This document shows, one piece after another, positions 1 through 64,000 of a stretch of DNA of 64,000 nucleotides. The position numbers were made by a program, and so were the translations under genes. This DNA comes from Desulfosporosinus youngiae DSM 17734 (GTDB lineage: Bacteria > Bacillota > Desulfitobacteriia > Desulfitobacteriales > Desulfitobacteriaceae), in NCBI RefSeq assembly GCF_000244895.1, contig NZ_CM001441.1, positions 744,001 to 808,000 on the forward strand, written 5' to 3'. Positions within the stretch are counted from its first letter, which is position 1. The number at the start of each line of letters is the position of its first letter. The notes beneath the pieces are model-generated. The model was not told the origin of the DNA and did not search any database. It was given only the letters and a program-made list of their open reading frames with translations.

Positions 1-1
1 C

Positions 2-1480
2 CTGATCGCGTTCTTATTCTTTCAAACGAGTCTTGAAGTGATTTTTCGGTCCACCATAGCAGGAGTTGTTCGCTCGTTTACGGTTTCTTTAGTGGTTGCG
101 GCTTCCCTGCTGCAGATGGCTTTTATGGAAAAAACCGGGGCTCTTAAAAGGATCATCATTTTTATCAAAACCATTGCCTGCGAAAATAAAGCAGTACAAA
201 TCATGATGATTAACATTGGTTTTGGGACGCTTATGGTGTCCGTAGGGGCAACTCCTGTCTCATTGCTGCCGCCTATTATGCTGGCCCTGGGCTATTCAAC
301 CTATGTTTCCATTGCTCTTCCGTGCATCGGGTATGATGCTCTTTGCACTTATGCATTATTGGGGGCACCTATTGTTGTCTTTGTCGATGTAGCCAATTCC
401 TTTCTGGGTAAAGGCCACGAAATAAGTTTATCCCAGGCGGGCAGCGTTTTTTTCATGTTCTTACCGATTATTTCTACCATGATTGGGTTTTGCATGCTCT
501 GGATTGTCGGACAGTGGCAGGCAATTAAAGAGGGTTGGCTGCCGGTTGTTATTACCGGAGCAGCGATAACAGCCGTTTCATATTTTACGAACAAAGTCGA
601 CAGACTAGTCGTTCTGACGGGTATCATGTGCGGTGCCGCAGTTATTATTGTTATGGCAGTTTATCTATTATCCACAGGAAAAAAGATCATTGATAGACGC
701 CGGCTTTCTCGTGAAGAGCTAGACTACGAGAGAAGCTATCCTTTATGGAAGGCTTTATCCCCCTGGGGCCTCCTGATTATTGTCATCCTGGCTCTCAACC
801 TGCCAACGGATATGTTCAATCTTCTATACCGAAAGTTTACCCTTCCGATCGCAGGCTTGGCGGCTGATGGCAAGCCTATCATGACAAGAGCTTTATGGAA
901 TGCTTATACATGGATTTTTGTAAGCACCTTTGTTTCTATGATCTTTATCAAGCCAACAGCATCTCAAGTAAAAGAGACCTTCAGTTTGTGGTGGAAGAGG
1001 GCTCCCAGACCGGTCTTTGCAGCAGCAATTTTCTTCGTTATCGGAGAAATAATGAATATGACCGGCTTTGATATGGCATCAAATAAGTATGTTGTGCCAA
1101 GTATGGTCCAAGTATTGGCGAATTTCTCATCTCAGATTTTTAGTGATGCTTATGGTGCCGTCGTTGCTTTTATCGGCTTATTGGGAGGATTTATAACAGG
1201 CAGCGAAGCCTCTACCATAGCTATGTTTGCAACTTATACTTTGAAAACCTCAAATATGCTTCATATGGGATTGCTTGAAATGTTAATTATTACTGCCGGC
1301 TTAGCCTTTGGAGGGGGATTGGCGAGCGTTGTTTCCCCGGCAAAACTGCAGAATGCTTCGGCAGCAATTGATAAATTGGGGGAAGAAACCCAGGTTATCA
1401 GAATTGCCTTTGTTTTTGCCTTGCTTTTAACGGCAATGACGGCAGGAACGGTCATGGTGCTCTTGGGTATTTATGCTTAG
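2..1480 (+). CDS. L-lactate permease (LctP family), 5' end outside window
   Basis: This is an integral membrane transporter of the LctP lactate/glycolate permease family, expected to import lactate with protons. The reading frame is already open at base 2, so the N-terminus lies upstream. About 490 residues are visible, against roughly 550 for the family. Many hydrophobic segments are present. The stretch IALPCIGYDALCTYALLGAP and the segment GFITGSEASTIAMF match conserved LctP regions. A strong terminator follows directly, so this is the last gene of its transcript. Lactate uptake fits a sulfate reducer of the Desulfosporosinus type, but the substrate is inferred from family only. Confidence 0.85.
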   Translation: MIAFLFFQTSLEVIFRSTIAGVVRSFTVSLVVAASLLQMAFMEKTGALKRIIIFIKTIACENKAVQIMMINIGFGTLMVSVGATPVSLLPPIMLALGYSTYVSIALPCIGYDALCTYALLGAPIVVFVDVANSFLGKGHEISLSQAGSVFFMFLPIISTMIGFCMLWIVGQWQAIKEGWLPVVITGAAITAVSYFTNKVDRLVVLTGIMCGAAVIIVMAVYLLSTGKKIIDRRRLSREELDYERSYPLWKALSPWGLLIIVILALNLPTDMFNLLYRKFTLPIAGLAADGKPIMTRALWNAYTWIFVSTFVSMIFIKPTASQVKETFSLWWKRAPRPVFAAAIFFVIGEIMNMTGFDMASNKYVVPSMVQVLANFSSQIFSDAYGAVVAFIGLLGGFITGSEASTIAMFATYTLKTSNMLHMGLLEMLIITAGLAFGGGLASVVSPAKLQNASAAIDKLGEETQVIRIAFVFALLLTAMTAGTVMVLLGIYA

Positions 1481-1512
1481 CTTAAGGGGCAGGAGTTGAT
1501 TTTAATAGTTTG

Positions 1513-1556
1513 AAGAGTCCGCTTCCTTTAGACGGGGAGCGGACTCTTCTTTATTT
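1513..1556 (+). terminator. Rho-independent terminator after lactate permease
   Basis: A 14-bp stem (1513-1526 pairing with 1535-1548, one G-U pair) with an 8-nt loop is followed by a T-rich tail. Confidence 0.9.
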
Positions 1557-1668
1557 CTCTGGCGGTTAATGTTACAATTTAGTATAAAATTCAAATAGTC
1601 TCCGAAATTTACGAATGACTTGAACTCATGATAGTTCTATATGTGTGAGGAGGCAACTCGGGTTAAAA

Positions 1669-2538
1669 ATGACAATAGATGCTTATAGAAGTTTAAGTGA
1701 CAAAGCGAAAGAGGAGATCCTTGACCTGGAAAGTAGTTGTATTGAACATGATAATCTAAGAGGAAGCTTCTTTTTAGATCCGTCTTTGAACTTTGAGCCG
1801 CAGATAAACAGCTTTTTTCTTTATTACCAAAAAGGTCAGTTAATAAGCATGCTGTCTATGTTCATTCCCACAAAACATGAGGCTGAGATTACGGCATATA
1901 CGCTGCCGGCATGTAGAGGAAAAGGGTATTTCAAGTCTTTATTAGGCAAGGCAGTTGAAGAATTAACAAAATTTGATATCCCTGAGCTGCTGTTTGTCTG
2001 TGAAAGTAACTCAACCTTAGGCAAACAGGTAATTAAGGCACTCAAGGCAGATTATAAACATACCGAGTATTTTATGAGACTTGATAAATCCAGGTATTCT
2101 TGTTTAAAGTCATATCGCCTAAAGCTTTTAAAGGCAGAGCAAAAGGATTTTGAAAGGGCCATTACCGCTAACATGAGTGTTTTTGGGGATAGTTACGAAG
2201 AATCTAAGAGTCTCATTAAAAATTGCTTCGAATCAGACACGCGAGTCCATTACCTGGCGGTCTTAAATGAGGAGATTATTGGGGTAGCTTCAGCCAATCT
2301 AGAAGGAGAAGACGTGTCGATATTTGGGCTGGGAGTGGTGCCTGACTATCACGGTAAGGGGTACGGGAAAGAACTGCTTCATTTAATGGTCGATAGGTTT
2401 TTAAAAAGAGGAAGATCTGAAATAACCATAGAGGTCCATAGTGAGAATGAAAGTGCTTTAGCGCTCTACAAGACGACCGGTTTTCGCATTGAGGTCGCTT
2501 ATGAATATTATGGGGCTAAGGTCAATCAGGTGTTGTGA
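1669..2538 (+). CDS. GNAT-family N-acetyltransferase with two GNAT folds
   Basis: The protein (289 aa) transfers an acyl group from acyl-CoA to an unknown amine. The C-terminal GNAT domain (about residues 150-289) has the acetyl-CoA loop VVPDYHGKGYGKELL. The N-terminal half (about 40-140) has a second, weaker GNAT signature, PACRGKGYFKSLL. ATG 1669 is chosen because the upstream GTG at 1645 precedes the AGGAGG (1648-1653). The 15-nt gap from that site to ATG 1669 is long, so the start is not certain. It stands alone after a terminator. Substrate is unknown. Confidence 0.8.
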   Translation: MTIDAYRSLSDKAKEEILDLESSCIEHDNLRGSFFLDPSLNFEPQINSFFLYYQKGQLISMLSMFIPTKHEAEITAYTLPACRGKGYFKSLLGKAVEELTKFDIPELLFVCESNSTLGKQVIKALKADYKHTEYFMRLDKSRYSCLKSYRLKLLKAEQKDFERAITANMSVFGDSYEESKSLIKNCFESDTRVHYLAVLNEEIIGVASANLEGEDVSIFGLGVVPDYHGKGYGKELLHLMVDRFLKRGRSEITIEVHSENESALALYKTTGFRIEVAYEYYGAKVNQVL

Positions 2539-2599
2539 GTATATGACTGACTTTTCAGCAAGTTTGTCTTAGAAGTTTAGTTTTTGAAAGGGGAAAAGT

Positions 2600-3367
2600 A
2601 TGTGTTTGCTCTTTTTTGCATATGACTGTCATCCACGCTATCGCTTGATTCTGGCAGCAAATAGAGATGAGTATTATAAGCGGCCTACCCAAAGTGCCCG
2701 CTTCTGGGAGTCTCACCCTGAGGTTCTCGCAGGGAGAGACTTAGAGATGCTCGGGACTTGGATGGGGATTACCCGCTCAGGTCGTTTGGCGGCACTAACT
2801 AACGTTCGTGATCCTGCGGCACAGATCACCAATGCTCAATCGCGGGGGATGTTGGTAAAGAACTTCTTGTGTTCTCAGGATTCCCCTGTCGAATATCTGC
2901 AAGATGTTGCTCTAAACGATGCTTTCTATAATCCCTTTAATCTATTAGTAGGGGATAAATCAAGGTTAATGTATTATCGACAATCATCGTCTATTATGGA
3001 ACTTAGCCCTGGAATTTATGGTCTCAGCAATCACAGTCTGGATACACCTTGGCCTAAGGTTCTCAAAAGCAAGCAGGCCTTAGCAAACTACATAGAAAAT
3101 GAGTTGGCGATTGATCCACAAGTTCTCTTTAATATTTTGGTAGATAGGGAACCTGCTCAGGATTATGAATTGCCTGAAACAGGGATAAGTTATGAGTTCG
3201 AGAAACTGCTGTCTTCGATCTTTATCCAAGGGTCTGACTATGGAACAAGATCTTCTACAGTACTTTTAATAGATCGTCACAACCATGTAACGTTTAAGGA
3301 AAAAAGTTTTTATTCAGGTCAGGAACAAGGTGTCGAGGTAGACTATGAGTTTATGCTTAGTGATTGA
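2600..3367 (+). CDS. NRDE family protein (TANGO2-like)
   Basis: The 255-aa protein belongs to the NRDE/TANGO2 family, which keeps an N-terminal Cys at position 2 and an Asn-Arg-Asp-Glu motif. Here it starts MCLLFFAYD and has AANRDEYYKRPT near residue 20, then LGTWMGITRSGRLAALTNVR. A Cys-2 exposed after Met removal suggests an Ntn-hydrolase-like fold. Animal TANGO2 is linked to heme and lipid metabolism; the bacterial role is not settled. The start has a GAAAGGGGAAAAG ribosome site. It is monocistronic by spacing. Confidence 0.8.
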   Translation: MCLLFFAYDCHPRYRLILAANRDEYYKRPTQSARFWESHPEVLAGRDLEMLGTWMGITRSGRLAALTNVRDPAAQITNAQSRGMLVKNFLCSQDSPVEYLQDVALNDAFYNPFNLLVGDKSRLMYYRQSSSIMELSPGIYGLSNHSLDTPWPKVLKSKQALANYIENELAIDPQVLFNILVDREPAQDYELPETGISYEFEKLLSSIFIQGSDYGTRSSTVLLIDRHNHVTFKEKSFYSGQEQGVEVDYEFMLSD

Positions 3368-3465
3368 TTGGATTATTAATAATGCAAAATAGTTCACGGT
3401 TTAAGAAAAAAGAACTAAATGAAAGAAGTAAAACTACAAAAAAATAATTTAAAGAAGGTACAATA

Positions 3466-5040
3466 ATGCTAAATATGAGAAATAAGCCCGTGATCCTTGC
3501 CGAGCAGGTTCAGACATCTCTTGCTGAACTGGCTCCCCTTACTCAGAAAGTTTTTCTGTCTCTGACCCCGCCTACATCAATGGATAACCGGGCAGATGTC
3601 GATCAAGTGCGGCAAAGGTTAGAACGCAGCCATGGCTCTGTAAGCGTGCCCCTGGAACTCATGTCCAAAATACCTAAGATATGCCGCAGTGCCGGCTGGC
3701 AGGTTACTGCTACCCTGGCGGATATTGGCTGCGGATGGAAGCTGATTGATTTGGAGCCGGGTGATACTTCCGGTGAACAACTTGGACTAGCCATTGATAT
3801 AGGCACGACAACCGTTGTCGTATACCTTATAGATCTAGGCAGTGGTGCGGTTTTAGGACATGCCGCCGATTATAATGGTCAGATCAGTATGGGTGAGGAT
3901 ATTTTAAATCGCATCCGTCATGCGGCCGAACCAGACGGTTTGCGTCAGCTGCAAAATGCGGTTTTAGATACTATAAATCAGTTGATTAGAATCCTTTGCC
4001 CTTTGCCTATGGAGACAAACAAGATTACCGCTGCAGCTATCGGCGCTAATACAACCATGATCCATCTCTTATTAGGTTTAGACCCCGCTTCGATTTGCCG
4101 CGCTCCGTATACCCCCACAGTGAATAACCCAGGTTTAATTCCTGCGGGAGAAATAGGCATAGATATCCATTCCCTGGCCCCTGTCTACTGTCTGCCGAGT
4201 GTAGGAAGTTATATTGGCGGAGATGTCATAGGCGGAATATTAGTCAGCGGTATGCATCAACAGCCGGACATTTCTTTATTTGTAGATATCGGAACCAATG
4301 GGGAAATCGTGTTGGGCAATGAGGACTGGCTTGTTGCCTGTGCCGGAGCAGCCGGGCCGGCTCTGGAAGGCGGAGTTACAACCTTTGGTATGAGGGCCGA
4401 ACCCGGAGCGGTCGATCATGTTTCCATAAATCCAAAGACGGGTTGGGTGAAATACTCAACCATAGGCAATCTCCCTGCTCGTGGTATCTGTGGATCGGGT
4501 TTAGTGGACACGCTTGCGGGACTTTTTCTGGGCGGATTTATTAATCGGACAGCTCGTTTTCAGAACGGAAAAAGTGAGTTCGTTGTGGTCCCTGCCCATG
4601 AGGCGGCAGCGGGGGAGGACATAATTATTTCTCAGGTGGATATTAATAATTTCATGGCCACTAAAGGAGCGGTTAACGCAGCCACGGATCTATTAATGGA
4701 GAATGTAGGTTGTCCCTGGCAGGATATCAGCCGCTTTTATGCAGCCGGAGCTTTTGGTCAATATTTGCCCATCGAATCGGCCGTCACCATAGGCCTTTAC
4801 CCGGATCTTCCACGTTCAGCGATTGTTCGTCTTGGTAATAGCTCAGGTGAAGCTGCCCGCCAGGTGCTCTTATCCCGGGCTAAGCGTTTGGAAGCGGAAG
4901 CTATTGCCGAAAAGGTCACCTATTTCGAGTTGAATGCTAACGCTGCTTTTATGGACAAATTTGTAGGCAGTAAATTTCTTCCGCACACAGACCTTCAACG
5001 ATATCCAAGCGTTAATAAGCGTCTTCAGACCCAACTCTAA
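3466..5040 (+). CDS. RACo-like ASKHA-fold ATPase without its ferredoxin domain (DUF4445)
   Basis: Reductive activators of corrinoid proteins (RACo/RamA type) use ATP to reduce an inactive Co(II) corrinoid. The ASKHA core is clear: DIGTTTVVVYLID at residues 111-123, a second phosphate motif VDIGTNGEI near 270, and GAAGPALEGG and GICGSGLVD further on. The linker domain precedes it (about residues 10-90). Family members normally carry an N-terminal plant-type [2Fe-2S] domain of about 90 residues. It is absent here, and no ferredoxin frame lies upstream (3368-3465). No methyltransferase or corrinoid gene is adjacent. The ribosome site AAGAAGG precedes ATG 3466. The electron donor would have to be a separate protein. 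Confidence 0.78.
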   Translation: MLNMRNKPVILAEQVQTSLAELAPLTQKVFLSLTPPTSMDNRADVDQVRQRLERSHGSVSVPLELMSKIPKICRSAGWQVTATLADIGCGWKLIDLEPGDTSGEQLGLAIDIGTTTVVVYLIDLGSGAVLGHAADYNGQISMGEDILNRIRHAAEPDGLRQLQNAVLDTINQLIRILCPLPMETNKITAAAIGANTTMIHLLLGLDPASICRAPYTPTVNNPGLIPAGEIGIDIHSLAPVYCLPSVGSYIGGDVIGGILVSGMHQQPDISLFVDIGTNGEIVLGNEDWLVACAGAAGPALEGGVTTFGMRAEPGAVDHVSINPKTGWVKYSTIGNLPARGICGSGLVDTLAGLFLGGFINRTARFQNGKSEFVVVPAHEAAAGEDIIISQVDINNFMATKGAVNAATDLLMENVGCPWQDISRFYAAGAFGQYLPIESAVTIGLYPDLPRSAIVRLGNSSGEAARQVLLSRAKRLEAEAIAEKVTYFELNANAAFMDKFVGSKFLPHTDLQRYPSVNKRLQTQL

Positions 5041-5076
5041 AATAGCCGGATAAAGAGGGATGGGAATCCTGTAATG

Positions 5077-6078
5077 TTACAGGGTTTCACAGACAAGAGC
5101 GGACCAGTTTTTGCCTTTATAGGCGTTGTAACCGCGGGTATGAGCGTAACCGTATATTTTAATACCCGTCAGGTCTTTTTCAAAGAGATAGCCGTAGGTC
5201 TCGCCCTTGATCGCAAGCTGGGCGGCCTTAAGATTTTTAAAATTATCCGCCAGAATCCCCTTGCGGCTTCGGCAGGCAATGACATAACCTTGCTCATTAA
5301 TGATAAATAAGTCCCCATTTTTACTGATTCGTGCCGAATCAATGATGTCGTAAATATAATTCCAATTAAACCTTGTGGAAAAATACCCCAGAATCTGGCC
5401 TTCGTCGCTGCGAATAGGGCAGGTGTAAGCTACGGTATGAGAGTTAACAACGGCCGAATAATAAAGATCGCTTACGGATATCTCATTGGCAGCCTTAGCC
5501 TCTTTAAACCAACCTTTCTCGGCCATATTCTGGCCGATTTGTTGGTGATGAACGCCGGCGGCTACAATTGTTCCCTCCAGATCCAGCACATAGAGATCAA
5601 GATAGACTTCATAAATATCAACGAGTTTTTTCAGAAGCTGGTTGGCGATTGAAGAGCGATCAGAGGTTGTCGAGCAAACGCAGTCTTTTACCTTATCAAA
5701 GCTGGCCCATGCTTGGGCATCACAATTGCGTTCAAAAAGATTCCGATCAATTTTATCGATTGTATCATAAGCTACATCGGCTGTTCGGACAGCCATTACT
5801 TCATTGGCCTTGGTTTGTATGTTCTCAATGATCTTGGTGCTTTCTTTGGTTGAGGTCAGGCTGCGGGTGGCTAATTTTTTTATTTCATCAGCGACCACGC
5901 TGAATCCCCGGCCTGCTTCGCCCGCTCTTGCTGCTTCGATCGCTGAATTAAGAGATAGAAGATTTGTGTGCTGCGCAATTTGCCGAATTGATTCGATGAC
6001 CTGACTCATTTCCTGGTTAGCATTTTTGAGTTCATTTAGCAGCACAGATGTATCGATAACTAAGTTTTCCTTTGCCAT
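5077..6078 (-). CDS. Soluble methyl-accepting-type protein: MCP signalling tip followed by Cache sensor
   Basis: The 333-aa protein has an unusual order. A short MCP signalling hairpin comes first: residues about 10-85 include [20 protein letters not shown] and [16 protein letters not shown] Cache-like sensor domain follows (about 130-330, with [19 protein letters not shown] and [18 protein letters not shown]). No transmembrane segment is visible, so both halves should be cytoplasmic. The hairpin arms are far shorter than in normal MCPs. Start ATG 6078 sits behind AGGAGG. The promoter and a terminator lie in the short leader. A role in tuning an array or sensing a cytoplasmic ligand is inferred. 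Confidence 0.82.
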
Positions 6079-6097
6079 ACATACGCCTCCTGAAACG

Positions 6098-6128
6098 GAA
6101 AAAGGCCTACCTGAAAATAGGTAGGCCT
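6098..6128 (-). terminator. Intrinsic terminator inside the leader of the MCP-Cache gene
   Basis: On the minus strand a perfect 10-bp stem (6128-6119 with 6112-6103, 6-nt loop) is followed by five T. It lies after the promoter at 6148-6175 and only about 20 bases before the gene, so transcripts from that promoter must read through it. It may also end transcripts of the upstream gene. Confidence 0.8.
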
Positions 6129-6147
6129 CTTTGCCAATCTTTTAATA

Positions 6148-6175
6148 ATTATACGATAGACGCGGAAAATTGCAA
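6148..6175 (-). promoter_or_regulatory. Sigma-A type promoter for the MCP-Cache gene
   Basis: On the minus strand TTGCAA (6175-6170), a 16-nt spacer and a perfect TATAAT (6153-6148) are seen. The -35 box abuts the stop codon of the preceding gene. The predicted start near 6141 lies just upstream of the leader terminator. Confidence 0.65.
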
Positions 6176-6178
6176 GGA

Positions 6179-6586
6179 TTAAGTTTCTGAGTCGGAATTA
6201 GGGACGGAGAAGGATAATTTGCTGAATGTAACTACATCGCGAAATTCAAGAAAGTTATAATTACTTACCTGGGCTTTTTCCATGAGTCGGGAGATGGGGG
6301 TTGTTGTCAGAATAACATCCGTAGGCTGAATTAATTTGGCTATAAGGCCGAAGTGTTGGGAGTTGAAGCGGATAGCAATGTGAGTTTCATTTTCCCAAGT
6401 AACCTGAAGTACATAGGCATCTTTTGACTCGGTTGCAAACCAGTGATAGGTGTATTTTGACAAGCCGGATTGGTTAACGGCCTTGACTTTATCCTTAAAC
6501 TCCTTGACATAGAGAATAAGTACATCGCAACCGTTTTCGAGTTTGCCAAAAGCTGATTGTTCAGGTGAATAAGCCTGAGTAAACAT
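6179..6586 (-). CDS. Hypothetical protein, 135 aa
   Basis: I do not recognise this family. The protein is soluble, with no signal peptide, no membrane segment and no Cys pair. It begins MFTQAYSPEQSAFGKLENG and has an acidic tail, VPNSDSET. The alternation of beta-type segments (VLILYVKEF, AYVLQVTWENETHIAIRF) suggests a small mixed alpha/beta fold. GGAGGT lies 7 nt before ATG 6586, a strong start, so the gene is likely real. It sits just upstream of the MCP-Cache gene on the same strand. Confidence 0.6.
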   Translation of the reverse strand: MFTQAYSPEQSAFGKLENGCDVLILYVKEFKDKVKAVNQSGLSKYTYHWFATESKDAYVLQVTWENETHIAIRFNSQHFGLIAKLIQPTDVILTTTPISRLMEKAQVSNYNFLEFRDVVTFSKLSFSVPNSDSET

Positions 6587-6792
6587 CTGGCGACCTCCAT
6601 ACAGTTTCCATTTGCTACATTTAGTCTATTAATATTATAGCCTATTTATTTTCACGGGGAAAGCAGTAAGAGCATAAGTAGTGTAAACTATGTCTTATTT
6701 TGAAGGAAAAAGGGTCCTCAAGCTGGAATATTAAGGTGGAGTGATGAATTTAATGATTTGTGAGCTATAAAGTCAAATGCGGGAAAAAATAA

Positions 6793-7067
6793 GTAACTAT
6801 TCAGAGCCTTGGGGAACTCTGAACGGGGAACCACAGATTACACATGAAAAGAACGATAAGAGAAACCACAGATTAACACAGATTTCACAGATTAAGAAGG
6901 ATTAAGTATAAAAAAATGGCGAAGATGGGAGTCAATGAAGAGGTGCAACTTTGGTGATCATCAATTGCGTTACAAGCGATTTGTAGTTTAGAGCCAAAAT
7001 GTATTTTTTAAATCTGTGTTAATCTGTGTAATCTGTGGTTAATTAACCTGAGTACCTGAATAGTCAC
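6793..7067. mobile_element. MITE-like element with terminal inverted repeats and 8-bp target duplication
   Basis: The 275-bp element starts GTAACTATTCAG (6793-6804) and ends with the inverted copy (7056-7067, one mismatch). It is flanked on both sides by the identical 8-mer AAAAATAA (6785-6792 and 7068-7075), a typical target-site duplication. Inside are subterminal repeats of the ACCACAGATTAACACAGATT type: two on the left (from 6829 and 6864) and an inverted one on the right (7011-7040). No transposase is encoded. GTAA ends and 8-bp duplications are features of the IS66 family, so an IS66-type parent is a reasonable inference. Confidence 0.8.
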
Positions 7068-7173
7068 AAAAATAATGATTTGCAATTCAATTTGTAGGTA
7101 TAATTTTTCACGGGAATCAAGGTTATACTTGTTGAAATTTTTATCTGAAGTGAAGTATGAAAGGAAGAAGACT

Positions 7174-7446
7174 ATGAAGAATCCATGTGGAACGACTAAG
7201 GCCAATGTTTTTGAGAATACGGAGGTTAACGGGATTCCCGTCTATTTTGGCTCAGGAGTTAATCCTGTCAATTCTCCGGCCCAATTTTTTGTTGCTTGGG
7301 GGAAGGGAGTATTGTCTGGTGGTTTAATTCATACCTTTAACCTTGAGTCTTCGGAACAAGGATCCCTGTGGTTTATCGATGAAGATGAGGCTATGTCTGC
7401 TTATGCCAGGATACAAGGGCTATTGGCAGGAGATAAGAGCGTCTGA
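7174..7446 (+). CDS. Small hypothetical protein, 90 aa
   Basis: Function is not recognised. The protein begins MKNPCGTTKANVFENTEVNG and has a glycine-rich centre (WGKGVLSGGLIH) and a C-terminal helix (DEDEAMSAYARIQGLLAG). It is soluble with one Cys. ATG 7174 is chosen because AAAGGAAGAAG precedes it. The longer frame from 7075 would begin inside the target duplication of the mobile element and lacks a ribosome site. The element inserted about 100 bases upstream may have changed its promoter. Confidence 0.6.
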   Translation: MKNPCGTTKANVFENTEVNGIPVYFGSGVNPVNSPAQFFVAWGKGVLSGGLIHTFNLESSEQGSLWFIDEDEAMSAYARIQGLLAGDKSV

Positions 7447-7502
7447 GTCTTTAAGTGAGCCTGATTGCAGCTTAGGCTGATAAGTTAAATCAATTGGATA
7501 AG

Positions 7503-7538
7503 TCGAACGATTTTACAAGTGAATTAATTAACGTTCGA
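7503..7538 (+). promoter_or_regulatory. PurBox-like inverted pair upstream of riboswitch promoter 1
   Basis: TCGAACG (7503-7509) and its inverse CGTTCGA (7532-7538) lie with 24 nt between the CGAAC and GTTCG cores. This ends 7 nt before the -35 box. In Bacillus, PurR binds two inverted CGAAC-centred PurBoxes at similar spacing. The same pair with the same 24-nt spacing occurs before riboswitch 2. Confidence 0.6.
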
Positions 7539-7545
7539 AAAAGTG

Positions 7546-7574
7546 TTGACCTGTATCGGAATATCTTGTAAAAT
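7546..7574 (+). promoter_or_regulatory. Sigma-A promoter for the purine riboswitch/aminotransferase unit
   Basis: TTGACC (7546-7551), a 17-nt spacer and TAAAAT (7569-7574) are seen. The predicted transcript starts about 20 nt before the aptamer. Confidence 0.75.
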
Positions 7575-7599
7575 GGGTATTGACAAATGAATAGAAAAT

Positions 7600-7668
7600 G
7601 TTCATATAGTCGCAGTGATAAGGTCTGCAAGTTTCTACCGGACTACCGTAAATAGTCCGACTATGAGC
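7600..7668 (+). ncRNA. Purine riboswitch aptamer 1
   Basis: The core matches the purine aptamer. P1 is formed by GTTCATA and TATGAGC. P2 is closed by GCAG/CTGC with loop GATAAGG. J2/3 is AAGTTTCTACC, and P3 has loop CCGTAAA. The base before GACTATG is C, the position that selects guanine/hypoxanthine/xanthine over adenine. P3 has 7 pairs, one more than the Bacillus xpt aptamer, and P2 ends in a U-U mismatch. It precedes the PucG-like aminotransferase, pointing to control of purine breakdown. Confidence 0.93.
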
Positions 7669-7701
7669 GAAAGTGTACGCTACTTTTATGTTTGGATCAC
7701 A

Positions 7702-7778
7702 CCGAAGGGATAAAAACCCAGGCGGACAGGTTTCTCTCACTTTATTGGAGTTGAACTGTCACCTGGGTTTCTCTGTAC
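7702..7778 (+). terminator. Expression platform of riboswitch 1: antiterminator and terminator
   Basis: The terminator stem pairs 7715-7722 with 7762-7769, extended by an inner GACAG pairing, and is followed by TTTCTCTGT. A competing weak hairpin (CCG 7702-7704 and GGG 7707-7709 with CCC 7717-7719 and CGG 7723-7725) would occupy the 5' arm and act as antiterminator. The same arrangement, with stronger pairing, is found in riboswitch 2. Confidence 0.7.
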
Positions 7779-8041
7779 TAATCCGAAGCTGATTGCCTGC
7801 GCTGGAGGCTTGGAGCTAAGCAATGTTTCTAGTTTATGATATTCTTATCGCTACTTGGATTAGATGATAACTTTGAGAGAAGAATATGAGGGGAGGTAAA
7901 AGCACCAACCAAAATTATACAACTATCTTAATAAATGTGACATGAGTGGGATCGTTGTTTTTAATTAGCTTGCGAACTTATAATCCTAAGTTACTTATCA
8001 CCGCAATAATATTAATGGTTTAAATTAAGGAGGAAGACATA

Positions 8042-9205
8042 ATGCCTAATAAAGAAATGTTATTGGTGCCAGGCCCTACCCCAGTGGTGGATGAAATATA
8101 TGAAGCTTTAGCCAGTGAGACGATGGGTCACACTGATCCGCGGTTTGCCGGGATTTTCAAGAACGGCTTGGAGTTAACTAAGAAATTGTTTAACACGGAC
8201 GGAGAGGTTTTCGTTATCGCAGGTTCGGGTACCTTGGCGATGGAAATGGCTATTATTAATACGGTTGCTCCAGGAGAAAAGTTGCTGGTCGTCAGCCACG
8301 GCTATTTCGGTGACCGCTTTATTCCCCTGGCTAAAGTATTCGGTATTCAGGTTGAGACTCTTCAAGCTGAGTGGGGCCAGCAGATCAGCAAGGAATTAGT
8401 GGCGGAAAAATTGGCTGAGGGTGGCTTCAAGGCGGTAACCGTGACTCATGTCGATACATCAACCGGTGTGATGGCTAATGTTGAAGAATTGGTTCCAGTG
8501 GTCAAAAAAGCAGGAGCACTCTTTATTCTTGATGGAGTTTGTGCTTCCGCTGCTATGGAAGAGGATATGCAAAAAACTTACGGAAACCCGGATTATAAGA
8601 TAGATGTCGTGTTAACAGGTTCCCAAAAAGCAATTGGGGTTCCGCCGGGACTGGGAATTGTAGCTTTTGGACCGAAAGCATTGGCTGCCCGTGAAGCGAT
8701 GCCTTCGGTTATGGGATACTATACAGATATTAAGAATTGGCTTCCAGTCATGAATGAACCTGTAAAATACTTTGCTACCCCTCCGGTCAACATGATTGTT
8801 GCCTTTAATAAGGGTATGGAATTGGTTATGGCAGAAGGGCTGGAGACCCGTTACCGTCGTCATTCGGTTCTGGGACGAGCTGTGAGAGGCGCTCTGAAAG
8901 TTTATGGCATGAAGCCTCTGGCTGCGGAAGAAGTTGCGGCTCCGACTTTGAGCTGTATACTCTATCCGGAGGGTTTAAATGATGCGGAGTTCCGTTCGAA
9001 ATTAGCTGCCAAAGGTGTGATCGTAGCCGGAGCTTTAGCTGCTTTAGCCGGGAAGGCATTCCGGATTGGGCATATGGGAAATGCCACGGAAGAGATGTTT
9101 GTTAAAGCACTTCAGATTGTTGGGGAGACTCTTCAGGAGATGGGATATGAGGCCAATATCGACGCAGCAGTCGATGAGTTTAAAGGGATTTATCATTCGG
9201 CTTAA
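8042..9205 (+). CDS. PLP-dependent class V aminotransferase, PucG-like (glyoxylate aminotransferase)
   Basis: The 387-aa fold-type I enzyme resembles alanine/serine-glyoxylate aminotransferases and PucG, which transfers the amino group of ureidoglycine to glyoxylate in purine degradation. It begins MLLVPGPTPVVDEIYEAL. It has GSGTLAMEMA for the PLP phosphate, an aspartate in FILDGVCASAA, and the Schiff-base lysine K196 in GSQKAIGVPPGLG. Start ATG 8042 follows AAGGAGGA. It lies downstream of a guanine-type riboswitch and shares its leader architecture with the xanthine-dehydrogenase-type operon. This context favours the ureidoglycine or glyoxylate role, but a serine/alanine-glyoxylate role is not excluded. 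The 7779-8041 leader shows no further feature. Confidence 0.85.
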   Translation: MPNKEMLLVPGPTPVVDEIYEALASETMGHTDPRFAGIFKNGLELTKKLFNTDGEVFVIAGSGTLAMEMAIINTVAPGEKLLVVSHGYFGDRFIPLAKVFGIQVETLQAEWGQQISKELVAEKLAEGGFKAVTVTHVDTSTGVMANVEELVPVVKKAGALFILDGVCASAAMEEDMQKTYGNPDYKIDVVLTGSQKAIGVPPGLGIVAFGPKALAAREAMPSVMGYYTDIKNWLPVMNEPVKYFATPPVNMIVAFNKGMELVMAEGLETRYRRHSVLGRAVRGALKVYGMKPLAAEEVAAPTLSCILYPEGLNDAEFRSKLAAKGVIVAGALAALAGKAFRIGHMGNATEEMFVKALQIVGETLQEMGYEANIDAAVDEFKGIYHSA

Positions 9206-9259
9206 AGGGACTAAAACTGCTTTAGTAAAGCGCTGAGCATAAGGACTTCTTGTTTGGGA

Positions 9260-9297
9260 AACAAGGCTGCAGGAATTAACTTGCAGCCTTGTTTTTG
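9260..9297 (+). terminator. Terminator after the PucG-like gene
   Basis: A perfect 12-bp stem (9260-9271 with 9282-9293) with a 10-nt loop is followed by a T run. Confidence 0.92.
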
Positions 9298-9432
9298 TCC
9301 GAACCAGCTGGCTGGGGCTGCTTCAGACTTGATTTTGGCTGGAGTTTTCACCGGCTCCCAATTTTGGAAGGCTGATGCAGCTCTTTGAAGAACATAGAGA
9401 TAAACTGTTTGCTTTCAGGGATGAGGTTGGCA

Positions 9433-9464
9433 GGTCAAATTCGTCGGCGCAGACGAATTTGACC
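9433..9464. repeat. Perfect 13-bp inverted repeat sharing arms with the 16.5-17.0 kb palindromes
   Basis: GGTCAAATTCGTC (9433-9445) and its exact inverse (9452-9464) flank a 6-nt centre. There is no T run. The arm TCAAATTCG...CGAATTTGA is the same as in the palindromes at 16515 and 16997, so it may be a dispersed palindromic element or a protein-binding site. Confidence 0.7.
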
Positions 9465-9474
9465 AGTGAAAGAA

Positions 9475-9508
9475 CGAACGATCTGAGGTATATCTCGATT
9501 AATGTTCG
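9475..9508 (+). promoter_or_regulatory. PurBox-like inverted pair upstream of riboswitch promoter 2
   Basis: CGAAC (9475-9479) and GTTCG (9504-9508) are separated by 24 nt, ending 9 nt before the -35 box. Geometry is the same as at 7503-7538. Confidence 0.6.
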
Positions 9509-9517
9509 GAAAATCTA

Positions 9518-9546
9518 TTGACCTCGTTGATAATTTCTTGTAGAAT
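9518..9546 (+). promoter_or_regulatory. Sigma-A promoter for the riboswitch/xanthine-dehydrogenase unit
   Basis: TTGACC (9518-9523), a 17-nt spacer and TAGAAT (9541-9546) are seen. Its position relative to the aptamer matches leader 1. Confidence 0.75.
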
Positions 9547-9571
9547 AAGCTCAGATTGACAAATAAATAGT

Positions 9572-9640
9572 GTTCATATAGTCGCAGAGATATGGTCTGC
9601 AAGTTTCTACCGGACTGCCGTAAATTGTCCGACTATGAGC
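9572..9640 (+). ncRNA. Purine riboswitch aptamer 2
   Basis: This aptamer is nearly identical to aptamer 1. P2 is GCAGA/TCTGC with the canonical loop GATATGG. J2/3 is AAGTTTCTACC and P3 carries loop CCGTAAA. A C precedes GACTATG, giving guanine/hypoxanthine/xanthine specificity. P3 is again longer than usual, but its upper pairs are T-T and G-T. It precedes the three-gene molybdenum hydroxylase operon. Confidence 0.93.
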
Positions 9641-9713
9641 GAAAGATGTACGAAGGGCTTATGTCCCACTCGTACAGATCCAATGACTTTTCTTTAAAGG
9701 TCCTTGGATTATA

Positions 9714-9790
9714 CCGCTGGGCCAGATCCCAAGCGGCAGATTTCTCTCACCAATTTGAGCTGAAACCTGTTCGCTTGGGTTTATTTTTGC
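9714..9790 (+). terminator. Expression platform of riboswitch 2: antiterminator and terminator
   Basis: The terminator pairs CCCAAGCG (9728-9735) with CGCTTGGG (9772-9779), followed by a T-rich run. A hairpin pairing CCGCTGGG (9714-9721) with CCC and AGCGG (9728-9736) overlaps the 5' arm and is mutually exclusive with the terminator. Two further hairpins lie between the aptamer and this switch: TGTACGA with TCGTACA, and ATCCAA with TTGGAT. The platform is therefore longer than in the xpt type. Confidence 0.75.
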
Positions 9791-9826
9791 TGCAAAATGA
9801 CTTAGAGCCATATGAGGAGGGGTCGC

Positions 9827-10630
9827 GTGTTTACCATATCGGATTTAGTTCAACCGGAAACCTTAGCAGAAGCTTATCAGATCTTGATGGATAAACGAAA
9901 TAATACCATTCTTGGAGGCTGTGGGTTTCTGAAGATGGGTAAAAAGCGAATTAATAAAGGAATCGATCTTTCGCAACTTAATTTAAGTTATATCCTGGAA
10001 CAGGATGGTTTTATTAAGATCGGAGCTATGACAAGTTTGAGGGAACTGGAAGTTCATCCCCTCTTAAAGGAAAATTTTAATGGGGTGCTTCCTAAATCCG
10101 TTCGTGACATTATTGGCGTACAGTTTAGAAACGGTGTCACTGTGGGAGCTTCAGTTTATTCCAAGTATGGTTTTTCCGACTTGATCACGGCTCTGTTATG
10201 CTTGGATACGGAAGTTGAGTTATTTAAGGGCGGAAGAATGCCTTTGGCAGACTTTCTTGCCAAGCCAATAGAAAAGGACCTTCTTGTTCGATTATGGATC
10301 AGGAAAACCATTCGTCAGGCAACTTACCTGAGTTTTAGAAATTCTGCCAGTGATTATGCGACCTTAAATGCGGCAGTCTCCAAGCTTGATAACCGCTGGA
10401 CAATTGCAGTGGGCGCCAGGCCGAGTAAAGCCGCTGTTGCAGTAAGTGCTTCTGCTATGCTGGATCAGGAAAAACTGACGTTCGAAATGATAGAAAAAGC
10501 AGCCCAAAGAGCATCGGAAGAATTAACCTTTGGAACGAATACCCGGGGAACTGCTGCCTATCGTAAAGCCCTTTGCCAAGTGCTTGTTAAACGTGGAATA
10601 ATGGAGGTAGCAGCATGCAAATCGAATTAA
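9827..10630 (+). CDS. Xanthine-dehydrogenase-type FAD-binding subunit
   Basis: This 267-aa CoxM/XdhB-like subunit passes electrons from the iron-sulfur subunit to FAD and then to an acceptor. The N-terminal FAD motif reads TILGGCGFLKMG, and a CO_deh_flav C-terminal domain follows (about 160-265). GTG 9827 is chosen over ATG 9812 because AGGAGG (9815-9820) lies between them, leaving a 6-nt gap to GTG. It is the first gene of the operon after riboswitch 2 and overlaps the next gene by 16 nt. Confidence 0.85.
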   Translation: MFTISDLVQPETLAEAYQILMDKRNNTILGGCGFLKMGKKRINKGIDLSQLNLSYILEQDGFIKIGAMTSLRELEVHPLLKENFNGVLPKSVRDIIGVQFRNGVTVGASVYSKYGFSDLITALLCLDTEVELFKGGRMPLADFLAKPIEKDLLVRLWIRKTIRQATYLSFRNSASDYATLNAAVSKLDNRWTIAVGARPSKAAVAVSASAMLDQEKLTFEMIEKAAQRASEELTFGTNTRGTAAYRKALCQVLVKRGIMEVAACKSN

Positions 10631-11064
10631 CGATTAATAATAAAGCAGTTAAACGGGATGTTGGGAGTGATGAGTTTTTAGCGGATACCCTAAGATCTCA
10701 TGGGCTCTTGAGTGTTAAAAAGGCTTGTGATACAAGCTGTTGCGGACTCTGTACAGTCTGGATTGATAACAAGCCGGTGCTTTCATGTTCCATTCTTTCT
10801 GTGCGGGCCCATGGCAAAAAAATCACAACTATCGAAGGACTTCCTAAAGAGGCCGAGGAATTTGCCCGCATTCTCAGTGCGGAAGGGGCAGAACAATGCG
10901 GTTTTTGCAGCCCGGGTTTTATCATGAGTGTTTTAGCTATGAAAAATGAGTTGGTTAACCCTACCGAGGAAGAGATCATTCACTATTTAACGGGTAATTT
11001 ATGCCGCTGCACCGGGTATATGGGACAGCTCAGGGCGATAAAGACCTATCTGGGGGTGGCATAG
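10615..11064 (+). CDS. Xanthine-dehydrogenase-type [2Fe-2S] subunit
   Basis: The 149-aa small subunit carries two [2Fe-2S] clusters. The plant-type cluster ligands are in KKACDTSCCGLCTVWID and LSC. The second, four-helix domain has ECGFCSPGF-like QCGFCSPGF and LCRCTGY. It moves electrons from the molybdenum site to the FAD subunit. GGAGGT precedes ATG 10615. It is translationally coupled to its neighbours, overlapping by 16 nt upstream and separated by 1 nt downstream. Confidence 0.93.
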   Translation: MQIELTINNKAVKRDVGSDEFLADTLRSHGLLSVKKACDTSCCGLCTVWIDNKPVLSCSILSVRAHGKKITTIEGLPKEAEEFARILSAEGAEQCGFCSPGFIMSVLAMKNELVNPTEEEIIHYLTGNLCRCTGYMGQLRAIKTYLGVA

Positions 11065-11065
11065 G

Positions 11066-13342
11066 ATGAAACGTGTCGGTCAAAGCATACGAAAAATTGA
11101 TGGAATGGCAATTGCTATGGGCAAACCTGTCTATACTGAGGATTTAGCCATGGCTAATGCCTTAGTGGTAAAGATTTTAAGGAGCCCGCACGCTTATGCT
11201 AAAATTACGTCTATCGATATTTCTAAAGCAGAGAGCTTAGAGGGGGTAGAATGCATCCTTACCTATAAGGATGTTCCCAACCAACGATTCACCTTAGCTG
11301 GTCAATCCTATCCCGAACCTTCACCCTATGATCGTCTCATACTCGATCAAATCGTTCGTTATGTAGGGGATGAAGTGGCTATCATAGCAGCGGCGGATGA
11401 AAAAACAGCGCTTCTGGCGATGAAAAAGATTAAAGTTGAGTATGAAGTAAGGGAGCCTGTCTTGGATTTTGAGCAGGCCGTAGGGCATTCCTCGGTCGTT
11501 CATCCGGAAGAAGACTTGAGCTTTAACTTCGATATTGGCCTGCAGAAGGACCAGAATATTACGGCCTCCTATCATGAAGAAGCAGGAGATGTGGAAGAAG
11601 AATTCCAGCGTTGCGCCGTGGTGGTGGAAGATGTCTATTATCCGCAGGCTCAAGCCCATACTATGATGGAAACCTATCGGTCCTTTACTTATCTGGATCA
11701 TATGGGAAGGCTGGTCGTACTCAGCTCCACACAAGTTCCTTTCCATATTCGCAGACAATTAGCACGAGCGCTGCGAATCCCCGCCACAAATATTAGGGTA
11801 ATCAAGCCTAGAATCGGCGGCGGATTTGGGGGTAAGCAAACTGGGGCTGGAGACGTCTTTGCGGGCATTGTAACCTTAAAAACAGGCAAACCGGCGATGA
11901 TCATTTACGATCGGAAAGAAACCTTCAGCTGTACCACAAGTCGTCATGCCATGAGATTAAAGGTTAAATTGGGTGCTGACCATGAGGGCTTTATCAGAGC
12001 GCTTGATATGGAGGTTTTATCGGATACCGGAGCCTATGGAGAGCATGCCCCAACCGTTTTAAGCTGTGTAGGTCATTACACTCTCCCGCTTTATAATAAA
12101 ACCAGAGCAGTACGGTTTGATGGAAAAGCTGTGTACACCAATAAAATGCCTGCCGGAGCTTTTAGAGGATACGGAGCGACTCAAGGTACGTTCGCTTTAG
12201 AATCAACGGTAAATAAATTAGCAGAACAATTAAAGATGGACCCTACGGAAATTCGTTTGAAAAATATTAGTAAAGTCGGAGAAACCTTTCTCACAGGTCA
12301 GGGAGTTATGCTTGGCAGTTCGTCTTTAGACCGGTGTATTGCTAAGGGTAAAGAGTTAATTGGCTGGGAAGAGAAATTTCCAAGCCGGGATGCCGGTAAC
12401 AATAAAGTGAGAGCGGTTGGTATGGCGATTACAATGCAGGGCTCGGGGATTGCTGCTATTGGGACTGCCTCTGCTGAAATCCGCTTAAATGATGATGGAA
12501 ACTTTACCCTTCTTACCGGGGCAACCGATATGGGAACGGGATGTGACACTATTCTCAGCCAAATGGCCGCAGAGATTTTAGAGATCCCGATGGAGAAGAT
12601 GATTGTTAATGCGGGCGATACGGATACTTCCCCCTATGACCCGGGTTCTTACGCTTCAAGTACGACCTATGTAGCAGGAGGTGCAGTCGTAAAGGCAGCA
12701 GAGGAGCTAAAAGGGAAACTGCTTGAGCAAGGTGCAGCATTTTTGGAGGTTTCCTTGCAAGACGTTGAATACGATGGCTCCGTGGTCCGCACCTTAAGCG
12801 GGGACCGGGAGATCAGCCTGGCTAAGCTGGCGGAACTTACGGTCCTGGGCACGGGAAATCTTCAGTTGGTGGGCTATGCCACCCAAGGGTGTGAAGTATC
12901 CCCTCCGCCATATGTCGCAGGCTTTGCTGAGGTGGAAGTTGACCGGGAGACAGGGAAAGTAGACTTAATTAACTATGTGGCAGTTATCGACTGTGGTACG
13001 GTAATTAACCCTAATCTTGCCCGTATACAAGCCGAAGGAGGCATCGCCCAAGGAATTGGCATGGCTCTCTATGAGCAGGTAAGATATGATGAAATAGGCA
13101 GGATGGCAACGAACAGCTTTATGCAATACAAAATCCCTACTCGCAAGGATGTGGGGAAAGTTCGTATAGAGTTTGAAGAGAGCTTTGAACCTACAGGTCC
13201 CTTTGGAGCGAAATCAATAGGGGAAGTCGTGGCGAATACCCCGCCGCCTGCCATTTCTCACGCGATTTATAATGCCGTCGGAGTCAGAGAGCATCATTTG
13301 CCGATCACACCGGAAAAGGTCTTCTTAGGGATGCAGAAATAA
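11066..13342 (+). CDS. Xanthine-dehydrogenase-type molybdopterin-binding subunit
   Basis: The 758-aa catalytic subunit hydroxylates a purine or other N-heterocycle at a molybdenum-cytosine-dinucleotide or molybdopterin site. Visible signatures are GGGFGGKQTG (cofactor loop), PAGAFRGYGATQG (with the conserved Arg), and a C-terminal FGAKSIGEV containing the catalytic Glu. It is the last gene of the operon and is followed by a terminator. Riboswitch and PurBox control point to a purine substrate such as hypoxanthine or xanthine. No XdhC or MocA maturation gene is adjacent. Related hydroxylases for nicotinate or aldehydes cannot be ruled out from sequence alone. Confidence 0.88.
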   Translation: MKRVGQSIRKIDGMAIAMGKPVYTEDLAMANALVVKILRSPHAYAKITSIDISKAESLEGVECILTYKDVPNQRFTLAGQSYPEPSPYDRLILDQIVRYVGDEVAIIAAADEKTALLAMKKIKVEYEVREPVLDFEQAVGHSSVVHPEEDLSFNFDIGLQKDQNITASYHEEAGDVEEEFQRCAVVVEDVYYPQAQAHTMMETYRSFTYLDHMGRLVVLSSTQVPFHIRRQLARALRIPATNIRVIKPRIGGGFGGKQTGAGDVFAGIVTLKTGKPAMIIYDRKETFSCTTSRHAMRLKVKLGADHEGFIRALDMEVLSDTGAYGEHAPTVLSCVGHYTLPLYNKTRAVRFDGKAVYTNKMPAGAFRGYGATQGTFALESTVNKLAEQLKMDPTEIRLKNISKVGETFLTGQGVMLGSSSLDRCIAKGKELIGWEEKFPSRDAGNNKVRAVGMAITMQGSGIAAIGTASAEIRLNDDGNFTLLTGATDMGTGCDTILSQMAAEILEIPMEKMIVNAGDTDTSPYDPGSYASSTTYVAGGAVVKAAEELKGKLLEQGAAFLEVSLQDVEYDGSVVRTLSGDREISLAKLAELTVLGTGNLQLVGYATQGCEVSPPPYVAGFAEVEVDRETGKVDLINYVAVIDCGTVINPNLARIQAEGGIAQGIGMALYEQVRYDEIGRMATNSFMQYKIPTRKDVGKVRIEFEESFEPTGPFGAKSIGEVVANTPPPAISHAIYNAVGVREHHLPITPEKVFLGMQK

Positions 13343-13374
13343 GCAATAAGGTAATAACTAAAGTTAAAGTTTTG

Positions 13375-13402
13375 GCTCCCCTGCCAGGTAGGGGAGCTTT
13401 TA
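13375..13402 (+). terminator. Terminator after the xanthine-dehydrogenase-type operon
   Basis: An 8-bp stem (13375-13382 with 13390-13397) is followed by TTTTAT. Confidence 0.88.
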
Positions 13403-13455
13403 TACTAAGTCGGACATCCATGCCGTTACGTAGTTAATCACTTAAAAGACAGAAA

Positions 13456-13480
13456 AGACAGGGGGACGGTTCTCCTGTCT
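13456..13480 (+). repeat. REP-like palindromic repeat, copy 1
   Basis: The hairpin-forming sequence AGACAGGGGGACGGTTCTCC (13456-13475) continues TGTCT. It is repeated exactly, over 24 bases and in inverted orientation, at 14326-14349. Such GACAGG...CCTGTC elements are common REP-type repeats in clostridial genomes, usually mobilised by Y1-type (RAYT) transposases. Confidence 0.75.
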
Positions 13481-13526
13481 TCTCTAAATGACAAAACTTA
13501 TGCTCAGTCGCGACCGGAAGTCCGAG

Positions 13527-13940
13527 TTAAAAGTAATTAGTAAGGAAGTCATCAGGGGAAATTGCTTTAACTGGTGACTCAGCAAAGTCTTTCAGATTGC
13601 GAGTAATGATTAACTCAATTCTCCTGCGTTTGGCACAAGTTGCTAATAAGGCATCTTCATAATCATCCATTGGTAGACCGAGTGCCTTTTCACAATCACT
13701 TTTTGTAACGTCAATAACTTCAAATATGTTAAAAAAATTAATAAGCATTTCTTTTGCTCGATTACTATCATGATAATCTCTTTTAAGAAAATAGTAGATA
13801 TCAGTTACGGAGCTTGTAGTAATTGATGCATTCAACTTTTCGCCTGCAACAAGAAGTAAAATCTTTTCTGCGGAAGCGTTGAAAGGTATACGGTTTAGCC
13901 CCGCATCAAGAATAACATTTGTATCAATCAGTACGTTCAT
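13527..13940 (-). CDS. PIN-domain toxin (VapC family)
   Basis: The 137-aa PIN-domain protein is a predicted Mg-dependent RNase toxin. Acidic active-site residues are visible in LIDTNVILD at the N-terminus, in the LPMDDYEDALLATCAK segment, and near ITRNLKDF. Its start overlaps the end of the antitoxin gene by 17 nt, typical of a toxin-antitoxin operon. The pair lies between two inverted REP sequences, suggesting it is an accessory cassette. Confidence 0.85.
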   Translation of the reverse strand: MNVLIDTNVILDAGLNRIPFNASAEKILLLVAGEKLNASITTSSVTDIYYFLKRDYHDSNRAKEMLINFFNIFEVIDVTKSDCEKALGLPMDDYEDALLATCAKRRRIELIITRNLKDFAESPVKAISPDDFLTNYF

Positions 13941-14151
13941 ATTTCTTTAACCTTTCCTCTCTCGACTGTTCGACAGAAATATCATTAGAGAGAGAACCAA
14001 AAAATGACTTCATAAGCTCCACCTTATCTTCTTTTAAAGGAGTGAGTTTTGCAATACCCTTTCCATTCTTCGTGATGATAATTTCCTCATCATTAACGAG
14101 TGTTAAATATTTTCCAATGTTTGTTTTAAATTCAGTCGCAGTAATAAGCAT
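13924..14151 (-). CDS. Phd/YefM-type antitoxin
   Basis: The 75-aa protein begins MLITATEFKTNIGKYL, followed by IIITKNGKGIAKLTPL, the standard Phd/YefM fold. It should bind DNA and repress its own promoter through the N-terminal half and neutralise the PIN toxin with the charged C-terminal tail. AAGGGGTGG precedes ATG 14151, and a clear promoter lies upstream on the same strand. Confidence 0.87.
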   Translation of the reverse strand: MLITATEFKTNIGKYLTLVNDEEIIITKNGKGIAKLTPLKEDKVELMKSFFGSLSNDISVEQSREERLKKYERTD

Positions 14152-14187
14152 TCAAACCACCCCTTGTCCAGACTATTAGATGATTTC

Positions 14188-14215
14188 ATTATACCAAAAT
14201 AGCACAATGATACAA
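14188..14215 (-). promoter_or_regulatory. Promoter of the Phd/PIN toxin-antitoxin operon
   Basis: On the minus strand TTGTAT (14215-14210), a 16-nt spacer and TATAAT (14193-14188) are seen, about 40 nt before the antitoxin start. Confidence 0.65.
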
Positions 14216-14325
14216 GTGTAAATCGTGCGATTTCATGTAGAGGAAAGTGGCTTCCTGTCAAATTAAACATTTCCGCTAACCCCCAGGCCTTTTTATCGAT
14301 TCTGCAAAATGCCCATGATGACGAT

Positions 14326-14349
14326 AGACAGGAGAACCGTCCCCCTGTC
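14326..14349 (-). repeat. REP-like palindromic repeat, copy 2 (inverted)
   Basis: This is the exact reverse complement of 24 bases of copy 1 at 13456-13480. The two copies bracket the toxin-antitoxin pair. Confidence 0.75.
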
Positions 14350-14426
14350 CCCTTGATGGGTTTTTGGAACAAGTATATAATAGCTTAACGATCAGATATT
14401 ATTTTTAGATCAGGAGGCATTTTAAA

Positions 14427-14771
14427 GTGACTGGGTATAATGAATTATCAAGGGAAGGGCAACTAGTTTCCAAGACTGTGACACTTCCCCGTTTAAATCG
14501 CTTAAGTCCTTCTCTGGAAAGCACCGCCTTAAAAATTATGGAGGAATCAGGAGAGTTGGCGCAAGCAATCGGTAAACTGAGGGGGTTAAGCGGAGAACGA
14601 CAACGGTTGGAAGAAGAGGATGCCATGCAGATGGTTGCCCGGGAACTGGTCGATGTAGCTCAGACCGCAGTCACAATGATGTTTGTCCTAGAAGAGCAAT
14701 ACGGCATTAATCTGGAAGCTATTTTAAAAGAACATTTAGAAAAACTACGTAATAAGGGATATTGTGATTAG
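14427..14771 (+). CDS. MazG-like nucleotide pyrophosphohydrolase
   Basis: The 114-aa all-alpha protein belongs to the MazG/NTP-PPase fold that hydrolyses nucleoside triphosphates to monophosphates and pyrophosphate. The metal-binding motif is visible as ALKIMEESGELAQAIGKLRG in the first half and ARELVDVAQTAVTMM in the second (EExxE and ExxD). The start is GTG 14427 with AGGAGG about 10 nt upstream. It is single-gene, with a strong terminator after it. A house-cleaning role against abnormal nucleotides is inferred. Confidence 0.8.
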   Translation: MTGYNELSREGQLVSKTVTLPRLNRLSPSLESTALKIMEESGELAQAIGKLRGLSGERQRLEEEDAMQMVARELVDVAQTAVTMMFVLEEQYGINLEAILKEHLEKLRNKGYCD

Positions 14772-14795
14772 GATCTAACTTAGGATCTTAGGACG

Positions 14796-14833
14796 AAAAA
14801 CGAAGTCTGAATAGCTTTCAGGCTTCGTTTTTG
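14796..14833 (+). terminator. Terminator after MazG-like gene
   Basis: A 15-bp stem (14797-14811 with 14817-14831, G-T pair allowed) ends in a T run. Confidence 0.88.
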
Positions 14834-14945
14834 ACAATTACCCAGAAACGTGTCCGATCCGTTATGCTGAGTACTTGCAAAATATGATTAAACCGATTAA
14901 AGTATAATTGTAGGAAATTCCGATTTTCAGAAAGAGGGAATTTTT

Positions 14946-15269
14946 GTGTTAAACGTTGCTCGAAGTAAAAAATCATTCGGAATAGTGCAAATGAAGAAAA
15001 AAGCAGCTCTTACAATACCAAAAGAGGTTCGACAGGCACTCCGATTAGAGGACGAGGGCGAGATATTTGAAATGAGCATCGAAGATGGGAAAATCATTCT
15101 TGAACCAAAGGCGCTCATACCTAAAGACCAACAATGGTATTGGACAGAGGAATGGCAAGTTGCCGAACATGAAGCTGATGAGGATATCAAAGAGGGACGG
15201 TACACCTCATTTGATAACCCCTTAGACGCGATCAAATATCTTGAGGATGGCAAGCGCGATGAAGATTAG
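14946..15269 (+). CDS. AbrB/SpoVT-type antitoxin
   Basis: The 107-aa protein has a swapped-hairpin AbrB DNA-binding domain at residues about 10-55 (ALTIPKEVRQALRLEDEGE). An acidic C-terminal extension (about 60-107) probably binds the toxin. GTG 14946 is preferred over the internal ATG 14991, because the latter would remove the first beta strand of the fold. It overlaps the downstream RelE-like gene, forming a toxin-antitoxin operon. Confidence 0.82.
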   Translation: MLNVARSKKSFGIVQMKKKAALTIPKEVRQALRLEDEGEIFEMSIEDGKIILEPKALIPKDQQWYWTEEWQVAEHEADEDIKEGRYTSFDNPLDAIKYLEDGKRDED

Positions 15270-15537
15270 TTTCACACGACGCTTCATTCGCTCTTATGAT
15301 AAACTGCCCAGGAATATTCAAAGCCTTTTTAATGATAAATTACACCAATTCATGGATGATTGGCGGCATCCATCATTTCGCATTCACGAGTTGGGCGGAA
15401 CTGACAAGGTGTGGTCAGCTAGTTTGAATATGAGTATTCGCTTTACTTTTCGATTCGAGAAAGACTCTAATGGAATAGTTGTATGCGTAATGAGAAATAT
15501 AGGCGATCACAGTCACACAATGAGATCACCTTATTAA
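15259..15537 (+). CDS. RelE/ParE-superfamily toxin
   Basis: The 92-aa basic protein starts MKISFTRRFIRSYDKLP and ends with the strand pattern SIRFTFRFEKDSNGIVVCVM followed by RNIGDHSHTM. That is the layout of RelE/HigB/ParE mRNA interferases or gyrase poisons. ATG 15259 overlaps the antitoxin stop by 11 nt. ATG 15247 would add four residues and has a GAGG just before it, so the exact start is open. The mode of action is not resolved. Confidence 0.8.
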   Translation: MKISFTRRFIRSYDKLPRNIQSLFNDKLHQFMDDWRHPSFRIHELGGTDKVWSASLNMSIRFTFRFEKDSNGIVVCVMRNIGDHSHTMRSPY

Positions 15538-15572
15538 ACACTTCGCGGAACGACAAGTTTCGCCGAGTAATA

Positions 15573-15959
15573 TTACGTTTTTTCAACGAGAACCTTGTCC
15601 AATATAGCGCCAATGCACTCCAGGGTACCGGGTTTGTATATTACTTGTAGAGGTTGGACCTGCCTGAATTGCTCGTGATTATCTTCAGATGTCACAAACA
15701 CTATGTTGCATGCTGACATGGAATCGGATTGCCGTATTTGTTTGGCGGTTTCGAGGCCGGTCAGCTTTTTCATGCTGTTATCAAGAAACAGAAGGTCAAA
15801 AACCATGACATGCTTTTTAAGTTCTTCGAGAAGCTCTTCACCGCTGCCAAACTGGTGAATATCAAATAAAACCCCTTTTTCATTTTCATATAAATGAATG
15901 AAGGCCTCCAATAGCTTGCGACACAACGGCCTGTCATCGCAAATCCCGATCGTAAACAA
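15573..15959 (-). CDS. Stand-alone response-regulator receiver domain (LytTR/AgrA-like)
   Basis: The 128-aa protein is a single receiver domain. Acidic residues are in GICDDRPLCRKLLEAF, the phospho-acceptor Asp is in DLLFLDNSM, the Thr/Ser switch is in VFVTSEDN, and the Lys is in VIYKPG. The wording resembles AgrA/LytR receivers, but there is no LytTR output domain. The start TTG 15959 sits 5 nt after GGAGGAGG; a TTG at 15974 would overlap that site. It is transcribed divergently from an XRE regulator and may modulate a kinase or another regulator. Confidence 0.8.
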   Translation of the reverse strand: MFTIGICDDRPLCRKLLEAFIHLYENEKGVLFDIHQFGSGEELLEELKKHVMVFDLLFLDNSMKKLTGLETAKQIRQSDSMSACNIVFVTSEDNHEQFRQVQPLQVIYKPGTLECIGAILDKVLVEKT

Positions 15960-16010
15960 AATATCCTCCTCCAAAGCCTATTTTAATACAATTAAAAAGG
16001 TATTTTACCC

Positions 16011-16039
16011 ATTATATATCCATAAAAATACAAATACAA
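16011..16039 (-). promoter_or_regulatory. Promoter of the receiver gene within a 9-bp inverted repeat
   Basis: On the minus strand TTGTAT (16039-16034), a 17-nt spacer and TATAAT (16016-16011) are seen. The promoter is bracketed by AAGGTATTT (15997-16005) and its inverse AAATACCTT (16046-16054), a possible operator for the divergent XRE protein. Confidence 0.6.
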
Positions 16040-16110
16040 GTGTATAAATACCTTCTTGCTTTGTTAAGAATACTATTCATACTTGATAAAGTTAAAGAGG
16101 GTGATAAGAT

Positions 16111-16440
16111 ATGGAGATAAGTTACAAAGAACTAGGAGAACGGATTGCTAAACGTCGCAAGGTATTGAACCTGACCCAGGATGACGTCGCGGAAGCCACG
16201 GGACTTAGCAACAACCACATTTCCAACATAGAAAACAACCACTCTATTCCGAGCATCGAAACATTGCTTAAAATTTGTAATGTCCTGGACATTACACCGG
16301 ATTACTTCCTGCTAGGTATTGTCAGAGACACGAATGACAGCCTACATTCTCAAATTAGTCAAAAAGTCAAGCTGTGCGATAAGAAAAAGCTGGAACTAGT
16401 TGATCATTTTATAACTTGGCTAATTGATGAAACCCTATAG
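16111..16440 (+). CDS. XRE-family transcriptional regulator
   Basis: The 109-aa protein has an N-terminal HTH_3 domain at residues about 8-64 (LGERIAKRRKVLNLTQDDVA, then GLSNNHISNIEN) and a short C-terminal helix pair (about 80-109). It should bind DNA as a dimer. AGAGGGTGA precedes ATG 16111. It is divergent from the single-receiver gene, with an inverted repeat between them, so it probably controls that intergenic region. Confidence 0.85.
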   Translation: MEISYKELGERIAKRRKVLNLTQDDVAEATGLSNNHISNIENNHSIPSIETLLKICNVLDITPDYFLLGIVRDTNDSLHSQISQKVKLCDKKKLELVDHFITWLIDETL

Positions 16441-16514
16441 TTTCTGAGCTTTTAGCCATTTGCTGTCTTGTGATGTAAGCTCTACGATTCAAGAAGATAT
16501 GGTCTTGTTTCGGG

Positions 16515-16544
16515 TTCAAATTCGGAATCGATTCCGAATTTGAA
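16515..16544. repeat. Perfect 30-bp palindrome, copy 1
   Basis: The half-site TTCAAATTCGGAATC is followed directly by its exact inverse with no spacer. The central 28 bases recur identically at 16997-17024. The two copies bracket a decayed gene region. Confidence 0.85.
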
Positions 16545-16574
16545 TTACCATGGTCAGAGGCGGGCCAGTTTTTT

Positions 16575-16783
16575 ATCCTATAAGAGCGGCCCTTGGGCCG
16601 CAATGACAACTGCCATCGGCAGACATGCATTTCCCGTCTGGCGGGCATTAATGCAGGGGCGGATCATATAAATCGGTAGTTGTTGAATCAGGTCCGTCCG
16701 TGGTGCCGGAGCGTAAGTGTATATGTGCTGCCCAGCGTTGTGGCAAAGATCAGCCGCAGGGTCTTCTGCTGGGTATTTGCCAT
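16575..16783 (-). pseudogene. Decayed DUF2922-family gene (DUF1659 relic upstream possible)
   Basis: On the minus strand a strong GAGGAGG precedes ATG 16783. The first 25 codons read like a DUF2922 N-terminus (MANTQQKTLRLIFATTLGST then YTLTL). The frame then breaks: a stop occurs after 31 codons, while the continuation APRTDL appears in another frame. Upstream (about 16802-16850), GLAGQNPA ending in a stop resembles the end of a DUF1659 protein, its usual partner gene. The functions of both families are unknown. Confidence 0.5.
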
Positions 16784-16996
16784 GCCAATCCCTCCTCACC
16801 TTTATGCTGGATTTTGACCGGCCAAACCATGGTATGTGGTATTATCTTATGCACCTTGTCCGGCAGGGGTTACTCTTGTCCGGGGGCATTGATGACAAAA
16901 TAAGGGCAAAGCCGCAAAGTGCCTATGCGCTGACGGGCTTGTCCTTATTTTTGTCACAAGTGAGGGCTTGGACACATAGGCCATGGGTAAGGTTGT

Positions 16997-17024
16997 TCAA
17001 ATTCGGAATCGATTCCGAATTTGA
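16997..17024. repeat. Perfect 28-bp palindrome, copy 2
   Basis: It is identical over 28 bases to the centre of the palindrome at 16515. The sequence just inside both copies is also related in inverted orientation (TTACCATGG after copy 1, CCATGGGTAA before copy 2). That makes the 510-bp interval look like a unit with inverted ends. Confidence 0.85.
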
Positions 17025-17180
17025 GCTACACACAGGCAATTATCCTCCTGGAAAGGGACCAAGCCCTTATATTTATTTCTCTTTCGTGATTCTAGTCACG
17101 ATTAGACAGCCTGGGTCTTGATATAATTTGAGAAAGGAAATAGAAAAACTATTCTGACTAAGAAGGAAGGAGGTTGTATA

Positions 17181-18197
17181 ATGCTTTCAGGTCAAGCTTT
17201 AACAACCGCCATGGGTATTTTACCTCATACAAATTTGCCGGAGGCTCAGAAATTGGCTCTCAGTTTGGATATTCCCTTTTGGCCTCAATTACCGCGTTTT
17301 CGATTTAGAGAAGATATGTATGCTCAATTCGCCGAGCATCTTCCGGGGGTTATTGTTGATGAAGAAAACCAAAGGCTCCATTTTTCTCATGAACGCTTTA
17401 CACAGGAACTTGATGAATATCTGGAGGCCAGCGGTGACCCCGATTACTTTGCTTTATCTGAAGAATCATCAGCGGCTTTTAATGGATTTTTGGCGCAAGA
17501 TTTATCTTCCTATAAGATGGTTCACGGACAGACTGTTGGTCCGATTAGTTTTGGACTTAAAATCTGTGATGAAGAACGAAAACCAATGATTTATAATGAT
17601 TTTGTTCGAGAAATACTTTATGATTTTCTTGCTCATAAGATAACCTGGCAATATAATCAATTAAAACAAGTTCACCCTAACCCCTTTGTTTGGTTGGATG
17701 AACCGGGATTAGAAATGATTTTTAACTCACTTAGCGCTTATACTTCGGAAGTAGCTCAAATGGAATACAGAGCTTTCTTATCTAAACTGCCTGGACCGAA
17801 GGGAGTTCATCTATGCGGCAACCCTGACTGGTCTTTTCTGTTAAAAGCCGACATTGATATTCTTTCAGTCGATGCTTTTAGCTGGGGACACATTTTTGTG
17901 CGCTATGTTGATGAGGTAAAAGAATTTTTGGATCGCGGAAAAATAATTTCATGGGGAATTATTCCTACCTTGACCAGCGAATTAAGTATGGAGACCACCG
18001 AATCTCTAACTAATCGTCTGCTTGATCTATGGAAGTTTCTAAATCAATACGGACTGGACGATGGTTTAATCTTTGATCGTTCCTGGTTAGCCCCATCCCG
18101 CTGCTGTCTCATTAATAGTGATGGGACTGCAAGCATCGACCATTCCTTTGCACTGTTACGGGAAATATCCCAAAATCTGAGGTCGAGATTTGTGTAA
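17181..18197 (+). CDS. MetE/UroD-superfamily methyltransferase (core-MetE-like)
   Basis: The 338-aa protein resembles the catalytic half of cobalamin-independent methionine synthase. Short core-MetE proteins of anaerobes are thought to methylate homocysteine from methylcobalamin. Zinc-ligand candidates are His and Cys in GVHLCGNPDW and a Cys in LAPSRCCLIN. The middle acidic ligand seems to be Asp in ILSVDAFSWG. It lacks the N-terminal half of full MetE. A strong ribosome site GGAAGGAGG precedes ATG 17181, and a terminator follows. A corrinoid-linked or UroD-like demethylase role remains possible. Confidence 0.68.
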   Translation: MLSGQALTTAMGILPHTNLPEAQKLALSLDIPFWPQLPRFRFREDMYAQFAEHLPGVIVDEENQRLHFSHERFTQELDEYLEASGDPDYFALSEESSAAFNGFLAQDLSSYKMVHGQTVGPISFGLKICDEERKPMIYNDFVREILYDFLAHKITWQYNQLKQVHPNPFVWLDEPGLEMIFNSLSAYTSEVAQMEYRAFLSKLPGPKGVHLCGNPDWSFLLKADIDILSVDAFSWGHIFVRYVDEVKEFLDRGKIISWGIIPTLTSELSMETTESLTNRLLDLWKFLNQYGLDDGLIFDRSWLAPSRCCLINSDGTASIDHSFALLREISQNLRSRFV

Positions 18198-18213
18198 CTG
18201 ATCAGGCGTGCAG

Positions 18214-18252
18214 AACAAAGTTGGAAACCACCTTCCAGCTTTGTTTTTATTT
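18214..18252 (+). terminator. Terminator after MetE-like gene
   Basis: A 13-bp stem (18214-18226 with 18233-18245) is followed by TTTTATTTTT. Confidence 0.9.
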
Positions 18253-18344
18253 TTAAAATTTCTTTTCTAAGAGTGGAGGAATTTAGCGTATTTTAACGAA
18301 TCCTTGAAAATAGATAGGAAATAGTATCAAACGGAGGGTTCAAA

Positions 18345-19190
18345 ATGAAAAGGATTGCCCTGGTAACAGATAGTACGGCTGACCTGACGGAGGACGTAAA
18401 AAAGGATTGTAATATTCATGTAATTCCCCTCAAAGTAAGGTTTGGAGAGCAGGAGTATACTGACGGAGAGCTAACAAGTGAAGACTTCTATCGGCGTTTA
18501 ATGGAAGGGAAGATCCTCCCGAAAACATCCCAGCCTACTCCGGAGGAGTTCAGCCGTTTATACAGCAGGTTACTGGAGGAATATCAAGAAGTTATCTCCG
18601 TTCATATATCATCGGCCCTGAGCGGTACGTTCAATGCGGCATATCTGGCAAAAGAAAAATTTAAAGAAAAAATCCACCTCGTAGATTCCAAAACCATTAG
18701 TCTAGGTTCAGGGTTAATGGTTTTGGAGGTGGCTAAGAATATTAAAGAAGGTCAGGATGCGGCCTGGATTCTTGAAAATCTTAAGAAGGTCAGAAAGAAC
18801 GTAGAAACCCTATTTACCTTAAATACGCTAGAATTCCTGCAGAAAGGAGGGCGCATCGGAAGGGTTCAAGGTTTCATGGGGTCACTTTTGAATATCAAAC
18901 CAATTATCAGGGTCGGGGATGACGGTGTATACCATACCTATGGAAAAGCACACAGTCAGAAGAAGGCTTTAGATAGTGTTGTCCAGGCTTATCATGATTT
19001 AACAAAAGGAAGAAAACCGGTCCGTTTGGTAGTGGCTCATGGTGCTGCTCAAAAAGCCGGCATATATCTGAAGGAAGCGTTAGAGTATGCTTTTCAACTG
19101 CCGACGACTGTCTTTACACAAGTTGGGCCGGTTATTGGAGTGCACACGGGCCCTGGAACAGTGGGGGCTGCGATTCAGTTCGAACAATAA
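18345..19190 (+). CDS. DegV family fatty-acid-binding protein
   Basis: The 281-aa DegV/FakB-type protein binds a single fatty acid and can present it to a FakA kinase. Family marks are ALVTDSTADLTEDV at the N-terminus, KTSQPTPEEF near residue 65, ISSALSGTFNAA near 90 and GTVGAAIQF at the end. ACGGAGGG precedes ATG 18345. It stands alone between terminators, and no fakA gene is nearby. Confidence 0.92.
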   Translation: MKRIALVTDSTADLTEDVKKDCNIHVIPLKVRFGEQEYTDGELTSEDFYRRLMEGKILPKTSQPTPEEFSRLYSRLLEEYQEVISVHISSALSGTFNAAYLAKEKFKEKIHLVDSKTISLGSGLMVLEVAKNIKEGQDAAWILENLKKVRKNVETLFTLNTLEFLQKGGRIGRVQGFMGSLLNIKPIIRVGDDGVYHTYGKAHSQKKALDSVVQAYHDLTKGRKPVRLVVAHGAAQKAGIYLKEALEYAFQLPTTVFTQVGPVIGVHTGPGTVGAAIQFEQ

Positions 19191-19196
19191 CAAAAT

Positions 19197-19235
19197 AAGA
19201 ACCCATGGGACATTAAATCCTGAGGGTTCTTTTCA
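19197..19235 (+). terminator. Terminator after degV-family gene
   Basis: An 8-bp stem (19197-19204 with 19224-19231) with a 19-nt loop is followed by TTT. The 19236-19469 stretch shows no further convincing feature. Confidence 0.72.
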
Positions 19236-19469
19236 TACTGTCAGAAAGTATAAAACTTACGTTATTATACTTTCTAAGCATAAGGGCAACTAAGGCTGCC
19301 GCCGCGCCTGCGGCTTGGTGCCAGCCAAGTTTTCTTTATACTATTTAAAAACTTTGCTAATATAAATTATTAAGAGGATAATTTGAGCGATAAAGGTTAG
19401 AGATGGGAACAAGCGGACAGGGGAACGGAACGAATGGCTAATTGGATCGGTTAGAAGGGGTGGTGCATT

Positions 19470-19643
19470 ATGGACTTTTTGACGTTAGGGATTGCTGTCG
19501 GAATTATACTATTGTTGGCTTATTGGTCGGGAAGACATCGTCTCAAAGCAAAGAAGAAGCAGCAGAAACCAAATTCAAAAGTATCAAAAATCTATCCTTT
19601 AGCAAAAGCAAAGAATCAGACAAAACTACGCAGAGTAAAATAG
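19470..19643 (+). CDS. Small single-pass membrane protein, 57 aa
   Basis: The 57-aa frame starts MDFLTLGIAVGIILLLAYW, one hydrophobic segment of about 16 residues, followed by a strongly basic tail rich in Lys/Arg (KAKKKQQKP). The positive-inside rule puts the tail in the cytoplasm. GAAGGGGTGG precedes ATG 19470 and a terminator follows, so this is likely a real small gene. The family is not recognised. Confidence 0.6.
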   Translation: MDFLTLGIAVGIILLLAYWSGRHRLKAKKKQQKPNSKVSKIYPLAKAKNQTKLRRVK

Positions 19644-19667
19644 TGTTGGCAATAAAAACTAATAGAG

Positions 19668-19704
19668 AAGCCCTCGTTCACCAAATGACGAAGGGCTTTA
19701 TAGT
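19668..19704 (+). terminator. Terminator after the small membrane protein gene
   Basis: AGCCCTCGT pairs with ACGAAGGGCT (one bulge), followed by TTATAGTTT. Confidence 0.7.
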
Positions 19705-19914
19705 TTAACGATTCTATATGATTTGTGCTGCTTGTTGTAGAACTTGAGTACTTTCTGAGCAACTTATTTAAAATAAATGAGTATGTTTATTGAATTATAT
19801 CAAACAATAGTATAGATAATATAATAAGTTCTAAGGAATTGGTGCTTTTATCTCAATAGGACGGAAATGAGTACTAGTGATTAAATGATTACGAATAGAA
19901 TGTGAGGAAGAATC

Positions 19915-20877
19915 ATGGATAATATCGAATACCAACTTGCTACCTTTGCCGGAGGCTGTTTTTGGTGTATGGTAAAACCATTTGAGGAATTGCCTGGTAT
20001 TCTTAAAGTTTTATCAGGTTATACTGGGGGGACTCAGGAGAATCCGACGTATGAGGATGTTTGCACTAAAAAGACAGGACATTATGAAGCCGTGCAGGTT
20101 TCTTTCGACCCCCATGCCGTATCCTACACCCAATTGCTGGAGGTTTTTTGGAGACAGATTGATCCTACTAATCCTGGAGGGCAATTTGTTGATTTAGGTC
20201 AACCCTATAGAACAGCAGTTTTTTATCATAATCAGGAGCAAAAGAGCTTAGCCGAAAGGTCAAAAGAGGCCCTTGAAAAAAGCCGAAGATTCAAGGATCC
20301 TATCGTTACAGAAATTTTACCGGCTACAGCGTTTTATCCTGCAGAGGATTATCACCAAGGCTATTATAAGAAATTTCCTTTAAGATATGGTGCATATCGC
20401 CAAGGGTCAGGACGGGATACTTTTATTAATGAACATTGGAGTGCGGATAAGGAAAAAGAACTATTGAAATCTAAACTAACAGCGATACAGTTCGATGTTA
20501 CTCAAAATCAAGCTACCGAACCCCCTTTTCAGAATGAATACTGGGATAATGATAGAGAGGGGATTTATGTGGATGTGATAACTGGTGAGCCCCTTTTTAG
20601 TTCCCGAGATAAATTTGATTCGGGGTGTGGGTGGCCCAGCTTTTCTAAACCTATCCAGCTGGGAGTGGTTAAAGAAAAGACGGATTTTAGTCATTCAATG
20701 TGGCGGACAGAAGTTGTGAGTACTAAATCCGAGGCACATCTTGGACATGTCTTTAATGATGGTCCCTTGCCTACCGGATTGCGATACTGTATCAATTCGG
20801 CTGCTCTGCGTTTTATTCCTAAAGAAGAACTGACGAAAGAGGGTTATGGGGATTATCTTAGTTTTTTGAATCAATAA
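19915..20877 (+). CDS. msrAB: Fused methionine sulfoxide reductase MsrA-MsrB
   Basis: The 320-aa bifunctional enzyme reduces both S- and R-methionine sulfoxide in proteins. The MsrA half (about residues 1-165) has the catalytic AGGCFWC at 13-19. The MsrB half (about 170-320) has [20 protein letters not shown] and the catalytic Cys in [11 protein letters not shown]. It is expected in the cytoplasm, as no signal peptide is seen. AATGTGAGGAAGA precedes ATG 19915. An oxidative-stress repair role is consistent with an anaerobe exposed to oxygen. Confidence 0.95.
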
Positions 20878-21002
20878 GGCTATAAAATCAATAAGACTAT
20901 AATAAGAATCAAGGATTTTTTGAACGATACAGCCTTCAAGGTCTTAAACCGGGGAGGTTTTTATTTTTTAAAAGACTTGAATATTAGTGAGGATTGGGAA
21001 AG

Positions 21003-21043
21003 GAAAACCTCCACAGGTGTTTTAACTGTGGAGGTTTTCTTTT
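21003..21043. terminator. Bidirectional terminator between msrAB and the zinc-ribbon gene
   Basis: A perfect 14-bp stem (21003-21016 with 21026-21039) has A-rich and T-rich flanks, so it can serve both converging genes. Confidence 0.88.
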
Positions 21044-21352
21044 CTACCAATTGTTGCGTGGAGTCGATTGGAAGCATTCTCTGCAATAGACCGGCTTCTC
21101 ACCTGAGGGCCGAAATGGTACTGTTGTTTCTTTTCCGCAGGAAGCACAGACGGCAGGAAACATTTCGCGTTCCTGACGGTTATTGTTATATCCGCCGGAA
21201 GACCTGGTCTGTGCCTTTTTAGCAGCACGACATTGAGGGCATCTTCCAGGCTCGTTTGTAAACCCTTTATCAGCATAAAACTCCTGTTCCGACGCTGAAA
21301 AAACAAATTCCTGACCGCAATCCCGACAAGTTAGAATCTTGTCACTAAACAT
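21044..21352 (-). CDS. Zinc-ribbon protein with two CxxC pairs of metal sites
   Basis: The 102-aa protein has an N-terminal zinc ribbon (LTCRDCGQEFVFSASEQEF... with CPQC around residue 38) of the zf-Tbcl type. A second one follows a flexible linker: VCASCGKETTVPF and YCREC near the C-terminus. Each would bind one Zn. The exact role of this family is not known; nucleic-acid or protein contacts are plausible. AAAGAGGTG precedes ATG 21352. It is convergent with msrAB. Confidence 0.82.
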   Translation of the reverse strand: MFSDKILTCRDCGQEFVFSASEQEFYADKGFTNEPGRCPQCRAAKKAQTRSSGGYNNNRQEREMFPAVCASCGKETTVPFRPSGEKPVYCRECFQSTPRNNW

Positions 21353-21568
21353 AAAAACACCTCTTTAGCTCGTAGTGGATATCGATATCATTTCAGGAGA
21401 GGAACATAGAGTAACTTCTTGATAATGCACATCGATGATATAGAGTATAACCATAGTTTGGTTTTTTTATCATGCATATTGTCTGGCAGGATAAATAGAT
21501 AAGGTTCTTTTGGACAAATTAAGAAGGATTTTAGATCTGACAAATTATTTTCCTGGGGGGATAAATGA

Positions 21569-22219
21569 ATGCGCAAACAATTTGCGGTGATTGGGCTGGG
21601 AAGATTCGGGACTAGTGTGGCTAAAACACTCACTGCCTTAGGGCACGAGGTTCTTGCCTTAGATAAAAATGAACATGCCGTTCATGACATAATGAATGAT
21701 GTTACCCAAGCGGTACAGGCCGATGCCCGCGAGGAGGAGACTCTTCGAGCTTTAGGAGTTCGGAATTTGGATGTAGCTGTTGTCGCCATGGGGGATGATC
21801 TGGAAGCGAATATACTTATCACTCTTATGCTCAAAGAAATGGGAATACCTTATGTTGTTGCCAAAGCCCAAACGGCTCAGCATGGGAAAGTATTGGAGAA
21901 AATCGGAGCCGATAAAATCGTCTATCCGGAAAAAGATATGGGGATCCGCCTGGCTAACAACTTAATTAGAACCAATATTATGGATTTCATAGATCTGTCC
22001 TTAGATTACAGTATTTTTGAAGTAATTGCTCCGGCCAAGTTTGTTAATCAATCCATAGGGACTTTAAGGTTAGGCGCAATTTATAAAATTAATGTGGTAG
22101 CCATCAAACGAGGTATGGATCAGATTCTTATTGCACCGGGTGCCAATGATGTCATTGAAGAAAAGGATATTTTGGTGATTGTTTGTAATAAAAAAGCGCT
22201 TTTACGTTTACCTGACTAA
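21569..22219 (+). CDS. ktrA: Potassium uptake regulatory subunit KtrA/TrkA
   Basis: The 216-aa cytoplasmic gating subunit of a KtrAB potassium channel has an N-terminal RCK/Rossmann domain (VIGLGRFGTSVAKTL, binding NAD(H) or ATP/ADP). A RCK-C domain follows (about 135-216), the usual site for cyclic-di-AMP. TGGGGGG lies 8 nt before ATG 21569. The ktrB gene follows in the same operon. I looked for a ydaO (cyclic-di-AMP) riboswitch in the 216-nt leader and did not see one. Confidence 0.92.
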   Translation: MRKQFAVIGLGRFGTSVAKTLTALGHEVLALDKNEHAVHDIMNDVTQAVQADAREEETLRALGVRNLDVAVVAMGDDLEANILITLMLKEMGIPYVVAKAQTAQHGKVLEKIGADKIVYPEKDMGIRLANNLIRTNIMDFIDLSLDYSIFEVIAPAKFVNQSIGTLRLGAIYKINVVAIKRGMDQILIAPGANDVIEEKDILVIVCNKKALLRLPD

Positions 22220-22261
22220 CCATAGAATAAAGCAACAGTTACGACCTTGGAGGAAAAGGTA

Positions 22262-23596
22262 TTGAACAGATTTGGAAGATTAATGACTCCCTCTCGAATT
22301 TTAGTGATGGGGTTTATCTTGTTTGCAATATTAGGGAGTACGCTCCTTACTTTAAGCATTTCAACAAAGGATGGCGGGGGCTTGCCTTTATTAGATGCAG
22401 TTTTTACGGCAACCTCGGCACTTTCTGTTACGGGATTAGTGGTTGTAGATACTGCGGCAACGTTTACGATTTTCGGACAATTAGTCATTCTCTTCTTAAT
22501 TCAGGTAGGCGGAATTGGTTTTATGACTTTTGCGGCAATGTTTGCGATTATGTTGGGGAGGAGAATCACCCTCAGGGAGCGTTTATTATTAAAAGAAGCT
22601 TTGAATCAAGTGTCAACGGAAGGTGTAGTACGTTTGGCTAAGTCTGTTATCTCATTCTCTTTCATCATTGAGGCTGTGGGATGCTTGATTTTAACCCTGC
22701 GTTGGGCGGGTGATTTAGGCTGGGGCAATGCTCTGTATTATGGAGTTTTTCATGCCGTCTCAGCCTTTAATAACGCAGGTTTTGCCATTTTTGGCCAATC
22801 CTCTAATCTGATGTCTCAAGTGGAGGACCCTGTGACTAATAGTGTGATAATGCTGATGATAATTTTAGGAGGATTGGGTTTTACGGTTTTAGCCAATCTT
22901 TATACTTATCCCAAAAAGAAATTAACCCTGCATTCCAAGACAGTCATGAAAGTTTCAGGATTCCTTATTGTTATTGGCGCCGGAGTTATTTTTTTGTTGG
23001 AAATGACCAATCCCCTCACCTTAGGGGGCCTTCCTGCGGGAACAAAAGTCATGGCTGCATTTTTTCAGTCCGTGACCCGGACTTGCGGATTTAATACGGT
23101 TGATATTGCCAGCATGAGGGATACGACGCTGCTGACCATGATGGTGCTAATGTTCATCGGGGCTTCTCCTGCATCAACGGGAGGGGGAATTAAAACTACG
23201 ACGTTCCTGGCCATAGTTTTATCAGTCTTGAATACCTTTCAAAGTCATCCCCATGTTGTCTTAGGAGAGCGGACCCTTCCTAAGGCTGACATTCAGAAGG
23301 CTTGGGCAATTACGGCTTTGGCAATTTTTATGACCTTCAGTATGACGTCAATTCTTACAATAACTGAAAGTGCTGATGTGTTTGTCTTGCTGTTTGAAGT
23401 AATCTCTGCTTTAGCAACCGTGGGCCTTTCTTTAGGAATCACACCGGAATTGTCGGCAGCCGGCAAAGTAGTCATTATTGTCTCTATGTTTATGGGGAGA
23501 GTCGGGCTTTTGACCTTAGGATTCTTTCTTTCCCAGAGAGCAGAGAAGTCAGCAGCCGATTTTAAATATCCGGAAGAGCGGATCTTAATTGGCTGA
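22262..23596 (+). CDS. ktrB: Potassium channel subunit KtrB/TrkH
   Basis: The 444-aa membrane protein has the four-repeat TrkH/KtrB pore architecture. Selectivity-loop glycines are seen in SALSVTGLVV, AFNNAGFAIF, TRTCGFNTVD and ALATVGLSLG. It imports K+ with Na+ or by gradient, controlled by KtrA upstream. TTG 22262 is chosen because GGAGGAAAAGG lies 8 nt upstream; the TTG at 22247 precedes this site. It is convergent with the NhaC gene, 36 bases apart. Confidence 0.93.
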   Translation: MNRFGRLMTPSRILVMGFILFAILGSTLLTLSISTKDGGGLPLLDAVFTATSALSVTGLVVVDTAATFTIFGQLVILFLIQVGGIGFMTFAAMFAIMLGRRITLRERLLLKEALNQVSTEGVVRLAKSVISFSFIIEAVGCLILTLRWAGDLGWGNALYYGVFHAVSAFNNAGFAIFGQSSNLMSQVEDPVTNSVIMLMIILGGLGFTVLANLYTYPKKKLTLHSKTVMKVSGFLIVIGAGVIFLLEMTNPLTLGGLPAGTKVMAAFFQSVTRTCGFNTVDIASMRDTTLLTMMVLMFIGASPASTGGGIKTTTFLAIVLSVLNTFQSHPHVVLGERTLPKADIQKAWAITALAIFMTFSMTSILTITESADVFVLLFEVISALATVGLSLGITPELSAAGKVVIIVSMFMGRVGLLTLGFFLSQRAEKSAADFKYPEERILIG

Positions 23597-23632
23597 TTTC
23601 CTGGATTGTATGGGCTTCAGAAGAGTCCCCCC

Positions 23633-25051
23633 TCAAATAAAGAATGATGCAACTCCAAATAAAATAGTGGTAATTCCGGCGGCAATTAATGAGGGCATTA
23701 ACTTAGACCGGGCATACTCCATCACTGGCAGGTCAAGGATCGCACAGAGGGTTATTGAATTATCACTTAAAGGGGAGGCGAAAGCTCCAAAGGTGCCGCT
23801 GGCAAATACCGCTCCGATGACAAGAATAATGTCAGATCCTGTTTGATGGGCCAGGGTAACTGCTAAGGGCATTAACATTCCCCAAGTTCCCCATGACGAA
23901 CCAATAAAGTAAGCCAGTAAGCTTCCTAAGATAAAAACAACAGGTGCGATAAAGGCCGGCGGGATAAAACCAGCCAAATTTGAGGCGATATAGCTTGAGA
24001 AACCCAGATCTTCCGAGACTGCCGATAAAGCCCAAACTAAAGTGAGCATAACTATAACCGAGACTAACTCATTTCCTCCGTCGATGAAATGATTGACTAA
24101 TTTGGAGATCTTGTAGCCTTGCATAAAGAAAAAAGCTAAGGCCAAAATCAAGGTAATAAATAAAGCCTCAAGCATGGCTGCCAAGGTATCAGCTTGTACA
24201 AAAGCATCAAAAAAGTTGGCTGCTTGAGTATGACCATCCCACCAACTTAAGAAGACGGTCATTATTAAGACCATACTGAGGGGTAAGAGAAGGTTGAGGG
24301 GTTTACTTGGAACCTCCTTTTCAAAGGCCTGCAGACATTTTTGCAACTCTTCTTCTTCTTTTTGGGCATCAGAGTTCTCGGATAAATCGATGCTCATCCC
24401 TGCACTCATTTCTTTAAAGAAGCTATAGTAAATTCCTATTCCGATGATGACAAGGGAGAAAAAATTAAAGGGTATGCTCTGAATGTAAACACTATAGGGG
24501 GATTCATTAATGCCAACTTGCCGCAGTGCCGTCCCTATCAAAGACACCATATAGCCCACAAAAGCAGTTGCTATAGGTACAAGTGCAACAACTGGATTTG
24601 AAGTGACTTCAATCATGAACCCAATTTTCTGAGTAGAAATCGGCAAGCGTTTTTTTAAAAGTTTCATGATCGGAGCCACGGTTACAATTCGAAAGTTGGG
24701 ATTATTAAAGGTTCCAATGGTTGAAAGCCAGATAAGCAGCATAGCGGAGCGTTTAGTTTTTACTTTACGCCCCACTAGGTCAACAAATCCTTTGATTCCT
24801 CCGGTTATCTTGGTTAGATTAATAAGTCCTGCAAAAACATAGAGAAAGATGATTATACGAAGATTATTGGGTTTAACCAGGTTGTTGATAAGGTAAGAGA
24901 TCAGAGTTTTAATTCCGCCCAAGAGATCGGGCTGGAGGAGGTAGCTGCCTAAGAGTAAACCTGCAAATAATCCTGGCTGAACCTGTTTAGACAGAATGGC
25001 TATAGGAATGACTACCAAAAAAGGCAATAGCGGAATCCATGAAACGTCCAT
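23633..25051 (-). CDS. NhaC-family Na+/H+ antiporter
   Basis: The 472-aa membrane protein has 10 or more hydrophobic segments and the NhaC-type stretch SNPVVALVPIATAFVGYM plus a C-terminal FVLGSSWGTWG-like FIGSSWGTWGMLMPLAV. It probably exchanges Na+ for H+ or a related organic acid pair (NhaC members include malate/lactate antiporters). A central charged loop (about residues 230-260) is cytoplasmic. The location beside KtrAB suggests a role in ion and pH balance. Confidence 0.85.
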   Translation of the reverse strand: MDVSWIPLLPFLVVIPIAILSKQVQPGLFAGLLLGSYLLQPDLLGGIKTLISYLINNLVKPNNLRIIIFLYVFAGLINLTKITGGIKGFVDLVGRKVKTKRSAMLLIWLSTIGTFNNPNFRIVTVAPIMKLLKKRLPISTQKIGFMIEVTSNPVVALVPIATAFVGYMVSLIGTALRQVGINESPYSVYIQSIPFNFFSLVIIGIGIYYSFFKEMSAGMSIDLSENSDAQKEEEELQKCLQAFEKEVPSKPLNLLLPLSMVLIMTVFLSWWDGHTQAANFFDAFVQADTLAAMLEALFITLILALAFFFMQGYKISKLVNHFIDGGNELVSVIVMLTLVWALSAVSEDLGFSSYIASNLAGFIPPAFIAPVVFILGSLLAYFIGSSWGTWGMLMPLAVTLAHQTGSDIILVIGAVFASGTFGAFASPLSDNSITLCAILDLPVMEYARSKLMPSLIAAGITTILFGVASFFI

Positions 25052-25202
25052 ACCTGTTCCTGCTTTCCATGTGGTTTATGATTATATATTATCTCACGAA
25101 TGGCCATGATATATTTAGAAGCGGAAGGAATCGGCTTGTTTTCAGCGAATTGTATTAAAGTCATTGGTATTCTCTCAAATTTACACAGGTAAGGAGATTT
25201 TA

Positions 25203-25391
25203 GTGTTGGAAAGACCACAAAGCAATCCTAGTCGTATGGTTGTTATTGAAGACAAAAAAAGTGGAGAGCGTTTTCTTGTTGATCTCTTAAGAGGCCAAAC
25301 TTATGACAAAGAGCAATATATGAAGATCACTTATGAAGTACCTCTAAAGAAGGAATTCTGGGATTTGCCACGCTTAAGCAAGTCAAAATGA
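25203..25391 (+). CDS. Small hypothetical protein, 62 aa
   Basis: The family is not recognised. The soluble, mixed-charge protein includes MVVIEDKKSGERFLVDLLRG and the tail FWDLPRLSKSK. GTG 25203 is chosen because AAGGAG lies about 6 nt upstream; the longer frame from 25164 would start inside that leader. It is divergent from the NhaC gene, and the GC-rich repeat element begins about 10 nt after its stop. Confidence 0.55.
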   Translation: MLERPQSNPSRMVVIEDKKSGERFLVDLLRGQTYDKEQYMKITYEVPLKKEFWDLPRLSKSK

Positions 25392-25400
25392 AATTTTTTC

Positions 25401-25690
25401 AGAAGAGTCGCCCATGCCGCTGCGCAGCACCAGCAGAGGATGAAAATAGATCCTTTGGGTCGGGCGGCTTCGTCCACATCCGCTCACCGCAGCACTCCGA
25501 GGCTGGCCCACTCGCCGGTGCGGGACTCCGCCAAACCTCAGGGTAGTACCTGATGTGAACCTGTGGCTACGTTTCTCCGCACCGTCTTGTGGGCTTTTAC
25601 CGCCTCTCCATGCAAATGGGTTCGCTTCTGTGGACGAAGCTGCCCTGCTTGCGGGCCTAGGGACTCTTCTGCATGTCTTTTGTGGGTCTT
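25401..25690. repeat. GC-rich structured repeat element, copy A
   Basis: This is the same sequence family as the tandem pair at 61424-62040. A 17-bp closing stem pairs 25462-25478 with 25629-25645 (one G-T). Nested inside are GAGGC/GCCTC with GCCCAC/GTGGGC (25499-25511 with 25589-25606) and GGTGCGG/CCGCACC (25517-25523 with 25577-25583). A small head hairpin (GCTGCGCAGC) precedes it. The ends carry AGAAGAGTC (25401-25409) and its inverse (25662-25670). A 1-nt insertion relative to copies B and C breaks any shared reading frame. No protein is supported. Confidence 0.85.
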
Positions 25691-25856
25691 AATTGCAATA
25701 GGGCAACATAGACTTATTTTAGGTAACCGCAAGTAAGAGGCAGAGGGTTTTGGCTAAGGGTTTCTCATCCGGCGGGAAGCATGAAAAAGGGATCTCCACT
25801 GAGTAAGAAGGGTTTGGTATAAATAGTTTGAATGTTTAAAATATTTTGTGTTTGGC

Positions 25857-25885
25857 TTTACTTAAAACTCTGTGCCCTTTATAAT
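25857..25885 (+). promoter_or_regulatory. Sigma-A promoter of the sigma-54 activator gene
   Basis: TTTACT (25857-25862), a 17-nt spacer and a perfect TATAAT (25880-25885) lie about 36 nt before ATG 25921. Confidence 0.65.
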
Positions 25886-25920
25886 GTTTTCATAAGATGC
25901 TGGAAAATGAGGGGATAAAT

Positions 25921-27321
25921 ATGAGTGCCGGAGCCCATGCTGTCACAACTAGTATTATTCCGCAATGGAATCGTGAACTCTTATTTGAAATCCTGGATAA
26001 TATCCATGATGTTGTACTTGTCATCGATTCAGATACCACTATCGTCTATGCCAACGAGGCTTATGCAAGAATTTTAGGGGTACCTGTTGCCAAAGTTCTG
26101 GGTCGGAGGCTGGATGCAATTGAACCTGATTCTCCGACGATTAAAATGCTCCATACAGGGAAACCGAGCAGAGGTAATGGTTATTTGGAATCTCTGAATA
26201 TTACTGTAGTGGGCAGCTCTTTTCCCCTGTATAATGGGAAGAACATTATTGGGGCAGTTTCGATCTTCAAAAATATTACAGAAGTAGTAGAACTTAATCG
26301 TGAATTACAGCAGACTAAGGGTGTAGCGGACTATTTGAAAGAACAGCTTGAGCAATGGGAACATCTCCCTATGTCCTTTAAAGAATATGTAGGGCAAAAC
26401 AGTCGTTTGAAGGAAACCTTGGTGCTGGCAGCCAAAGTGGCCCGAACTGAAAGTACGGTGTTAATTCTTGGGGAAAGCGGCGTTGGCAAAGATGTTCTGG
26501 CCAGGGCTGTTCATAATTGCAGCCGGCGCAAAGATAAGCCCATGATTAAAGTGAATTGTGCCGCAATACCCGAGGATTTGATCGAAAGTGAACTTTTTGG
26601 CTATGAAGAGGGAGCGTTTACCGGAGCTAAAAAAGGCGGCAAACTTGGCAAGTTCGAAATAGCACACGGCGGTACCATTTTTCTTGACGAAATAGGGGAT
26701 ATGAGTATAACCATGCAGGCTAAATTATTGCGTGTATTGCAGGAAAAAGAATTTGAACGTGTTGGCGGAACAAAGACGATTAAAGTTAATATACGGGTGA
26801 TTGCGGCAACCAACCGGGATTTGGAAAGCATGATAGAAAAGGGTACCTTCCGTCATGATTTGTACTACCGGCTGAATATAGTGCCTCTCGTTCTAACTCC
26901 GCTTCGTGAACGGAAAGATGACATTCTGGAACTTTCCAAGACCTTCCTTAAGAAATTTTCCCGTGAATTAGGTCATGAACTAAATCTGTCTTCACAGGCG
27001 GAACGGTTTCTTCTAAAATATGAGTGGCCCGGCAACATACGGGAATTACAGAACGTGTTGGAGCATGCAAGCATTGTTTGCGGCGGTACAACGATTGAAG
27101 TGCGTCATTTGCCCGCGCATATTATTCCGACAAATGATGAACGGGCGAGCGTTGAGGAAAAACCCTATGATGTGAAGGAAATCGTGGGCAGAATGGAAAA
27201 GGAATTAATATTATCTGCCTTAGCTACATATAACAATAACCGTACTCAAGCTATGAAAGCCTTAGGTATTTCCCGGCGGGCTTTTTATGATAAGTTGCGT
27301 AAATATGGTATTGAAGACTGA
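25921..27321 (+). CDS. PAS-domain sigma-54 enhancer-binding activator
   Basis: The 466-aa activator has an N-terminal PAS domain (about residues 20-125), a central AAA+ domain and a C-terminal Fis-type HTH. The AAA+ domain shows Walker A in [14 protein letters not shown], the sigma-54 contact loop [10 protein letters not shown], and Walker B in FLDEIGD. The HTH reads [20 protein letters not shown]. No receiver domain is present, so the PAS domain should sense the signal. ATG 25921 follows GAGGGG; the upstream ATG at 25897 precedes it. The three sigma-54-type promoters downstream, each with a TGTATACA-like site, are its likely targets. Confidence 0.93.
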
Positions 27322-27337
27322 TAAGTCTATTTAAAAA

Positions 27338-27387
27338 CTCTAAGAGGGTGTGTCTTTAATGAAAGATGCATCCTCTTAGTGTTTTTG
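27338..27387 (+). terminator. Terminator after the sigma-54 activator gene
   Basis: CTAAGAGG (27340-27347) pairs with CCTCTTAG (27372-27379), extended by TCTTT/AAAGA, then a T run. This separates the activator from its likely target operon. Confidence 0.88.
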
Positions 27388-27528
27388 CCGGCTCCGCGGA
27401 GGATATTCTCTTATGGTTTTATTGTGTTTGCTGGAATAGCTTGGGCAGAAAAATAAGCTGATTAAAGGATGGCTCATTTGGCACGATATAATAAAAGTAA
27501 ACAATCGCTGAAAAATTGATGTATGTAA

Positions 27529-27536
27529 TCTATACA
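27529..27536. promoter_or_regulatory. Candidate enhancer site for the sigma-54 activator (unit 1)
   Basis: TCTATACA differs at one base from TGTATACA and lies about 155 nt upstream of the sigma-54 promoter at 27688. The surrounding TGTAATCTATACATTA is partly palindromic. Confidence 0.4.
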
Positions 27537-27687
27537 TTAAAGATTCGACTATGATAGAAAATGGACAATCCAGGAGGGAAATCACAGCGACGGAATGAGT
27601 AATGGAAGTTGTCACGCACTACAAGGACGTTAACGTTAATATACAGACCAACAAGAAACGGAATCATTGTCAGGAATTAAAAAGCTT

Positions 27688-27703
27688 TGGCATAGTTTTT
27701 GCA
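27688..27703 (+). promoter_or_regulatory. Sigma-54 promoter for the MaoC/acyl-CoA ligase unit
   Basis: TGGCATAGTTTTTGCA matches the -24/-12 consensus with exact GG-N10-GC spacing. It lies about 110 nt upstream of the first MaoC gene. Confidence 0.82.
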
Positions 27704-27814
27704 ATATTATTTAATGATGATGAAAGTCAGCTCATGAGCCGGTGATTTGCAGAATTCCATAGTGAGAGCTGAATACAAGTTGATCGGTCGCGATGATTGG
27801 AAAGGAGGAAACAT

Positions 27815-28213
27815 ATGATTGGCAAAGAATTGATTGGCCTTGAGACTGAGCCTGTCCAATGGCAAATTCAGCCTGAGCTGGGGCGAAGGTTTGCCGAGGC
27901 CATTGGGGTTCCGTTCAGCGATCAGCTGCCCCCGACCCTGGTGTGTACATTAAAGCAGGCCGGTTTTCCCGGAATTCAATTACCTCTGCCCGGAATGATC
28001 CACGGAGAACAAAAGATTACTTACCATCGTCAGCTCAGAATAGGCGAGACCCTTACCTATCAACGGCGCATTGACGATGTTTATGATCGTGTGGGTAAGC
28101 TTGGTAAGATGAGGTTTGTTGTTCTGGGGACAAAGGGGTATGATAAGACGGGTGAGTTGGTTTTTTCTACCAGAACCACGCTGATTGCCCCGGCAAAGGG
28201 GGAAACCGAATGA
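27815..28213 (+). CDS. MaoC N-terminal-type hot-dog dehydratase subunit
   Basis: The 132-aa hot-dog-fold protein is of the MaoC_dehydrat_N/FAS1-like dehydratase type. It begins MIGKELIGLETEPVQWQIQP and has LPLPGMIHGEQKITYHRQL. It lacks the catalytic Asp-His motif and is expected to pair with the next gene's MaoC protein as a heterodimeric (R)-specific enoyl-CoA hydratase. AAAGGAGG precedes ATG 27815. The stop overlaps the next start (ATGA). Confidence 0.82.
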   Translation: MIGKELIGLETEPVQWQIQPELGRRFAEAIGVPFSDQLPPTLVCTLKQAGFPGIQLPLPGMIHGEQKITYHRQLRIGETLTYQRRIDDVYDRVGKLGKMRFVVLGTKGYDKTGELVFSTRTTLIAPAKGETE

Positions 28214-28614
28214 GGAGCTTACTGGATTATGAGGTCTATTATAGGCTTCCTGTCCGGGAGTGGGTGCCAACCCATGTGCAAATACGCCAGTATGCGGAGG
28301 CTTCAGGGGATTTTAATCCCATTCACTTGGATGATAATTACGCACGCCAAGTGGGGTTAGGGGGAGTGATAGCTCATGGGATGCTGACCATGGCGCAGCT
28401 GGCGGCTATGCTCTCGGATTGGATCGGCTCCGAGGGGACGATCAGTGAACTTGAGGTTCGTTTTGAGCGCGTGGTTCGTCCGGGCGACATGGTTAAGTTC
28501 TATGGATTTGTTAAAGCAAGAATGGAAAATAGCTTAATTTGTGATTTAGAGGGGATCAACGACAAAATGGAGAGGGTCTTATCAGGGTCAGCCAGGATAT
28601 CGGTTAACCCATAA
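28210..28614 (+). CDS. MaoC-like (R)-specific enoyl-CoA hydratase subunit
   Basis: The 134-aa hot-dog protein has the complete hydratase motif: YAEASGDFNPIHLDDNYARQ followed by GGVIAHGMLTMAQLA. The catalytic Asp and His are in that motif. It should add water to a trans-enoyl-CoA to give the (R)-3-hydroxyacyl-CoA. It is translationally coupled to the N-type subunit, giving the two-protein form of the enzyme. The substrate is unknown. The SucCD-like ligase downstream suggests a short-chain or dicarboxylic acyl-CoA. Confidence 0.87.
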   Translation: MRSLLDYEVYYRLPVREWVPTHVQIRQYAEASGDFNPIHLDDNYARQVGLGGVIAHGMLTMAQLAAMLSDWIGSEGTISELEVRFERVVRPGDMVKFYGFVKARMENSLICDLEGINDKMERVLSGSARISVNP

Positions 28615-28689
28615 AGCGTAAACATAACCCTTATGCTTAAGGCTGCCGCAAGAGGTTGGCGGGTTAATTGAGAGAGGAGTGATCGGAAA

Positions 28690-29808
28690 GTGAAGTTGTT
28701 CGAATATATGGGCAAAGAGATTTTTGCCAGGTTCGGACTTCCGGTGCCGAAAGGGAGAATGGCTGCTACCCCGGATGAGGCAGCTCAAGCAGCGGAAGAA
28801 ATAGGTGGGCCTGTGGTCATTAAGTCTCAGGTTCTCTCAGGCAAACGGGGAAAGGCCGGTGGGATTAAGTTTGCCAATAATCCGCAAGGCGCCAAAGAAG
28901 CAGCCCAGGAACTATTGAGCATGACAATCCAAGGTCTTCCGGTAGAGATTCTCCTTGTGGAAGAAAAGCTTCAAATCGATAGGGAGCTTTATTTGGCAAT
29001 TACCATTGATTCAGCAGCTAAACAACCGGTACTTATGGCCTCAGTCTATGGAGGTATGGATATTGAAGAGGTTGCGGATGAACATATCATAAAAAAATAC
29101 CTTGATGTGGAACTGGGAATGCAAAACTTCATGGCGAGTGATGTGGTGAGAAGCCTGGGTATCCCTTTGAACAGTCCTCATGGTAAAGAATTGGTCAAAG
29201 TCATTAATTCCCTGTACGAACTTTTTATCCGGAAGGATGCAGAACTGGTTGAAATCAATCCGCTGGTGATCAGTAAGGGGCGGGTTATTGCCGCTGACTC
29301 CAAGCTAACCATTGATGACGAGGCTCTCTATCGTCAAGCAGATCTGCCCCGTGCGGAGGAACGTACCAAAGCTGAAAAAGCCGCCCACGACCTGGGTCTT
29401 TCCTTTGTCGAATTAGACGGAGATATTGGAGTTATGGCCAACGGCGCAGGTATTACCATGGGAACCTTAGATACGATTACCTATTATGGCGGCCGGCCGG
29501 CCAACTTTTTGGATGCCGGCGGCGGAACAGGAACAGAAGGGACAGCTAAGGCCCTGGAACTTATTCTATCAAGAAACCCCAAGTCAATTATCATCAATAT
29601 TTTTGGCGGAATTACCCGCTGTGATGATGTCGCAAGCGCCTTGGCTACGGTCAAGAAGACCAGAGGTATCCCGGTTCCGGTCGTCATTCGTCTGGTTGGT
29701 ACAAACCAGGAAGCCGGAAGAGTCATTCTTAAGGATATTGGTATTGAGGCCTATGATTTCATGCAAGATGCAGTTAAAAAGGCAGTTGAGCTGGCGGGGG
29801 GGAATTGA
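28690..29808 (+). CDS. ADP-forming acyl-CoA (succinyl-CoA-like) ligase, beta subunit
   Basis: The 372-aa protein resembles SucC. It begins KLFEYMGKEIFARFGLPVPK, has an ATP-grasp domain (about 1-235) with VVIKSQVLSGKRGKAGG, and ends with a CoA-ligase domain (DAGGGTGTEGTAKALELIL). With the next gene it would interconvert an acyl-CoA, ADP and phosphate with the free acid, CoA and ATP. In this operon it may activate a substrate or save ATP at the end of degradation. Succinate, malate or another acid cannot be told apart here. Confidence 0.85.
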   Translation: MKLFEYMGKEIFARFGLPVPKGRMAATPDEAAQAAEEIGGPVVIKSQVLSGKRGKAGGIKFANNPQGAKEAAQELLSMTIQGLPVEILLVEEKLQIDRELYLAITIDSAAKQPVLMASVYGGMDIEEVADEHIIKKYLDVELGMQNFMASDVVRSLGIPLNSPHGKELVKVINSLYELFIRKDAELVEINPLVISKGRVIAADSKLTIDDEALYRQADLPRAEERTKAEKAAHDLGLSFVELDGDIGVMANGAGITMGTLDTITYYGGRPANFLDAGGGTGTEGTAKALELILSRNPKSIIINIFGGITRCDDVASALATVKKTRGIPVPVVIRLVGTNQEAGRVILKDIGIEAYDFMQDAVKKAVELAGGN

Positions 29809-29809
29809 T

Positions 29810-30694
29810 TTGGCTATTGTAATCCATGAAAGCACAAATGTTTTAGTCCAGGGCATAACAGGTAAACAGGGTGTCTTTCATACCCGGCAAATGCTGGCCT
29901 ACGGCACCAGGATTATCGCCGGTACTTCTCCGGGAAAAGGCGGAACCGTTATTGAAGGTATCCCCGTTTATGACAGTGTTCGAGCAGCATGTGAAAAGCA
30001 TAGGATTGATGCCTCCGTCATCTTTATTCCGGCTGCTTATGCTAAAGATGCCGCTTTAGAGGCCCTTGAAGCGGGTATTAAAGTTGTTGTGGTGGTTACC
30101 GAACACATCCCGGTTCATGACGAAATGGTGATTGTCGCCTATGCAAAGCGTTTAAAGGCTGTCGTGATCGGACCCAATACATTTGGTATTGTGTCTTCAG
30201 GAAAATGCAAAATGGGCATTCCGCCCAATCAGTTCTTCATACCGGGATCTGTGGGAGTTGTAGCCCGCTCCGGAACACTGACTTACGAAATTGTCGGGAA
30301 CTTAACAGCCCAAGGAATCGGACAATCGACGGTTCTGGGTATGGGCGGGGATCGGGTCGTTGGTCTTACCTTCGTGGATGTGTTAAAGCAATTTGAGCAG
30401 GATCCGGAAACTAAGGCAGTGGTTTTAATCGGCGAAATCGGCGGTAACGCGGAAGAAGAAGCTGCCCGGTATATCAAGGAGATGACCAAGCCTGTGGTTG
30501 CCTATATCGCAGGCAAGAGCGCACCTCCCGGAAAGCGGATGGGTCATGCCGGTGCCATTATCGAGCGGGGCAAAGGAACCTATGAGGGTAAAGTAAACGC
30601 TTTAACTCTTGCAGGGGCGAGGGTCGCGGAATTGCCTTTTGAAGTGCCGGAGATTGTGAAAGAAATACTCGATAAGATGAATGCTCAAAAATGA
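29810..30694 (+). CDS. ADP-forming acyl-CoA (succinyl-CoA-like) ligase, alpha subunit
   Basis: The 294-aa SucD-like subunit has the CoA-binding Rossmann domain (NVLVQGITGKQGVFHTRQML) and the phosphorylated histidine in GKRMGHAGAII near residue 245. Start TTG 29810 lies two bases after the beta-subunit stop and behind a run of G (GGGGGGAA). That gives a length close to the 289 aa of E. coli SucD. The longer frame that extends upstream into the sucC-like gene is not real. The pair forms the alpha-beta ligase. Confidence 0.87.
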   Translation: MAIVIHESTNVLVQGITGKQGVFHTRQMLAYGTRIIAGTSPGKGGTVIEGIPVYDSVRAACEKHRIDASVIFIPAAYAKDAALEALEAGIKVVVVVTEHIPVHDEMVIVAYAKRLKAVVIGPNTFGIVSSGKCKMGIPPNQFFIPGSVGVVARSGTLTYEIVGNLTAQGIGQSTVLGMGGDRVVGLTFVDVLKQFEQDPETKAVVLIGEIGGNAEEEAARYIKEMTKPVVAYIAGKSAPPGKRMGHAGAIIERGKGTYEGKVNALTLAGARVAELPFEVPEIVKEILDKMNAQK

Positions 30695-30708
30695 TAAGTG
30701 TATTAATT

Positions 30709-30756
30709 GTATACATTTTCTGGCCGGGATGGAGCAGATGTATATTTTGTATACAT
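30709..30756. promoter_or_regulatory. Two candidate enhancer sites for the sigma-54 activator (unit 2)
   Basis: Two identical palindromes TGTATACA (30709-30716 and 30749-30756) lie 40 nt apart, about four helical turns. They are 165-205 nt upstream of the sigma-54-type promoter at 30919. Confidence 0.6.
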
Positions 30757-30918
30757 AACTGATGATTTTTCCTTCTTAAAATATGCCCCTGGTATTATCG
30801 GGATTTATAAAAAAGGATCATTATTAATAAATAAGGGTTAAGGGTTTATTTTAAAAAGTGTGTATTTTCAGGCTATTCCGGGAACAGAATTTGATCCTTG
30901 CAATACGTCTTCGGCAAT

Positions 30919-30934
30919 TGGCATGGTTCTTGTA
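30919..30934 (+). promoter_or_regulatory. Sigma-54-like promoter for the beta-oxidation unit
   Basis: TGGCATGGTTCTTGTA keeps the -24 GG and N10 spacing but has GT instead of GC at -12. It is a weaker match, supported by the paired TGTATACA sites upstream and about 100 nt before the crotonase gene. Confidence 0.6.
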
Positions 30935-31034
30935 TGTAGAAAGGTATGTAAGCTTTTCGGAATATTCGGAGAAGGTTAAGTCCTAAGAGTAAATTTCAGG
31001 TAAGACAAATAAGTATTTGAGGAGGTAAGAAAAA

Positions 31035-31814
31035 TTGGCTTACGAAACAATTCTGGTAGAAATCGAAGAAGGAATTGCCACAATCACTCTCAACCGGCCC
31101 GAGGTACTAAACGCCCTTAATAGTCAGGTCTTTAATGAATTGGGTGAGGCTGCTGCTCAGTTAACGGCTGATCAATCAGTCAGGGCAGTGATTATCACGG
31201 GTGGAGAAAAGGTCTTTGCAGCCGGGGCTGACATTAAACAAATGGCTTCAGCAACAGCAGTGGAGGTATCTTCAAGTGTCAGACCCTCAATGATAGCCTT
31301 CAATCGAATTGAAAATATGCCCAAACCGGTCATTGCGGCAATTGCCGGATATGCCTTGGGCGGCGGGTGTGAACTTACCTTAACAGCCGATGTGCGTATC
31401 GCCGCCGAGAATGCTCAGCTTGGCTTTCCGGAAATAAAGCTGGGTATTTTGCCGGGCGGTGGAGGAACACAGCGGTTGCCCCGGCTGATTGGCCCCGGCA
31501 AAGCAAAAGAGCTGATTTTCAGCGGTGATTTTATCCCTGCAGAGGAAGCTTTGCGGATTGGTCTTGTGAATAAAGTGGTACCTGCCGGCCAGTTGTTAGC
31601 TGAAGCCAGGAAGATGGCCGGGAAATTTGCGGCCCGCGGGGCTGTAGCTGTTCAAATGGCCAAATCCTGCATTAATGAAGGATTGCAGATGGATCTGGAC
31701 CGGGGCTTGCAGTATGAACACAAATGCTTCAGCCTATTGTTTGCAACCGAAGATCAGAAGGAAGGCATGCAGGCCTTTGTTGAAAAACGCAAACCTAACT
31801 TCAAGGGGAAATAA
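31035..31814 (+). CDS. Enoyl-CoA hydratase/isomerase (crotonase family)
   Basis: The 259-aa crotonase-fold enzyme adds water to a trans-2-enoyl-CoA. Oxyanion-hole and catalytic regions are visible: FAAGADIKQMA, ALGGGCELTLTADVRIA (with a catalytic Glu) and FPEIKLGILPGGGGTQRLPR (second Glu). Start TTG 31035 sits 9 nt after AGGAGGT. It is the first gene of the beta-oxidation unit, giving an S-specific hydratase to complement the R-specific MaoC pair upstream. Confidence 0.92.
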   Translation: MAYETILVEIEEGIATITLNRPEVLNALNSQVFNELGEAAAQLTADQSVRAVIITGGEKVFAAGADIKQMASATAVEVSSSVRPSMIAFNRIENMPKPVIAAIAGYALGGGCELTLTADVRIAAENAQLGFPEIKLGILPGGGGTQRLPRLIGPGKAKELIFSGDFIPAEEALRIGLVNKVVPAGQLLAEARKMAGKFAARGAVAVQMAKSCINEGLQMDLDRGLQYEHKCFSLLFATEDQKEGMQAFVEKRKPNFKGK

Positions 31815-31873
31815 TCTATCTCTGACAAGCGGGAGATTTTTTATCATAACTAAGCTAAGAGGAAGTGAGTGTC

Positions 31874-33688
31874 ATGGCCAGCAACTTTCTATACAGTAAC
31901 CGTGACCATAAATTTATTATCAAAGAATGGCTTGATGGAGAAAAGATTCTTGGTTTAAAACGATTTCGGGATGTATACAGCATGGAGGATGTGGATGGTA
32001 TTCTTGACCAGTCTCTAAGAGTTTGTAAAGACGTTGTTGCGCCTACAAATGACGACGGTGACAGGATTAAGGCCGTCTTTAAAGATGGGAAAGTAACCCT
32101 GCCGCCTTCGTTCAAACATGCTTTTAAGTATATAGCGGATAATGGCTGGGGGGCCAGCAACAAGGATGTGGACGGTGAAGGTTCTCTCCCGTCACTTTTG
32201 TATGGAGCAGTCCATGAATATATGATTGCCGCCAACCCTGCTTTCGTAGCGTATTTGGGTTTGCCCGGCGGTGTGGCAACTGTCATCAAGCATTTCGGCT
32301 CCCAGGAACAAATCGACTTTTTCACTCCTAAGCTGTTTGAGACAGTGTGGGGCGGAACAATGTGCATCACTGAACCTGGCGGTGGTTCTGATGTAGGGGA
32401 TATGTTAACTAAGGCTTACCCCACAGAGGACTCTAAGATATACAAGATCAAAGGGACCAAGTGCTTCATCACCGGAGGAGATCACGATCTTACGGAAAAT
32501 ATTATCCACTTGGTTTTGGCCAGAATCGACGGAGCAGCTCCCGGAACCAAAGGTCTTTCACTTTTTCTTGTTCCCAAGCTATGGGTTAATGAAGATGGCA
32601 GCCTGGGGGAAGCAAACGATGTTGCAACCGTGGGAATTGAGCATAAGATGGGACTTCAAGGCTCTGCTACAGCTGTACTTAACTTCGGTGAGGAAGGGGT
32701 ATGCCGCGGCTTTTTGCTGGGTGCGCCCCCTGATGAAAAAGGGGTCGGGCAAGGCATCGCCCAGATGTTTAAGATGATTAACGGATCCCGGCTAGACACC
32801 GGACACTGTGCTCTGTCTGTGGCGACTGTTGCCTATAATAACGCGGTTGCCTATGCCAGGGAGCGTATTCAAGGCCGTCCTATCGATAATCCCAGAGGAA
32901 GCCGGGTCCCCCTTATCCAACACGAAGATATCCGCAGAATGCTGCTTACCCAGAAAGCGACTCTTGAAGCTCTGCGGGCCATGATTTTTAAAGGGTATTA
33001 CTATGTTGATATGCTGAATTTCGGTGATGATCCGGAGGATGTCCGAAAAGCAAAACGTTATATCGAACTGATCACTCCTTTAATTAAGGCCTACAGCTCC
33101 GACCAGGCCTGGCTGATGATTACTGAAGCCATTCAAGTCCATGGAGGATACGGGTATACGGAGGAATACCCCATTGCCCGTCAGGCAAGAGATGTTAAAA
33201 TTTATTCCATTTGGGAAGGTACAAATTTCATCCAGTCATTGGATTTGGTCTTCCGCAAATTTGGCCTGGACAAGGGAAGTGTTTTCAAGGAGTGGCTGCA
33301 GGAAATTGGCGAGTTTGTTAAGGAGAATTCGGCCAATCCCGAACTAACCCGGGATTTCGCCATGCTGAGTCAAGCTTTAAAGGCTTATCAAGAGCTGATC
33401 GCCACCGTTTTTGGCTATATCAAGGCAAATATCCGTTTGGTGCCGCTCTATAGTACGAGGGTTTTGCGGGTTACGGCGGAAGTCTACTGTGCTTTCTTGT
33501 TATTGCAGCAAGCATTGGCAGCGCAGGAAAAGCTGGCCCAAGGAGTTGGGGATACGGACTTTTATAAAGGGAAGGTTTACTCGGCTCAATTCTATTTGCG
33601 CAATATTGTACCTGATGTAATGGCTACAGCTCAGATCATTAAGGACTATGATACATCGGCAATGGACATCCCGGAAGGGGCTTTTTAG
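31874..33688 (+). CDS. Long-type acyl-CoA dehydrogenase with C-terminal extension
   Basis: The 604-aa FAD enzyme is of the larger ACAD class (DmdC/AidB-FadE-like), about 200 residues longer than the common type. It introduces the 2,3 double bond of an acyl-CoA. FAD/substrate segments CITEPGGGSDVG and KGTKCFITGGDHD, and the catalytic Glu in SIWEGTNFIQS, are present. A C-terminal helical domain (about 450-604) follows. ATG 31874 lies behind AGAGGAAG. No ETF genes lie in this cluster, so electrons must pass to a partner encoded elsewhere. Confidence 0.9.
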   Translation: MASNFLYSNRDHKFIIKEWLDGEKILGLKRFRDVYSMEDVDGILDQSLRVCKDVVAPTNDDGDRIKAVFKDGKVTLPPSFKHAFKYIADNGWGASNKDVDGEGSLPSLLYGAVHEYMIAANPAFVAYLGLPGGVATVIKHFGSQEQIDFFTPKLFETVWGGTMCITEPGGGSDVGDMLTKAYPTEDSKIYKIKGTKCFITGGDHDLTENIIHLVLARIDGAAPGTKGLSLFLVPKLWVNEDGSLGEANDVATVGIEHKMGLQGSATAVLNFGEEGVCRGFLLGAPPDEKGVGQGIAQMFKMINGSRLDTGHCALSVATVAYNNAVAYARERIQGRPIDNPRGSRVPLIQHEDIRRMLLTQKATLEALRAMIFKGYYYVDMLNFGDDPEDVRKAKRYIELITPLIKAYSSDQAWLMITEAIQVHGGYGYTEEYPIARQARDVKIYSIWEGTNFIQSLDLVFRKFGLDKGSVFKEWLQEIGEFVKENSANPELTRDFAMLSQALKAYQELIATVFGYIKANIRLVPLYSTRVLRVTAEVYCAFLLLQQALAAQEKLAQGVGDTDFYKGKVYSAQFYLRNIVPDVMATAQIIKDYDTSAMDIPEGAF

Positions 33689-33722
33689 TTCTATTGTCGG
33701 AATAGTTAAGGAGGGAACAAAA

Positions 33723-34589
33723 TTGAAGTTAGAGGATGTTAAAACTATTTGTGTGGTTGGGGCCGGCAACATGGGGCATCAGATTGCCTTAGGCTGTGCG
33801 TTAGCCGGTTTTAAAACAGCATGCACGGATATTAGTCAGGAAATGTTGGATAAGGCAGAAGGGTTTGCCCGCTCTTACTTGCCGGAGAGAGTGGCCAAAG
33901 GAAAACTAAGCCAGGAAAAAGCGGATCAAGCCTTAGAGAATATTCGCTTTACCACAAACCTTGAGGATGCTGCCGGGGACGCTGATTTTGTTATCGAGGC
34001 TGCAGTTGAGAAAATGGTCATTAAGAGGAAGCTTTTTGCAGATTTAGACAGGATTGCGCCTCCTCACGCCATACTGGCTACCAACAGTTCCTATATCGTT
34101 AGTTCGCAGGTAGCTGATGCGACGAATCGGCCGGATAAAGTTTGCAACATGCACTTTTTTAATCCCGCTTTGGTTATGAAATTGGTCGAAGTCGTGCAGG
34201 GACCGCATACTTCCGAAGAAACCGCCCAGGTGACCATGGACCTGTGCGCCAGGCTGGGCAAGACCGCCGTTTTACTTAAGAAAGAAATTTATGGTTTCCT
34301 GGTTAATAGAATTCTCTCAGCCCTTGCCCAAGAAGCTTTGTTCCTGGCTGACATGGGAATCGCAACCCCCCAGGAAATTGACCTGGCAGTGACGAATGCC
34401 CTGGGGCATCCTATGGGACCCTTCAGACTGATGGATCTTACGGGTATTGATCTTGCTTACTACTCCGCAATGGAACGCTATCAGAGCAGCCGGGACCCCA
34501 AAGATAAGCCTTCACCGTTGGTTGTTGAGAAATTTGTTAAGGGTGAATGGGGCAAGAAAACCAAAAAGGGCTATTACACATACGAGTGA
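33723..34589 (+). CDS. 3-hydroxyacyl-CoA dehydrogenase, copy 1
   Basis: The 288-aa NAD-dependent enzyme oxidises 3-hydroxyacyl-CoA (3-hydroxybutyryl-CoA type). The Rossmann motif is VVGAGNMGHQIA near residue 10. NSSYIVSS, HFFNPALVMKLVEVV (catalytic His) and NRILSALAQEA follow. TTG 33723 behind AAGGAGGG gives an N-terminus that aligns with its paralogue at 35957. The two copies are clearly close paralogues and flank a thiolase, suggesting a local duplication with different chain-length or substrate preference. Confidence 0.92.
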   Translation: MKLEDVKTICVVGAGNMGHQIALGCALAGFKTACTDISQEMLDKAEGFARSYLPERVAKGKLSQEKADQALENIRFTTNLEDAAGDADFVIEAAVEKMVIKRKLFADLDRIAPPHAILATNSSYIVSSQVADATNRPDKVCNMHFFNPALVMKLVEVVQGPHTSEETAQVTMDLCARLGKTAVLLKKEIYGFLVNRILSALAQEALFLADMGIATPQEIDLAVTNALGHPMGPFRLMDLTGIDLAYYSAMERYQSSRDPKDKPSPLVVEKFVKGEWGKKTKKGYYTYE

Positions 34590-34668
34590 TCCGGACCCTT
34601 CTGTCGTCCCTCCTTCAGGATGACACACGCTTGAGTCGCTTTTAGAGCAATTAATAGGGGGTATTTAC

Positions 34669-35835
34669 ATGAATGAAGCAGTTATAGTATCAGCCGTCAG
34701 AACTCCCATAGGTCGTGCAGGAGGAGCTTTAGGCAGGATTTCTCCCGAGATTTATGGGGCGGAAGTTATTAAAGAAGTGATCAAACGTATCGATTTGGAC
34801 CCTAATGAAATAGAGGATATTTTCTTCGGAAACTGTCTCAATGCCGGAGGCAATATAGGGCGTTTAAGTGCTTTGCAGGCAGGCTTGCCCGTGGATATAT
34901 CGGCAGTGACCATTGACCGTCAGTGCGGGTCTGGTTTAAACGCCGTGAATTTGGCGGCTCAAGCCGTGATGGCCGGTATGGGCGACGTTTTTATCGCGGG
35001 AGGCACAGAGAGCTGTTCTCTTCGGCCTTATATTATGGAACACATGGACTTTTTCAGTAAGACCGGACCTGTCTTCCGCAAAGGGTTTCAGCTTTCGACC
35101 AATGAAATCGGCAATCCGCCCATGGGAGTCACCGCAGAAAATTTAGCGGAAAACTACCAGATCAGCCGCTTAGAGCAGGATGAGTTCTCCCTGCACAGCC
35201 AGCAGAAAATGGGCAGGGCGATGGAAGCCGGCTTGTTTAAGGAGCAAATTGTGCCGCTTACTATTCCGGTTGGGAAAGGTAAGACAATGGTTTTTGATAC
35301 AGATGAACACCCCCGGCCCCAGACAACCCTTGAAGGCTTAGGCAAGCTTCCTCCTGTTTTTAAAGCAGGCGGAACGGTTACAGCCGGAAATAGTTCAGGC
35401 TTAAATGATGCTGCAGCCGCCGTTGTGGTGATGTCGGCTGAGAGAGCTAAGGGCTTAGGTCTTAAACCATTAGCTAAAATACGCACATTTGCTTATGCCG
35501 GTGTTGATCCGAATATCATGGGAATCGGTCCGGTGCCGGCGACCAGGAAAGCGTTGGCCAAAGCAGGCCTTTCCTTGGCTGATATTGATATCATTGAATT
35601 GAACGAGGCTTTCGCCGCTCAAGTGTTAGCTGTGGACCGCGAACTTCATTTCGACTGGGATAAGGTAAATGTAAACGGGGGAGCGATTGCCCATGGCCAT
35701 CCAATCGCAGCAACCGGGGCCATACTTACGACAAAATTAGTCTGGGAGATGAACCGCAGGGATGTTCAGCTTGGTTTGATTACCGCTTGTATCGGCGGCG
35801 GACAGGGTATTGCTACGATCTTTGAAAGAGCTTAA
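34669..35835 (+). CDS. Acetyl-CoA acetyltransferase (thiolase), copy 1
   Basis: The 388-aa thiolase cleaves a 3-ketoacyl-CoA with CoA. The nucleophilic Cys is in [14 protein letters not shown] near residue 88. GHPIAATGA carries the catalytic His, and the second Cys is in TACIGGGQG near the end. ATG 34669 follows TAGGGGG. It lies between the two hydroxyacyl-CoA dehydrogenase genes. A biosynthetic (acetoacetyl-CoA) direction cannot be excluded, but the cluster favours degradation. Confidence 0.93.
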
Positions 35836-35956
35836 AGGCCGGTTAATAAACAACCTGTCTTTGTACTCCCCTGGCCCGTTGGGATTAAGAGATATTATCC
35901 TAGGGTTTCTTTAGCAAGGGAAGAGTTCGAAGAAAATTATGCTGGGGGGAATGAAT

Positions 35957-36820
35957 GTGGAAGGGCACAAAATCCAGAAGATCTGCATCGTTGGCGCCGG
36001 AAATATGGGGCATCAGATTGCCTTAAGCGCGGCATTGGCCGGCTTCGAAGTAAAATGCACGGATGTGAATGAGGAGGTGCTGGAAAAAGCCGAGCAATTT
36101 GTAACAACCTATCTCCCGGAGAGGGTTGCTAAAGGAAAGCTGAGTCAGGCCCAGGCTGATGCCGCCGGAGCAAACCTTGCCTTTACTAAGAATCTGGCGG
36201 AGGCTGCCTGTGATGCGGACCTGGTGATAGAAGCGGTAATAGAACGCTTGGAAATTAAACGCAAGTTGTTTGCAGACTTAGACCGATTATGTCCGCCCCA
36301 TACCATTCTCACGACGAATAGTTCATACATTATCAGTTCTAAAATCGCGGATGTGACGGGGCGTCCGGACAAGGTCTGCAATCTGCATTTCTTTAACCCG
36401 GCCTTGGTTATGAAACTGGTAGAAGTCGTGAAAGGGCCTCATACTGCCGAGGAGACTGTGCAAACCTTAATGGATGTATGTGTCAGCATGGGGAAAACAC
36501 CGGTTCTGTTAAAGAAGGAAATCTATGGTTTTCTCGTTAATCGAATGCTTACCGCCATTAAGAATGAAGCAATTTATTTAGTAGATATGGGTATAGCAAG
36601 TCCAGAGGAAATTGACACAGCGGTCACCCTTGCCCTGGGTCATCCCATGGGTCCATTTCGACTAATGGATCTGACAGGCATTGATCTTACTTATATAGTA
36701 GGTTTAGAGCGTTTTCAGGAAACCGGTGATCCGGCCTTCCGCCCCTCCCCTACGATCACGGAGAAGTTTATAAAAAAAGAATGGGGACGGAAAACGGGCA
36801 AAGGATTTTATGAATATTAG
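35957..36820 (+). CDS. 3-hydroxyacyl-CoA dehydrogenase, copy 2
   Basis: The 287-aa paralogue of the gene at 33723 has the same motifs (IVGAGNMGHQIALSAALAGF, HFFNPALVMKLVEVV, GHPMGPFRLMDLTGIDL). GTG 35957 is preferred over ATG 35939 or 35951. It gives the same N-terminal length as copy 1 and leaves a proper gap after the GGGGGG ribosome site at 35942-35947. It is followed closely by the short-type acyl-CoA dehydrogenase gene. Confidence 0.9.
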   Translation: MEGHKIQKICIVGAGNMGHQIALSAALAGFEVKCTDVNEEVLEKAEQFVTTYLPERVAKGKLSQAQADAAGANLAFTKNLAEAACDADLVIEAVIERLEIKRKLFADLDRLCPPHTILTTNSSYIISSKIADVTGRPDKVCNLHFFNPALVMKLVEVVKGPHTAEETVQTLMDVCVSMGKTPVLLKKEIYGFLVNRMLTAIKNEAIYLVDMGIASPEEIDTAVTLALGHPMGPFRLMDLTGIDLTYIVGLERFQETGDPAFRPSPTITEKFIKKEWGRKTGKGFYEY

Positions 36821-36859
36821 ATGAAATGGACCTTCAGCGAACAAGGAGGAGGGGCGGCA

Positions 36860-38008
36860 ATGAATGTTTCTGATGAGGAACTGAATATTATTCGCCAAGC
36901 AGTACGTACCTTAATTAAAAAAGAGGTTGAACCCTTAGGTGAACAGATGGAAGAAGAAGACAAGGTTCCGCGCAGTTTACTGGATAAGGCTGCGGAGATG
37001 GGGTTGTTTGGCTTAAGTATTCCTCAGGAATATGACGGCCTGGGTGCAGGTATGCTGGGTAAAGTGATGATTTTTGAAGAACTGGGCCGCGGTCCCAATT
37101 GCTTCGTGTCCATTATCGGCTGTCACAATGGAATTGGCAGTGTGGGAATTGTGATGGCCGGCAATGAGGAACAAAAGCAGCGTTACTTGCCTAAAATGGC
37201 GGCGGGTCAACTGATTGGAGCGTTTGCTCTGACAGAAGCGTCAGCGGGTTCAGATCCCGGCAACATGAAGACCACCGCCGTGTTAAAAGGGGATAAGTAT
37301 ATATTAAATGGCACCAAACAGTTTATTACAAATGGCGATATAGCTGATGTATTTACAGTCATGGCGGTAACGGATAAGAGTAAAGGGAGCAAGGGTATCA
37401 CTTCGTTTATTGTAGAACGGGGCTTTAAAGGGTTCACTGTCGGTAAATATGAGAAAAAAATGGGTCTGCACGGATCTCAAACCGCAGAACTTATCTTTGA
37501 AGACTGTGAAGTTCCTGTGGAGAATGTCTTGGGAGAGCCGGGTCAGGGCTATGTCAATGCTCTTAAAATATTAGCCAATGGACGCGCCGGTTTAGCGGCC
37601 CGGAATCTTGGCTCTTGTGAAAAATTATTAGAAGTAAGTGCAAAATACGCTCTGCAGCGTGTCCAGTTTGGCAAGCCTATTTTTGATAATCAGATTATTC
37701 AGCATTATTTGGCCAATATGGCTATTGATATTGAGGCCTTGCGGAGCTTAACTTACGATGTTGCCCGGAAGATTGACCGGGGAGAAACCGTGATCAAAGA
37801 GGCCGCTATTGTAAAAACCTTTGGATCGGAAGCTTATGGCCGGGTAGCAGATTTAGCTGTTCAAATTCACGGCGGTATGGGGTACATGAGAGAGTGCGAG
37901 GTAGAACGATTTTATCGGGACGCCAGGATTGCGCGCATCTACGAAGGAACTTCAGAAATTCAGCGCAACATTATCGCCGGTCAGCTAAGAAAGGAATTTG
38001 CCTTATAA
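36860..38008 (+). CDS. Acyl-CoA dehydrogenase, short/medium type
   Basis: The 382-aa enzyme is a standard butyryl-type ACAD. It has AFALTEASAGSDPGNM for substrate and FAD, FITNGDIADVFTVMAVT, and the catalytic Glu in RIYEGTSEIQRNIIA near the C-terminus. It oxidises a saturated acyl-CoA, passing electrons to an ETF that is not encoded nearby. ATG 36860 is chosen because GGAGGAGG precedes it. With the 604-aa ACAD it gives the cluster two dehydrogenases of different class. Confidence 0.93.
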   Translation: MNVSDEELNIIRQAVRTLIKKEVEPLGEQMEEEDKVPRSLLDKAAEMGLFGLSIPQEYDGLGAGMLGKVMIFEELGRGPNCFVSIIGCHNGIGSVGIVMAGNEEQKQRYLPKMAAGQLIGAFALTEASAGSDPGNMKTTAVLKGDKYILNGTKQFITNGDIADVFTVMAVTDKSKGSKGITSFIVERGFKGFTVGKYEKKMGLHGSQTAELIFEDCEVPVENVLGEPGQGYVNALKILANGRAGLAARNLGSCEKLLEVSAKYALQRVQFGKPIFDNQIIQHYLANMAIDIEALRSLTYDVARKIDRGETVIKEAAIVKTFGSEAYGRVADLAVQIHGGMGYMRECEVERFYRDARIARIYEGTSEIQRNIIAGQLRKEFAL

Positions 38009-38022
38009 AAGGAGGAGAGGAA

Positions 38023-39216
38023 ATGCAAGAAGCGGTTATTGCAGCCGGTGTACGTACAGCCATCGGCAGAGTGGGCGGGACTCTGAAGGATATCGAGGTT
38101 GATTATTTGGCTGCTAAGGTTATGCGCGAATTGCTCGATCGCACCGGCATTCCGGGAATGGCCGTTGACGAAGTTATTCTCGGTCACACAAAACAGAGCG
38201 GTGATAATCCGAACCTGGCCCGTTTGGCTTTGCTGAGAGCGGATATGCCTGAAGAAGTACCTGCTTATACAGTACATCGTCAGTGCGGTTCCGCCTTGAC
38301 AGCTGTCAACAACGCAGTACAAGCTATTTGGGCGGGGACGGCGGAAGTGATCATGGCCGGCGGCGCGGAAAGCATGAGCACGGCTCCTTATTATCTGAGG
38401 AACGCTCGTTATGGCTTTCGCATGGGCAACTCCGTGATTCTGGACTCAAATACTGAGAGCCAGCCCCGCTGCCAGCCGGAGGACCGTTACGGGCGCTTGA
38501 CTATGGGGCTGACAGCGGAGAATCTGGCAGAGAAATATAACATCAGCCGCCAGGAACAAGATGAATTTGCTCTCCTTAGCCAGGAACGTGCCCTGCGTGC
38601 AATTGAGGCGGGGCTGTTTGCGGAGGAAATTGTTCCCTACGAGATTAAAACCAAAAAGGGTGTCGCCGTTTTTGAGCAGGATGAACACCCTCGTGAAACC
38701 AGTATGGCACAGCTTGCTGAATTGGCCCCTGTCTTTAAAGAAGGCGGTACAGTGACCGCCGGCAATTCCAGCGGGCGCAATGATGCGGCAGCCGTGTTAA
38801 TGGTGATGACCCCGGAAAAGGCTAAAGAATTCGGCCTGAAACCATTGGTTAAAATCATTGGGATTGGCGCTAAAGGGGCACCTCCTCAAATTATGGGTAT
38901 CGGCCCGGTGGCCGCATCTCAGGCTGCTCTTAAGATGGCAGGCTTAAGCTTAAATCAGATAGACTTAATTGAACTGAACGAGGCCTTTGCCGCCCAGTCC
39001 TTGGCGGTGATAAAAGAGCTCGGCCTGGATCTTGCCAAAACCAACGTTAATGGCGGGGCTATTGCGCTGGGGCATCCCTTGGGGGCAACCGGTGCCATTA
39101 TTTTAATCAAATTAATTAACGAGATGCGTCGAACGGGAAAAAAATATGGTCTGGCAACCCTGTGTATTGGCGGAGGGCAAGGCATTTCAGCCATTGTTGA
39201 AAATATGATGATCTAA
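38023..39216 (+). CDS. Acetyl-CoA acetyltransferase (thiolase), copy 2
   Basis: The 397-aa thiolase has the nucleophilic Cys in [14 protein letters not shown], the His in [10 protein letters not shown] and the final Cys in [22 protein letters not shown] precedes ATG 38023. It is the last gene of the beta-oxidation unit, 14 bases after the dehydrogenase. It differs enough from copy 1 to suggest a different chain-length range. Confidence 0.93.
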
Positions 39217-39255
39217 CCAGGAATTTTGTCCTTTAACAGGGAATATATTCCTTGG

Positions 39256-39263
39256 TGTATACT
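39256..39263. promoter_or_regulatory. Candidate enhancer site for the sigma-54 activator (unit 3)
   Basis: TGTATACT matches seven of eight bases of TGTATACA and lies about 105 nt upstream of the sigma-54 promoter at 39366. Confidence 0.45.
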
Positions 39264-39365
39264 TTTAGGCTATTAAGAAACAACACCTGTCTCTATTTTG
39301 TACAGTTGTATCCGCTTATACTGTCTATTTTGCTGAAAAAACGGAGTTTTTAAAATCAGATCAGC

Positions 39366-39381
39366 TGGTATGATTTTTGCA
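39366..39381 (+). promoter_or_regulatory. Sigma-54 promoter for the MBL-fold/DUF362 unit
   Basis: TGGTATGATTTTTGCA matches the -24/-12 elements with exact GG-N10-GC spacing, about 125 nt before the metallo-hydrolase gene. Confidence 0.75.
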
Positions 39382-39507
39382 GTGTTAATAATTCTTAATA
39401 GCTTACAGGTTAGGTGCGCCCTGTGATTACTGAATATTTTTAATTCAGTAATAGTTCATTCTATTTGTCATCGCCTTCTTTCGGTGACGGGAAACTTGGT
39501 GAAATAA

Positions 39508-40392
39508 ATGAGAGAAAACATGTTTACGGAGCTGCTGCCCAATTTGTACTTCGTGGAGGGTGAGCTGGGGGGGCGGTTTCCTTACTGCAACGGTCTTATG
39601 ATCGATGCCGAAGCAAAGGTTTTGGTTGATACAGGTTATGGGCACGACCGGATTGAGGAGATTATCCGCTCTGGTCAAGTAGATGTAATTATCAATACTC
39701 ATTATCACCTGGATCATGTTTTTGGCAACAAGTATTTTCCACAGGCTAAGATTTGGGCTCACACTCTGGATGCGCCTGCTTTACGTTCGGTTGAGCAATT
39801 TCAGGCTTATACCGGACTGAACGAAACCCTCGGCCCGGACCCCCTTCTTTTTCCCGGCGGCCCTTCCAGTTATGAAATTGATGAAGAATTGGAGGACGGG
39901 GATGTACTGTGGTTTGGGTCGGTGAGTTTGCAGGTGATTCACACTCCGGGTCATACACCAGGGCATATTGCTCTCTTTGAACCAAAGTCCGGGGTATTAT
40001 TTTCGGGGGATATTGATCTGTCGCCCTTTGGACCTTGGTATGGCAACCTTCGTTCCGATCTGGAAATGTTTATGGAATCTATCCGCCGTCTGATTAATTT
40101 AAAGCCAAAGGTTTTAGCCACGAGTCACAGCGGAATTGTCACTGATAACATCCCTGAACGATTAAAGGAATACTTAAATAAATTTGAACTGCGGGAAGAA
40201 CAAATTTTACAGCAATTAGGGGTTTCTAAAACCATCGAAGAGTTAGTGGATCGAAGAATTATATACCATCGCTTTCCGGAACCTGAAAAGCTTTACCGTT
40301 TTTTTGAAGAGGTAATGGTCAGAAAACACTTGCAGTATCTAATCAGGCAAGGAAAAGTCTACGAATCAAATCAGAGGTTTAAGGCTTTTTAA
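39508..40392 (+). CDS. Metallo-beta-lactamase-fold hydrolase
   Basis: The 294-aa protein has the binuclear metal motif NTHYHLDHVFGN near residue 62, a further His in HTPGHTPGH, and Asp in FSGDIDLSPFG. These are typical of glyoxalase II/thioesterase-like hydrolases. The C-terminal helical part (about 215-294) is charged and unassigned. It is downstream of a sigma-54 promoter of the same kind as the acyl-CoA units. A role as thioesterase or acyl-CoA hydrolase is possible, but only inferred from context. Confidence 0.82.
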   Translation: MRENMFTELLPNLYFVEGELGGRFPYCNGLMIDAEAKVLVDTGYGHDRIEEIIRSGQVDVIINTHYHLDHVFGNKYFPQAKIWAHTLDAPALRSVEQFQAYTGLNETLGPDPLLFPGGPSSYEIDEELEDGDVLWFGSVSLQVIHTPGHTPGHIALFEPKSGVLFSGDIDLSPFGPWYGNLRSDLEMFMESIRRLINLKPKVLATSHSGIVTDNIPERLKEYLNKFELREEQILQQLGVSKTIEELVDRRIIYHRFPEPEKLYRFFEEVMVRKHLQYLIRQGKVYESNQRFKAF

Positions 40393-40432
40393 GGCTGAGA
40401 TAGAAAATAACCTAAGACTGGAGGATTTTTAA

Positions 40433-41734
40433 GTGGACAGAGCAGTAGTGTCACTGGTAAAAGTTTCAGATGTATACGAATCGCTCAAAGAGAGTCTAAG
40501 CTTAAGTAATGGTCTGGCAGGGTTAAGTGTTCATGACCACATCTTAATTAAGCCAAACATTGTCAGTTGGGATTTTGAATTGCCTTTTCCTCCCTATGGT
40601 GTGGTGACCACCAGCAGTGTGATGAGTGCTTTAGTCCGGATTTTGGCGGAACACGGTTTCCGCAACCTGATCATTGGTGAAGGTTCTCTTCCTAAGTTAA
40701 GCACCGCCGGGCATGAAGTCTATGGGGCATTGGGTTATAAAAAGCTTCAGGAGCGATATGGCGTCAAATTAGTCGATTTTAATCAGGAAGAGTTTGTACC
40801 CATGGATTATGGTGATGGATTTAAACTGGATATTGCTAAGCAGGCTCTGGAAGCAGATAAAATTATTAATCTTCCCGTTCTCAAAACCCATAATCAGGCA
40901 AAGGTGTCTTTAGGAATCAAAAACCTCAAAGGATGTCTGAGCAAGAATTCAAAAAGGTATTGTCACGGTTTGGGTAATGGGGAGCTTAGTCTGACCTTCC
41001 CCCGCATCATAGAAAAGCTTCCGGTCGCTCTGACCATCATCGATGGATTATATACCCTTGAAAAAGGCCCCGGTCCAACGGGGAAAGCTTATCCGAAAGG
41101 TCTGCTCATAACGTCCGGTGATCCTTTTGCCTGTGACCTTGTGGGAGCCGCTGTTCTGGGGTATCCCGCCAAAGATGTTCCGCACTTGGCCAGGTATGCT
41201 GAAAATCACGGATATAGTTTAGACTTATGGGACTACGAGATAGCCGGGGAGAGCATTGCGGATCATCAGAAATTGGTTGAATATGATTTTGAGTGGTCCG
41301 AGGATAATACAGGACCATCCGGGTTCAAGAAGAAAGGCATCACAGGCCTGGCGATCCGCAAGTATGACAGCAGCCTCTGTACAGGCTGTTCAGTACAATT
41401 TAATCCTATGTTGATTCTGCTCTCCTCAGCCTTTAAAGGCTCGTCCTTTCCGAATATCGAAGTAGTAAGCGGCAAACAACAGTTAGCCTCAGCAGGTTTT
41501 GATCATTCCCTGCTTTTTGGCAAGTGTGCCTGCCACCTGAATAAGGACAATCCTGATATTAAAAAGGGGATTCAGCTTTGGGGCTGCCCGCCGGATCTCG
41601 AAAAAATGGTCGAGGAGTTAGCTAAAGAAGGGCTGGAGTGTGACTATAACGAATACGTGCGCTTCCGTCATTACTTATTTGATAGATACACAGGCAAGGA
41701 AGGTTTTAATCTCTCTGACTGGTCCGTTGAATAG
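40433..41734 (+). CDS. DUF362 family protein
   Basis: The 433-aa protein has the DUF362 segments ILIKPNIVSWDF, INLPVLKTHNQAKVSLGIKN and LKGCLSKNSKRYCHG. Several Cys in the C-terminal part (LCTGCSVQFNPML, FGKCACHLNK, LWGCPPD) could bind a metal or iron-sulfur cluster, but no classical 4Fe-4S spacing is complete. DUF362 proteins often accompany ferredoxins, and their function is not settled. GTG 40433 follows TGGAGGA. It probably forms a two-gene unit with the MBL-fold gene. Confidence 0.8.
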   Translation: MDRAVVSLVKVSDVYESLKESLSLSNGLAGLSVHDHILIKPNIVSWDFELPFPPYGVVTTSSVMSALVRILAEHGFRNLIIGEGSLPKLSTAGHEVYGALGYKKLQERYGVKLVDFNQEEFVPMDYGDGFKLDIAKQALEADKIINLPVLKTHNQAKVSLGIKNLKGCLSKNSKRYCHGLGNGELSLTFPRIIEKLPVALTIIDGLYTLEKGPGPTGKAYPKGLLITSGDPFACDLVGAAVLGYPAKDVPHLARYAENHGYSLDLWDYEIAGESIADHQKLVEYDFEWSEDNTGPSGFKKKGITGLAIRKYDSSLCTGCSVQFNPMLILLSSAFKGSSFPNIEVVSGKQQLASAGFDHSLLFGKCACHLNKDNPDIKKGIQLWGCPPDLEKMVEELAKEGLECDYNEYVRFRHYLFDRYTGKEGFNLSDWSVE

Positions 41735-41948
41735 GCATCCCGGAAAGTCTCTTCATTTTCATTCTCTGCAGGTGCGGCTTAAAGACCTAAGGGTTAATTT
41801 ACCAATTGCCCCAAACTAGTATAGTTACAATAAAACCTGCAATTTGGCTGTAATCCCAAACGAGTATATTGTATAAACAGTTGAATCATTGCTGTTCTTA
41901 TGTTAAGTTAAATCAGAGACCAAATTAATTTAATAATTTAGAGCAAAG

Positions 41949-42006
41949 GCGCTCGAAAAAGTTTTGTACCTAAGTTGAGGTGCATTCTTTTGAGAGCGCT
42001 TTTTTT
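41949..42006 (+). terminator. Terminator hairpin in front of gltB
   Basis: GCGCTC (41949-41954) pairs with GAGCGC (41994-41999), extended by AAAAG/CTTTT, followed by seven T. It lies only about 36 nt before the gltB start, so a gltB promoter would have to be upstream of it. It may be an attenuator or may end the DUF362 unit. In 41735-41945 I see no clear promoter or known riboswitch. Confidence 0.8.
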
Positions 42007-42041
42007 ATGCAACATTAAATTCGCAACGAAGGGTGAGTAAT

Positions 42042-45000
42042 ATGCAAAGTTATGGTTTGCCAAAAAAACAGGGCCTTTATGATCCAGCATTAGAACACGA
42101 TGCCTGCGGTATGGGATTCGTTGTGAATATCAAGGGTGAGAAGTCTCATGACATCATAGATGAAGCTTTAACTGTCTTGGAAAACTTAAGTCACAGAGGG
42201 GCAAGCGGAGCGGATGAAAACACAGGGGACGGGGCGGGAATATTAATTCAGATACCCCATGATTTCTTTACAAGGGAATGCGATGTTTTAGGCTTTAACC
42301 TGCCGGAAAAGGGCAGTTACGGCGTAGGTATGATTTTTGCACACAAGTATGATGATTTCAGAAAAACTCAGATGGAATCCTTCGAGAAAATCGTTGCGGA
42401 AGAAGGCCAGAAGATCCTGGGCTGGAGGGAGGTCCCTGTCGATAAGACGACCGTGGGGGAAGGCGCAAAGGCTGTGATGCCCAGATTCATTCAAGTCTTT
42501 ATCGAAAAGGATGCCGGCATCTCGGATGAGATGGATTTTGAACGAAAGCTTTATGTCATACGGAAAAAAGCTGAAAAAGCCATTGTCCCAATGTGTGAAG
42601 ATAAGGGCGGGACATTCTATGTTGCCAGCCTTTCCTCTAAAACCATCGTTTATAAAGGCATGCTGACAGCAGAGCAACTGAGACATTTCTATCTCGATCT
42701 TTCCGACCTTGATTTTATATCAGCACTGGCAATGGTCCACTCAAGGTTCAGCACCAATACGTTTCCAAGCTGGGAGAGAGCTCATCCTAACCGATATATT
42801 GTTCACAATGGCGAGATAAATACCATCAGAGGTAATGTCAACTGGATGAAGGCCAGACAAAAGTGCATCTCTTCCCCGCTGTTTGACGATCTCTCGAAGG
42901 TCTATCCTATCGTTGACGAGTCAGGCAGTGATTCGGCAATGTTCGATAACAGCCTGGAATTTCTATACCTTACCGGCAGGTCGCTTCCGCACTCTGTCAT
43001 GATGATGATCCCTGAACCCTGGGAAAAGAATGAACAAATGTCTAAAGAAAAAAAGGACTTCTACCGCTTTCACGATTTCTTAATGGAGCCCTGGGATGGT
43101 CCCGCCGCTATGGGTTTCAGCGACGGTGTGGTCATTGGCGGAGTACTGGACAGAAACGGACTCCGGCCTTCAAGGTATTATGTCACAAAGGATGACAAGG
43201 TAGTCCTGGCTTCAGAGGTCGGGGTAATTGATATCAAGCCTGAAAATGTAGCCTACAAAGGCAGGCTGGAACCGGGCAAAATGCTGCTTATCGATACTCA
43301 GGCCCAGAGAATCATCTCAGATGAAGAAATAAAGCAAACCGTCTCCATGATGTATCCCTATGAAGAATGGAACCGCCGCCATATCGTCAATCTCAGCGAG
43401 CTGTCTGTTGAGACTGCGAAGAAAGAGGCTTTAGAGGAAGACCTGATTAAGCAGCAGAAAGCCTTTGGCTATACCTTTGAGGATGTAACCATGACCATTC
43501 AGCCTATGGCAGTAGAAGGTGCCGACCCTATAGGAGCCATGGGTATGGACTCGCCGCTGGCTGTATTATCTGAGAAACCCCAGATGCTGTATCTCTATTT
43601 CAAACAGCTCTTTGCTCAGGTTACCAATCCTCCCATTGACGGAATCCGGGAAGAAATAGTCACCTCAGGAAGCATGCTGCTGGGAGATACGGGAAATCTC
43701 CTGGACCCCGATCAAAGAAACTCAGCCAGTTTAGCCTTAGAGCACCCCATACTGACCAATGAACAGCTGCAGACCATTAAGCAGTTAAACAGCGGCAGGC
43801 TGAAGGCAGTGACAGTTTCCATACTTTATCCTGTCTCAGATGGGGCAAAAGCCATGGAAAGAGCAATGGACCGGGTATTTAGAGAAGCGGATAAGGCGAT
43901 CCGTGAAGGAGCGAATATCATTATTCTCTCAGACCGGGGAGTCAGTGAGAAACTGGCGGCAATCCCCGCGCTCCTGGCATCCTCCGGACTTCACCATCAC
44001 CTGATCAGAAGAGAGATCAGAACGAATTTGGGAATCGTGCTGGAATCCGGCGAGCCGAGAGAAGTGCACCACTTTTGTACTCTTATCGGGTATGGAGTCA
44101 CGGCAGTCAATCCATATCTGGCTTATGAAACCATCAGAGACCTTGCTGAAAAAGATCTCTTGGACGGGCTGAGTTACGCAGAGGCTAAAAAGAATTTCAT
44201 TAAAGCTTCAGTCAAAGGAGTGCTTAAAGTACTCACTAAGATGGGGATTTCCACCATGAGAAGTTATCACGGAGCCCAGATCTTCGAGGCAGTCGGTCTT
44301 AAAAAGGAGCTTATCGATAAGTATTTCACCATGACCCCCTCCAGACTGGAAGGCATCGGGCTGGAAGAAATCGCGCTGGAAAATCAGATGCGGCATGAAA
44401 GCGCTTATGATGAGAATTCACCGTATACGGATTCCCTGGAAGTGGGCGGCTATTTCCAATGTAAAGATGACGGAGAAATCCACCTTTACAACTCTGAAAC
44501 TATTTATATGCTGCAAAGGGCATGCAGAGAAGGAAGCTACCCTCTCTTTAAGGGCTATTCTAAAAAGATAAATGAAGAGGAAATCTACACCTTAAGGAAT
44601 CTTCTGGATTTTAAGATTAATTCAGGCGACACTATTCCCATTGAAGAAGTGGAATCGGTGGAGTCCATCGTCAGACGATTTAAGACCGGAGCTATGTCCT
44701 ACGGATCCATCAGCAAGGAGGCCCACGAGTGTCTGGCCATTGCTATGAACAGGCTGGGAGGCAAAAGCAACACCGGTGAAGGCGGAGAGGACAGCGAACG
44801 ATTCAAACTCATGCCCAACGGGGATACGAAAAATAGTGCTATCAAGCAGGTTGCTTCGGGACGTTTTGGGGTTACCAGCAACTATCTGGTGAATGCCCAG
44901 GAGATACAGATTAAAATGGCTCAGGGCGCAAAGCCGGGCGAAGGGGGCCAGCTTCCGGGACGAAAGGTTTACCCGGAGATCGCTAAGGAAAGGTATTCAA

Positions 45001-46616
45001 CTCCGGGAGTCAGTCTTATTTCCCCACCGCCCCACCATGATATCTATTCCATTGAAGATTTGGCCGAACTGATTCATGACTTAAAAAATGCCAACAGAGA
45101 TGCCCGGATTAATGTTAAGCTTGTTTCTGAAGTTGGGGTAGGGACAATTGCTGCCGGGGTGGCCAAAGGAAAAGCAGATGTCATTCTGATCAGCGGATAT
45201 GATGGAGGAACCGGAGCTTCGCCAAGAACAAGCATCAAACATTCAGGACTTCCCTGGGAGCTTGGCCTTGCCGAAACTCATCAGACCCTGGTTCTTAACA
45301 AGCTGAGAGACAGGGTGGTTGTTGAAACTGACGGTAAGCTGCTTTCCGGCAGGGATGTGGTCATAGCAGCGATGCTGGGAGCGGAGGAATTCGGATTTGC
45401 GACAACACCACTGATTGCCCTGGGATGTGTGATGATGAGAGTGTGTAATCTGAACACCTGCCCTGTAGGGATAGCCACTCAAGATAAAAGGCTAAGGAAA
45501 AACTTCACAGGAAAGCCTGAGTATGTTGAGAACTTTATGAAATTTATCGCCCAGGAAATGCGTGAAATTATGGCTAAACTGGGCTTCAGGACAATCAACG
45601 AAATGGTTGGACGTTCGGATCGGCTTAAAACCAAGGAAACCATAAAAAACTGGAAGGCTAAGCATTTGGATCTGTCTCAGATTCTTTTTCAACCTTATGC
45701 CGGCGCAGATGTTAACCGGTTCAATACCCAGGCTCAGAACCATATGCTTGAAGAGACCCTGGATCTGAAAAAGCTGCTTAGAATCTGTAAACCGGCACTT
45801 GAAAATCAAAAACCAATCCGGGCTAAACTTAAAATCAATAATGTAGACCGGGTTGTCGGTACCATCATCGGCAGTGAACTATCCAGGAGATACGGTGAAG
45901 ACGGACTTCCTGAAGATACCATCAAGCTTAATTTTGTAGGATCGGCCGGGCAAAGCTTTGGTGCATTTACTCCCAAAGGAATCTCCTTGGAACTGGAAGG
46001 AGATTCGAACGACTATTTGGGCAAAGGTCTCTCAGGTGCTAAAATTGTGGTTTATCCTCCTAAAACCTCTGACTTTGTGCCTGAGAAAAATATCCTGATC
46101 GGAAACGTCGCTTTCTATGGAGCGACTTCAGGGGAAGCTTATATCAATGGCATAGCAGGGGAGCGGTTCTGTGTGAGGAACAGTGGGGTAAAAGCAGTCG
46201 TCGAAGGTGTGGGCGACCATGGCTGTGAATATATGACCGGAGGAAAAGTGGTCATCCTGGGTAAAACGGGAAGAAACTTTGCTGCCGGAATGTCAGGCGG
46301 AACAGCTTACCTCTTGGACTTTGATGAAGCTTACTGCAACAAGTCCATGGTATCCCTGGAGAAGCCGGAATCTGAAGAAGAACTAAACGAACTCCACGGG
46401 ATGATTAAAAAACATGTCGAGTATACCGACAGTCCTCAGGGCAGGAAAATTCTTGCTGACTGGAAGAACTATGCACAGAGATTTACCAAGGTTATTCCTC
46501 TGGATTACAAACGTATGCTTGAGAACATTGCCAAGGCTCACGAAGCAGGCTTAAGCGGCCAAGAGGCCTTAATGGCCGCATTTGAAGAGAATTTCAAAGA
46601 TGTTTCCAGGACTTAA
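42042..46616 (+). CDS. gltB: Glutamate synthase large subunit
   Basis: The 1524-aa enzyme makes glutamate from glutamine and 2-oxoglutarate. It has the N-terminal class II amidotransferase domain ([13 protein letters not shown]; the Cys becomes the N-terminal nucleophile after cleavage), then central and FMN/3Fe-4S domains ([15 protein letters not shown]) and a C-terminal beta-helix (GGXXXG-like repeats, [14 protein letters not shown]). ATG 42042 follows AAGGGTGAG; the GTG at 42033 precedes or overlaps it. It is followed 18 nt later by gltD. A terminator hairpin sits in the leader. Confidence 0.96.
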
Positions 46617-46634
46617 GGATGAGGTGGGACTAAA

Positions 46635-48119
46635 ATGGGAAAAGCAACGGGATTTTTAGAGTATACAAGGATCAATCCGAAGAAACGGTCTCCCGAAGAA
46701 CGAATAAGGGACTGGAATGAAATAAGACTGCCCCGGGACCCCGAGGTTGTTAAGACTCAGGGTGCGCGCTGTATGAACTGCGGAATTCCCTTTTGCCACA
46801 GCGGGGTTCTGTTAAATGGCATGGCCTCGGGATGTCCTCTGCACAATCTTATTCCGGAGTGGAACGGGCTTATTTATAAAGGTCAGTGGGAAGAAGCTTA
46901 CAAAAGGCTGACCAGAACCAGTCCTTTCCCGGAATTTACGTCCAGAGTGTGCCCCGCACCATGTGAAGGGGCCTGCACAGAAGGTCATATTCTGGAGTCT
47001 GTTACCATAAACAGTCTTGAATATGAAATTATCGAGAAAGCATTTGCTGAAGGGTGGGTAGTGCCCCGGAAAGGTAAAGCCACCGGCAGGAAAATTGCGA
47101 TTGTCGGATCAGGCCCGGCAGGATTATCGGCAGCCTACTATCTCAATACCGTGGGGCATGAGGTAACTGTCTATGAGAGAAGTGACAGAGTCGGCGGCCT
47201 GATGATGTACGGAATTCCCAATATGAAACTTGAAAAGCGCATCGTGGAAAGACGTTTTGTGCTGCTGAAGGAATCAGGAATCAACTTTATTCTGAACACT
47301 GAGGTGGGCAACGATATCCCTGCCCAGGAACTGGTGGATCAGTATGATGCTGTTGTGTTATGCGCCGGTGCAACCAAGGCCCGGGGACTTGATGTTGAAG
47401 GAAGCCAACTTAAAGGAGTTCACTATGCAGTGGATTTCCTGGGAGTGAATACCAAAAGCCTCCTGGATTCCAATCTGCAGGACGGCAAGTTCATTAGTGC
47501 TGAAGGTAAGAATGTCATCATTATCGGCGGAGGGGATACGGGAACGGATTGTGTAGCCACCTCCATACGGCATGGCTGTAAGAGCGTCTATCAGTTTGAA
47601 ATTATGCCGGAACCGCCTGCGCAGAGAATAGAGGAGTCGAATCCCTGGCCGGAATGGCCGAAAAAACTTAAGGTAGACTACGGCCAGGAAGAAGCCATTA
47701 GCCTGTCCGGCAAGGATCCCAGGAATTATCTTATCTCGACTAAAAAGATGGCAGGGAATGAGAAGGGTGAGGTTAAGGAAGTTCATACCGTGGAAATTGC
47801 CTGGGTCAAAAATGCCTCGGGAAGAATGGTGCCTCAGGAAGTTCCCGGGACTGAAAAAGTATGGCAGGCCGACCTGGTGCTGCTTGCCATGGGATTCCTG
47901 GGACCGGAAGATAGGATTGCGGATGAGCTTAAGCTTGACAGAGACTCACGAAGCAATGTGAAAGCTGAATACGAAGTTTTTCAGACGAATCTGGATAAGG
48001 TATTTACGGCCGGGGATATGAGAAGAGGTCAGAGTCTCATTGTCTGGGCTCTTCAAGAAGGAAAGCTTGCTGCACGTGAAGTTGATAAATACCTCATGGG
48101 TAAAAGTGTTATTAAGTAA
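46635..48119 (+). CDS. gltD: Glutamate synthase small subunit
   Basis: The 494-aa FAD protein feeds electrons from NAD(P)H to GltB. N-terminal cysteines for two low-potential 4Fe-4S clusters are visible (ARCMNCGIPFCHSG, CPLHN, CPAPCEGACTEG). An FAD site follows (AIVGSGPAGLSAAYYL) and then an NADPH site (VIIIGGGDTGTDCVATSI). GATGAGGTGGG precedes ATG 46635. It forms an operon with gltB. Confidence 0.96.
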   Translation: MGKATGFLEYTRINPKKRSPEERIRDWNEIRLPRDPEVVKTQGARCMNCGIPFCHSGVLLNGMASGCPLHNLIPEWNGLIYKGQWEEAYKRLTRTSPFPEFTSRVCPAPCEGACTEGHILESVTINSLEYEIIEKAFAEGWVVPRKGKATGRKIAIVGSGPAGLSAAYYLNTVGHEVTVYERSDRVGGLMMYGIPNMKLEKRIVERRFVLLKESGINFILNTEVGNDIPAQELVDQYDAVVLCAGATKARGLDVEGSQLKGVHYAVDFLGVNTKSLLDSNLQDGKFISAEGKNVIIIGGGDTGTDCVATSIRHGCKSVYQFEIMPEPPAQRIEESNPWPEWPKKLKVDYGQEEAISLSGKDPRNYLISTKKMAGNEKGEVKEVHTVEIAWVKNASGRMVPQEVPGTEKVWQADLVLLAMGFLGPEDRIADELKLDRDSRSNVKAEYEVFQTNLDKVFTAGDMRRGQSLIVWALQEGKLAAREVDKYLMGKSVIK

Positions 48120-48129
48120 GTTAAGGAAA

Positions 48130-48185
48130 TACGGCAACAGGACCCGCAACGCAAAAAAACCGGCGTTGCGGGTCCTGTTGCCGTA
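48130..48185. repeat. Perfect 23-bp inverted repeat (hairpin) after gltD
   Basis: The two arms 48130-48152 and 48163-48185 are exact inverses, with a 10-nt A-rich loop. The stem is very GC-rich and has no T run on either side. It could be a strong transcription or RNA-stability barrier, or a dispersed palindromic element. In 48186-48466 I see no further feature, and no magnesium (M-box) riboswitch before the CorA gene. Confidence 0.85.
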
Positions 48186-48466
48186 CGGAGCGAATAAGCC
48201 TTGCGTAAAAGCATAACCTAGACAGATAAGGATCAGAGATAATGCTTTGTCAATTAATAGCTGATCGAGGATTTAAAGATAATGCCTGATCAGGCCATGA
48301 TAAAGCTAAGAAGGGCAAAAGCAGCGCTCCCTGTTTAAATACTTAAATAAGGACCTATGGACCAAACCGTTATAAAGATCTGTTTCCTGCGCCATACAGG
48401 ATGATGATAAGTTCAGAAGGAACTGTATAGTTAGTTAAGATAACCAAAAAAATGGAGGGCATAAAC

Positions 48467-49396
48467 ATGTTAGCAGTCTATAATACATCAGACAATATGA
48501 TCGTCAATACAAATAAACTAGACGAAAAGGGTTCCTGGATTAATATGATTAACCCTACGGAGGATGAAATTTCCCTCGTAATAAAGGCCACAGGAATAGA
48601 AGATTATTTCATCAGAGATGTTTTGGATGATGAAGAAAGACCCCGGATTGAAACTGAGAATAATCAGATCCTGGTTATTATTAATGTACCGATTATTCAA
48701 GATGCGGCAGTCATCTACGAAACAATTCCCCTTGGAATTATCCTGACCGACAATCATATTGTGACGGTGTGCTTGCAGGATGTTGATGTCCTGAAAGATT
48801 TTGTTCATGGTAAAATCCGCGGCCTGGAAACCTATAAAAAGACGCGGTTTCTGTTTCAGATTCTCTATAAAAGCGCATTATTATATTTGACTCTGCTCAG
48901 GGAGATTGATAAAAAAACCAACGAAATAGAGCTGGCCCTTCACAAAGCCATGAAGAATAAGGAATTATTCAGGCTGCTGAACCTGCAAAAGAGTCTTGTC
49001 TACTTTACGACATCCTTAAAATCCAATGAAAAGGTCATGGAAAAGATGTTAAGAACAAAAGTCCTAAAAGTCTATGAAGAGGACCATGACCTGCTGGAAG
49101 ATGTCATTATCGAGAATAAACAAGCCTTAGAGATGGCGGAAACCTATAGCAACATTTCGACCAGTATGATGGATGCCTTTGCTTCGATTATTTCTAACAA
49201 TTTAAATATGGTAATGAAGTTCTTGGCGTCTATTACAATTATCTTAGCTCTGCCGACTATGTTAGCCAGCTTCTTTGGAATGAACGTAAAAATCCCCTTA
49301 CAGACCTCAGACTACGGTTTTGCAATCGTCGTGGGTATGTCGGTCATTCTTTGTTTTGGTGGAATCATTTTTTTGACAAAAAAGGAAATGTTCTAG
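48467..49396 (+). CDS. CorA-family divalent cation transporter
   Basis: The 309-aa transporter has a large cytoplasmic N-terminal domain with a long helix (about residues 145-250) and two C-terminal membrane segments. The signature GMN motif is in ASFFGMNVKIPL near residue 272. It should import Mg2+ (or Co2+/Ni2+). ATG 48467 follows TGGAGGG; the ATG at 48452 overlaps that site. It stands alone between non-coding stretches. Confidence 0.93.
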   Translation: MLAVYNTSDNMIVNTNKLDEKGSWINMINPTEDEISLVIKATGIEDYFIRDVLDDEERPRIETENNQILVIINVPIIQDAAVIYETIPLGIILTDNHIVTVCLQDVDVLKDFVHGKIRGLETYKKTRFLFQILYKSALLYLTLLREIDKKTNEIELALHKAMKNKELFRLLNLQKSLVYFTTSLKSNEKVMEKMLRTKVLKVYEEDHDLLEDVIIENKQALEMAETYSNISTSMMDAFASIISNNLNMVMKFLASITIILALPTMLASFFGMNVKIPLQTSDYGFAIVVGMSVILCFGGIIFLTKKEMF

Positions 49397-49682
49397 TAAT
49401 CAGTTTACTGGATACTCTTTAGGTTAAAAAGAGGCTTGAATAGAAATAACTTTTTGGCCTTGTTTTTTAATGTTAAGAAAAATATCATATCCAGTCGTAT
49501 CTTAAAATAAGGAATCAAGAAAACGCTTATTTTTATTTGACGAGGGTTTTATAAGGGGCTTGGACAATATTAAATGTTAATTAGCAACGTATCAGCCAGT
49601 CATTGACAGTTAGTTTTGAACTATATACCATAACACGTAAGAAGCGAGTAATCACTTGCCTTTTATGAAGGGGATAAATGAG

Positions 49683-50273
49683 ATGGGACCTAAATTGTTG
49701 TCTACAAAAGAAGGTCTGATAATAGCAGCTATTGAGGTTATCAGCGAACGCGGCCTGCAAGGGCTCACTACGAAAGAAGTTGCTAAAAGGCAAGGGATTT
49801 CAGAATCAACCATATTTAAGCACTATAAGACTAAAAACGAACTTCTATTGGCTGTGCTGGATCATTTCTCTCAATTTGACCAGGCAATCATTGAATCAAT
49901 GGAGGATAAGAAACATCACCCCATAGAAGCAATCATCTATTTCGTGGATTCTTATGTCACTTACTATGCAAATTATCCGCAGATCACTGCTATTATTCAT
50001 ACCTATGAGGGATTTCTGCGTGAACCCCAGCTTAGTAAGAGGATCAAAGAGATTTTTAACAACCGGCTAAGTACTATGCAGCTGTTAATTGAGGAAGCTA
50101 AAGCCCATAGGGAATTTAAGGCTGATTTGGATAGTGAGCATCTTGCCGGCATCATTATTGGTTTAGAAAGACTTATTTCCCTTAAGTGGCGTATTAATAA
50201 TTATAACTTTTCTTTGCGAGACCATACGTTATCGGCACTTAAAATGCAGCTCGATCTATTATCGAAGGAATAA
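49683..50273 (+). CDS. TetR-family transcriptional regulator
   Basis: The 196-aa protein has an N-terminal TetR HTH (about residues 12-58: IIAAIEVISERGLQGLTTKE, then GISESTIFKHYKTKNELL). An all-helical ligand-binding region follows. ATG 49683 is chosen because AAGGGGATAAATGAG precedes it; other ATGs lie at 49656 and 49665. It is followed 34 nt later by the chemosensory genes and may control them. In the 286 nt upstream I see only a possible TTGACA at 49603 without a convincing -10. Confidence 0.88.
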   Translation: MGPKLLSTKEGLIIAAIEVISERGLQGLTTKEVAKRQGISESTIFKHYKTKNELLLAVLDHFSQFDQAIIESMEDKKHHPIEAIIYFVDSYVTYYANYPQITAIIHTYEGFLREPQLSKRIKEIFNNRLSTMQLLIEEAKAHREFKADLDSEHLAGIIIGLERLISLKWRINNYNFSLRDHTLSALKMQLDLLSKE

Positions 50274-50307
50274 CGGATGGATCCAAATGATTGAGGAGCG
50301 TGATACC

Positions 50308-50670
50308 GTGCAAAAAGTATTAATTGTTGATGATGCTGCTTTTATGCGGTTGTCAATTAAAAACATGCTGAGTAAGTATAACCTGGAGATTGCAGGAGAA
50401 GCTTCAAATGGAGTAATGGGTGTCGAAATGTATAAATCATTACGTCCGGATGTGGTGACCATGGATATTACTATGCCGGAAATGTCAGGAATCGAGGCCC
50501 TTAAGGCTATTAAAGCATTTGATCCTAAGGCCAAGGTTATTATGGTATCGGCCATGGGGCAGGAGAGCATGGTCAAAGAAGCAATTATCAGCGGAGCAAA
50601 AACCTTCATTGTAAAGCCATTTAAGGAAGATTTCTTATATCAAACCATCAGCAGAGTATTAGGCATCTAA
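50308..50670 (+). CDS. cheY: Chemotaxis response regulator CheY
   Basis: The 120-aa single receiver domain has acidic residues in LIVDDAAFMR, the phospho-Asp in VVTMDITMPEMSG near residue 54, the switch Ser in MVSAMGQ and Lys in FIVKPF. GTG 50308 sits 9 nt after GAGGAG. It is the first gene of the chemosensory set and should be phosphorylated by the CheA that follows. Confidence 0.92.
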   Translation: MQKVLIVDDAAFMRLSIKNMLSKYNLEIAGEASNGVMGVEMYKSLRPDVVTMDITMPEMSGIEALKAIKAFDPKAKVIMVSAMGQESMVKEAIISGAKTFIVKPFKEDFLYQTISRVLGI

Positions 50671-50701
50671 GTGAACTTGTTCACTAGGGGGGGTGGCTTT
50701 A

Positions 50702-52777
50702 GTGTCTGATCATTATGTCAATGAACCTATGCTTGATTTATTTATCTTTGAAACAACCCAACTGGTTGAACAGATGGAGCAAATAATCATAAGCAACGAA
50801 AAAGCTTGTTCCTATTCAATGGATGCTATCAATGAGATCTTTCGCATCATGCATACCATTAAAGGTTCATCAGCCATGATGCTCTTTAACAACATTTCAA
50901 CTCTGGCTCATTCCCTTGAGGATTTGTTTTTCTTTCTTCGTGAGGACCAGCCTCAAGAGGTTGATTATTCTGAGCTATCGGATTTTGTGCTTGAGGGTCT
51001 TGATTTTATCAAAGTGGAGATTGCCAAAATAAGAAATCTGGACGAAGCAGATGGCGATGCTTCTGTCCTAATCAATAAGCTGATGAGTTTTTTGGCCGGC
51101 TTAAAAGGGCAGAGTCCCAATCCGGAGATGATATCCAATGAAAACCGTACCCAGAAGAAGCAGCAATACTACATAAGTAAAGTGAAATCAGATACGACCC
51201 TGCTAAATTCTGCCTTTCAGGCGACGATCAGATTTGAACAAGAGTGCGGCATGGAAAACCTGCGGGCCTTCGGGGTCATTAATGATCTGCAGGGAATGGC
51301 CGAAGACTGTTACTTCTTTCCTGAAGACCTGGATAAGGATGAAAGTGCAAGTATCATCCGTGAGCAGGGATTTACGATTTTCCTGAAAACTAACCATTCC
51401 TTTGAAGAAATTTATAAATTGCTTAATCAAACCATCTTTTTAAAAGACCTTCAAGTAAATCGAATGGAAGATGATGATGTATTTAATGAGTTTCATAAAA
51501 ACCGGACAATTCTGCTTGAAGATCAGGGCACGGGATTTCGAAAACGGCTTGAAACAGACCACGAGGAAAAGGAAAAAGAAGGGTGTTCTCCCTTCGCACA
51601 GCAAACCATCATTAGCGTCAGTGTAGCGAAATTAGATCAACTTATGGATTTAGTGGGTGAGATGGTCATTGCCGAGGCTATGGTAACTCAAAATCCTGAT
51701 TTAAAAGGATTAGAGTTAAACAACTTTGCAAAGGCCGCGCGCCAATTAAGGAAAATCACCGGCGAACTGCAGGATACGGTCATGTCGGTGCGCATGGTAC
51801 CTTTGGCAAACACATTCCAAAAGATGAACAGAACGGTTCGTGACATGTGTAAAAAGCTTGACAAGGAAGTCCGGTTACAGCTGATCGGTGAAGAAACTGA
51901 AGTCGATAAAAATATCATTGAACATATCTCAGATCCTTTGATGCACCTGATCAGGAATGCCATTGACCATGGTATTGAAACCCCCGAGGAAAGAGAGTCC
52001 CGGGGGAAACCCAGAGCAGGCTCAATCATTCTGGAAGCCAAAAATGCAGGAGGGGATGTCTTAATCAGTATTCGGGATGACGGCGGGGGTTTTGATAAAG
52101 ACAGAATCTTAGCCAAGGCTTATGAAAAAGGCTTGCTTGAGCAACCGGAAGCCGAAGTCACCGAAAAGGAGATCTATAATTTGGTATTTCTGCCGGGCTT
52201 TTCAACCAATGAGAATGTGACTGAATTCTCCGGCCGCGGAGTAGGCATGGATGTGGTTATGAAAAATATTGAGGCGGTCAGAGGGTCCATAGAGGCCGAT
52301 AGTGTGACCGGAAAGGGAACGGCAATTACCCTTAAGATTCCCCTGACCTTGGCTATTATTGATGGGATGAATATTAAGGTGGGTCAGTCCCGCTATACCA
52401 TCCCTTTGGTCACTATTAAGGAATCCTTCAGACCTAAAGTCACAGATGTGATTATAGATCCTGATAACAACGAAATGATCATGGTCAGAGGACAGTGTTT
52501 TCCCATAGTAAGGCTGCATGGACTCTATAATGTGAAAACCCGGGTGACCGATTTTGCCGAAGGGATCATTATGATGGTAGAACAAGACGATAAAACCCTT
52601 TGTCTATTTGCGGATGAGCTGATCGGGCAGCAGCAGGTTGTTGTAAAGGCACTTCCCGCCTATATAAGAAATACCAAGAAAGTGAGGGGCTTAGCAGGGT
52701 GCACCTTATTAGGAGATGGAAGCATCAGCTTGATTCTTGATATTGGGGAGCTTATTGGTTTGAGAAAATCTGGGTAA
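50702..52777 (+). CDS. cheA: Chemotaxis histidine kinase CheA
   Basis: The 691-aa kinase has the standard order. P1/HPt carries the phospho-His in IMHTIKGSSAMM near residue 50. P2 is about 165-270, and P3 dimerisation is about 300-365 (LDQLMDLVGEMVIAEAMV). P4 ATPase has HLIRNAIDHGIETPEER and GRGVGMDVV. P5 is CheW-like (about 545-691). GTG 50702 is preferred because GTG 50693 would directly abut the GGGGGG ribosome site. It phosphorylates CheY and CheB, and perhaps the later receivers. Confidence 0.95.
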   Translation: MSDHYVNEPMLDLFIFETTQLVEQMEQIIISNEKACSYSMDAINEIFRIMHTIKGSSAMMLFNNISTLAHSLEDLFFFLREDQPQEVDYSELSDFVLEGLDFIKVEIAKIRNLDEADGDASVLINKLMSFLAGLKGQSPNPEMISNENRTQKKQQYYISKVKSDTTLLNSAFQATIRFEQECGMENLRAFGVINDLQGMAEDCYFFPEDLDKDESASIIREQGFTIFLKTNHSFEEIYKLLNQTIFLKDLQVNRMEDDDVFNEFHKNRTILLEDQGTGFRKRLETDHEEKEKEGCSPFAQQTIISVSVAKLDQLMDLVGEMVIAEAMVTQNPDLKGLELNNFAKAARQLRKITGELQDTVMSVRMVPLANTFQKMNRTVRDMCKKLDKEVRLQLIGEETEVDKNIIEHISDPLMHLIRNAIDHGIETPEERESRGKPRAGSIILEAKNAGGDVLISIRDDGGGFDKDRILAKAYEKGLLEQPEAEVTEKEIYNLVFLPGFSTNENVTEFSGRGVGMDVVMKNIEAVRGSIEADSVTGKGTAITLKIPLTLAIIDGMNIKVGQSRYTIPLVTIKESFRPKVTDVIIDPDNNEMIMVRGQCFPIVRLHGLYNVKTRVTDFAEGIIMMVEQDDKTLCLFADELIGQQQVVVKALPAYIRNTKKVRGLAGCTLLGDGSISLILDIGELIGLRKSG

Positions 52778-52803
52778 CCATGGTTTGAGAAAGGAGAGCC
52801 AAG

Positions 52804-53289
52804 ATGGATATTAATGCTGAACCGGATAGGCTGGATCAGATAGAAGACACGCAAAAAGGCAAGTTCCTGACCTTTGCTTTAGGTCAGGAGTTCTACGGGA
52901 TCGAAATCAGATATGTAACGGAAATCATTGGACTTCAGCCGATCACCGAGATTCCGGAAATGCCTGTGTATATTAAAGGAATCATTAACCTGAGAGGCAA
53001 GATTATTCCGGTAATGGATGTAAGGCTGCGGTTTAAAAAAGACCATAGAGAGTATAACGATCGAACCTGCATTGTTGTCATTGAGATAGGGGATATCTCC
53101 ATAGGCCTGATTGTGGATAGTGTTTCCGAGGTGATCTCCATCCCTGATCAAGAAATTGTCGCTCCGCCCAATGGGACTAAAGAGGGCAATAGATTCATTA
53201 AGGGGATAGGGAAAGTCGAAAATGATGTCAAACTCCTGCTTGATGCGGATAAGCTGCTTAATGGTGATGAGTTTGAAAGCCTCTCTTAG
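52804..53289 (+). CDS. cheW: Chemotaxis coupling protein CheW
   Basis: The 161-aa protein has a single CheW SH3-like domain (FLTFALGQEFYGIEIRYVTE, then GIINLRGKIIPVMDVRLRF). It links CheA to the MCP encoded next. AAAGGAGAG precedes ATG 52804. An N-terminal acidic extension of about 18 residues is present. Confidence 0.95.
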   Translation: MDINAEPDRLDQIEDTQKGKFLTFALGQEFYGIEIRYVTEIIGLQPITEIPEMPVYIKGIINLRGKIIPVMDVRLRFKKDHREYNDRTCIVVIEIGDISIGLIVDSVSEVISIPDQEIVAPPNGTKEGNRFIKGIGKVENDVKLLLDADKLLNGDEFESLS

Positions 53290-53341
53290 AGAACCCTATG
53301 CCGGCAAGGTTTGAGTCAAGTATGAATAGGAGGTCGAAAGT

Positions 53342-55882
53342 ATGAAATGGTTTTATGATATGAACGTTGCTATGAAGCTCTTAACCGGTTTTGTGCTGGT
53401 TGCCGTTATTGCGGCAGTGGTTGGGGTTGTGGGTATCAGAAATATTAAATTGATTGCCCAATCGGATGCCAAGCTTTATCAGAACATGACTGTGCCTATT
53501 TCAGAGTTATCGGACATATCGACTCAATTTCAACGGGCCAGGGTGAATGTACGCGACGCAATACTAACGGATGATCCTGTGGTGGTAGAGGACTTTGCCA
53601 ATAGAATAACCCAGAGACAAGCAGATATCTCCAGGGATTTGGAGTTGTACAGGGAAACCATAGAATCAGACGATATGAAAGAATTATACAATGATCTGGT
53701 CAAGAAAAATAATACCTTTGCTCAACAGATTAATAAGGTAATTGATCTTGCCAGGCAGGACATGGACGAAGAGGCCAAGGCTCTTATGAGTGAAACGGGC
53801 GCCTCGGGCATTGCCTCCAGGGAATTGCAGGATGCTATCGCCAATGTTATTAAGGTTCAATTAGGGGAAGCCAAGAAGATGGCGGAAATCAATACCAGCC
53901 AGGCCAACAGGACGGTAGTTGTCATGATTCTGATCATCCTCGCAGGTGCACTCATAGCTATAGGTTTAGGCGTATTCCTCAGTTCAATTATCAGCAAACC
54001 AATGAAGATCCTTTCCCAAGCTGCCGATCAGCTGGCTCTGGGGGATGTTGATGTAGATATTAATACAAAAAGGAAAACAAAGGATGAAATCGGTATCTTA
54101 ATGGAATCCTTCGGAAAAATGGTGGTAAATATCAAGGATCAAGTCCATGTAACGGAACGAATCGCGGCAGGGAATTTAGGAGTTAGCGTAAATATTAAAT
54201 CAGAGAAGGATATTCTCAATCAGAGCTTGAAAAAAGTTGTGGATACCCTCCAGGGATTATTAGCGGAAATGGATCAAATGGCTAAACACCAGGATGCGGG
54301 AGACACGGACGTCTTTATTTCAGACGATAAATTTGACGGTGACTATCGAGTTATGGCTACAGGGGTTAATGATATGGCCAAAAGTAATCTCTTTACCATT
54401 CAAAAAGTCTTAACTTGTATCGGGGAATTCGGCAAGGGCAATTTTAATGTGGCGATCGAGAAATTCCCGGGTAAAAAGGCCATTGTCAACGATAATATCG
54501 AAGCTTTAAGAAAGAATTTGAAAGAAGTCAGCTCCGAAGTTCATAAGCTGATCGGTGCTTCACATGATGGCCAACTAAGCCAACGGGGGAACGCCAAAGC
54601 GTTTCATGGTGACTGGGCTGAATTAATCAAGGGGCTGAACGGACTTCTTGACGCGGTCATCGAGCCTTTGCAGGAATCCCAAAGTGTGCTTGAAGAAATG
54701 GCTAAAGGAAACCTTAAGGTCAGTGTCAAAGGGGATTACAAAGGGGATCACGCTAAAATCAAGCATGCCCTTAATGATACTATTGGCAATTTGTACTCTT
54801 ATGTAAACGAAATATCCAAAGTACTGACGGAAATGGCTGATGGTAATTTGAATGTCGAAATTGTTAATGACTACAGAGGGGATTTTGCGTCCATTAAGAA
54901 TTCTTTGAATAATATTATTATCTCCTTAAATGAAGTCCTAAGTAACATGAATAATGCATCGGCTCAAGTCGCTTTAGGAGCAAGACAGGTCTCCGATTCC
55001 GCCCAGGGGCTGTCCCAGGGGTCTACAGAGCAGGCAAGTGCTATCGAAGAATTGACGGCCTCGATGGAGGAGATTTCGTCCCAGACCAAACTCAATGCCA
55101 CGAATGCCAATCAGGCTAATGAGCTGGCCCTGGCTGCCAAGGAGGGAGCCGCCAAGGGCAATGAGCAAATGAAGGGCATGCTTAAGGCAATGGATGATAT
55201 TAATGAAGGATCGGGTAATATCTTTAAGATTATTAAAGTGATCGATGAAATTGCTTTCCAAACCAATATCCTGGCGCTTAATGCGGCAGTGGAGGCTGCC
55301 AGAGCGGGACAGCATGGCAAAGGGTTCGCAGTTGTCGCGGAAGAAGTCCGCAATTTAGCCGCCAGAAGCGCAAATGCAGCCAAAGAAACAACGGGGCTTA
55401 TTGAAGGTTCTATGAAGAAGGTTGAGGGTGGTACAAAGATCGCCAACGATACGGCGCTCGCCCTAAGTCAAATTGTTGAAGATGTTACTAAAGTCACTAA
55501 CTTGGTAGGGGAAATCGCGTCAGCATCTAATGAGCAAGCGCTGGGAATCAATCAAGTGAATCAGGGTATTTTACAGGTTTCTGATGTTGTGCAGACGAAT
55601 TCCGCTACTTCGCAGGAAAGTGCAGCCGCAAGTGAGGAATTATCCAGTCAGGCTGAATTGCTTCGAGAACTGGTCAGCCGCTTCAAACTTAAGAAAGGCA
55701 TGGGAACCGGTTACAGAGAGCTTGATAATCTGAATCCGGAGGTCTTGCGTGTACTTGAAGATATGTCCAACAAGAAGAAAGGCGCCAAAAATCCTTACTC
55801 CAGCCAGGGGTATGCTGAGGTGGCAGCAACGGGCAGCAAGCCCAGGATTTCTCTGAGCAATAATGAATTTGGCAAGTATTAA
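53342..55882 (+). CDS. Methyl-accepting chemotaxis protein with 4HB sensor and multiple HAMP-like units
   Basis: The 846-aa receptor has one membrane segment near residue 12-32, a four-helix-bundle sensor (about 35-190) and a second membrane segment (about 192-215). A long HAMP region follows (about 215-560) with repeated GD/GN-type motifs ([50 protein letters not shown]). The signalling domain comes last (about 560-800, with [20 protein letters not shown]). It is the only MCP in the operon. The tandem HAMP array gives a long signalling stalk. Confidence 0.93.
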
Positions 55883-55953
55883 GCCAGCCTATTCCATGGA
55901 GCGCCAAGTATCTCACCGCCTGTAACCACTGAGAATGAGCAAGGGGGTGAATT

Positions 55954-56775
55954 ATGCTCACAATATCAGATCAGGAGTTTAAACAATTAACGGATTATAT
56001 TAAAGCTAATTATGGAATTAACCTTAAGAGCGAAAAGAAAACCTTGCTGATCGGCAGGCTGAGAAATGTATTAAGGGAAAAGCAGTTCGCTGGTTTTGCT
56101 GATTACTTTAACTATCTCATAACCGATAAAACAGGGGAGGCAGGCATTACTCTAATTGATAAAATAACCACAAATCATACCTTCTTTATGCGGGAAGCGG
56201 ATCATTTTAACTTCTTTAGAGACAGAGTACTTCCTTACCTGGCCGGCGCAGCCAGGGATAAAGACCTGCGGATCTGGAGTGCCGGGTGTTCAAGCGGAGA
56301 GGAGCCCTATACCTTAGCTATGATCATCGACGAATTCTTTGGCCTGGATAAACGATGGTGGGACACAAAAGTTTTGGCTACGGATATTTCAAGTAAGGTT
56401 TTAGAGATGGCCTCCAAAGGGATTTATAACAATGAGGGGCTAGCCGCAATGCCTGCTTACTGGAAGCTGAACTATTTTGAGAAATATGACAGCGAAAGGT
56501 CTGTTTTGACTAAGAAGATAAGGGATGAAGTAATATTCAGGAAGTTTAATCTGATGGATGAGAACTTTCCCTTTAAGAGAAAATTCCATACCATCTTTTG
56601 CAGAAATGTTATGATCTATTTTGATAACGAAACAAAAATCAAACTGGTTAAAAAGTTCTATGAGGTAACGGAGCCAGGGGGATACCTGTTTATTGGACAC
56701 TCGGAATCCCTCAATCGAAATGAGACTGATTATAAATACATCATGCCGGCTGTTTATCGAAAGGAAAAGCAATGA
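55954..56775 (+). CDS. cheR: Chemotaxis methyltransferase CheR
   Basis: The 273-aa SAM-dependent protein-glutamate methyltransferase has the N-terminal helical CheR_N domain (about 1-65). The SAM domain has IWSAGCSSGEEPYTLAMI, ATDISSKVLE and TIFCRNVMIYFDNE. It methylates the MCP. AAGGGGGTGAA precedes ATG 55954. Its stop overlaps the cheB start by 4 nt. Confidence 0.95.
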   Translation: MLTISDQEFKQLTDYIKANYGINLKSEKKTLLIGRLRNVLREKQFAGFADYFNYLITDKTGEAGITLIDKITTNHTFFMREADHFNFFRDRVLPYLAGAARDKDLRIWSAGCSSGEEPYTLAMIIDEFFGLDKRWWDTKVLATDISSKVLEMASKGIYNNEGLAAMPAYWKLNYFEKYDSERSVLTKKIRDEVIFRKFNLMDENFPFKRKFHTIFCRNVMIYFDNETKIKLVKKFYEVTEPGGYLFIGHSESLNRNETDYKYIMPAVYRKEKQ

Positions 56776-57791
56776 TGAGAAAGATTAGGGTACTTATTGT
56801 TGAGGACTCTCTTGTGTTTCAGGAACTGCTATTCCGGGGAATTTCCACAGATCCCCTGATTGAAGTGGTTGCCAAAGCAATGGATCCATTCGATGCCCGT
56901 GACAAGATCCTGGAATATGCGCCTGATGCTATGACCTGTGATATAGAAATGCCCAGAATGAACGGAATAGATTTTATTCGAAGGCTCTTGCCCCAGTATC
57001 CTCTGCCGGTTATTGTCGTTAGTTCGGTCAGTGATGCTGTCTTTGACGCCTTAAATGCCGGAGCAGTGGATTTTGTAACCAAACCCAATGCCCAGTCCGC
57101 CAGAGATGTGGAAACCTTTATCCATGAATTAATTGCTAAAATCAAAATAGCCGCCAAGGCAAAGGTTCTTAACCAAATTGTCGAGTGTACAACAAATCCT
57201 GCGGGCAATAAAGATGCCGCTATTGAAGGAAAGATTATTGCTATCGGGGCCTCCACCGGCGGAACAGAGGCGATTTTCTCCATTCTTAAAGCGCTTCCGG
57301 TCAGAATTCCCGGAATCGTGATCGCTCAGCATATTCCCCCTGTCTTTTCCAAGATGTTCGCTGAGAGAATCAATCAAAAAACTCACTTGCAGGCTAAGGA
57401 AGCGCAGACGGGGGACTATGTGGAAAAAGGCAGCGTCCTGATTGCTCCGGGGGGACAGCATATGCGGCTCAGGAAAATCGGCGAGAGATATAAGGTTGAG
57501 TGCTTCGCAGGTGAGAAAGTTAACGGACACTGTCCGTCCATCGATGTGCTCTTTGAATCGGTTGCCAAAGAAGCCGGTGACAGGGCGATCGGCATAATAC
57601 TCACCGGCATGGGGTATGACGGAGCAAAAGGGCTTCTCTCAATGAGGCGAAAGGGTGCTGTGACGATAGGACAGGACGAACATTCATCCATAGTCTATGG
57701 CATGCCCAAAGTAGCCTATGAAATAGGAGCCGTTCAGAAACAGGCTCCCCTGGCGGCTATTTCTAAAATCATCCTGACGTTGTTGAATTAG
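56772..57791 (+). CDS. cheB: Chemotaxis methylesterase CheB
   Basis: The 339-aa protein has an N-terminal receiver (LIVEDSLVFQELL; phospho-Asp in MTCDIEMPRMNG) and a C-terminal methylesterase. Catalytic residues are visible in GASTGGTEA (Ser), VIAQHIPP (His) and LTGMGYDGA (Asp). It removes MCP methyl groups when phosphorylated by CheA. It is translationally coupled to cheR. Confidence 0.95.
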   Translation: MMRKIRVLIVEDSLVFQELLFRGISTDPLIEVVAKAMDPFDARDKILEYAPDAMTCDIEMPRMNGIDFIRRLLPQYPLPVIVVSSVSDAVFDALNAGAVDFVTKPNAQSARDVETFIHELIAKIKIAAKAKVLNQIVECTTNPAGNKDAAIEGKIIAIGASTGGTEAIFSILKALPVRIPGIVIAQHIPPVFSKMFAERINQKTHLQAKEAQTGDYVEKGSVLIAPGGQHMRLRKIGERYKVECFAGEKVNGHCPSIDVLFESVAKEAGDRAIGIILTGMGYDGAKGLLSMRRKGAVTIGQDEHSSIVYGMPKVAYEIGAVQKQAPLAAISKIILTLLN

Positions 57792-57799
57792 GTGAAGAA

Positions 57800-58270
57800 A
57801 TGAACAAAATTATTGGAATCGGGGAGTATGCTATTTCCCAAAATGCCGAAGACGTTTTAAAGACCTTTGCCTTAGCTTCCTGTGTTGCCGTAACAGCCTA
57901 CAGCCCGGTTTTAAAGGTGGCCGGGATGATCCATATAGCGCTGCCGGACCCTTTAGACCGGGAAGATGGTAAGCGAAGGCCGGGATATTATGCTACGACA
58001 GGGGTCCCCCTCCTTATCAAGAGAATGGGCGCCGAGTTTGAGTGTGGAATTAAGGATCTTCAAATAAAGGTTTATGGCGGAGCCTTGTCGGTGAGAGCGG
58101 ATGATTTTTTTAAAATAGGGCCCAGAAATTTATTGGCCGTCAGAGATACTCTGGCAAGCATGAACCTGAAAATCATGGAAGCTCAGGTAGGCGGGACTCT
58201 GAGCAGAAGCATAGCAATGGATGTGCGAACAGGCTCTATTAGTATGACAACCTTGCAAATAAATTTCTGA
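57800..58270 (+). CDS. cheD: Chemoreceptor glutamine deamidase CheD
   Basis: The 156-aa CheD has the catalytic Cys in TFALASCVAVTAY and His in GMIHIALPDP, with KVYGGA further on. It deamidates receptor glutamines and can act with CheC/CheY-type feedback. No cheC gene is seen nearby. TTAGGTGAAG precedes ATG 57800, 9 nt after cheB. Confidence 0.93.
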   Translation: MNKIIGIGEYAISQNAEDVLKTFALASCVAVTAYSPVLKVAGMIHIALPDPLDREDGKRRPGYYATTGVPLLIKRMGAEFECGIKDLQIKVYGGALSVRADDFFKIGPRNLLAVRDTLASMNLKIMEAQVGGTLSRSIAMDVRTGSISMTTLQINF

Positions 58271-58284
58271 GGCAGGTGAGAGAG

Positions 58285-61011
58285 ATGGAAATTAGCTGCC
58301 GGGAAGATAAAGCCGATAATTTTCAAATTATATTTAACTCCAGCCCCATCGGAATGTTTGTGCTCAATGACCGTTCATTAATCGAAATGATTAACAATTC
58401 CGGGTTAAGGTTTTTTGATAAACAAAGAGAGGATGTTCTGGGAAAGCGTTTTGGCAACAGTTTTTTATGCAAATGCAGCTTAGAAGATGACCGGGGAGGC
58501 GGTTTCGGCTTACAGTGTCAATACTGTGAACTCAATATTGCAGTTAAGCAGGCGATTGATTTGGAAAAGCCTACTTCAGACATGGAATTTTGCAAGATCT
58601 TCATTCAGGACGAAAACGAACTCGAACTCTGGTTTCGCGCCAGCATAAACCCTATTATGATCGGCGGCAAACGCCGTGTAGTCGTAGAGCTTGTGGATAT
58701 TACTGATTCCAAGAATAAAGAGATTGCCATGATCAAGTCCAAAGATTATTATCAGAAACTCCTGGATGACCTGCCTGCTCTAATCTGGAAAACTGACAAG
58801 GAAGGCAGGAATGACTATTTTAACAAAACCTGGTTAAAATTTACCGGTCTCGACTTAAGATATGCTTTAAAACACAGCTGGCTGGAAAGCCTCCATCCTG
58901 AGGATGTGGAACGGTGTTCGAAGCTGTTTAAAGACGCGATTCTTAGCAGAAGGCCTTTTGAAATAGAGCACCGCCGCAGATATAAACAGCCGGGCCAGTA
59001 TCGATGGTGTATCACTTCCGGAAAACCGTATTTTGGTTTACAGGGGGAATTTGCCGGTTTCATAGGGATTGTTTACGATATTACAGACAGACAGCTGGCG
59101 CTGGAATCATCAAGAAAGTATCATGTTCTTTTGGAAAGTGCCCGGGAGATAATCTTATTCCTTGATACTGAGGGACAAATAATTGAGGCCAATAATGCGG
59201 CGGTTAAGGCCTATGGCTATAAGCGGGAGGAGTTATTATCCTTAAAGGTTTTTGATCTGCGTGAAAATAATGAAGTTACAGCTCAGCAGCTGCAAGAAGC
59301 CAATAACAAGGGCATTTACTTTGAAACCATCCATAGACGTAAAAACGACAGCACCTTTCCCGTTAATGTCAGTTCACAAGGAACCATGCTGGGGAACAAG
59401 AGAGTTATAGTCAGTATCATCAGGGATATTACGGAACGTAAACAGGCGGAAATGGCACTAAGAGCAAGCGAAGAGAAACATAGGATTTTGTCGGCGAGAT
59501 ACCATGCACTTTTCATGAAAGCAGATGCAGCTAATAGAGCAAAAAGTGAGTTTCTTGCCAATATGAGTCATGAGATTCGCACTCCGATTAACGGGATGAT
59601 TGGAATGATCGATCTCACGCTGCTGACCAGTCTCAATCAGGAGCAGAAAGAAAACCTTGATATTGCCAAGACCTGTGCGGACTCGCTCTTGAAGATCATT
59701 AACGATATTTTGGACTTCTCGAAAATGGAAGCAGGGAAATTAACCATCGAGAACATTGGTTTTGATATCAAGGATCTGCTTGAGGAGACCATCAAAATGC
59801 ATACGCTGTTGGCCGCTAAAAAGGGTTTAAGACTTGATTATGCCTGTTCTCCGACTATACCCCGGATTTTAGTCGGAGATCCAATCAGGTTAAAGCAAAT
59901 CCTGAATAATCTCTTGAATAATGCCGTCAAATTCACCCTATATGGGCGGGTAACACTTTCAGTCAGGGAATTAACCTCAGTGGATGACAAGATTGAATTA
60001 ATGTTCTCTGTTACGGATTCAGGGATTGGGATAGCGGAGGAAGATCAATCCAGGCTTTTTAGAACATTCAGCCAGGTTGATGGTTCAATTACCAGGAAAT
60101 ATGGCGGAACGGGTTTAGGTCTTGTCATTTCGAAGCAGCTTGTGCAAAAGATGGGCGGGACGATCGGGTTTAAAAGTAAAAAAGGAAGCGGAAGTTCCTT
60201 TTACTTTACTCTAAAGTTCACATCCAGCGGGGAATCATCTAAACAAGCTCACTTAGAAACCGGAGTGACTCCTGTGGCGAAACCCTTGAAAATCCTGATT
60301 GTTGAGGATGATAAAGTTAATCTTAAGGTCCTCAGCCTGATGCTCAAGGGAAAAGGTCATTTTGTCGATACGGCCTCTAATGGCTCTGAAGCACTATTGC
60401 TTCATGGGAGAACTCAGTATGATGCTATTTTTATGGATATTCAAATGCCTATCATGGATGGCATTGAAGCCACAAAGCATATAAGGCAGAGGGAGGGGGT
60501 AAGCAGGCATACTCCTATTATTGCCTTAACAGCCTATGCACTTAAGGGGGACAAAGAAAAATTTTTGTCCTGCGGCATGGATGAATATATTCCTAAACCT
60601 ATAAATATGGAAACCTTATTTACGATCCTGGAGCAGGTGGTCGAAAAAGAGATTATGCATAATATTCCGTCACCTGAATTTATGGGGGATGAGATCAGAA
60701 TTAATGAATCCGGCAAAGTTTTAAATCTGAAACCGGAACCATTCAGGTGTATTGACCGGCCAGCCATTGAGGAAGAGATTTTTCGGAAGGTTGAGCAGCT
60801 TATGTCGGCGTTAACCACCAGGGACATTTCTGTGATTGAAGAGATTGCTCATAGAATCAAAGTGAATTGTAATCTTTTAGAAGCAGATGAGGCCAAGACC
60901 TATGCTTTTAAGATTGAACTTGCGGCAAGACGCGGCACAATTGATGAAGTAATCAAATATTCTTTGCTTTTAAAAAATCATGTTGAAGTTTATAAAAAAT
61001 CCGGACTATAG
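58285..61011 (+). CDS. Hybrid histidine kinase: PAS domains, HisKA, HATPase, receiver, HPt-like tail
   Basis: The 908-aa cytoplasmic kinase has no membrane segment. An N-terminal PAS contains four Cys (FLCKCSLEDD and LQCQYCELN), a possible metal, heme or redox site. Two more PAS domains follow (about 155-275 and 275-395). HisKA has the phospho-His in FLANMSHEIRTPINGM. HATPase follows (NNAVKFTLYG, GTGLGLVISKQL), then a receiver (LIVEDDKVNL, phospho-Asp in AIFMDIQMPIMDG). The C-terminal helical region includes AHRIKVNCNLLEA, a degenerate HPt. ATG 58285 follows AGGTGA. It feeds a phosphorelay with the next genes. Confidence 0.9.
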   Translation: MEISCREDKADNFQIIFNSSPIGMFVLNDRSLIEMINNSGLRFFDKQREDVLGKRFGNSFLCKCSLEDDRGGGFGLQCQYCELNIAVKQAIDLEKPTSDMEFCKIFIQDENELELWFRASINPIMIGGKRRVVVELVDITDSKNKEIAMIKSKDYYQKLLDDLPALIWKTDKEGRNDYFNKTWLKFTGLDLRYALKHSWLESLHPEDVERCSKLFKDAILSRRPFEIEHRRRYKQPGQYRWCITSGKPYFGLQGEFAGFIGIVYDITDRQLALESSRKYHVLLESAREIILFLDTEGQIIEANNAAVKAYGYKREELLSLKVFDLRENNEVTAQQLQEANNKGIYFETIHRRKNDSTFPVNVSSQGTMLGNKRVIVSIIRDITERKQAEMALRASEEKHRILSARYHALFMKADAANRAKSEFLANMSHEIRTPINGMIGMIDLTLLTSLNQEQKENLDIAKTCADSLLKIINDILDFSKMEAGKLTIENIGFDIKDLLEETIKMHTLLAAKKGLRLDYACSPTIPRILVGDPIRLKQILNNLLNNAVKFTLYGRVTLSVRELTSVDDKIELMFSVTDSGIGIAEEDQSRLFRTFSQVDGSITRKYGGTGLGLVISKQLVQKMGGTIGFKSKKGSGSSFYFTLKFTSSGESSKQAHLETGVTPVAKPLKILIVEDDKVNLKVLSLMLKGKGHFVDTASNGSEALLLHGRTQYDAIFMDIQMPIMDGIEATKHIRQREGVSRHTPIIALTAYALKGDKEKFLSCGMDEYIPKPINMETLFTILEQVVEKEIMHNIPSPEFMGDEIRINESGKVLNLKPEPFRCIDRPAIEEEIFRKVEQLMSALTTRDISVIEEIAHRIKVNCNLLEADEAKTYAFKIELAARRGTIDEVIKYSLLLKNHVEVYKKSGL

Positions 61012-61025
61012 AAGGAGGAGCCTGA

Positions 61026-61418
61026 ATGAAGATTCTAATTGCCGAGGATGATCTGGCGAGCAGGAAATTTCTTTCTAAATTTCTTGCAAAGTATGGAGAA
61101 GTCGATTTGGTAGTGGATGGGTTAGAAGCATTGGATGCTTACTTAATGTCTTTAAAAGAGACTCCTTACGATTTAATATGCTTGGATATTATGATGCCTA
61201 AGGTTGATGGGGTAAAGGTGTTAAAGGCCATCCGGGAATATGAGGCAAAGCGAGGGGTTTCCCAGCAAGAACGTGTTAATGTCATAATGACGACGGCATT
61301 AGCGGAAACGGATTTTGTTAAGAAGGCTTTTGATGTCGGGTGTGAGGCTTATGCTGCGAAGCCTATTGATACGAATAAGTTGCTGGAAGTTATGAGGAAG
61401 CTGGGGCTTATAGAGTAG
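61026..61418 (+). CDS. Single-domain response regulator
   Basis: The 130-aa receiver has LIAEDDLASRKFL, the phospho-Asp in LICLDIMMPKVDG near residue 56, the Thr in IMTTALAETD and Lys in AYAAKPIDT. There is no output domain. It sits 14 nt after the hybrid kinase gene, behind GAAGGAGGAG. It is probably a shuttle between that kinase and the HPt protein downstream. The repeat array begins a few bases after its stop. Confidence 0.9.
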   Translation: MKILIAEDDLASRKFLSKFLAKYGEVDLVVDGLEALDAYLMSLKETPYDLICLDIMMPKVDGVKVLKAIREYEAKRGVSQQERVNVIMTTALAETDFVKKAFDVGCEAYAAKPIDTNKLLEVMRKLGLIE

Positions 61419-61423
61419 GGGCT

Positions 61424-61712
61424 ATGCCGGTGTCGTGGTGCCTAGCAGAGGAGGAAAAAGGGACGGGTCCGGGTCGGGCATCTTCGCCCACATCCGCTCA
61501 CTCAGCATTCCGAGGCTGGCCCACGCGCCGGTGCGGGACTTCGCCAAACCTCCGGGTAGTACCTGATGTGAACCCCTGGCTCCGTTTTCCCGCACCGTCT
61601 TGTGGGCTTTTACCGCCTCTCCATGCAATGGGTTCGCTTCTGTGGGCGAAGCTGCCCTGCTTGTGGGTCTGGGATTCTTCTGTATGTCTTTAGGGTCTTT
61701 TTTCCGGGGAGT
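61424..61712. repeat. GC-rich structured repeat element, copy B (tandem array unit 1)
   Basis: The unit is 289 bp by distance to the same point in copy C. The closing stem pairs 61476-61492 with 61641-61657 (17 positions, one mismatch). It carries a C-G pair where copy A has T-A, a compensatory change. The inner stems GAGGC/GCCTC, GCCCAC/GTGGGC and GGTGCGGG/CCCGCACC are kept. The head hairpin is diverged in this copy. Open frames across it differ between copies and look like by-products of GC content. Confidence 0.85.
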
Positions 61713-61999
61713 TGTCCATGCCGCTAAGGCGGCACCGGCAAAGGATGAAAAGGACGCTCGGGTCGGGCAGCTTCGCCCACATCCGCTTACCGCAGCATTC
61801 CGAGGCTGGCCCACGCGCCGGTGCGGGACTTCGCCAAACCTCCGGGTAGTACCTGATGTGAACCCGTGGCTCCGTTTCCCCGCACCGTCTTGTGGGCTTT
61901 TACCGCCTCTCCATGCAATGGGTTCGCTTCTGTGGACGAAGCTGCCCTGGCTTTGGGGCCTGGGATTCTTCTGTATGTCTTTAGGGTCTTTTCGGAGTA
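61713..61999. repeat. GC-rich structured repeat element, copy C (tandem array unit 2)
   Basis: The closing stem pairs 61765-61781 with 61931-61947 with one non-Watson-Crick position (C opposite A on the plus strand, G-U if read on the minus strand). The head hairpin is GCCGC/GCGGC with a TAAG loop, followed by a GATGAAAA-type tail. Confidence 0.85.
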
Positions 62000-62040
62000 G
62001 CCGCCCATGCCGCTGGCGCGGCACCGGCAGAGGATGAAAA
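62000..62040. repeat. Partial head of a third array unit
   Basis: The head hairpin (GCCGCTGGCGCGGC) and the AGAGGATGAAAA tail are present, but the body is missing. The array thus ends in a truncated unit. Confidence 0.7.
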
Positions 62041-62106
62041 CGGGAGTCTTCTTTTTCAGGGCAGGTTAGCTAATAATTAAACCTAATTGTTAGGAGGCAG
62101 GAATAG

Positions 62107-62430
62107 ATGTATAGTAGTACTTTTGCCGAAACTGTAAGTCTGTTAATGGAAGCCACAGGTTTTGATAAGCAGTTATGTGAAGAGCTTGTGAATGAAGTTT
62201 ATGAACAGGCCATAAATTGGTTAGTAAGCATCAAAAAGGCTTGCGCTGAAAATAACTTTAAGGAAGCGGGCGGGCTTTTGCATCAATTAAAAGGATCTTC
62301 AGGAAATGTGAGGATGAATGAGCTGTCAAAGCTTGCTTTAGAGTCCGAAGCAGCTATTAAATTAATGGATTATGAAATGCTTGGCAGTTTGCTGGGAAGG
62401 ATGGAGGAATCACTGGAAGGCTTCAAATAA
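62107..62430 (+). CDS. HPt (histidine phosphotransfer) protein
   Basis: The 107-aa all-helical protein has the HPt motif LLHQLKGSSGNVRM with the phospho-His at about residue 58. It passes phosphate between receivers. TAGGAGG precedes ATG 62107. It belongs to the operon of the hybrid kinase and receivers, but is separated from them by the repeat array. Its likely partners are the receiver at 61026 and that of the REC-GGDEF-HD-GYP protein. Confidence 0.9.
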   Translation: MYSSTFAETVSLLMEATGFDKQLCEELVNEVYEQAINWLVSIKKACAENNFKEAGGLLHQLKGSSGNVRMNELSKLALESEAAIKLMDYEMLGSLLGRMEESLEGFK

Positions 62431-62473
62431 GCATAGGCTTTAAAAAGAATATCAGGAGGGGAGGAAAGATAGA

Positions 62474-63910
62474 ATGACCAGTAATATAATGATTATTGAT
62501 GACTCTCCACAAGATAGAAAATTCATTAAGTTGATTTTAGAAAAGAGACTTAATGATGTTTGTGTGTTTGAAGCAGAAAATGGGCTTAATATTAACCAAA
62601 AGTTAGTGTCTAATAGAATACATATGTGCATTTTAGATATTATGATGCCTGTCAAAGACGGGTTTCAGGTATTAATGGATATGAAGCTGGATCCCAATGT
62701 AATGGATATACCTGTTATTGTTTGCTCGGGGATCGAAGATAAAAAAGCGATAGAGAGAGCTTTGACCCTTGGAGCATTTGACTATTTTTCAAAGCCTTTG
62801 AGTATAGAAGTAATGAAAACATCGCTGCCCTTGAAGGTTAGAAATGCTATAGAATTAATGAAAAGGAATGCTGAAATCTTTTATTTAAGTTATCATGACT
62901 GCCTGACGGAGGTTTATAATCGTAGATTTTGCGAGGAAGAAATGAAACGCTTAGATACTAAAAGGAATCTTCCCTTTTCAATCATTGTAGGGGACCTCAA
63001 TGGATTGAAGTTAGTCAATGATACCTTTGGCCACGGTCAGGGTGATAACCTTCTGAAGAAAGCGGCCGGAGCTATTCAAAGTGCCTGTCGCAGCGAGGAT
63101 ATTGTTGCCCGCTGGGGCGGTGATGAATTTATTATACTTTTGCCGAGAACGAAGCATGAAGAGGCTGAGGAAATCGTCAAACGTATTAAAACTATTTATG
63201 CCAGGGAACATGTAAATGGTATTCATGTAAGTATCTCCTTTGGATGGGCTACTAAGTATAAGTGCGAAGAAGAGATAACCAAAGTGTTCAAAGATGCGGA
63301 AGATGATATGTATAAAAATAAGACCTTTGAAAATGAAAGTGTAAGGAGCAATAGGATTAATACAATCATTGACACACTTCACGAAAAAAATCCAAGGGAA
63401 GAAATGCATTCAAAACGGGTTAGTGAACTATGCCAGGAAATTGGCAAAGAAATAGGGCTGACCGATATTGAAATCAGAAAACTTAAAGTTGGCGGCCTTC
63501 TTCATGATATAGGAAAAATCGCGATAGAAGAATCTATCCTTAATAAGATAGAAAAGCTTACAGAGCAGGAATGGCTTGAAATTAAGCGGCATCCCGAAAT
63601 AGGATACAGAATTTTAAGCTCCTCTCATGAAACCCTTGAATTAGCGGAATATATTCTGTCGCACCATGAACGATGGAATGGGACAGGATACCCTAAAGGT
63701 TTAAAGGGTGAAGCCATTCCCAAAATTGCCAGGATTATTGCGATTGCCGATAGTTACGATGCCATGACCAATGAACGCCCCTATCGCAAATCCTTAGAGG
63801 AAGAAGCCGTCATTGACGAAATTGTTCGGAACGCAGGGATACAGTTCGATCCTGAAATTTCAAGGATATTTGTTGAAAGAGTATTGGGCAGAAAAGAAGT
63901 TTTCTGTTGA
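62474..63910 (+). CDS. REC-GGDEF-HD-GYP cyclic-di-GMP protein
   Basis: The 478-aa protein has a receiver (MIIDDSPQDRKF, Asp in MCILDIMMPVKDG), a GGDEF domain and an HD-GYP domain. The GGDEF domain has the intact active site RWGGDEFI and an RxxD inhibition site (RSED) five residues before it. HD-GYP has the HD pair in LLHDIGKI and HHERWNGTGYPKG. It could both make and break down cyclic-di-GMP, switched by phosphorylation. AGGAGGGGAGG precedes ATG 62474. It is the output end of the signalling operon, linking sensing to the second messenger. Confidence 0.93.
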   Translation: MTSNIMIIDDSPQDRKFIKLILEKRLNDVCVFEAENGLNINQKLVSNRIHMCILDIMMPVKDGFQVLMDMKLDPNVMDIPVIVCSGIEDKKAIERALTLGAFDYFSKPLSIEVMKTSLPLKVRNAIELMKRNAEIFYLSYHDCLTEVYNRRFCEEEMKRLDTKRNLPFSIIVGDLNGLKLVNDTFGHGQGDNLLKKAAGAIQSACRSEDIVARWGGDEFIILLPRTKHEEAEEIVKRIKTIYAREHVNGIHVSISFGWATKYKCEEEITKVFKDAEDDMYKNKTFENESVRSNRINTIIDTLHEKNPREEMHSKRVSELCQEIGKEIGLTDIEIRKLKVGGLLHDIGKIAIEESILNKIEKLTEQEWLEIKRHPEIGYRILSSSHETLELAEYILSHHERWNGTGYPKGLKGEAIPKIARIIAIADSYDAMTNERPYRKSLEEEAVIDEIVRNAGIQFDPEISRIFVERVLGRKEVFC

Positions 63911-63955
63911 GCGGGAATGAAGCAATTTACTGACGGCCAGATATAGCTGAAGGCG

Positions 63956-63964
63956 TGTTATAAT
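63956..63964 (+). promoter_or_regulatory. Candidate extended -10 promoter at the window end
   Basis: TGTTATAAT (63956-63964) is an extended -10 element, but no clear -35 box lies 17 nt upstream. Any gene it drives is beyond the window. Confidence 0.4.
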
Positions 63965-64000
63965 GGGTAATAACTCTCTATGGGAAGGATCTAATGAGCA

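Follow-up and report, generated by a model that had tools for sequence, protein, structure and literature searches.

A folded, many-copy intergenic repeat of Desulfosporosinus and its class, probably a non-autonomous mobile element

Positions 25401–25690 of the window, the 64,000-nucleotide stretch of the Desulfosporosinus youngiae DSM 17734 genome that was analyzed, hold a repeat unit, raising the question whether it is conserved as a protein or as a structure, and whether it moves. The unit lies, as originally predicted, after a small gene (25164–25391) and before a promoter-like site (TTTACT-17-TATAAT, 25857–25885), both conserved in relatives. No terminator-like pattern was found in window positions 25150–25950. 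Read on the inferred minus strand, the unit consists of a side module, stem P1, a core and a tail, and it is 86–91% identical to homologous copies across most of its length. Side module A (25401–25446), a GTAG-like tag with a short hairpin and no assigned strand, recurs in mosaics and on the downstream side of many copies. The core matched by our covariance model R1 spans 25467–25641 on the minus strand (E = 2.6e-41; G000:C1:769467-769641 in the numbering of the own genome). Two more minus-strand cores lie head to tail in the window, at 61481–61653 (G000 805481-805653, E 2.0e-42) and 61770–61943 (G000 805770-805943, E 2.8e-42), and an extra side module A, again with no assigned strand, follows the third copy at 61995–62040. 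Elsewhere in the window we observed two purine riboswitches (Rfam RF00167; 7582–7683 and 9554–9655) about 2 kb apart, and an inverted repeat at 16490–17050 with 60-nt arms, 441 nt between them and CAAATTCGGAATCGATTCCGAATTTG inside.

The stem that drew attention to this locus is present. P1 of the window copy, on the minus strand, pairs 25462–25478 (GGGCGGCTTCGTCCACA) with 25629–25645 (TGTGGACGAAGCTGCCC) over 17 positions, with a single G.T wobble at position 5. Its twelfth pair is T25473–A25634, compared with C–G in the copy near 61481 and C.A in the copy near 61770, so the three states proposed from the window alone are seen in the sequence. Exact motif matches numbered 3, against 0.00 expected by chance. 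The 1-nt insertion is also real and private: the window copy reads CATGCAAATGGG where the compared own-genome copies show CATGCAATGGG or a close variant, the added A falling within TGCAAATGGG (25611–25620, no strand assigned). The 9-bp outer inverted repeat, AGAAGAGTC (25401–25409) complementary to GACTCTTCT (25662–25670), exists but does not hold as a terminal repeat of the family. With at least 8 of 9 matching bases it occurs in one of 40 own-genome copies, the window copy itself, and the best of the other 39 reaches 7 of 9. It is therefore not a family feature, and we dropped it as a candidate for the element's end.

P1 turned out to be one helix of several, and the single stem first described is replaced by a multi-helix fold with side modules, present in about 110 genome copies. 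Within P1, minus-strand GCGAACC (25619–25625) pairs with GGUGAGC (25482–25488) in a tandem G.A helix whose flanking pairs covary. Further in are P2 (minus strand; plus-strand GAGGC/GCCTC, 25499–25503 with 25602–25606) and P4 (minus strand; 25515–25523 with 25577–25585). The apical hairpin (plus-strand CCTCAGGGTAGTACCTGATGTGAACC, 25536–25561; annotated on the minus strand) is the most conserved segment. A scan of genome contigs for this segment returned 63 exact-match DNA stretches, all in Desulfosporosinus or related or unclassified Clostridia records, among them Desulfosporosinus species, Gracilibacter, Paradesulfitobacterium and unclassified Clostridiales/Bacillota MAGs. A pseudoknot between apical GTGAACC and GGGTTCGC is compatible with the sequence; we did not retain it, because there is little variation in its columns and the covariation of pair 19-165 favors the tandem G.A helix.

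The fold was examined for covariation over many copies, a check named in the original prediction. RNAalifold on the unfitted alignment gave 32 pairs, 20 of them with changes on both sides; in the refined structure, built on 28 sequences aligned with MAFFT blind to structure, 27 of 39 pairs had changed on both sides. The covariation score was 0.471, compared with 0.184 ± 0.011 for shuffled alignments (none of 500 reached 0.471); sliding the 3' partners gave no more than 0.111. The slid control, unlike the shuffles, accounts for relatedness, though its structure comes from these very sequences, and the gap is wide. All ten modelled P1 pairs show both-side changes across the genus and its relatives, as do eight of nine P4 pairs. 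P2 is compensated between lineages: GAGGC/GCCTC in Desulfosporosinus type I, GTCGC/GCGAC in another group, and GAAGC/GCTTC or GGAGC/GCTCC in the Gracilibacter and Paradesulfitobacterium records. Core copies differ by 1-nt and larger indels and by alternative hairpin inserts of varied length. Two such extra hairpins, GCGAAGACAGTGTCTTCG and GCGAAACTGTCCACCGGACACTTTCG, occupy the same two core positions, mutually nested, in several species (L074, L168, L173, L189, L036, L110 and others). Judged from the aligned copies, the repeat is conserved as a structure and not as a protein, a preference already expressed for the three window copies and now backed by covariation far stronger than three copies could give.

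It is probably the window's minus strand that behaves like an RNA. Folding energy of the core was lower on the minus strand in 144 of 166 copies (mean −89.1 vs −80.5 kcal/mol), and the consensus folding energy was −34.4 on the minus strand and −27.5 on the plus strand. The window copy alone folds equally well on either strand (z = −6.05 minus, −5.89 plus); the bias is a population result, drawn from copies that are not independent. In the cells of the plus-strand stems, C.A, which becomes G.U on the minus strand, outnumbers G.T by 34 to 20, and in P1 alone by 43 to 20, over many copies that are likewise not independent. On the plus strand, two paired segments enclose a conserved TC/TC, which on the minus strand reads as tandem G.A. 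There it forms GCGAACC/GGUGAGC or GUGAACU/AGUGAAC, and the genomes furthest away have the swapped form GUGAGC/GCGAAC. Of 44 rows, 33 have Watson-Crick pairs on both flanks. Because the minus strand is favored, the twelfth-pair C.A of the third window copy, described as an intermediate mismatched or wobble state, would be a plain G.U wobble and no mismatch.

How many copies are there, and where? A DNA search of the own genome found 59 pieces. The covariance model, with a 174-position core and built from the 28-sequence alignment made without structure, was run over the 5.66 Mb genome and gave 113 matches at E ≤ 0.01, E-values that are rough given a shortened calibration. Some of these matches belong to a second, diverged type, often in opposite orientation to a first-type copy and 170–300 nt away. 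Opposed pairs were noted at L164, L009, L021 and other loci (G000:C1 3324181+/3324522-, 453923+/454236-, 2431508+/2431879-), and the second type, which carries the shared block GATTCCACGAAGCC...CAACAAACTGGCTGAAGG, is present with high identity in other species too. Sequence runs read as N occur in L074, over about 100 bases of core, and in L052. The core was matched in 41 of 45 genomes of the family and in 56 of 82 genomes (18 of 27 genera) of the class; in a phylum-wide sample 9 of 398 genomes matched, only one of them outside the class. Copy number within a genus ranges from 1 to more than 100, and several clades have no copies, as does a 94%-complete Desulfosporosinus genome (G026). Collections of plasmids, phages and viral contigs gave no match to the repeat, nor did Rfam at gathering or lenient thresholds for the window and eight divergent loci. 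We found no description of the repeat in the open-access literature on the genus Desulfosporosinus, Desulfitobacterium and heliobacteria.

Copies are intergenic, occur in both orientations and are often no more than tens of bases from a stop codon. Their orientation relative to neighboring genes is unbiased (−,− in 17 cases, +,+ in 12, −,+ in 7 and +,− in 5). The nearest copy came from the same genome for 47 of 49 own copies (19.3 expected) and for 17 of 21 copies of a related genome, G011 (3.4 expected). A search of relatives for empty sites, the second check that had been suggested, supports mobility. In a comparison with G011 that covered 1.6 Mb of genome, the orthologous spacers lack the element at nine loci (L008, L009, L021, L030, L059, L060, L062, L194 and L245), and L007 has an empty site in Desulfosporosinus sp. 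SRJS8. At L245 the flanks are about 93% identical and a terminator-like hairpin stands in G011 instead. Terminator-like hairpins also replace the repeat at the window site in G021, G023, G024 and G015; the spacer there has diverged and is not a clean empty site. Within the compared part of G011, zero copies fell in G011:C1:1-400000 and 30 in the other 1.2 Mb; the regions were chosen, and the difference may be one of sampling. Since the copies are intergenic, lie in both orientations, are most alike within a genome and are absent from orthologous sites, they appear to have moved within genomes. The own genome and G011 may have a pair at L164 in common, in which case not all copies are recent.

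The relatives used for these sites have flanks 70–93% identical and spacers that have turned over, which limits the reading of exact ends. Read on the plus strand, many copies follow a T-rich stretch, start with CAGAGTAG and end with TTTTTCAGAGTAG. Direct repeats like TTTTTCAGAGTAG occur at both copy ends, their origin ambiguous given the turned-over spacers, and the end sequences may represent a target preference, a duplication or the end of the element. Tandem and mosaic arrays of copies and side modules occur, which is consistent with insertion beside an end of this kind.

Alongside the observed structure, copy number, non-orthologous positions, within-genome similarity and strand asymmetry, the explanation that we consider probable, with real room for doubt, is a non-autonomous mobile element with a complex folded RNA at its core. 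It would be protein-free and belong to the class of Desulfosporosinus. The core, a structured RNA of about 175–200 nt read from the window's minus strand, would comprise the outer stem P1, the tandem G.A helix, two or three more coaxial stems and the highly conserved apical hairpin. Copies would land in intergenic DNA in either orientation, often by gene ends, terminators or T-runs, and insertion next to existing copies and side modules, or within them, would produce the tandem arrays and mosaics. We infer that an RNA is made from the minus strand and that a protein acting in trans moves the element; this protein would recognize the folded RNA or a folded single strand. The element would be mainly selfish and not a host regulator.

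A doubtful but live alternative is a REP/REPIN-like single-stranded DNA element, in which a Y1 (HUH) transposase of the RAYT or IS200/IS605 type recognizes the GTAG hairpin module and the core is a passenger or is also read as ssDNA. The side module, with GTAG just 5' of its short hairpin, starts most copies and often follows them as well, and GTAG-tagged repeats thought to be mobilized by RAYTs are described (PMC3733652). The own genome has three Y1_Tnp matches, one of them RAYT-like (G000:C1:5113817-5114356), but no copies or side modules lie within about 1.5 kb of the three genes. At E ≤ 1e-15 the RAYT-like gene was not found in the copy-rich genomes G011 (at least 61 copies), G032 (60) and G035 (23), nor in genomes of another family of the class (f4) with 10–28 copies, and it is present in G026, which has none. 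Neither linked to nor co-distributed with the repeat, it was rejected as the partner. This counts against the RAYT-like subfamily and not against Y1 proteins in general. Moreover, the deep covariation sits in the core and not in the side module.

It is unlikely that the repeat represents a hitherto undescribed mobile class of RNA in its own right, with a complex fold that includes the conserved tandem G.A helix and apical hairpin. Such an RNA would lack a gene of its own and spread within one bacterial class through reverse splicing, reverse transcription or RNA-guided insertion near terminators. Improbable, too, is a regulatory or mRNA-stabilizing 3' element, with copies kept by selection because they serve the host as terminators or protective ends. 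The proximity to stop codons and the hairpins that replace the repeat in relatives would fit such a role, but orientation to genes is random, orthologous sites lack the element and the window locus has no terminator-like pattern. Selection at a locus would keep orthologues, yet copies cluster by genome, which argues against this explanation. We give little credence to a many-copy small RNA with a host function, amplified as genes are and not selfish: class-wide conservation, strict core motifs and strand-specific RNA features speak for it, but several clades and the nearly complete G026 do without copies, and their number varies from one to over a hundred within a genus. A protein-coding repeat is next to impossible, for although long open frames cross some copies, the indels, the compensatory changes in the stem arms and the varied hairpin inserts of the core contradict it.

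How does the probable mobile element with a folded core compare with known systems? MITEs are short, gene-free, intergenic and present in many copies. The repeat resembles them in all four respects, but has no conserved terminal inverted repeat (one of 40 copies) and is under structural constraint over its whole length. Group II introns are folded mobile RNAs, some types of which insert near terminators, as the repeat may do. HEARO, IscB-type and IS200/IS605-associated RNAs are large folded RNAs tied to mobile DNA, with some gene-free copies. The repeat shares the large fold and the gene-free state, and differs in that the examined copies contain no nuclease gene; Rfam covariance models for group II introns, HEARO and other families did not match it. 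Mobile/repeat sequence candidates (MRSC) from RNA screens of intergenic regions, such as MRSC-65-2, come close: the repeat likewise has many copies per genome, inconsistent gene orientation and a covariation-supported structure, and may act as RNA or DNA (PMC11109978). MRSC-65-2, however, forms one long stem and occurs across phyla (PMC11109978), whereas the repeat is multi-helix, with conserved internal loops, and nearly confined to one class. As to the association of such candidates with transposase, integrase, nuclease or helicase genes, the genes surveyed were the three Y1_Tnp genes, none of which has a copy beside it. Neither the main text of PMC11109978 nor PMC8632094 mentions Desulfosporosinus, Desulfitobacterium or Heliobacterium. 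REP, BIME and REPIN elements with their RAYTs are also extragenic, multi-copy hairpins with GTAG, as beside the side-module hairpin, and form mosaics, but REPs measure 20–40 bp (PMC3733652), whereas our core of about 175–200 nt is more complex and independent and lacks a linked or co-distributed dedicated RAYT. A scattered extragenic repeat is thus broadly of an ordinary kind, and its architecture is unusual and apparently undescribed: an elaborate structured element with more than 100 copies per genome, class-wide, and missing from Rfam and the literature searched. Time and again, large folded RNAs associated with mobile DNA have proved functional, as with group II introns and the guide RNAs of transposon nucleases, and the copies, the model and the strand prediction reported here are specific enough for direct tests of the RNA and its partner protein.

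Follow-up and report, generated by a model that had tools for sequence, protein, structure and literature searches.

A tandem repeat array in Desulfosporosinus youngiae with a covarying fold: a probable non-autonomous mobile element carrying a structured RNA

The repeat array and its location

The sequence analysed (termed the window) is a 64,000-nt stretch of the Desulfosporosinus youngiae DSM 17734 genome (contig NZ_CM001441.1, positions 744,001–808,000); coordinates given without a locus number are those of the window. A repeat array lies between a receiver gene (positions 61026–61418) and an HPt gene and spans positions 61413–62064. It consists of two hairpin bodies of 190 bp with hairpin heads of about 40 bp between and flanking them. 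TRF gives a period of 290 with 2.0 copies and 91% matches at positions 61470–62040, and a 165-nt core is directly repeated with 96% identity at a spacing of 290. This agrees with the original prediction, which was made from the sequence alone and described a tandem unit of about 289 bp.

The left junction displays the motif GAGTAG (61413–61418, plus strand), which is also found at empty sites in sister species; its TAG doubles as the receiver gene's stop codon. Next is a degenerate head hairpin, head 0 (61419–61459, minus strand), which aligns with the other heads and would be the 3′ domain of unit 1 in the RNA sense. Because this head precedes body 1, the array is longer than first stated. 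Body 1 (61470–61658, minus strand) has a closing stem and matches the covariance model built here with 220.4 bits. It is followed by the inter-unit junction repeat TTTTTTCCGGGGAG (degenerate TTTTTTCAGAGTAG; 61698–61711, plus strand), as judged by its sequence and the family consensus, and by the head 1 hairpin (61712–61751, minus strand), which is recognized by the direct repeat and the head profile. Body 2 (61759–61948, minus strand; 234.8 bits) includes the most conserved segment of the element, a 31-nt apical core, GGTTCACATCAGGTACTACCCGGAGGTTTGG (61834–61864, minus strand), seen in the alignment and in pattern matches at loci of the same genome. A second junction repeat, TTTTCGGAGTAG (61989–62000, plus strand), is of the type found at other family junctions. 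The array closes with a mini unit that has a head but no body: the head 2 hairpin (62001–62040, minus strand; direct repeat and head profile) and the right terminal motif CGGGAGTCTTCTTTTTCAGGGCAG (62041–62064, plus strand), an ending shared with other arrays. Thus the two full units of the original prediction are present, but its partial third unit is a head hairpin without a body.

The closing stems pair positions 61476–61492 with 61641–61657 and positions 61765–61781 with 61931–61947, exactly as predicted, with 94% complementarity across their 17 nt, and the inner stem GCCCACGCGCCGGTGCGGG/CCCGCACCGTCTTGTGGGC is likewise present. There are no promoter-like or terminator-like sites in the array, and expression, if any, may therefore depend on neighboring genes.

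A third body copy is found elsewhere in the window (25456–25646, minus strand; 222.3 bits), with its own head preceding it on the plus side (the head is in locus L037). The window also contains two purine riboswitch aptamers separated by about 2 kb (7582–7683 and 9554–9655, plus strand; 85.1 and 81.9 bits).

Secondary structure and covariation

The minus strand of positions 61740–62040 folds with a predicted energy of −140.6 kcal/mol (z = −6.1; 0 of 100 shuffles), and the plus strand folds far more poorly (z = −2.0). The minus strand is therefore the predicted RNA sense.

An alignment of 48 bodies, 187–191 nt in length, has an apical 31 nt that is almost invariant. RNAalifold shows 48 base pairs for these bodies, 17 with compensatory changes. 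When the GCCCAC/GTGGGC helix, an inner helix of the original prediction, is added to the model, 97% of the cells are paired and 53 are doubly changed, compared with 10.5 after shuffling. A larger alignment of 70 matches, which was fitted to the model and in which some entries are the same hairpins matched in reverse complement, has 91% of its cells paired, versus 68% after shuffling, and 685 doubly changed cells, versus 207 in shuffled and 78–129 in slid controls. Two-sided changes are found in 42 of the 48 pairs; the observed values are reached by 0 of 500 shuffles, and the slid controls collapse. In this alignment, which reaches the heliobacteria, many outer-stem pairs use all four Watson–Crick types. 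A count cleaned of the reverse-complement matches leaves the covariation picture unchanged. The original prediction had proposed a covariance-model search and had named random stem substitutions as one adverse outcome; the substitutions are compensatory, and covariation lies far above both the shuffled and the slid controls. On the sequence evidence, the covariation across the 70 aligned matches is considered decisive.

In the 48 bodies the ratio of G-U to A-C cells is 226:16 for the minus strand, versus 49:34 for the best plus-strand fold. This excess appears to favor a single-stranded RNA (or single-stranded DNA) form of the minus strand; it is supportive and not proof, since the minus fold was predicted with G-U pairs allowed. 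Single-stranded DNA hairpins could tolerate G-T pairs as well. Inspection by eye shows tandem G-A/A-G steps in internal loops, e.g. GCGAAC versus GUGAGC.

Distribution of the element

Blastn searches of the 5.66-Mb D. youngiae genome show about 41 near-complete copies with 84%–94% identity to the query. The covariance model detects at least 56, a minimum because it equals the number of candidates scored. In the same taxonomic family, 34 of 46 genomes have matches; other genera have up to 53 and 34 copies, and some relatives have few or none. Among 398 genomes across the phylum, further matches are found in only two genomes of one other family, with 6 and 8 copies of a related core. A pattern search for the related core gives Heliobacterium mobile, H. 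chlorum and Heliorestis acidaminivorans.

The copies are intergenic and are found in either orientation to genes. The orientation of 40 copies to their neighboring genes is the same in 17, opposite in 11, divergent in 8 and convergent in 4. Searches of viral contigs, phages and plasmids show no match to the element, and carriage by any of these was therefore rejected.

Neither the window array nor the heliobacterial and other relatives match an Rfam 15 family at the gathering score, and the best hit of the array at a relaxed threshold (E-value = 1.1) is far below gathering. A known RNA family is thus rejected at the level of Rfam, in line with the original prediction of an undescribed RNA. A limited set of open-access literature has no account of such repeats or structured RNAs in these genera, and the main text of Weinberg 2010 (PMC2864571) does not mention Desulfitobacterium or Heliobacterium.

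Insertion sites

The purB-purC and spoIID-queA sites, which are conserved in sister species, hold the element in D. youngiae but in none of the other genus members compared, a comparison in which two purB loci without a placed far flank and one partly placed spoIID locus are uninformative. In three close species, where flanks are mostly 90%–97% identical, some copies are shared and others are not.

Three examples will be given of filled and empty sites. In the first (L284 filled, L298 empty), the sequence TTTTAGAGTA is present once at the empty site and is found near-identically at both ends of the insert. In the second (L259 versus L314 and L315), a native GAGTAG or GGGTAG is at the junction, and L259 carries extra flank sequence. 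In the third (L246/L307), the left motif is AATTAGC and there is no right copy. A target duplication is thus clear in one pair only (L284/L298) and is absent in L246/L307. Two other loci, L286 and L293, were considered as pre-insertion sites and rejected; these are deletions of most or all of the hairpin body that left short remnants.

Where close sister species are compared, units have entered at a T-rich ...AGAGTAG motif, and the junctions within arrays are TTTTT(C)AGAGTAG-like. This resemblance to the target motif means that arrays are naturally explained by the entry of new units into old ends. In at least four arrays (at the receiver gene, L007, L012 and L088), the left TAG ends a long upstream open reading frame. 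At two pairs of orthologous sites (L249/L266 and L251/L263), with flanks 96%–97% identical, clearly different members of the family are present. This could result from repeated use of a site or from gene conversion.

A 403-aa open reading frame just downstream of an element copy (L010:1987–3198) presumably encodes an IS110-type transposase. The sequence following an element copy in L095 is similar to the flank in L010, which suggests that an IS110-like insertion sequence may target the end of the element.

Modules and variants

A second type of body, module B, of roughly 280–380 bp, is found behind the same head in the D. youngiae genome (L004 after position 1786; L098:1685–1715; L007:1323–1353). 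Module B has the same apical core as the main body; relative to the head that both share, this core lies on the other strand. In several copies of the element the body is extended at fixed positions by one or two additional hairpin domains. Whole hairpin domains can also distinguish near-identical bodies that occupy one and the same site in different sister species (L254 versus L261 and L273; L265 versus L274). One array of the D. youngiae genome, in L106, has a run of N, reflecting masked or withheld bases, at about positions 1500–1600.

Nature of the element

The repeat is probably a non-autonomous, site-preferring mobile element in which a structured RNA is conserved. It displays a covarying structure, dispersal, recent insertion, a junction motif and no shared coding frame. 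The original prediction had offered an undescribed structured RNA or a non-autonomous mobile element, and the evidence points to both at once. New relative to that prediction are the minus-strand RNA sense, the presence of at least 56 copies, site-specific insertion, module B of opposite polarity and the heliobacterial relatives.

In the proposed model, a unit read in the RNA sense (minus strand) would have a 5′ tail, then the body of about 190 nt, a single long interrupted hairpin with the nearly invariant 31-nt apical core, and then the head hairpin of about 40 nt, ending in ...GGCUACUCUG-A(n). Insertion would take place preferentially at a T-rich (C)AGAGTAG, sometimes exactly at the GAG-TAG end of a gene. 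This would leave the motif at each end of the insert, and later units entering these terminal motifs would give rise to tandem arrays. An enzyme supplied in trans may recognize the folded minus strand by its stem and apical core. Joining may be guided by complementarity between the unit end CUACUCUGAAAA and the target strand TTTTCAGAGTAG. This complementarity would suit either RNA-primed joining or a recombinase that acts on matching ends, without separating the two.

A possible, though less probable, origin is a DNA-level transposon remnant, i.e. a MITE whose mobility came from a DNA transposase, a rolling-circle/HUH enzyme or a site-specific recombinase and in which the hairpins matter as single-stranded DNA or cruciforms and not as RNA. 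The sequence-specific target that is like the element ends, the tandem arrays and the terminal head hairpin beside an end are all consistent with this, and palindrome deletion typically produces losses such as those of the hairpin bodies in sister species. However, the apical core and the covariation across two families exceed what transposon ends need, and the G-U/A-C asymmetry favors one strand in RNA form. The GTAG beside the head suggested mobilization by a Y1/RAYT enzyme, but three genomes with 56, 24 and 8 copies (G003, G035 and G063) show zero matches to the Y1 transposase (PF01797). Such an enzyme is thus not required. The head profile also gives no match at L077, the RAYT-like locus of D. 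youngiae.

One of the two mechanisms possible for a mobile element carrying a structured RNA is RNA-templated and SINE-like: the minus transcript would be reverse-transcribed into TTTTCAGAGTAG sites, with base pairs forming between its 3′ end, CUACUCUGAAAA, and the nicked target strand. On this reading, which seems unlikely, a large structured RNA without a protein of its own would be copied by a reverse transcriptase of host or foreign origin and would have survived in two or more bacterial families. An RNA end complementary to the target, the A-run at the RNA 3′ end, the native TTTTAGAGTA at the empty site and the RNA-type covariation fit this mechanism, but no reverse transcriptase partner has been identified and most units look full length rather than 5′-truncated. 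Nor is there an Rfam match to a group II intron or another RNA family linked to reverse transcriptase; group II intron RNA (domain V) in particular has no Rfam match in the window, the array or the relatives.

Still less likely is a cis-regulatory RNA (an attenuator or stability element) that acts on the flanking operons and has spread through infrequent movement of the BOX/ERIC type. Such a role could account for intergenic copies, some of them at gene ends, and for the 17 of 40 that are co-directional with both neighbors. A consistent sense orientation upstream of related genes, as for riboswitches, is however not seen among these 40 copies; the mixed orientation argues against a cis-acting mRNA element, the flanking genes are unrelated, no terminator-like site is present, and the structured strand in the window runs antisense to the operon. 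Regulation of the receiver/HPt operon itself was rejected, as matches to the HPt protein are found in 7 of 30 genus genomes and the copy orientations are mixed. A protein-coding repeat is hardly conceivable: long open frames occur in the array, but the frame is lost between copies, none is open throughout all 48 bodies (in line with the original prediction of no consistent open reading frame), body length varies by 1–4 nt, and no Pfam family is found above cut-off.

Comparison with known repeat elements

BOX, ERIC and RUP repeats are non-autonomous, dispersed, intergenic, non-coding and modular, form stable hairpins and are presumed to be mobilized in trans. The element described here is likewise dispersed, intergenic, non-coding, modular and hairpin-forming, and, as with BOX and ERIC, recent insertion polymorphism is seen. 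It differs in its 190-nt body, which covaries across two families around the near-invariant core, and in having tandem arrays and an AGAGTAG-like target. A review (PMC2229807) deals with small mobile sequences of bacteria.

The GTAG-like motif beside a terminal hairpin and the many intergenic copies are also reminiscent of REP/RAYT (TnpA_REP) systems, but units of about 290 bp with a structured RNA body are not. No transposase was found between two heads in the loci examined. HEARO/omega RNAs and group II introns share with the element a large conserved fold linked to mobility; the element differs from these in having no Rfam match even at relaxed threshold and no identified associated nuclease or reverse transcriptase. 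The element thus appears new to the catalogues. Its lifestyle resembles that of BOX and ERIC, and it differs from these in fold size, covariation, phylogenetic depth and target preference.

Bacterial mobile repeats that reach many copies tend to be short and of simple structure. In this element a fold of about 190 nt is kept by compensatory change across genera, a related form is present in a second family, and copies are still moving between sister species. Maintenance of the fold during ongoing movement implies machinery that reads the fold. Dozens of genomes thereby gain an RNA family absent from the catalogues, and the element offers a system for probing the mobility of a structured RNA that has no protein of its own.
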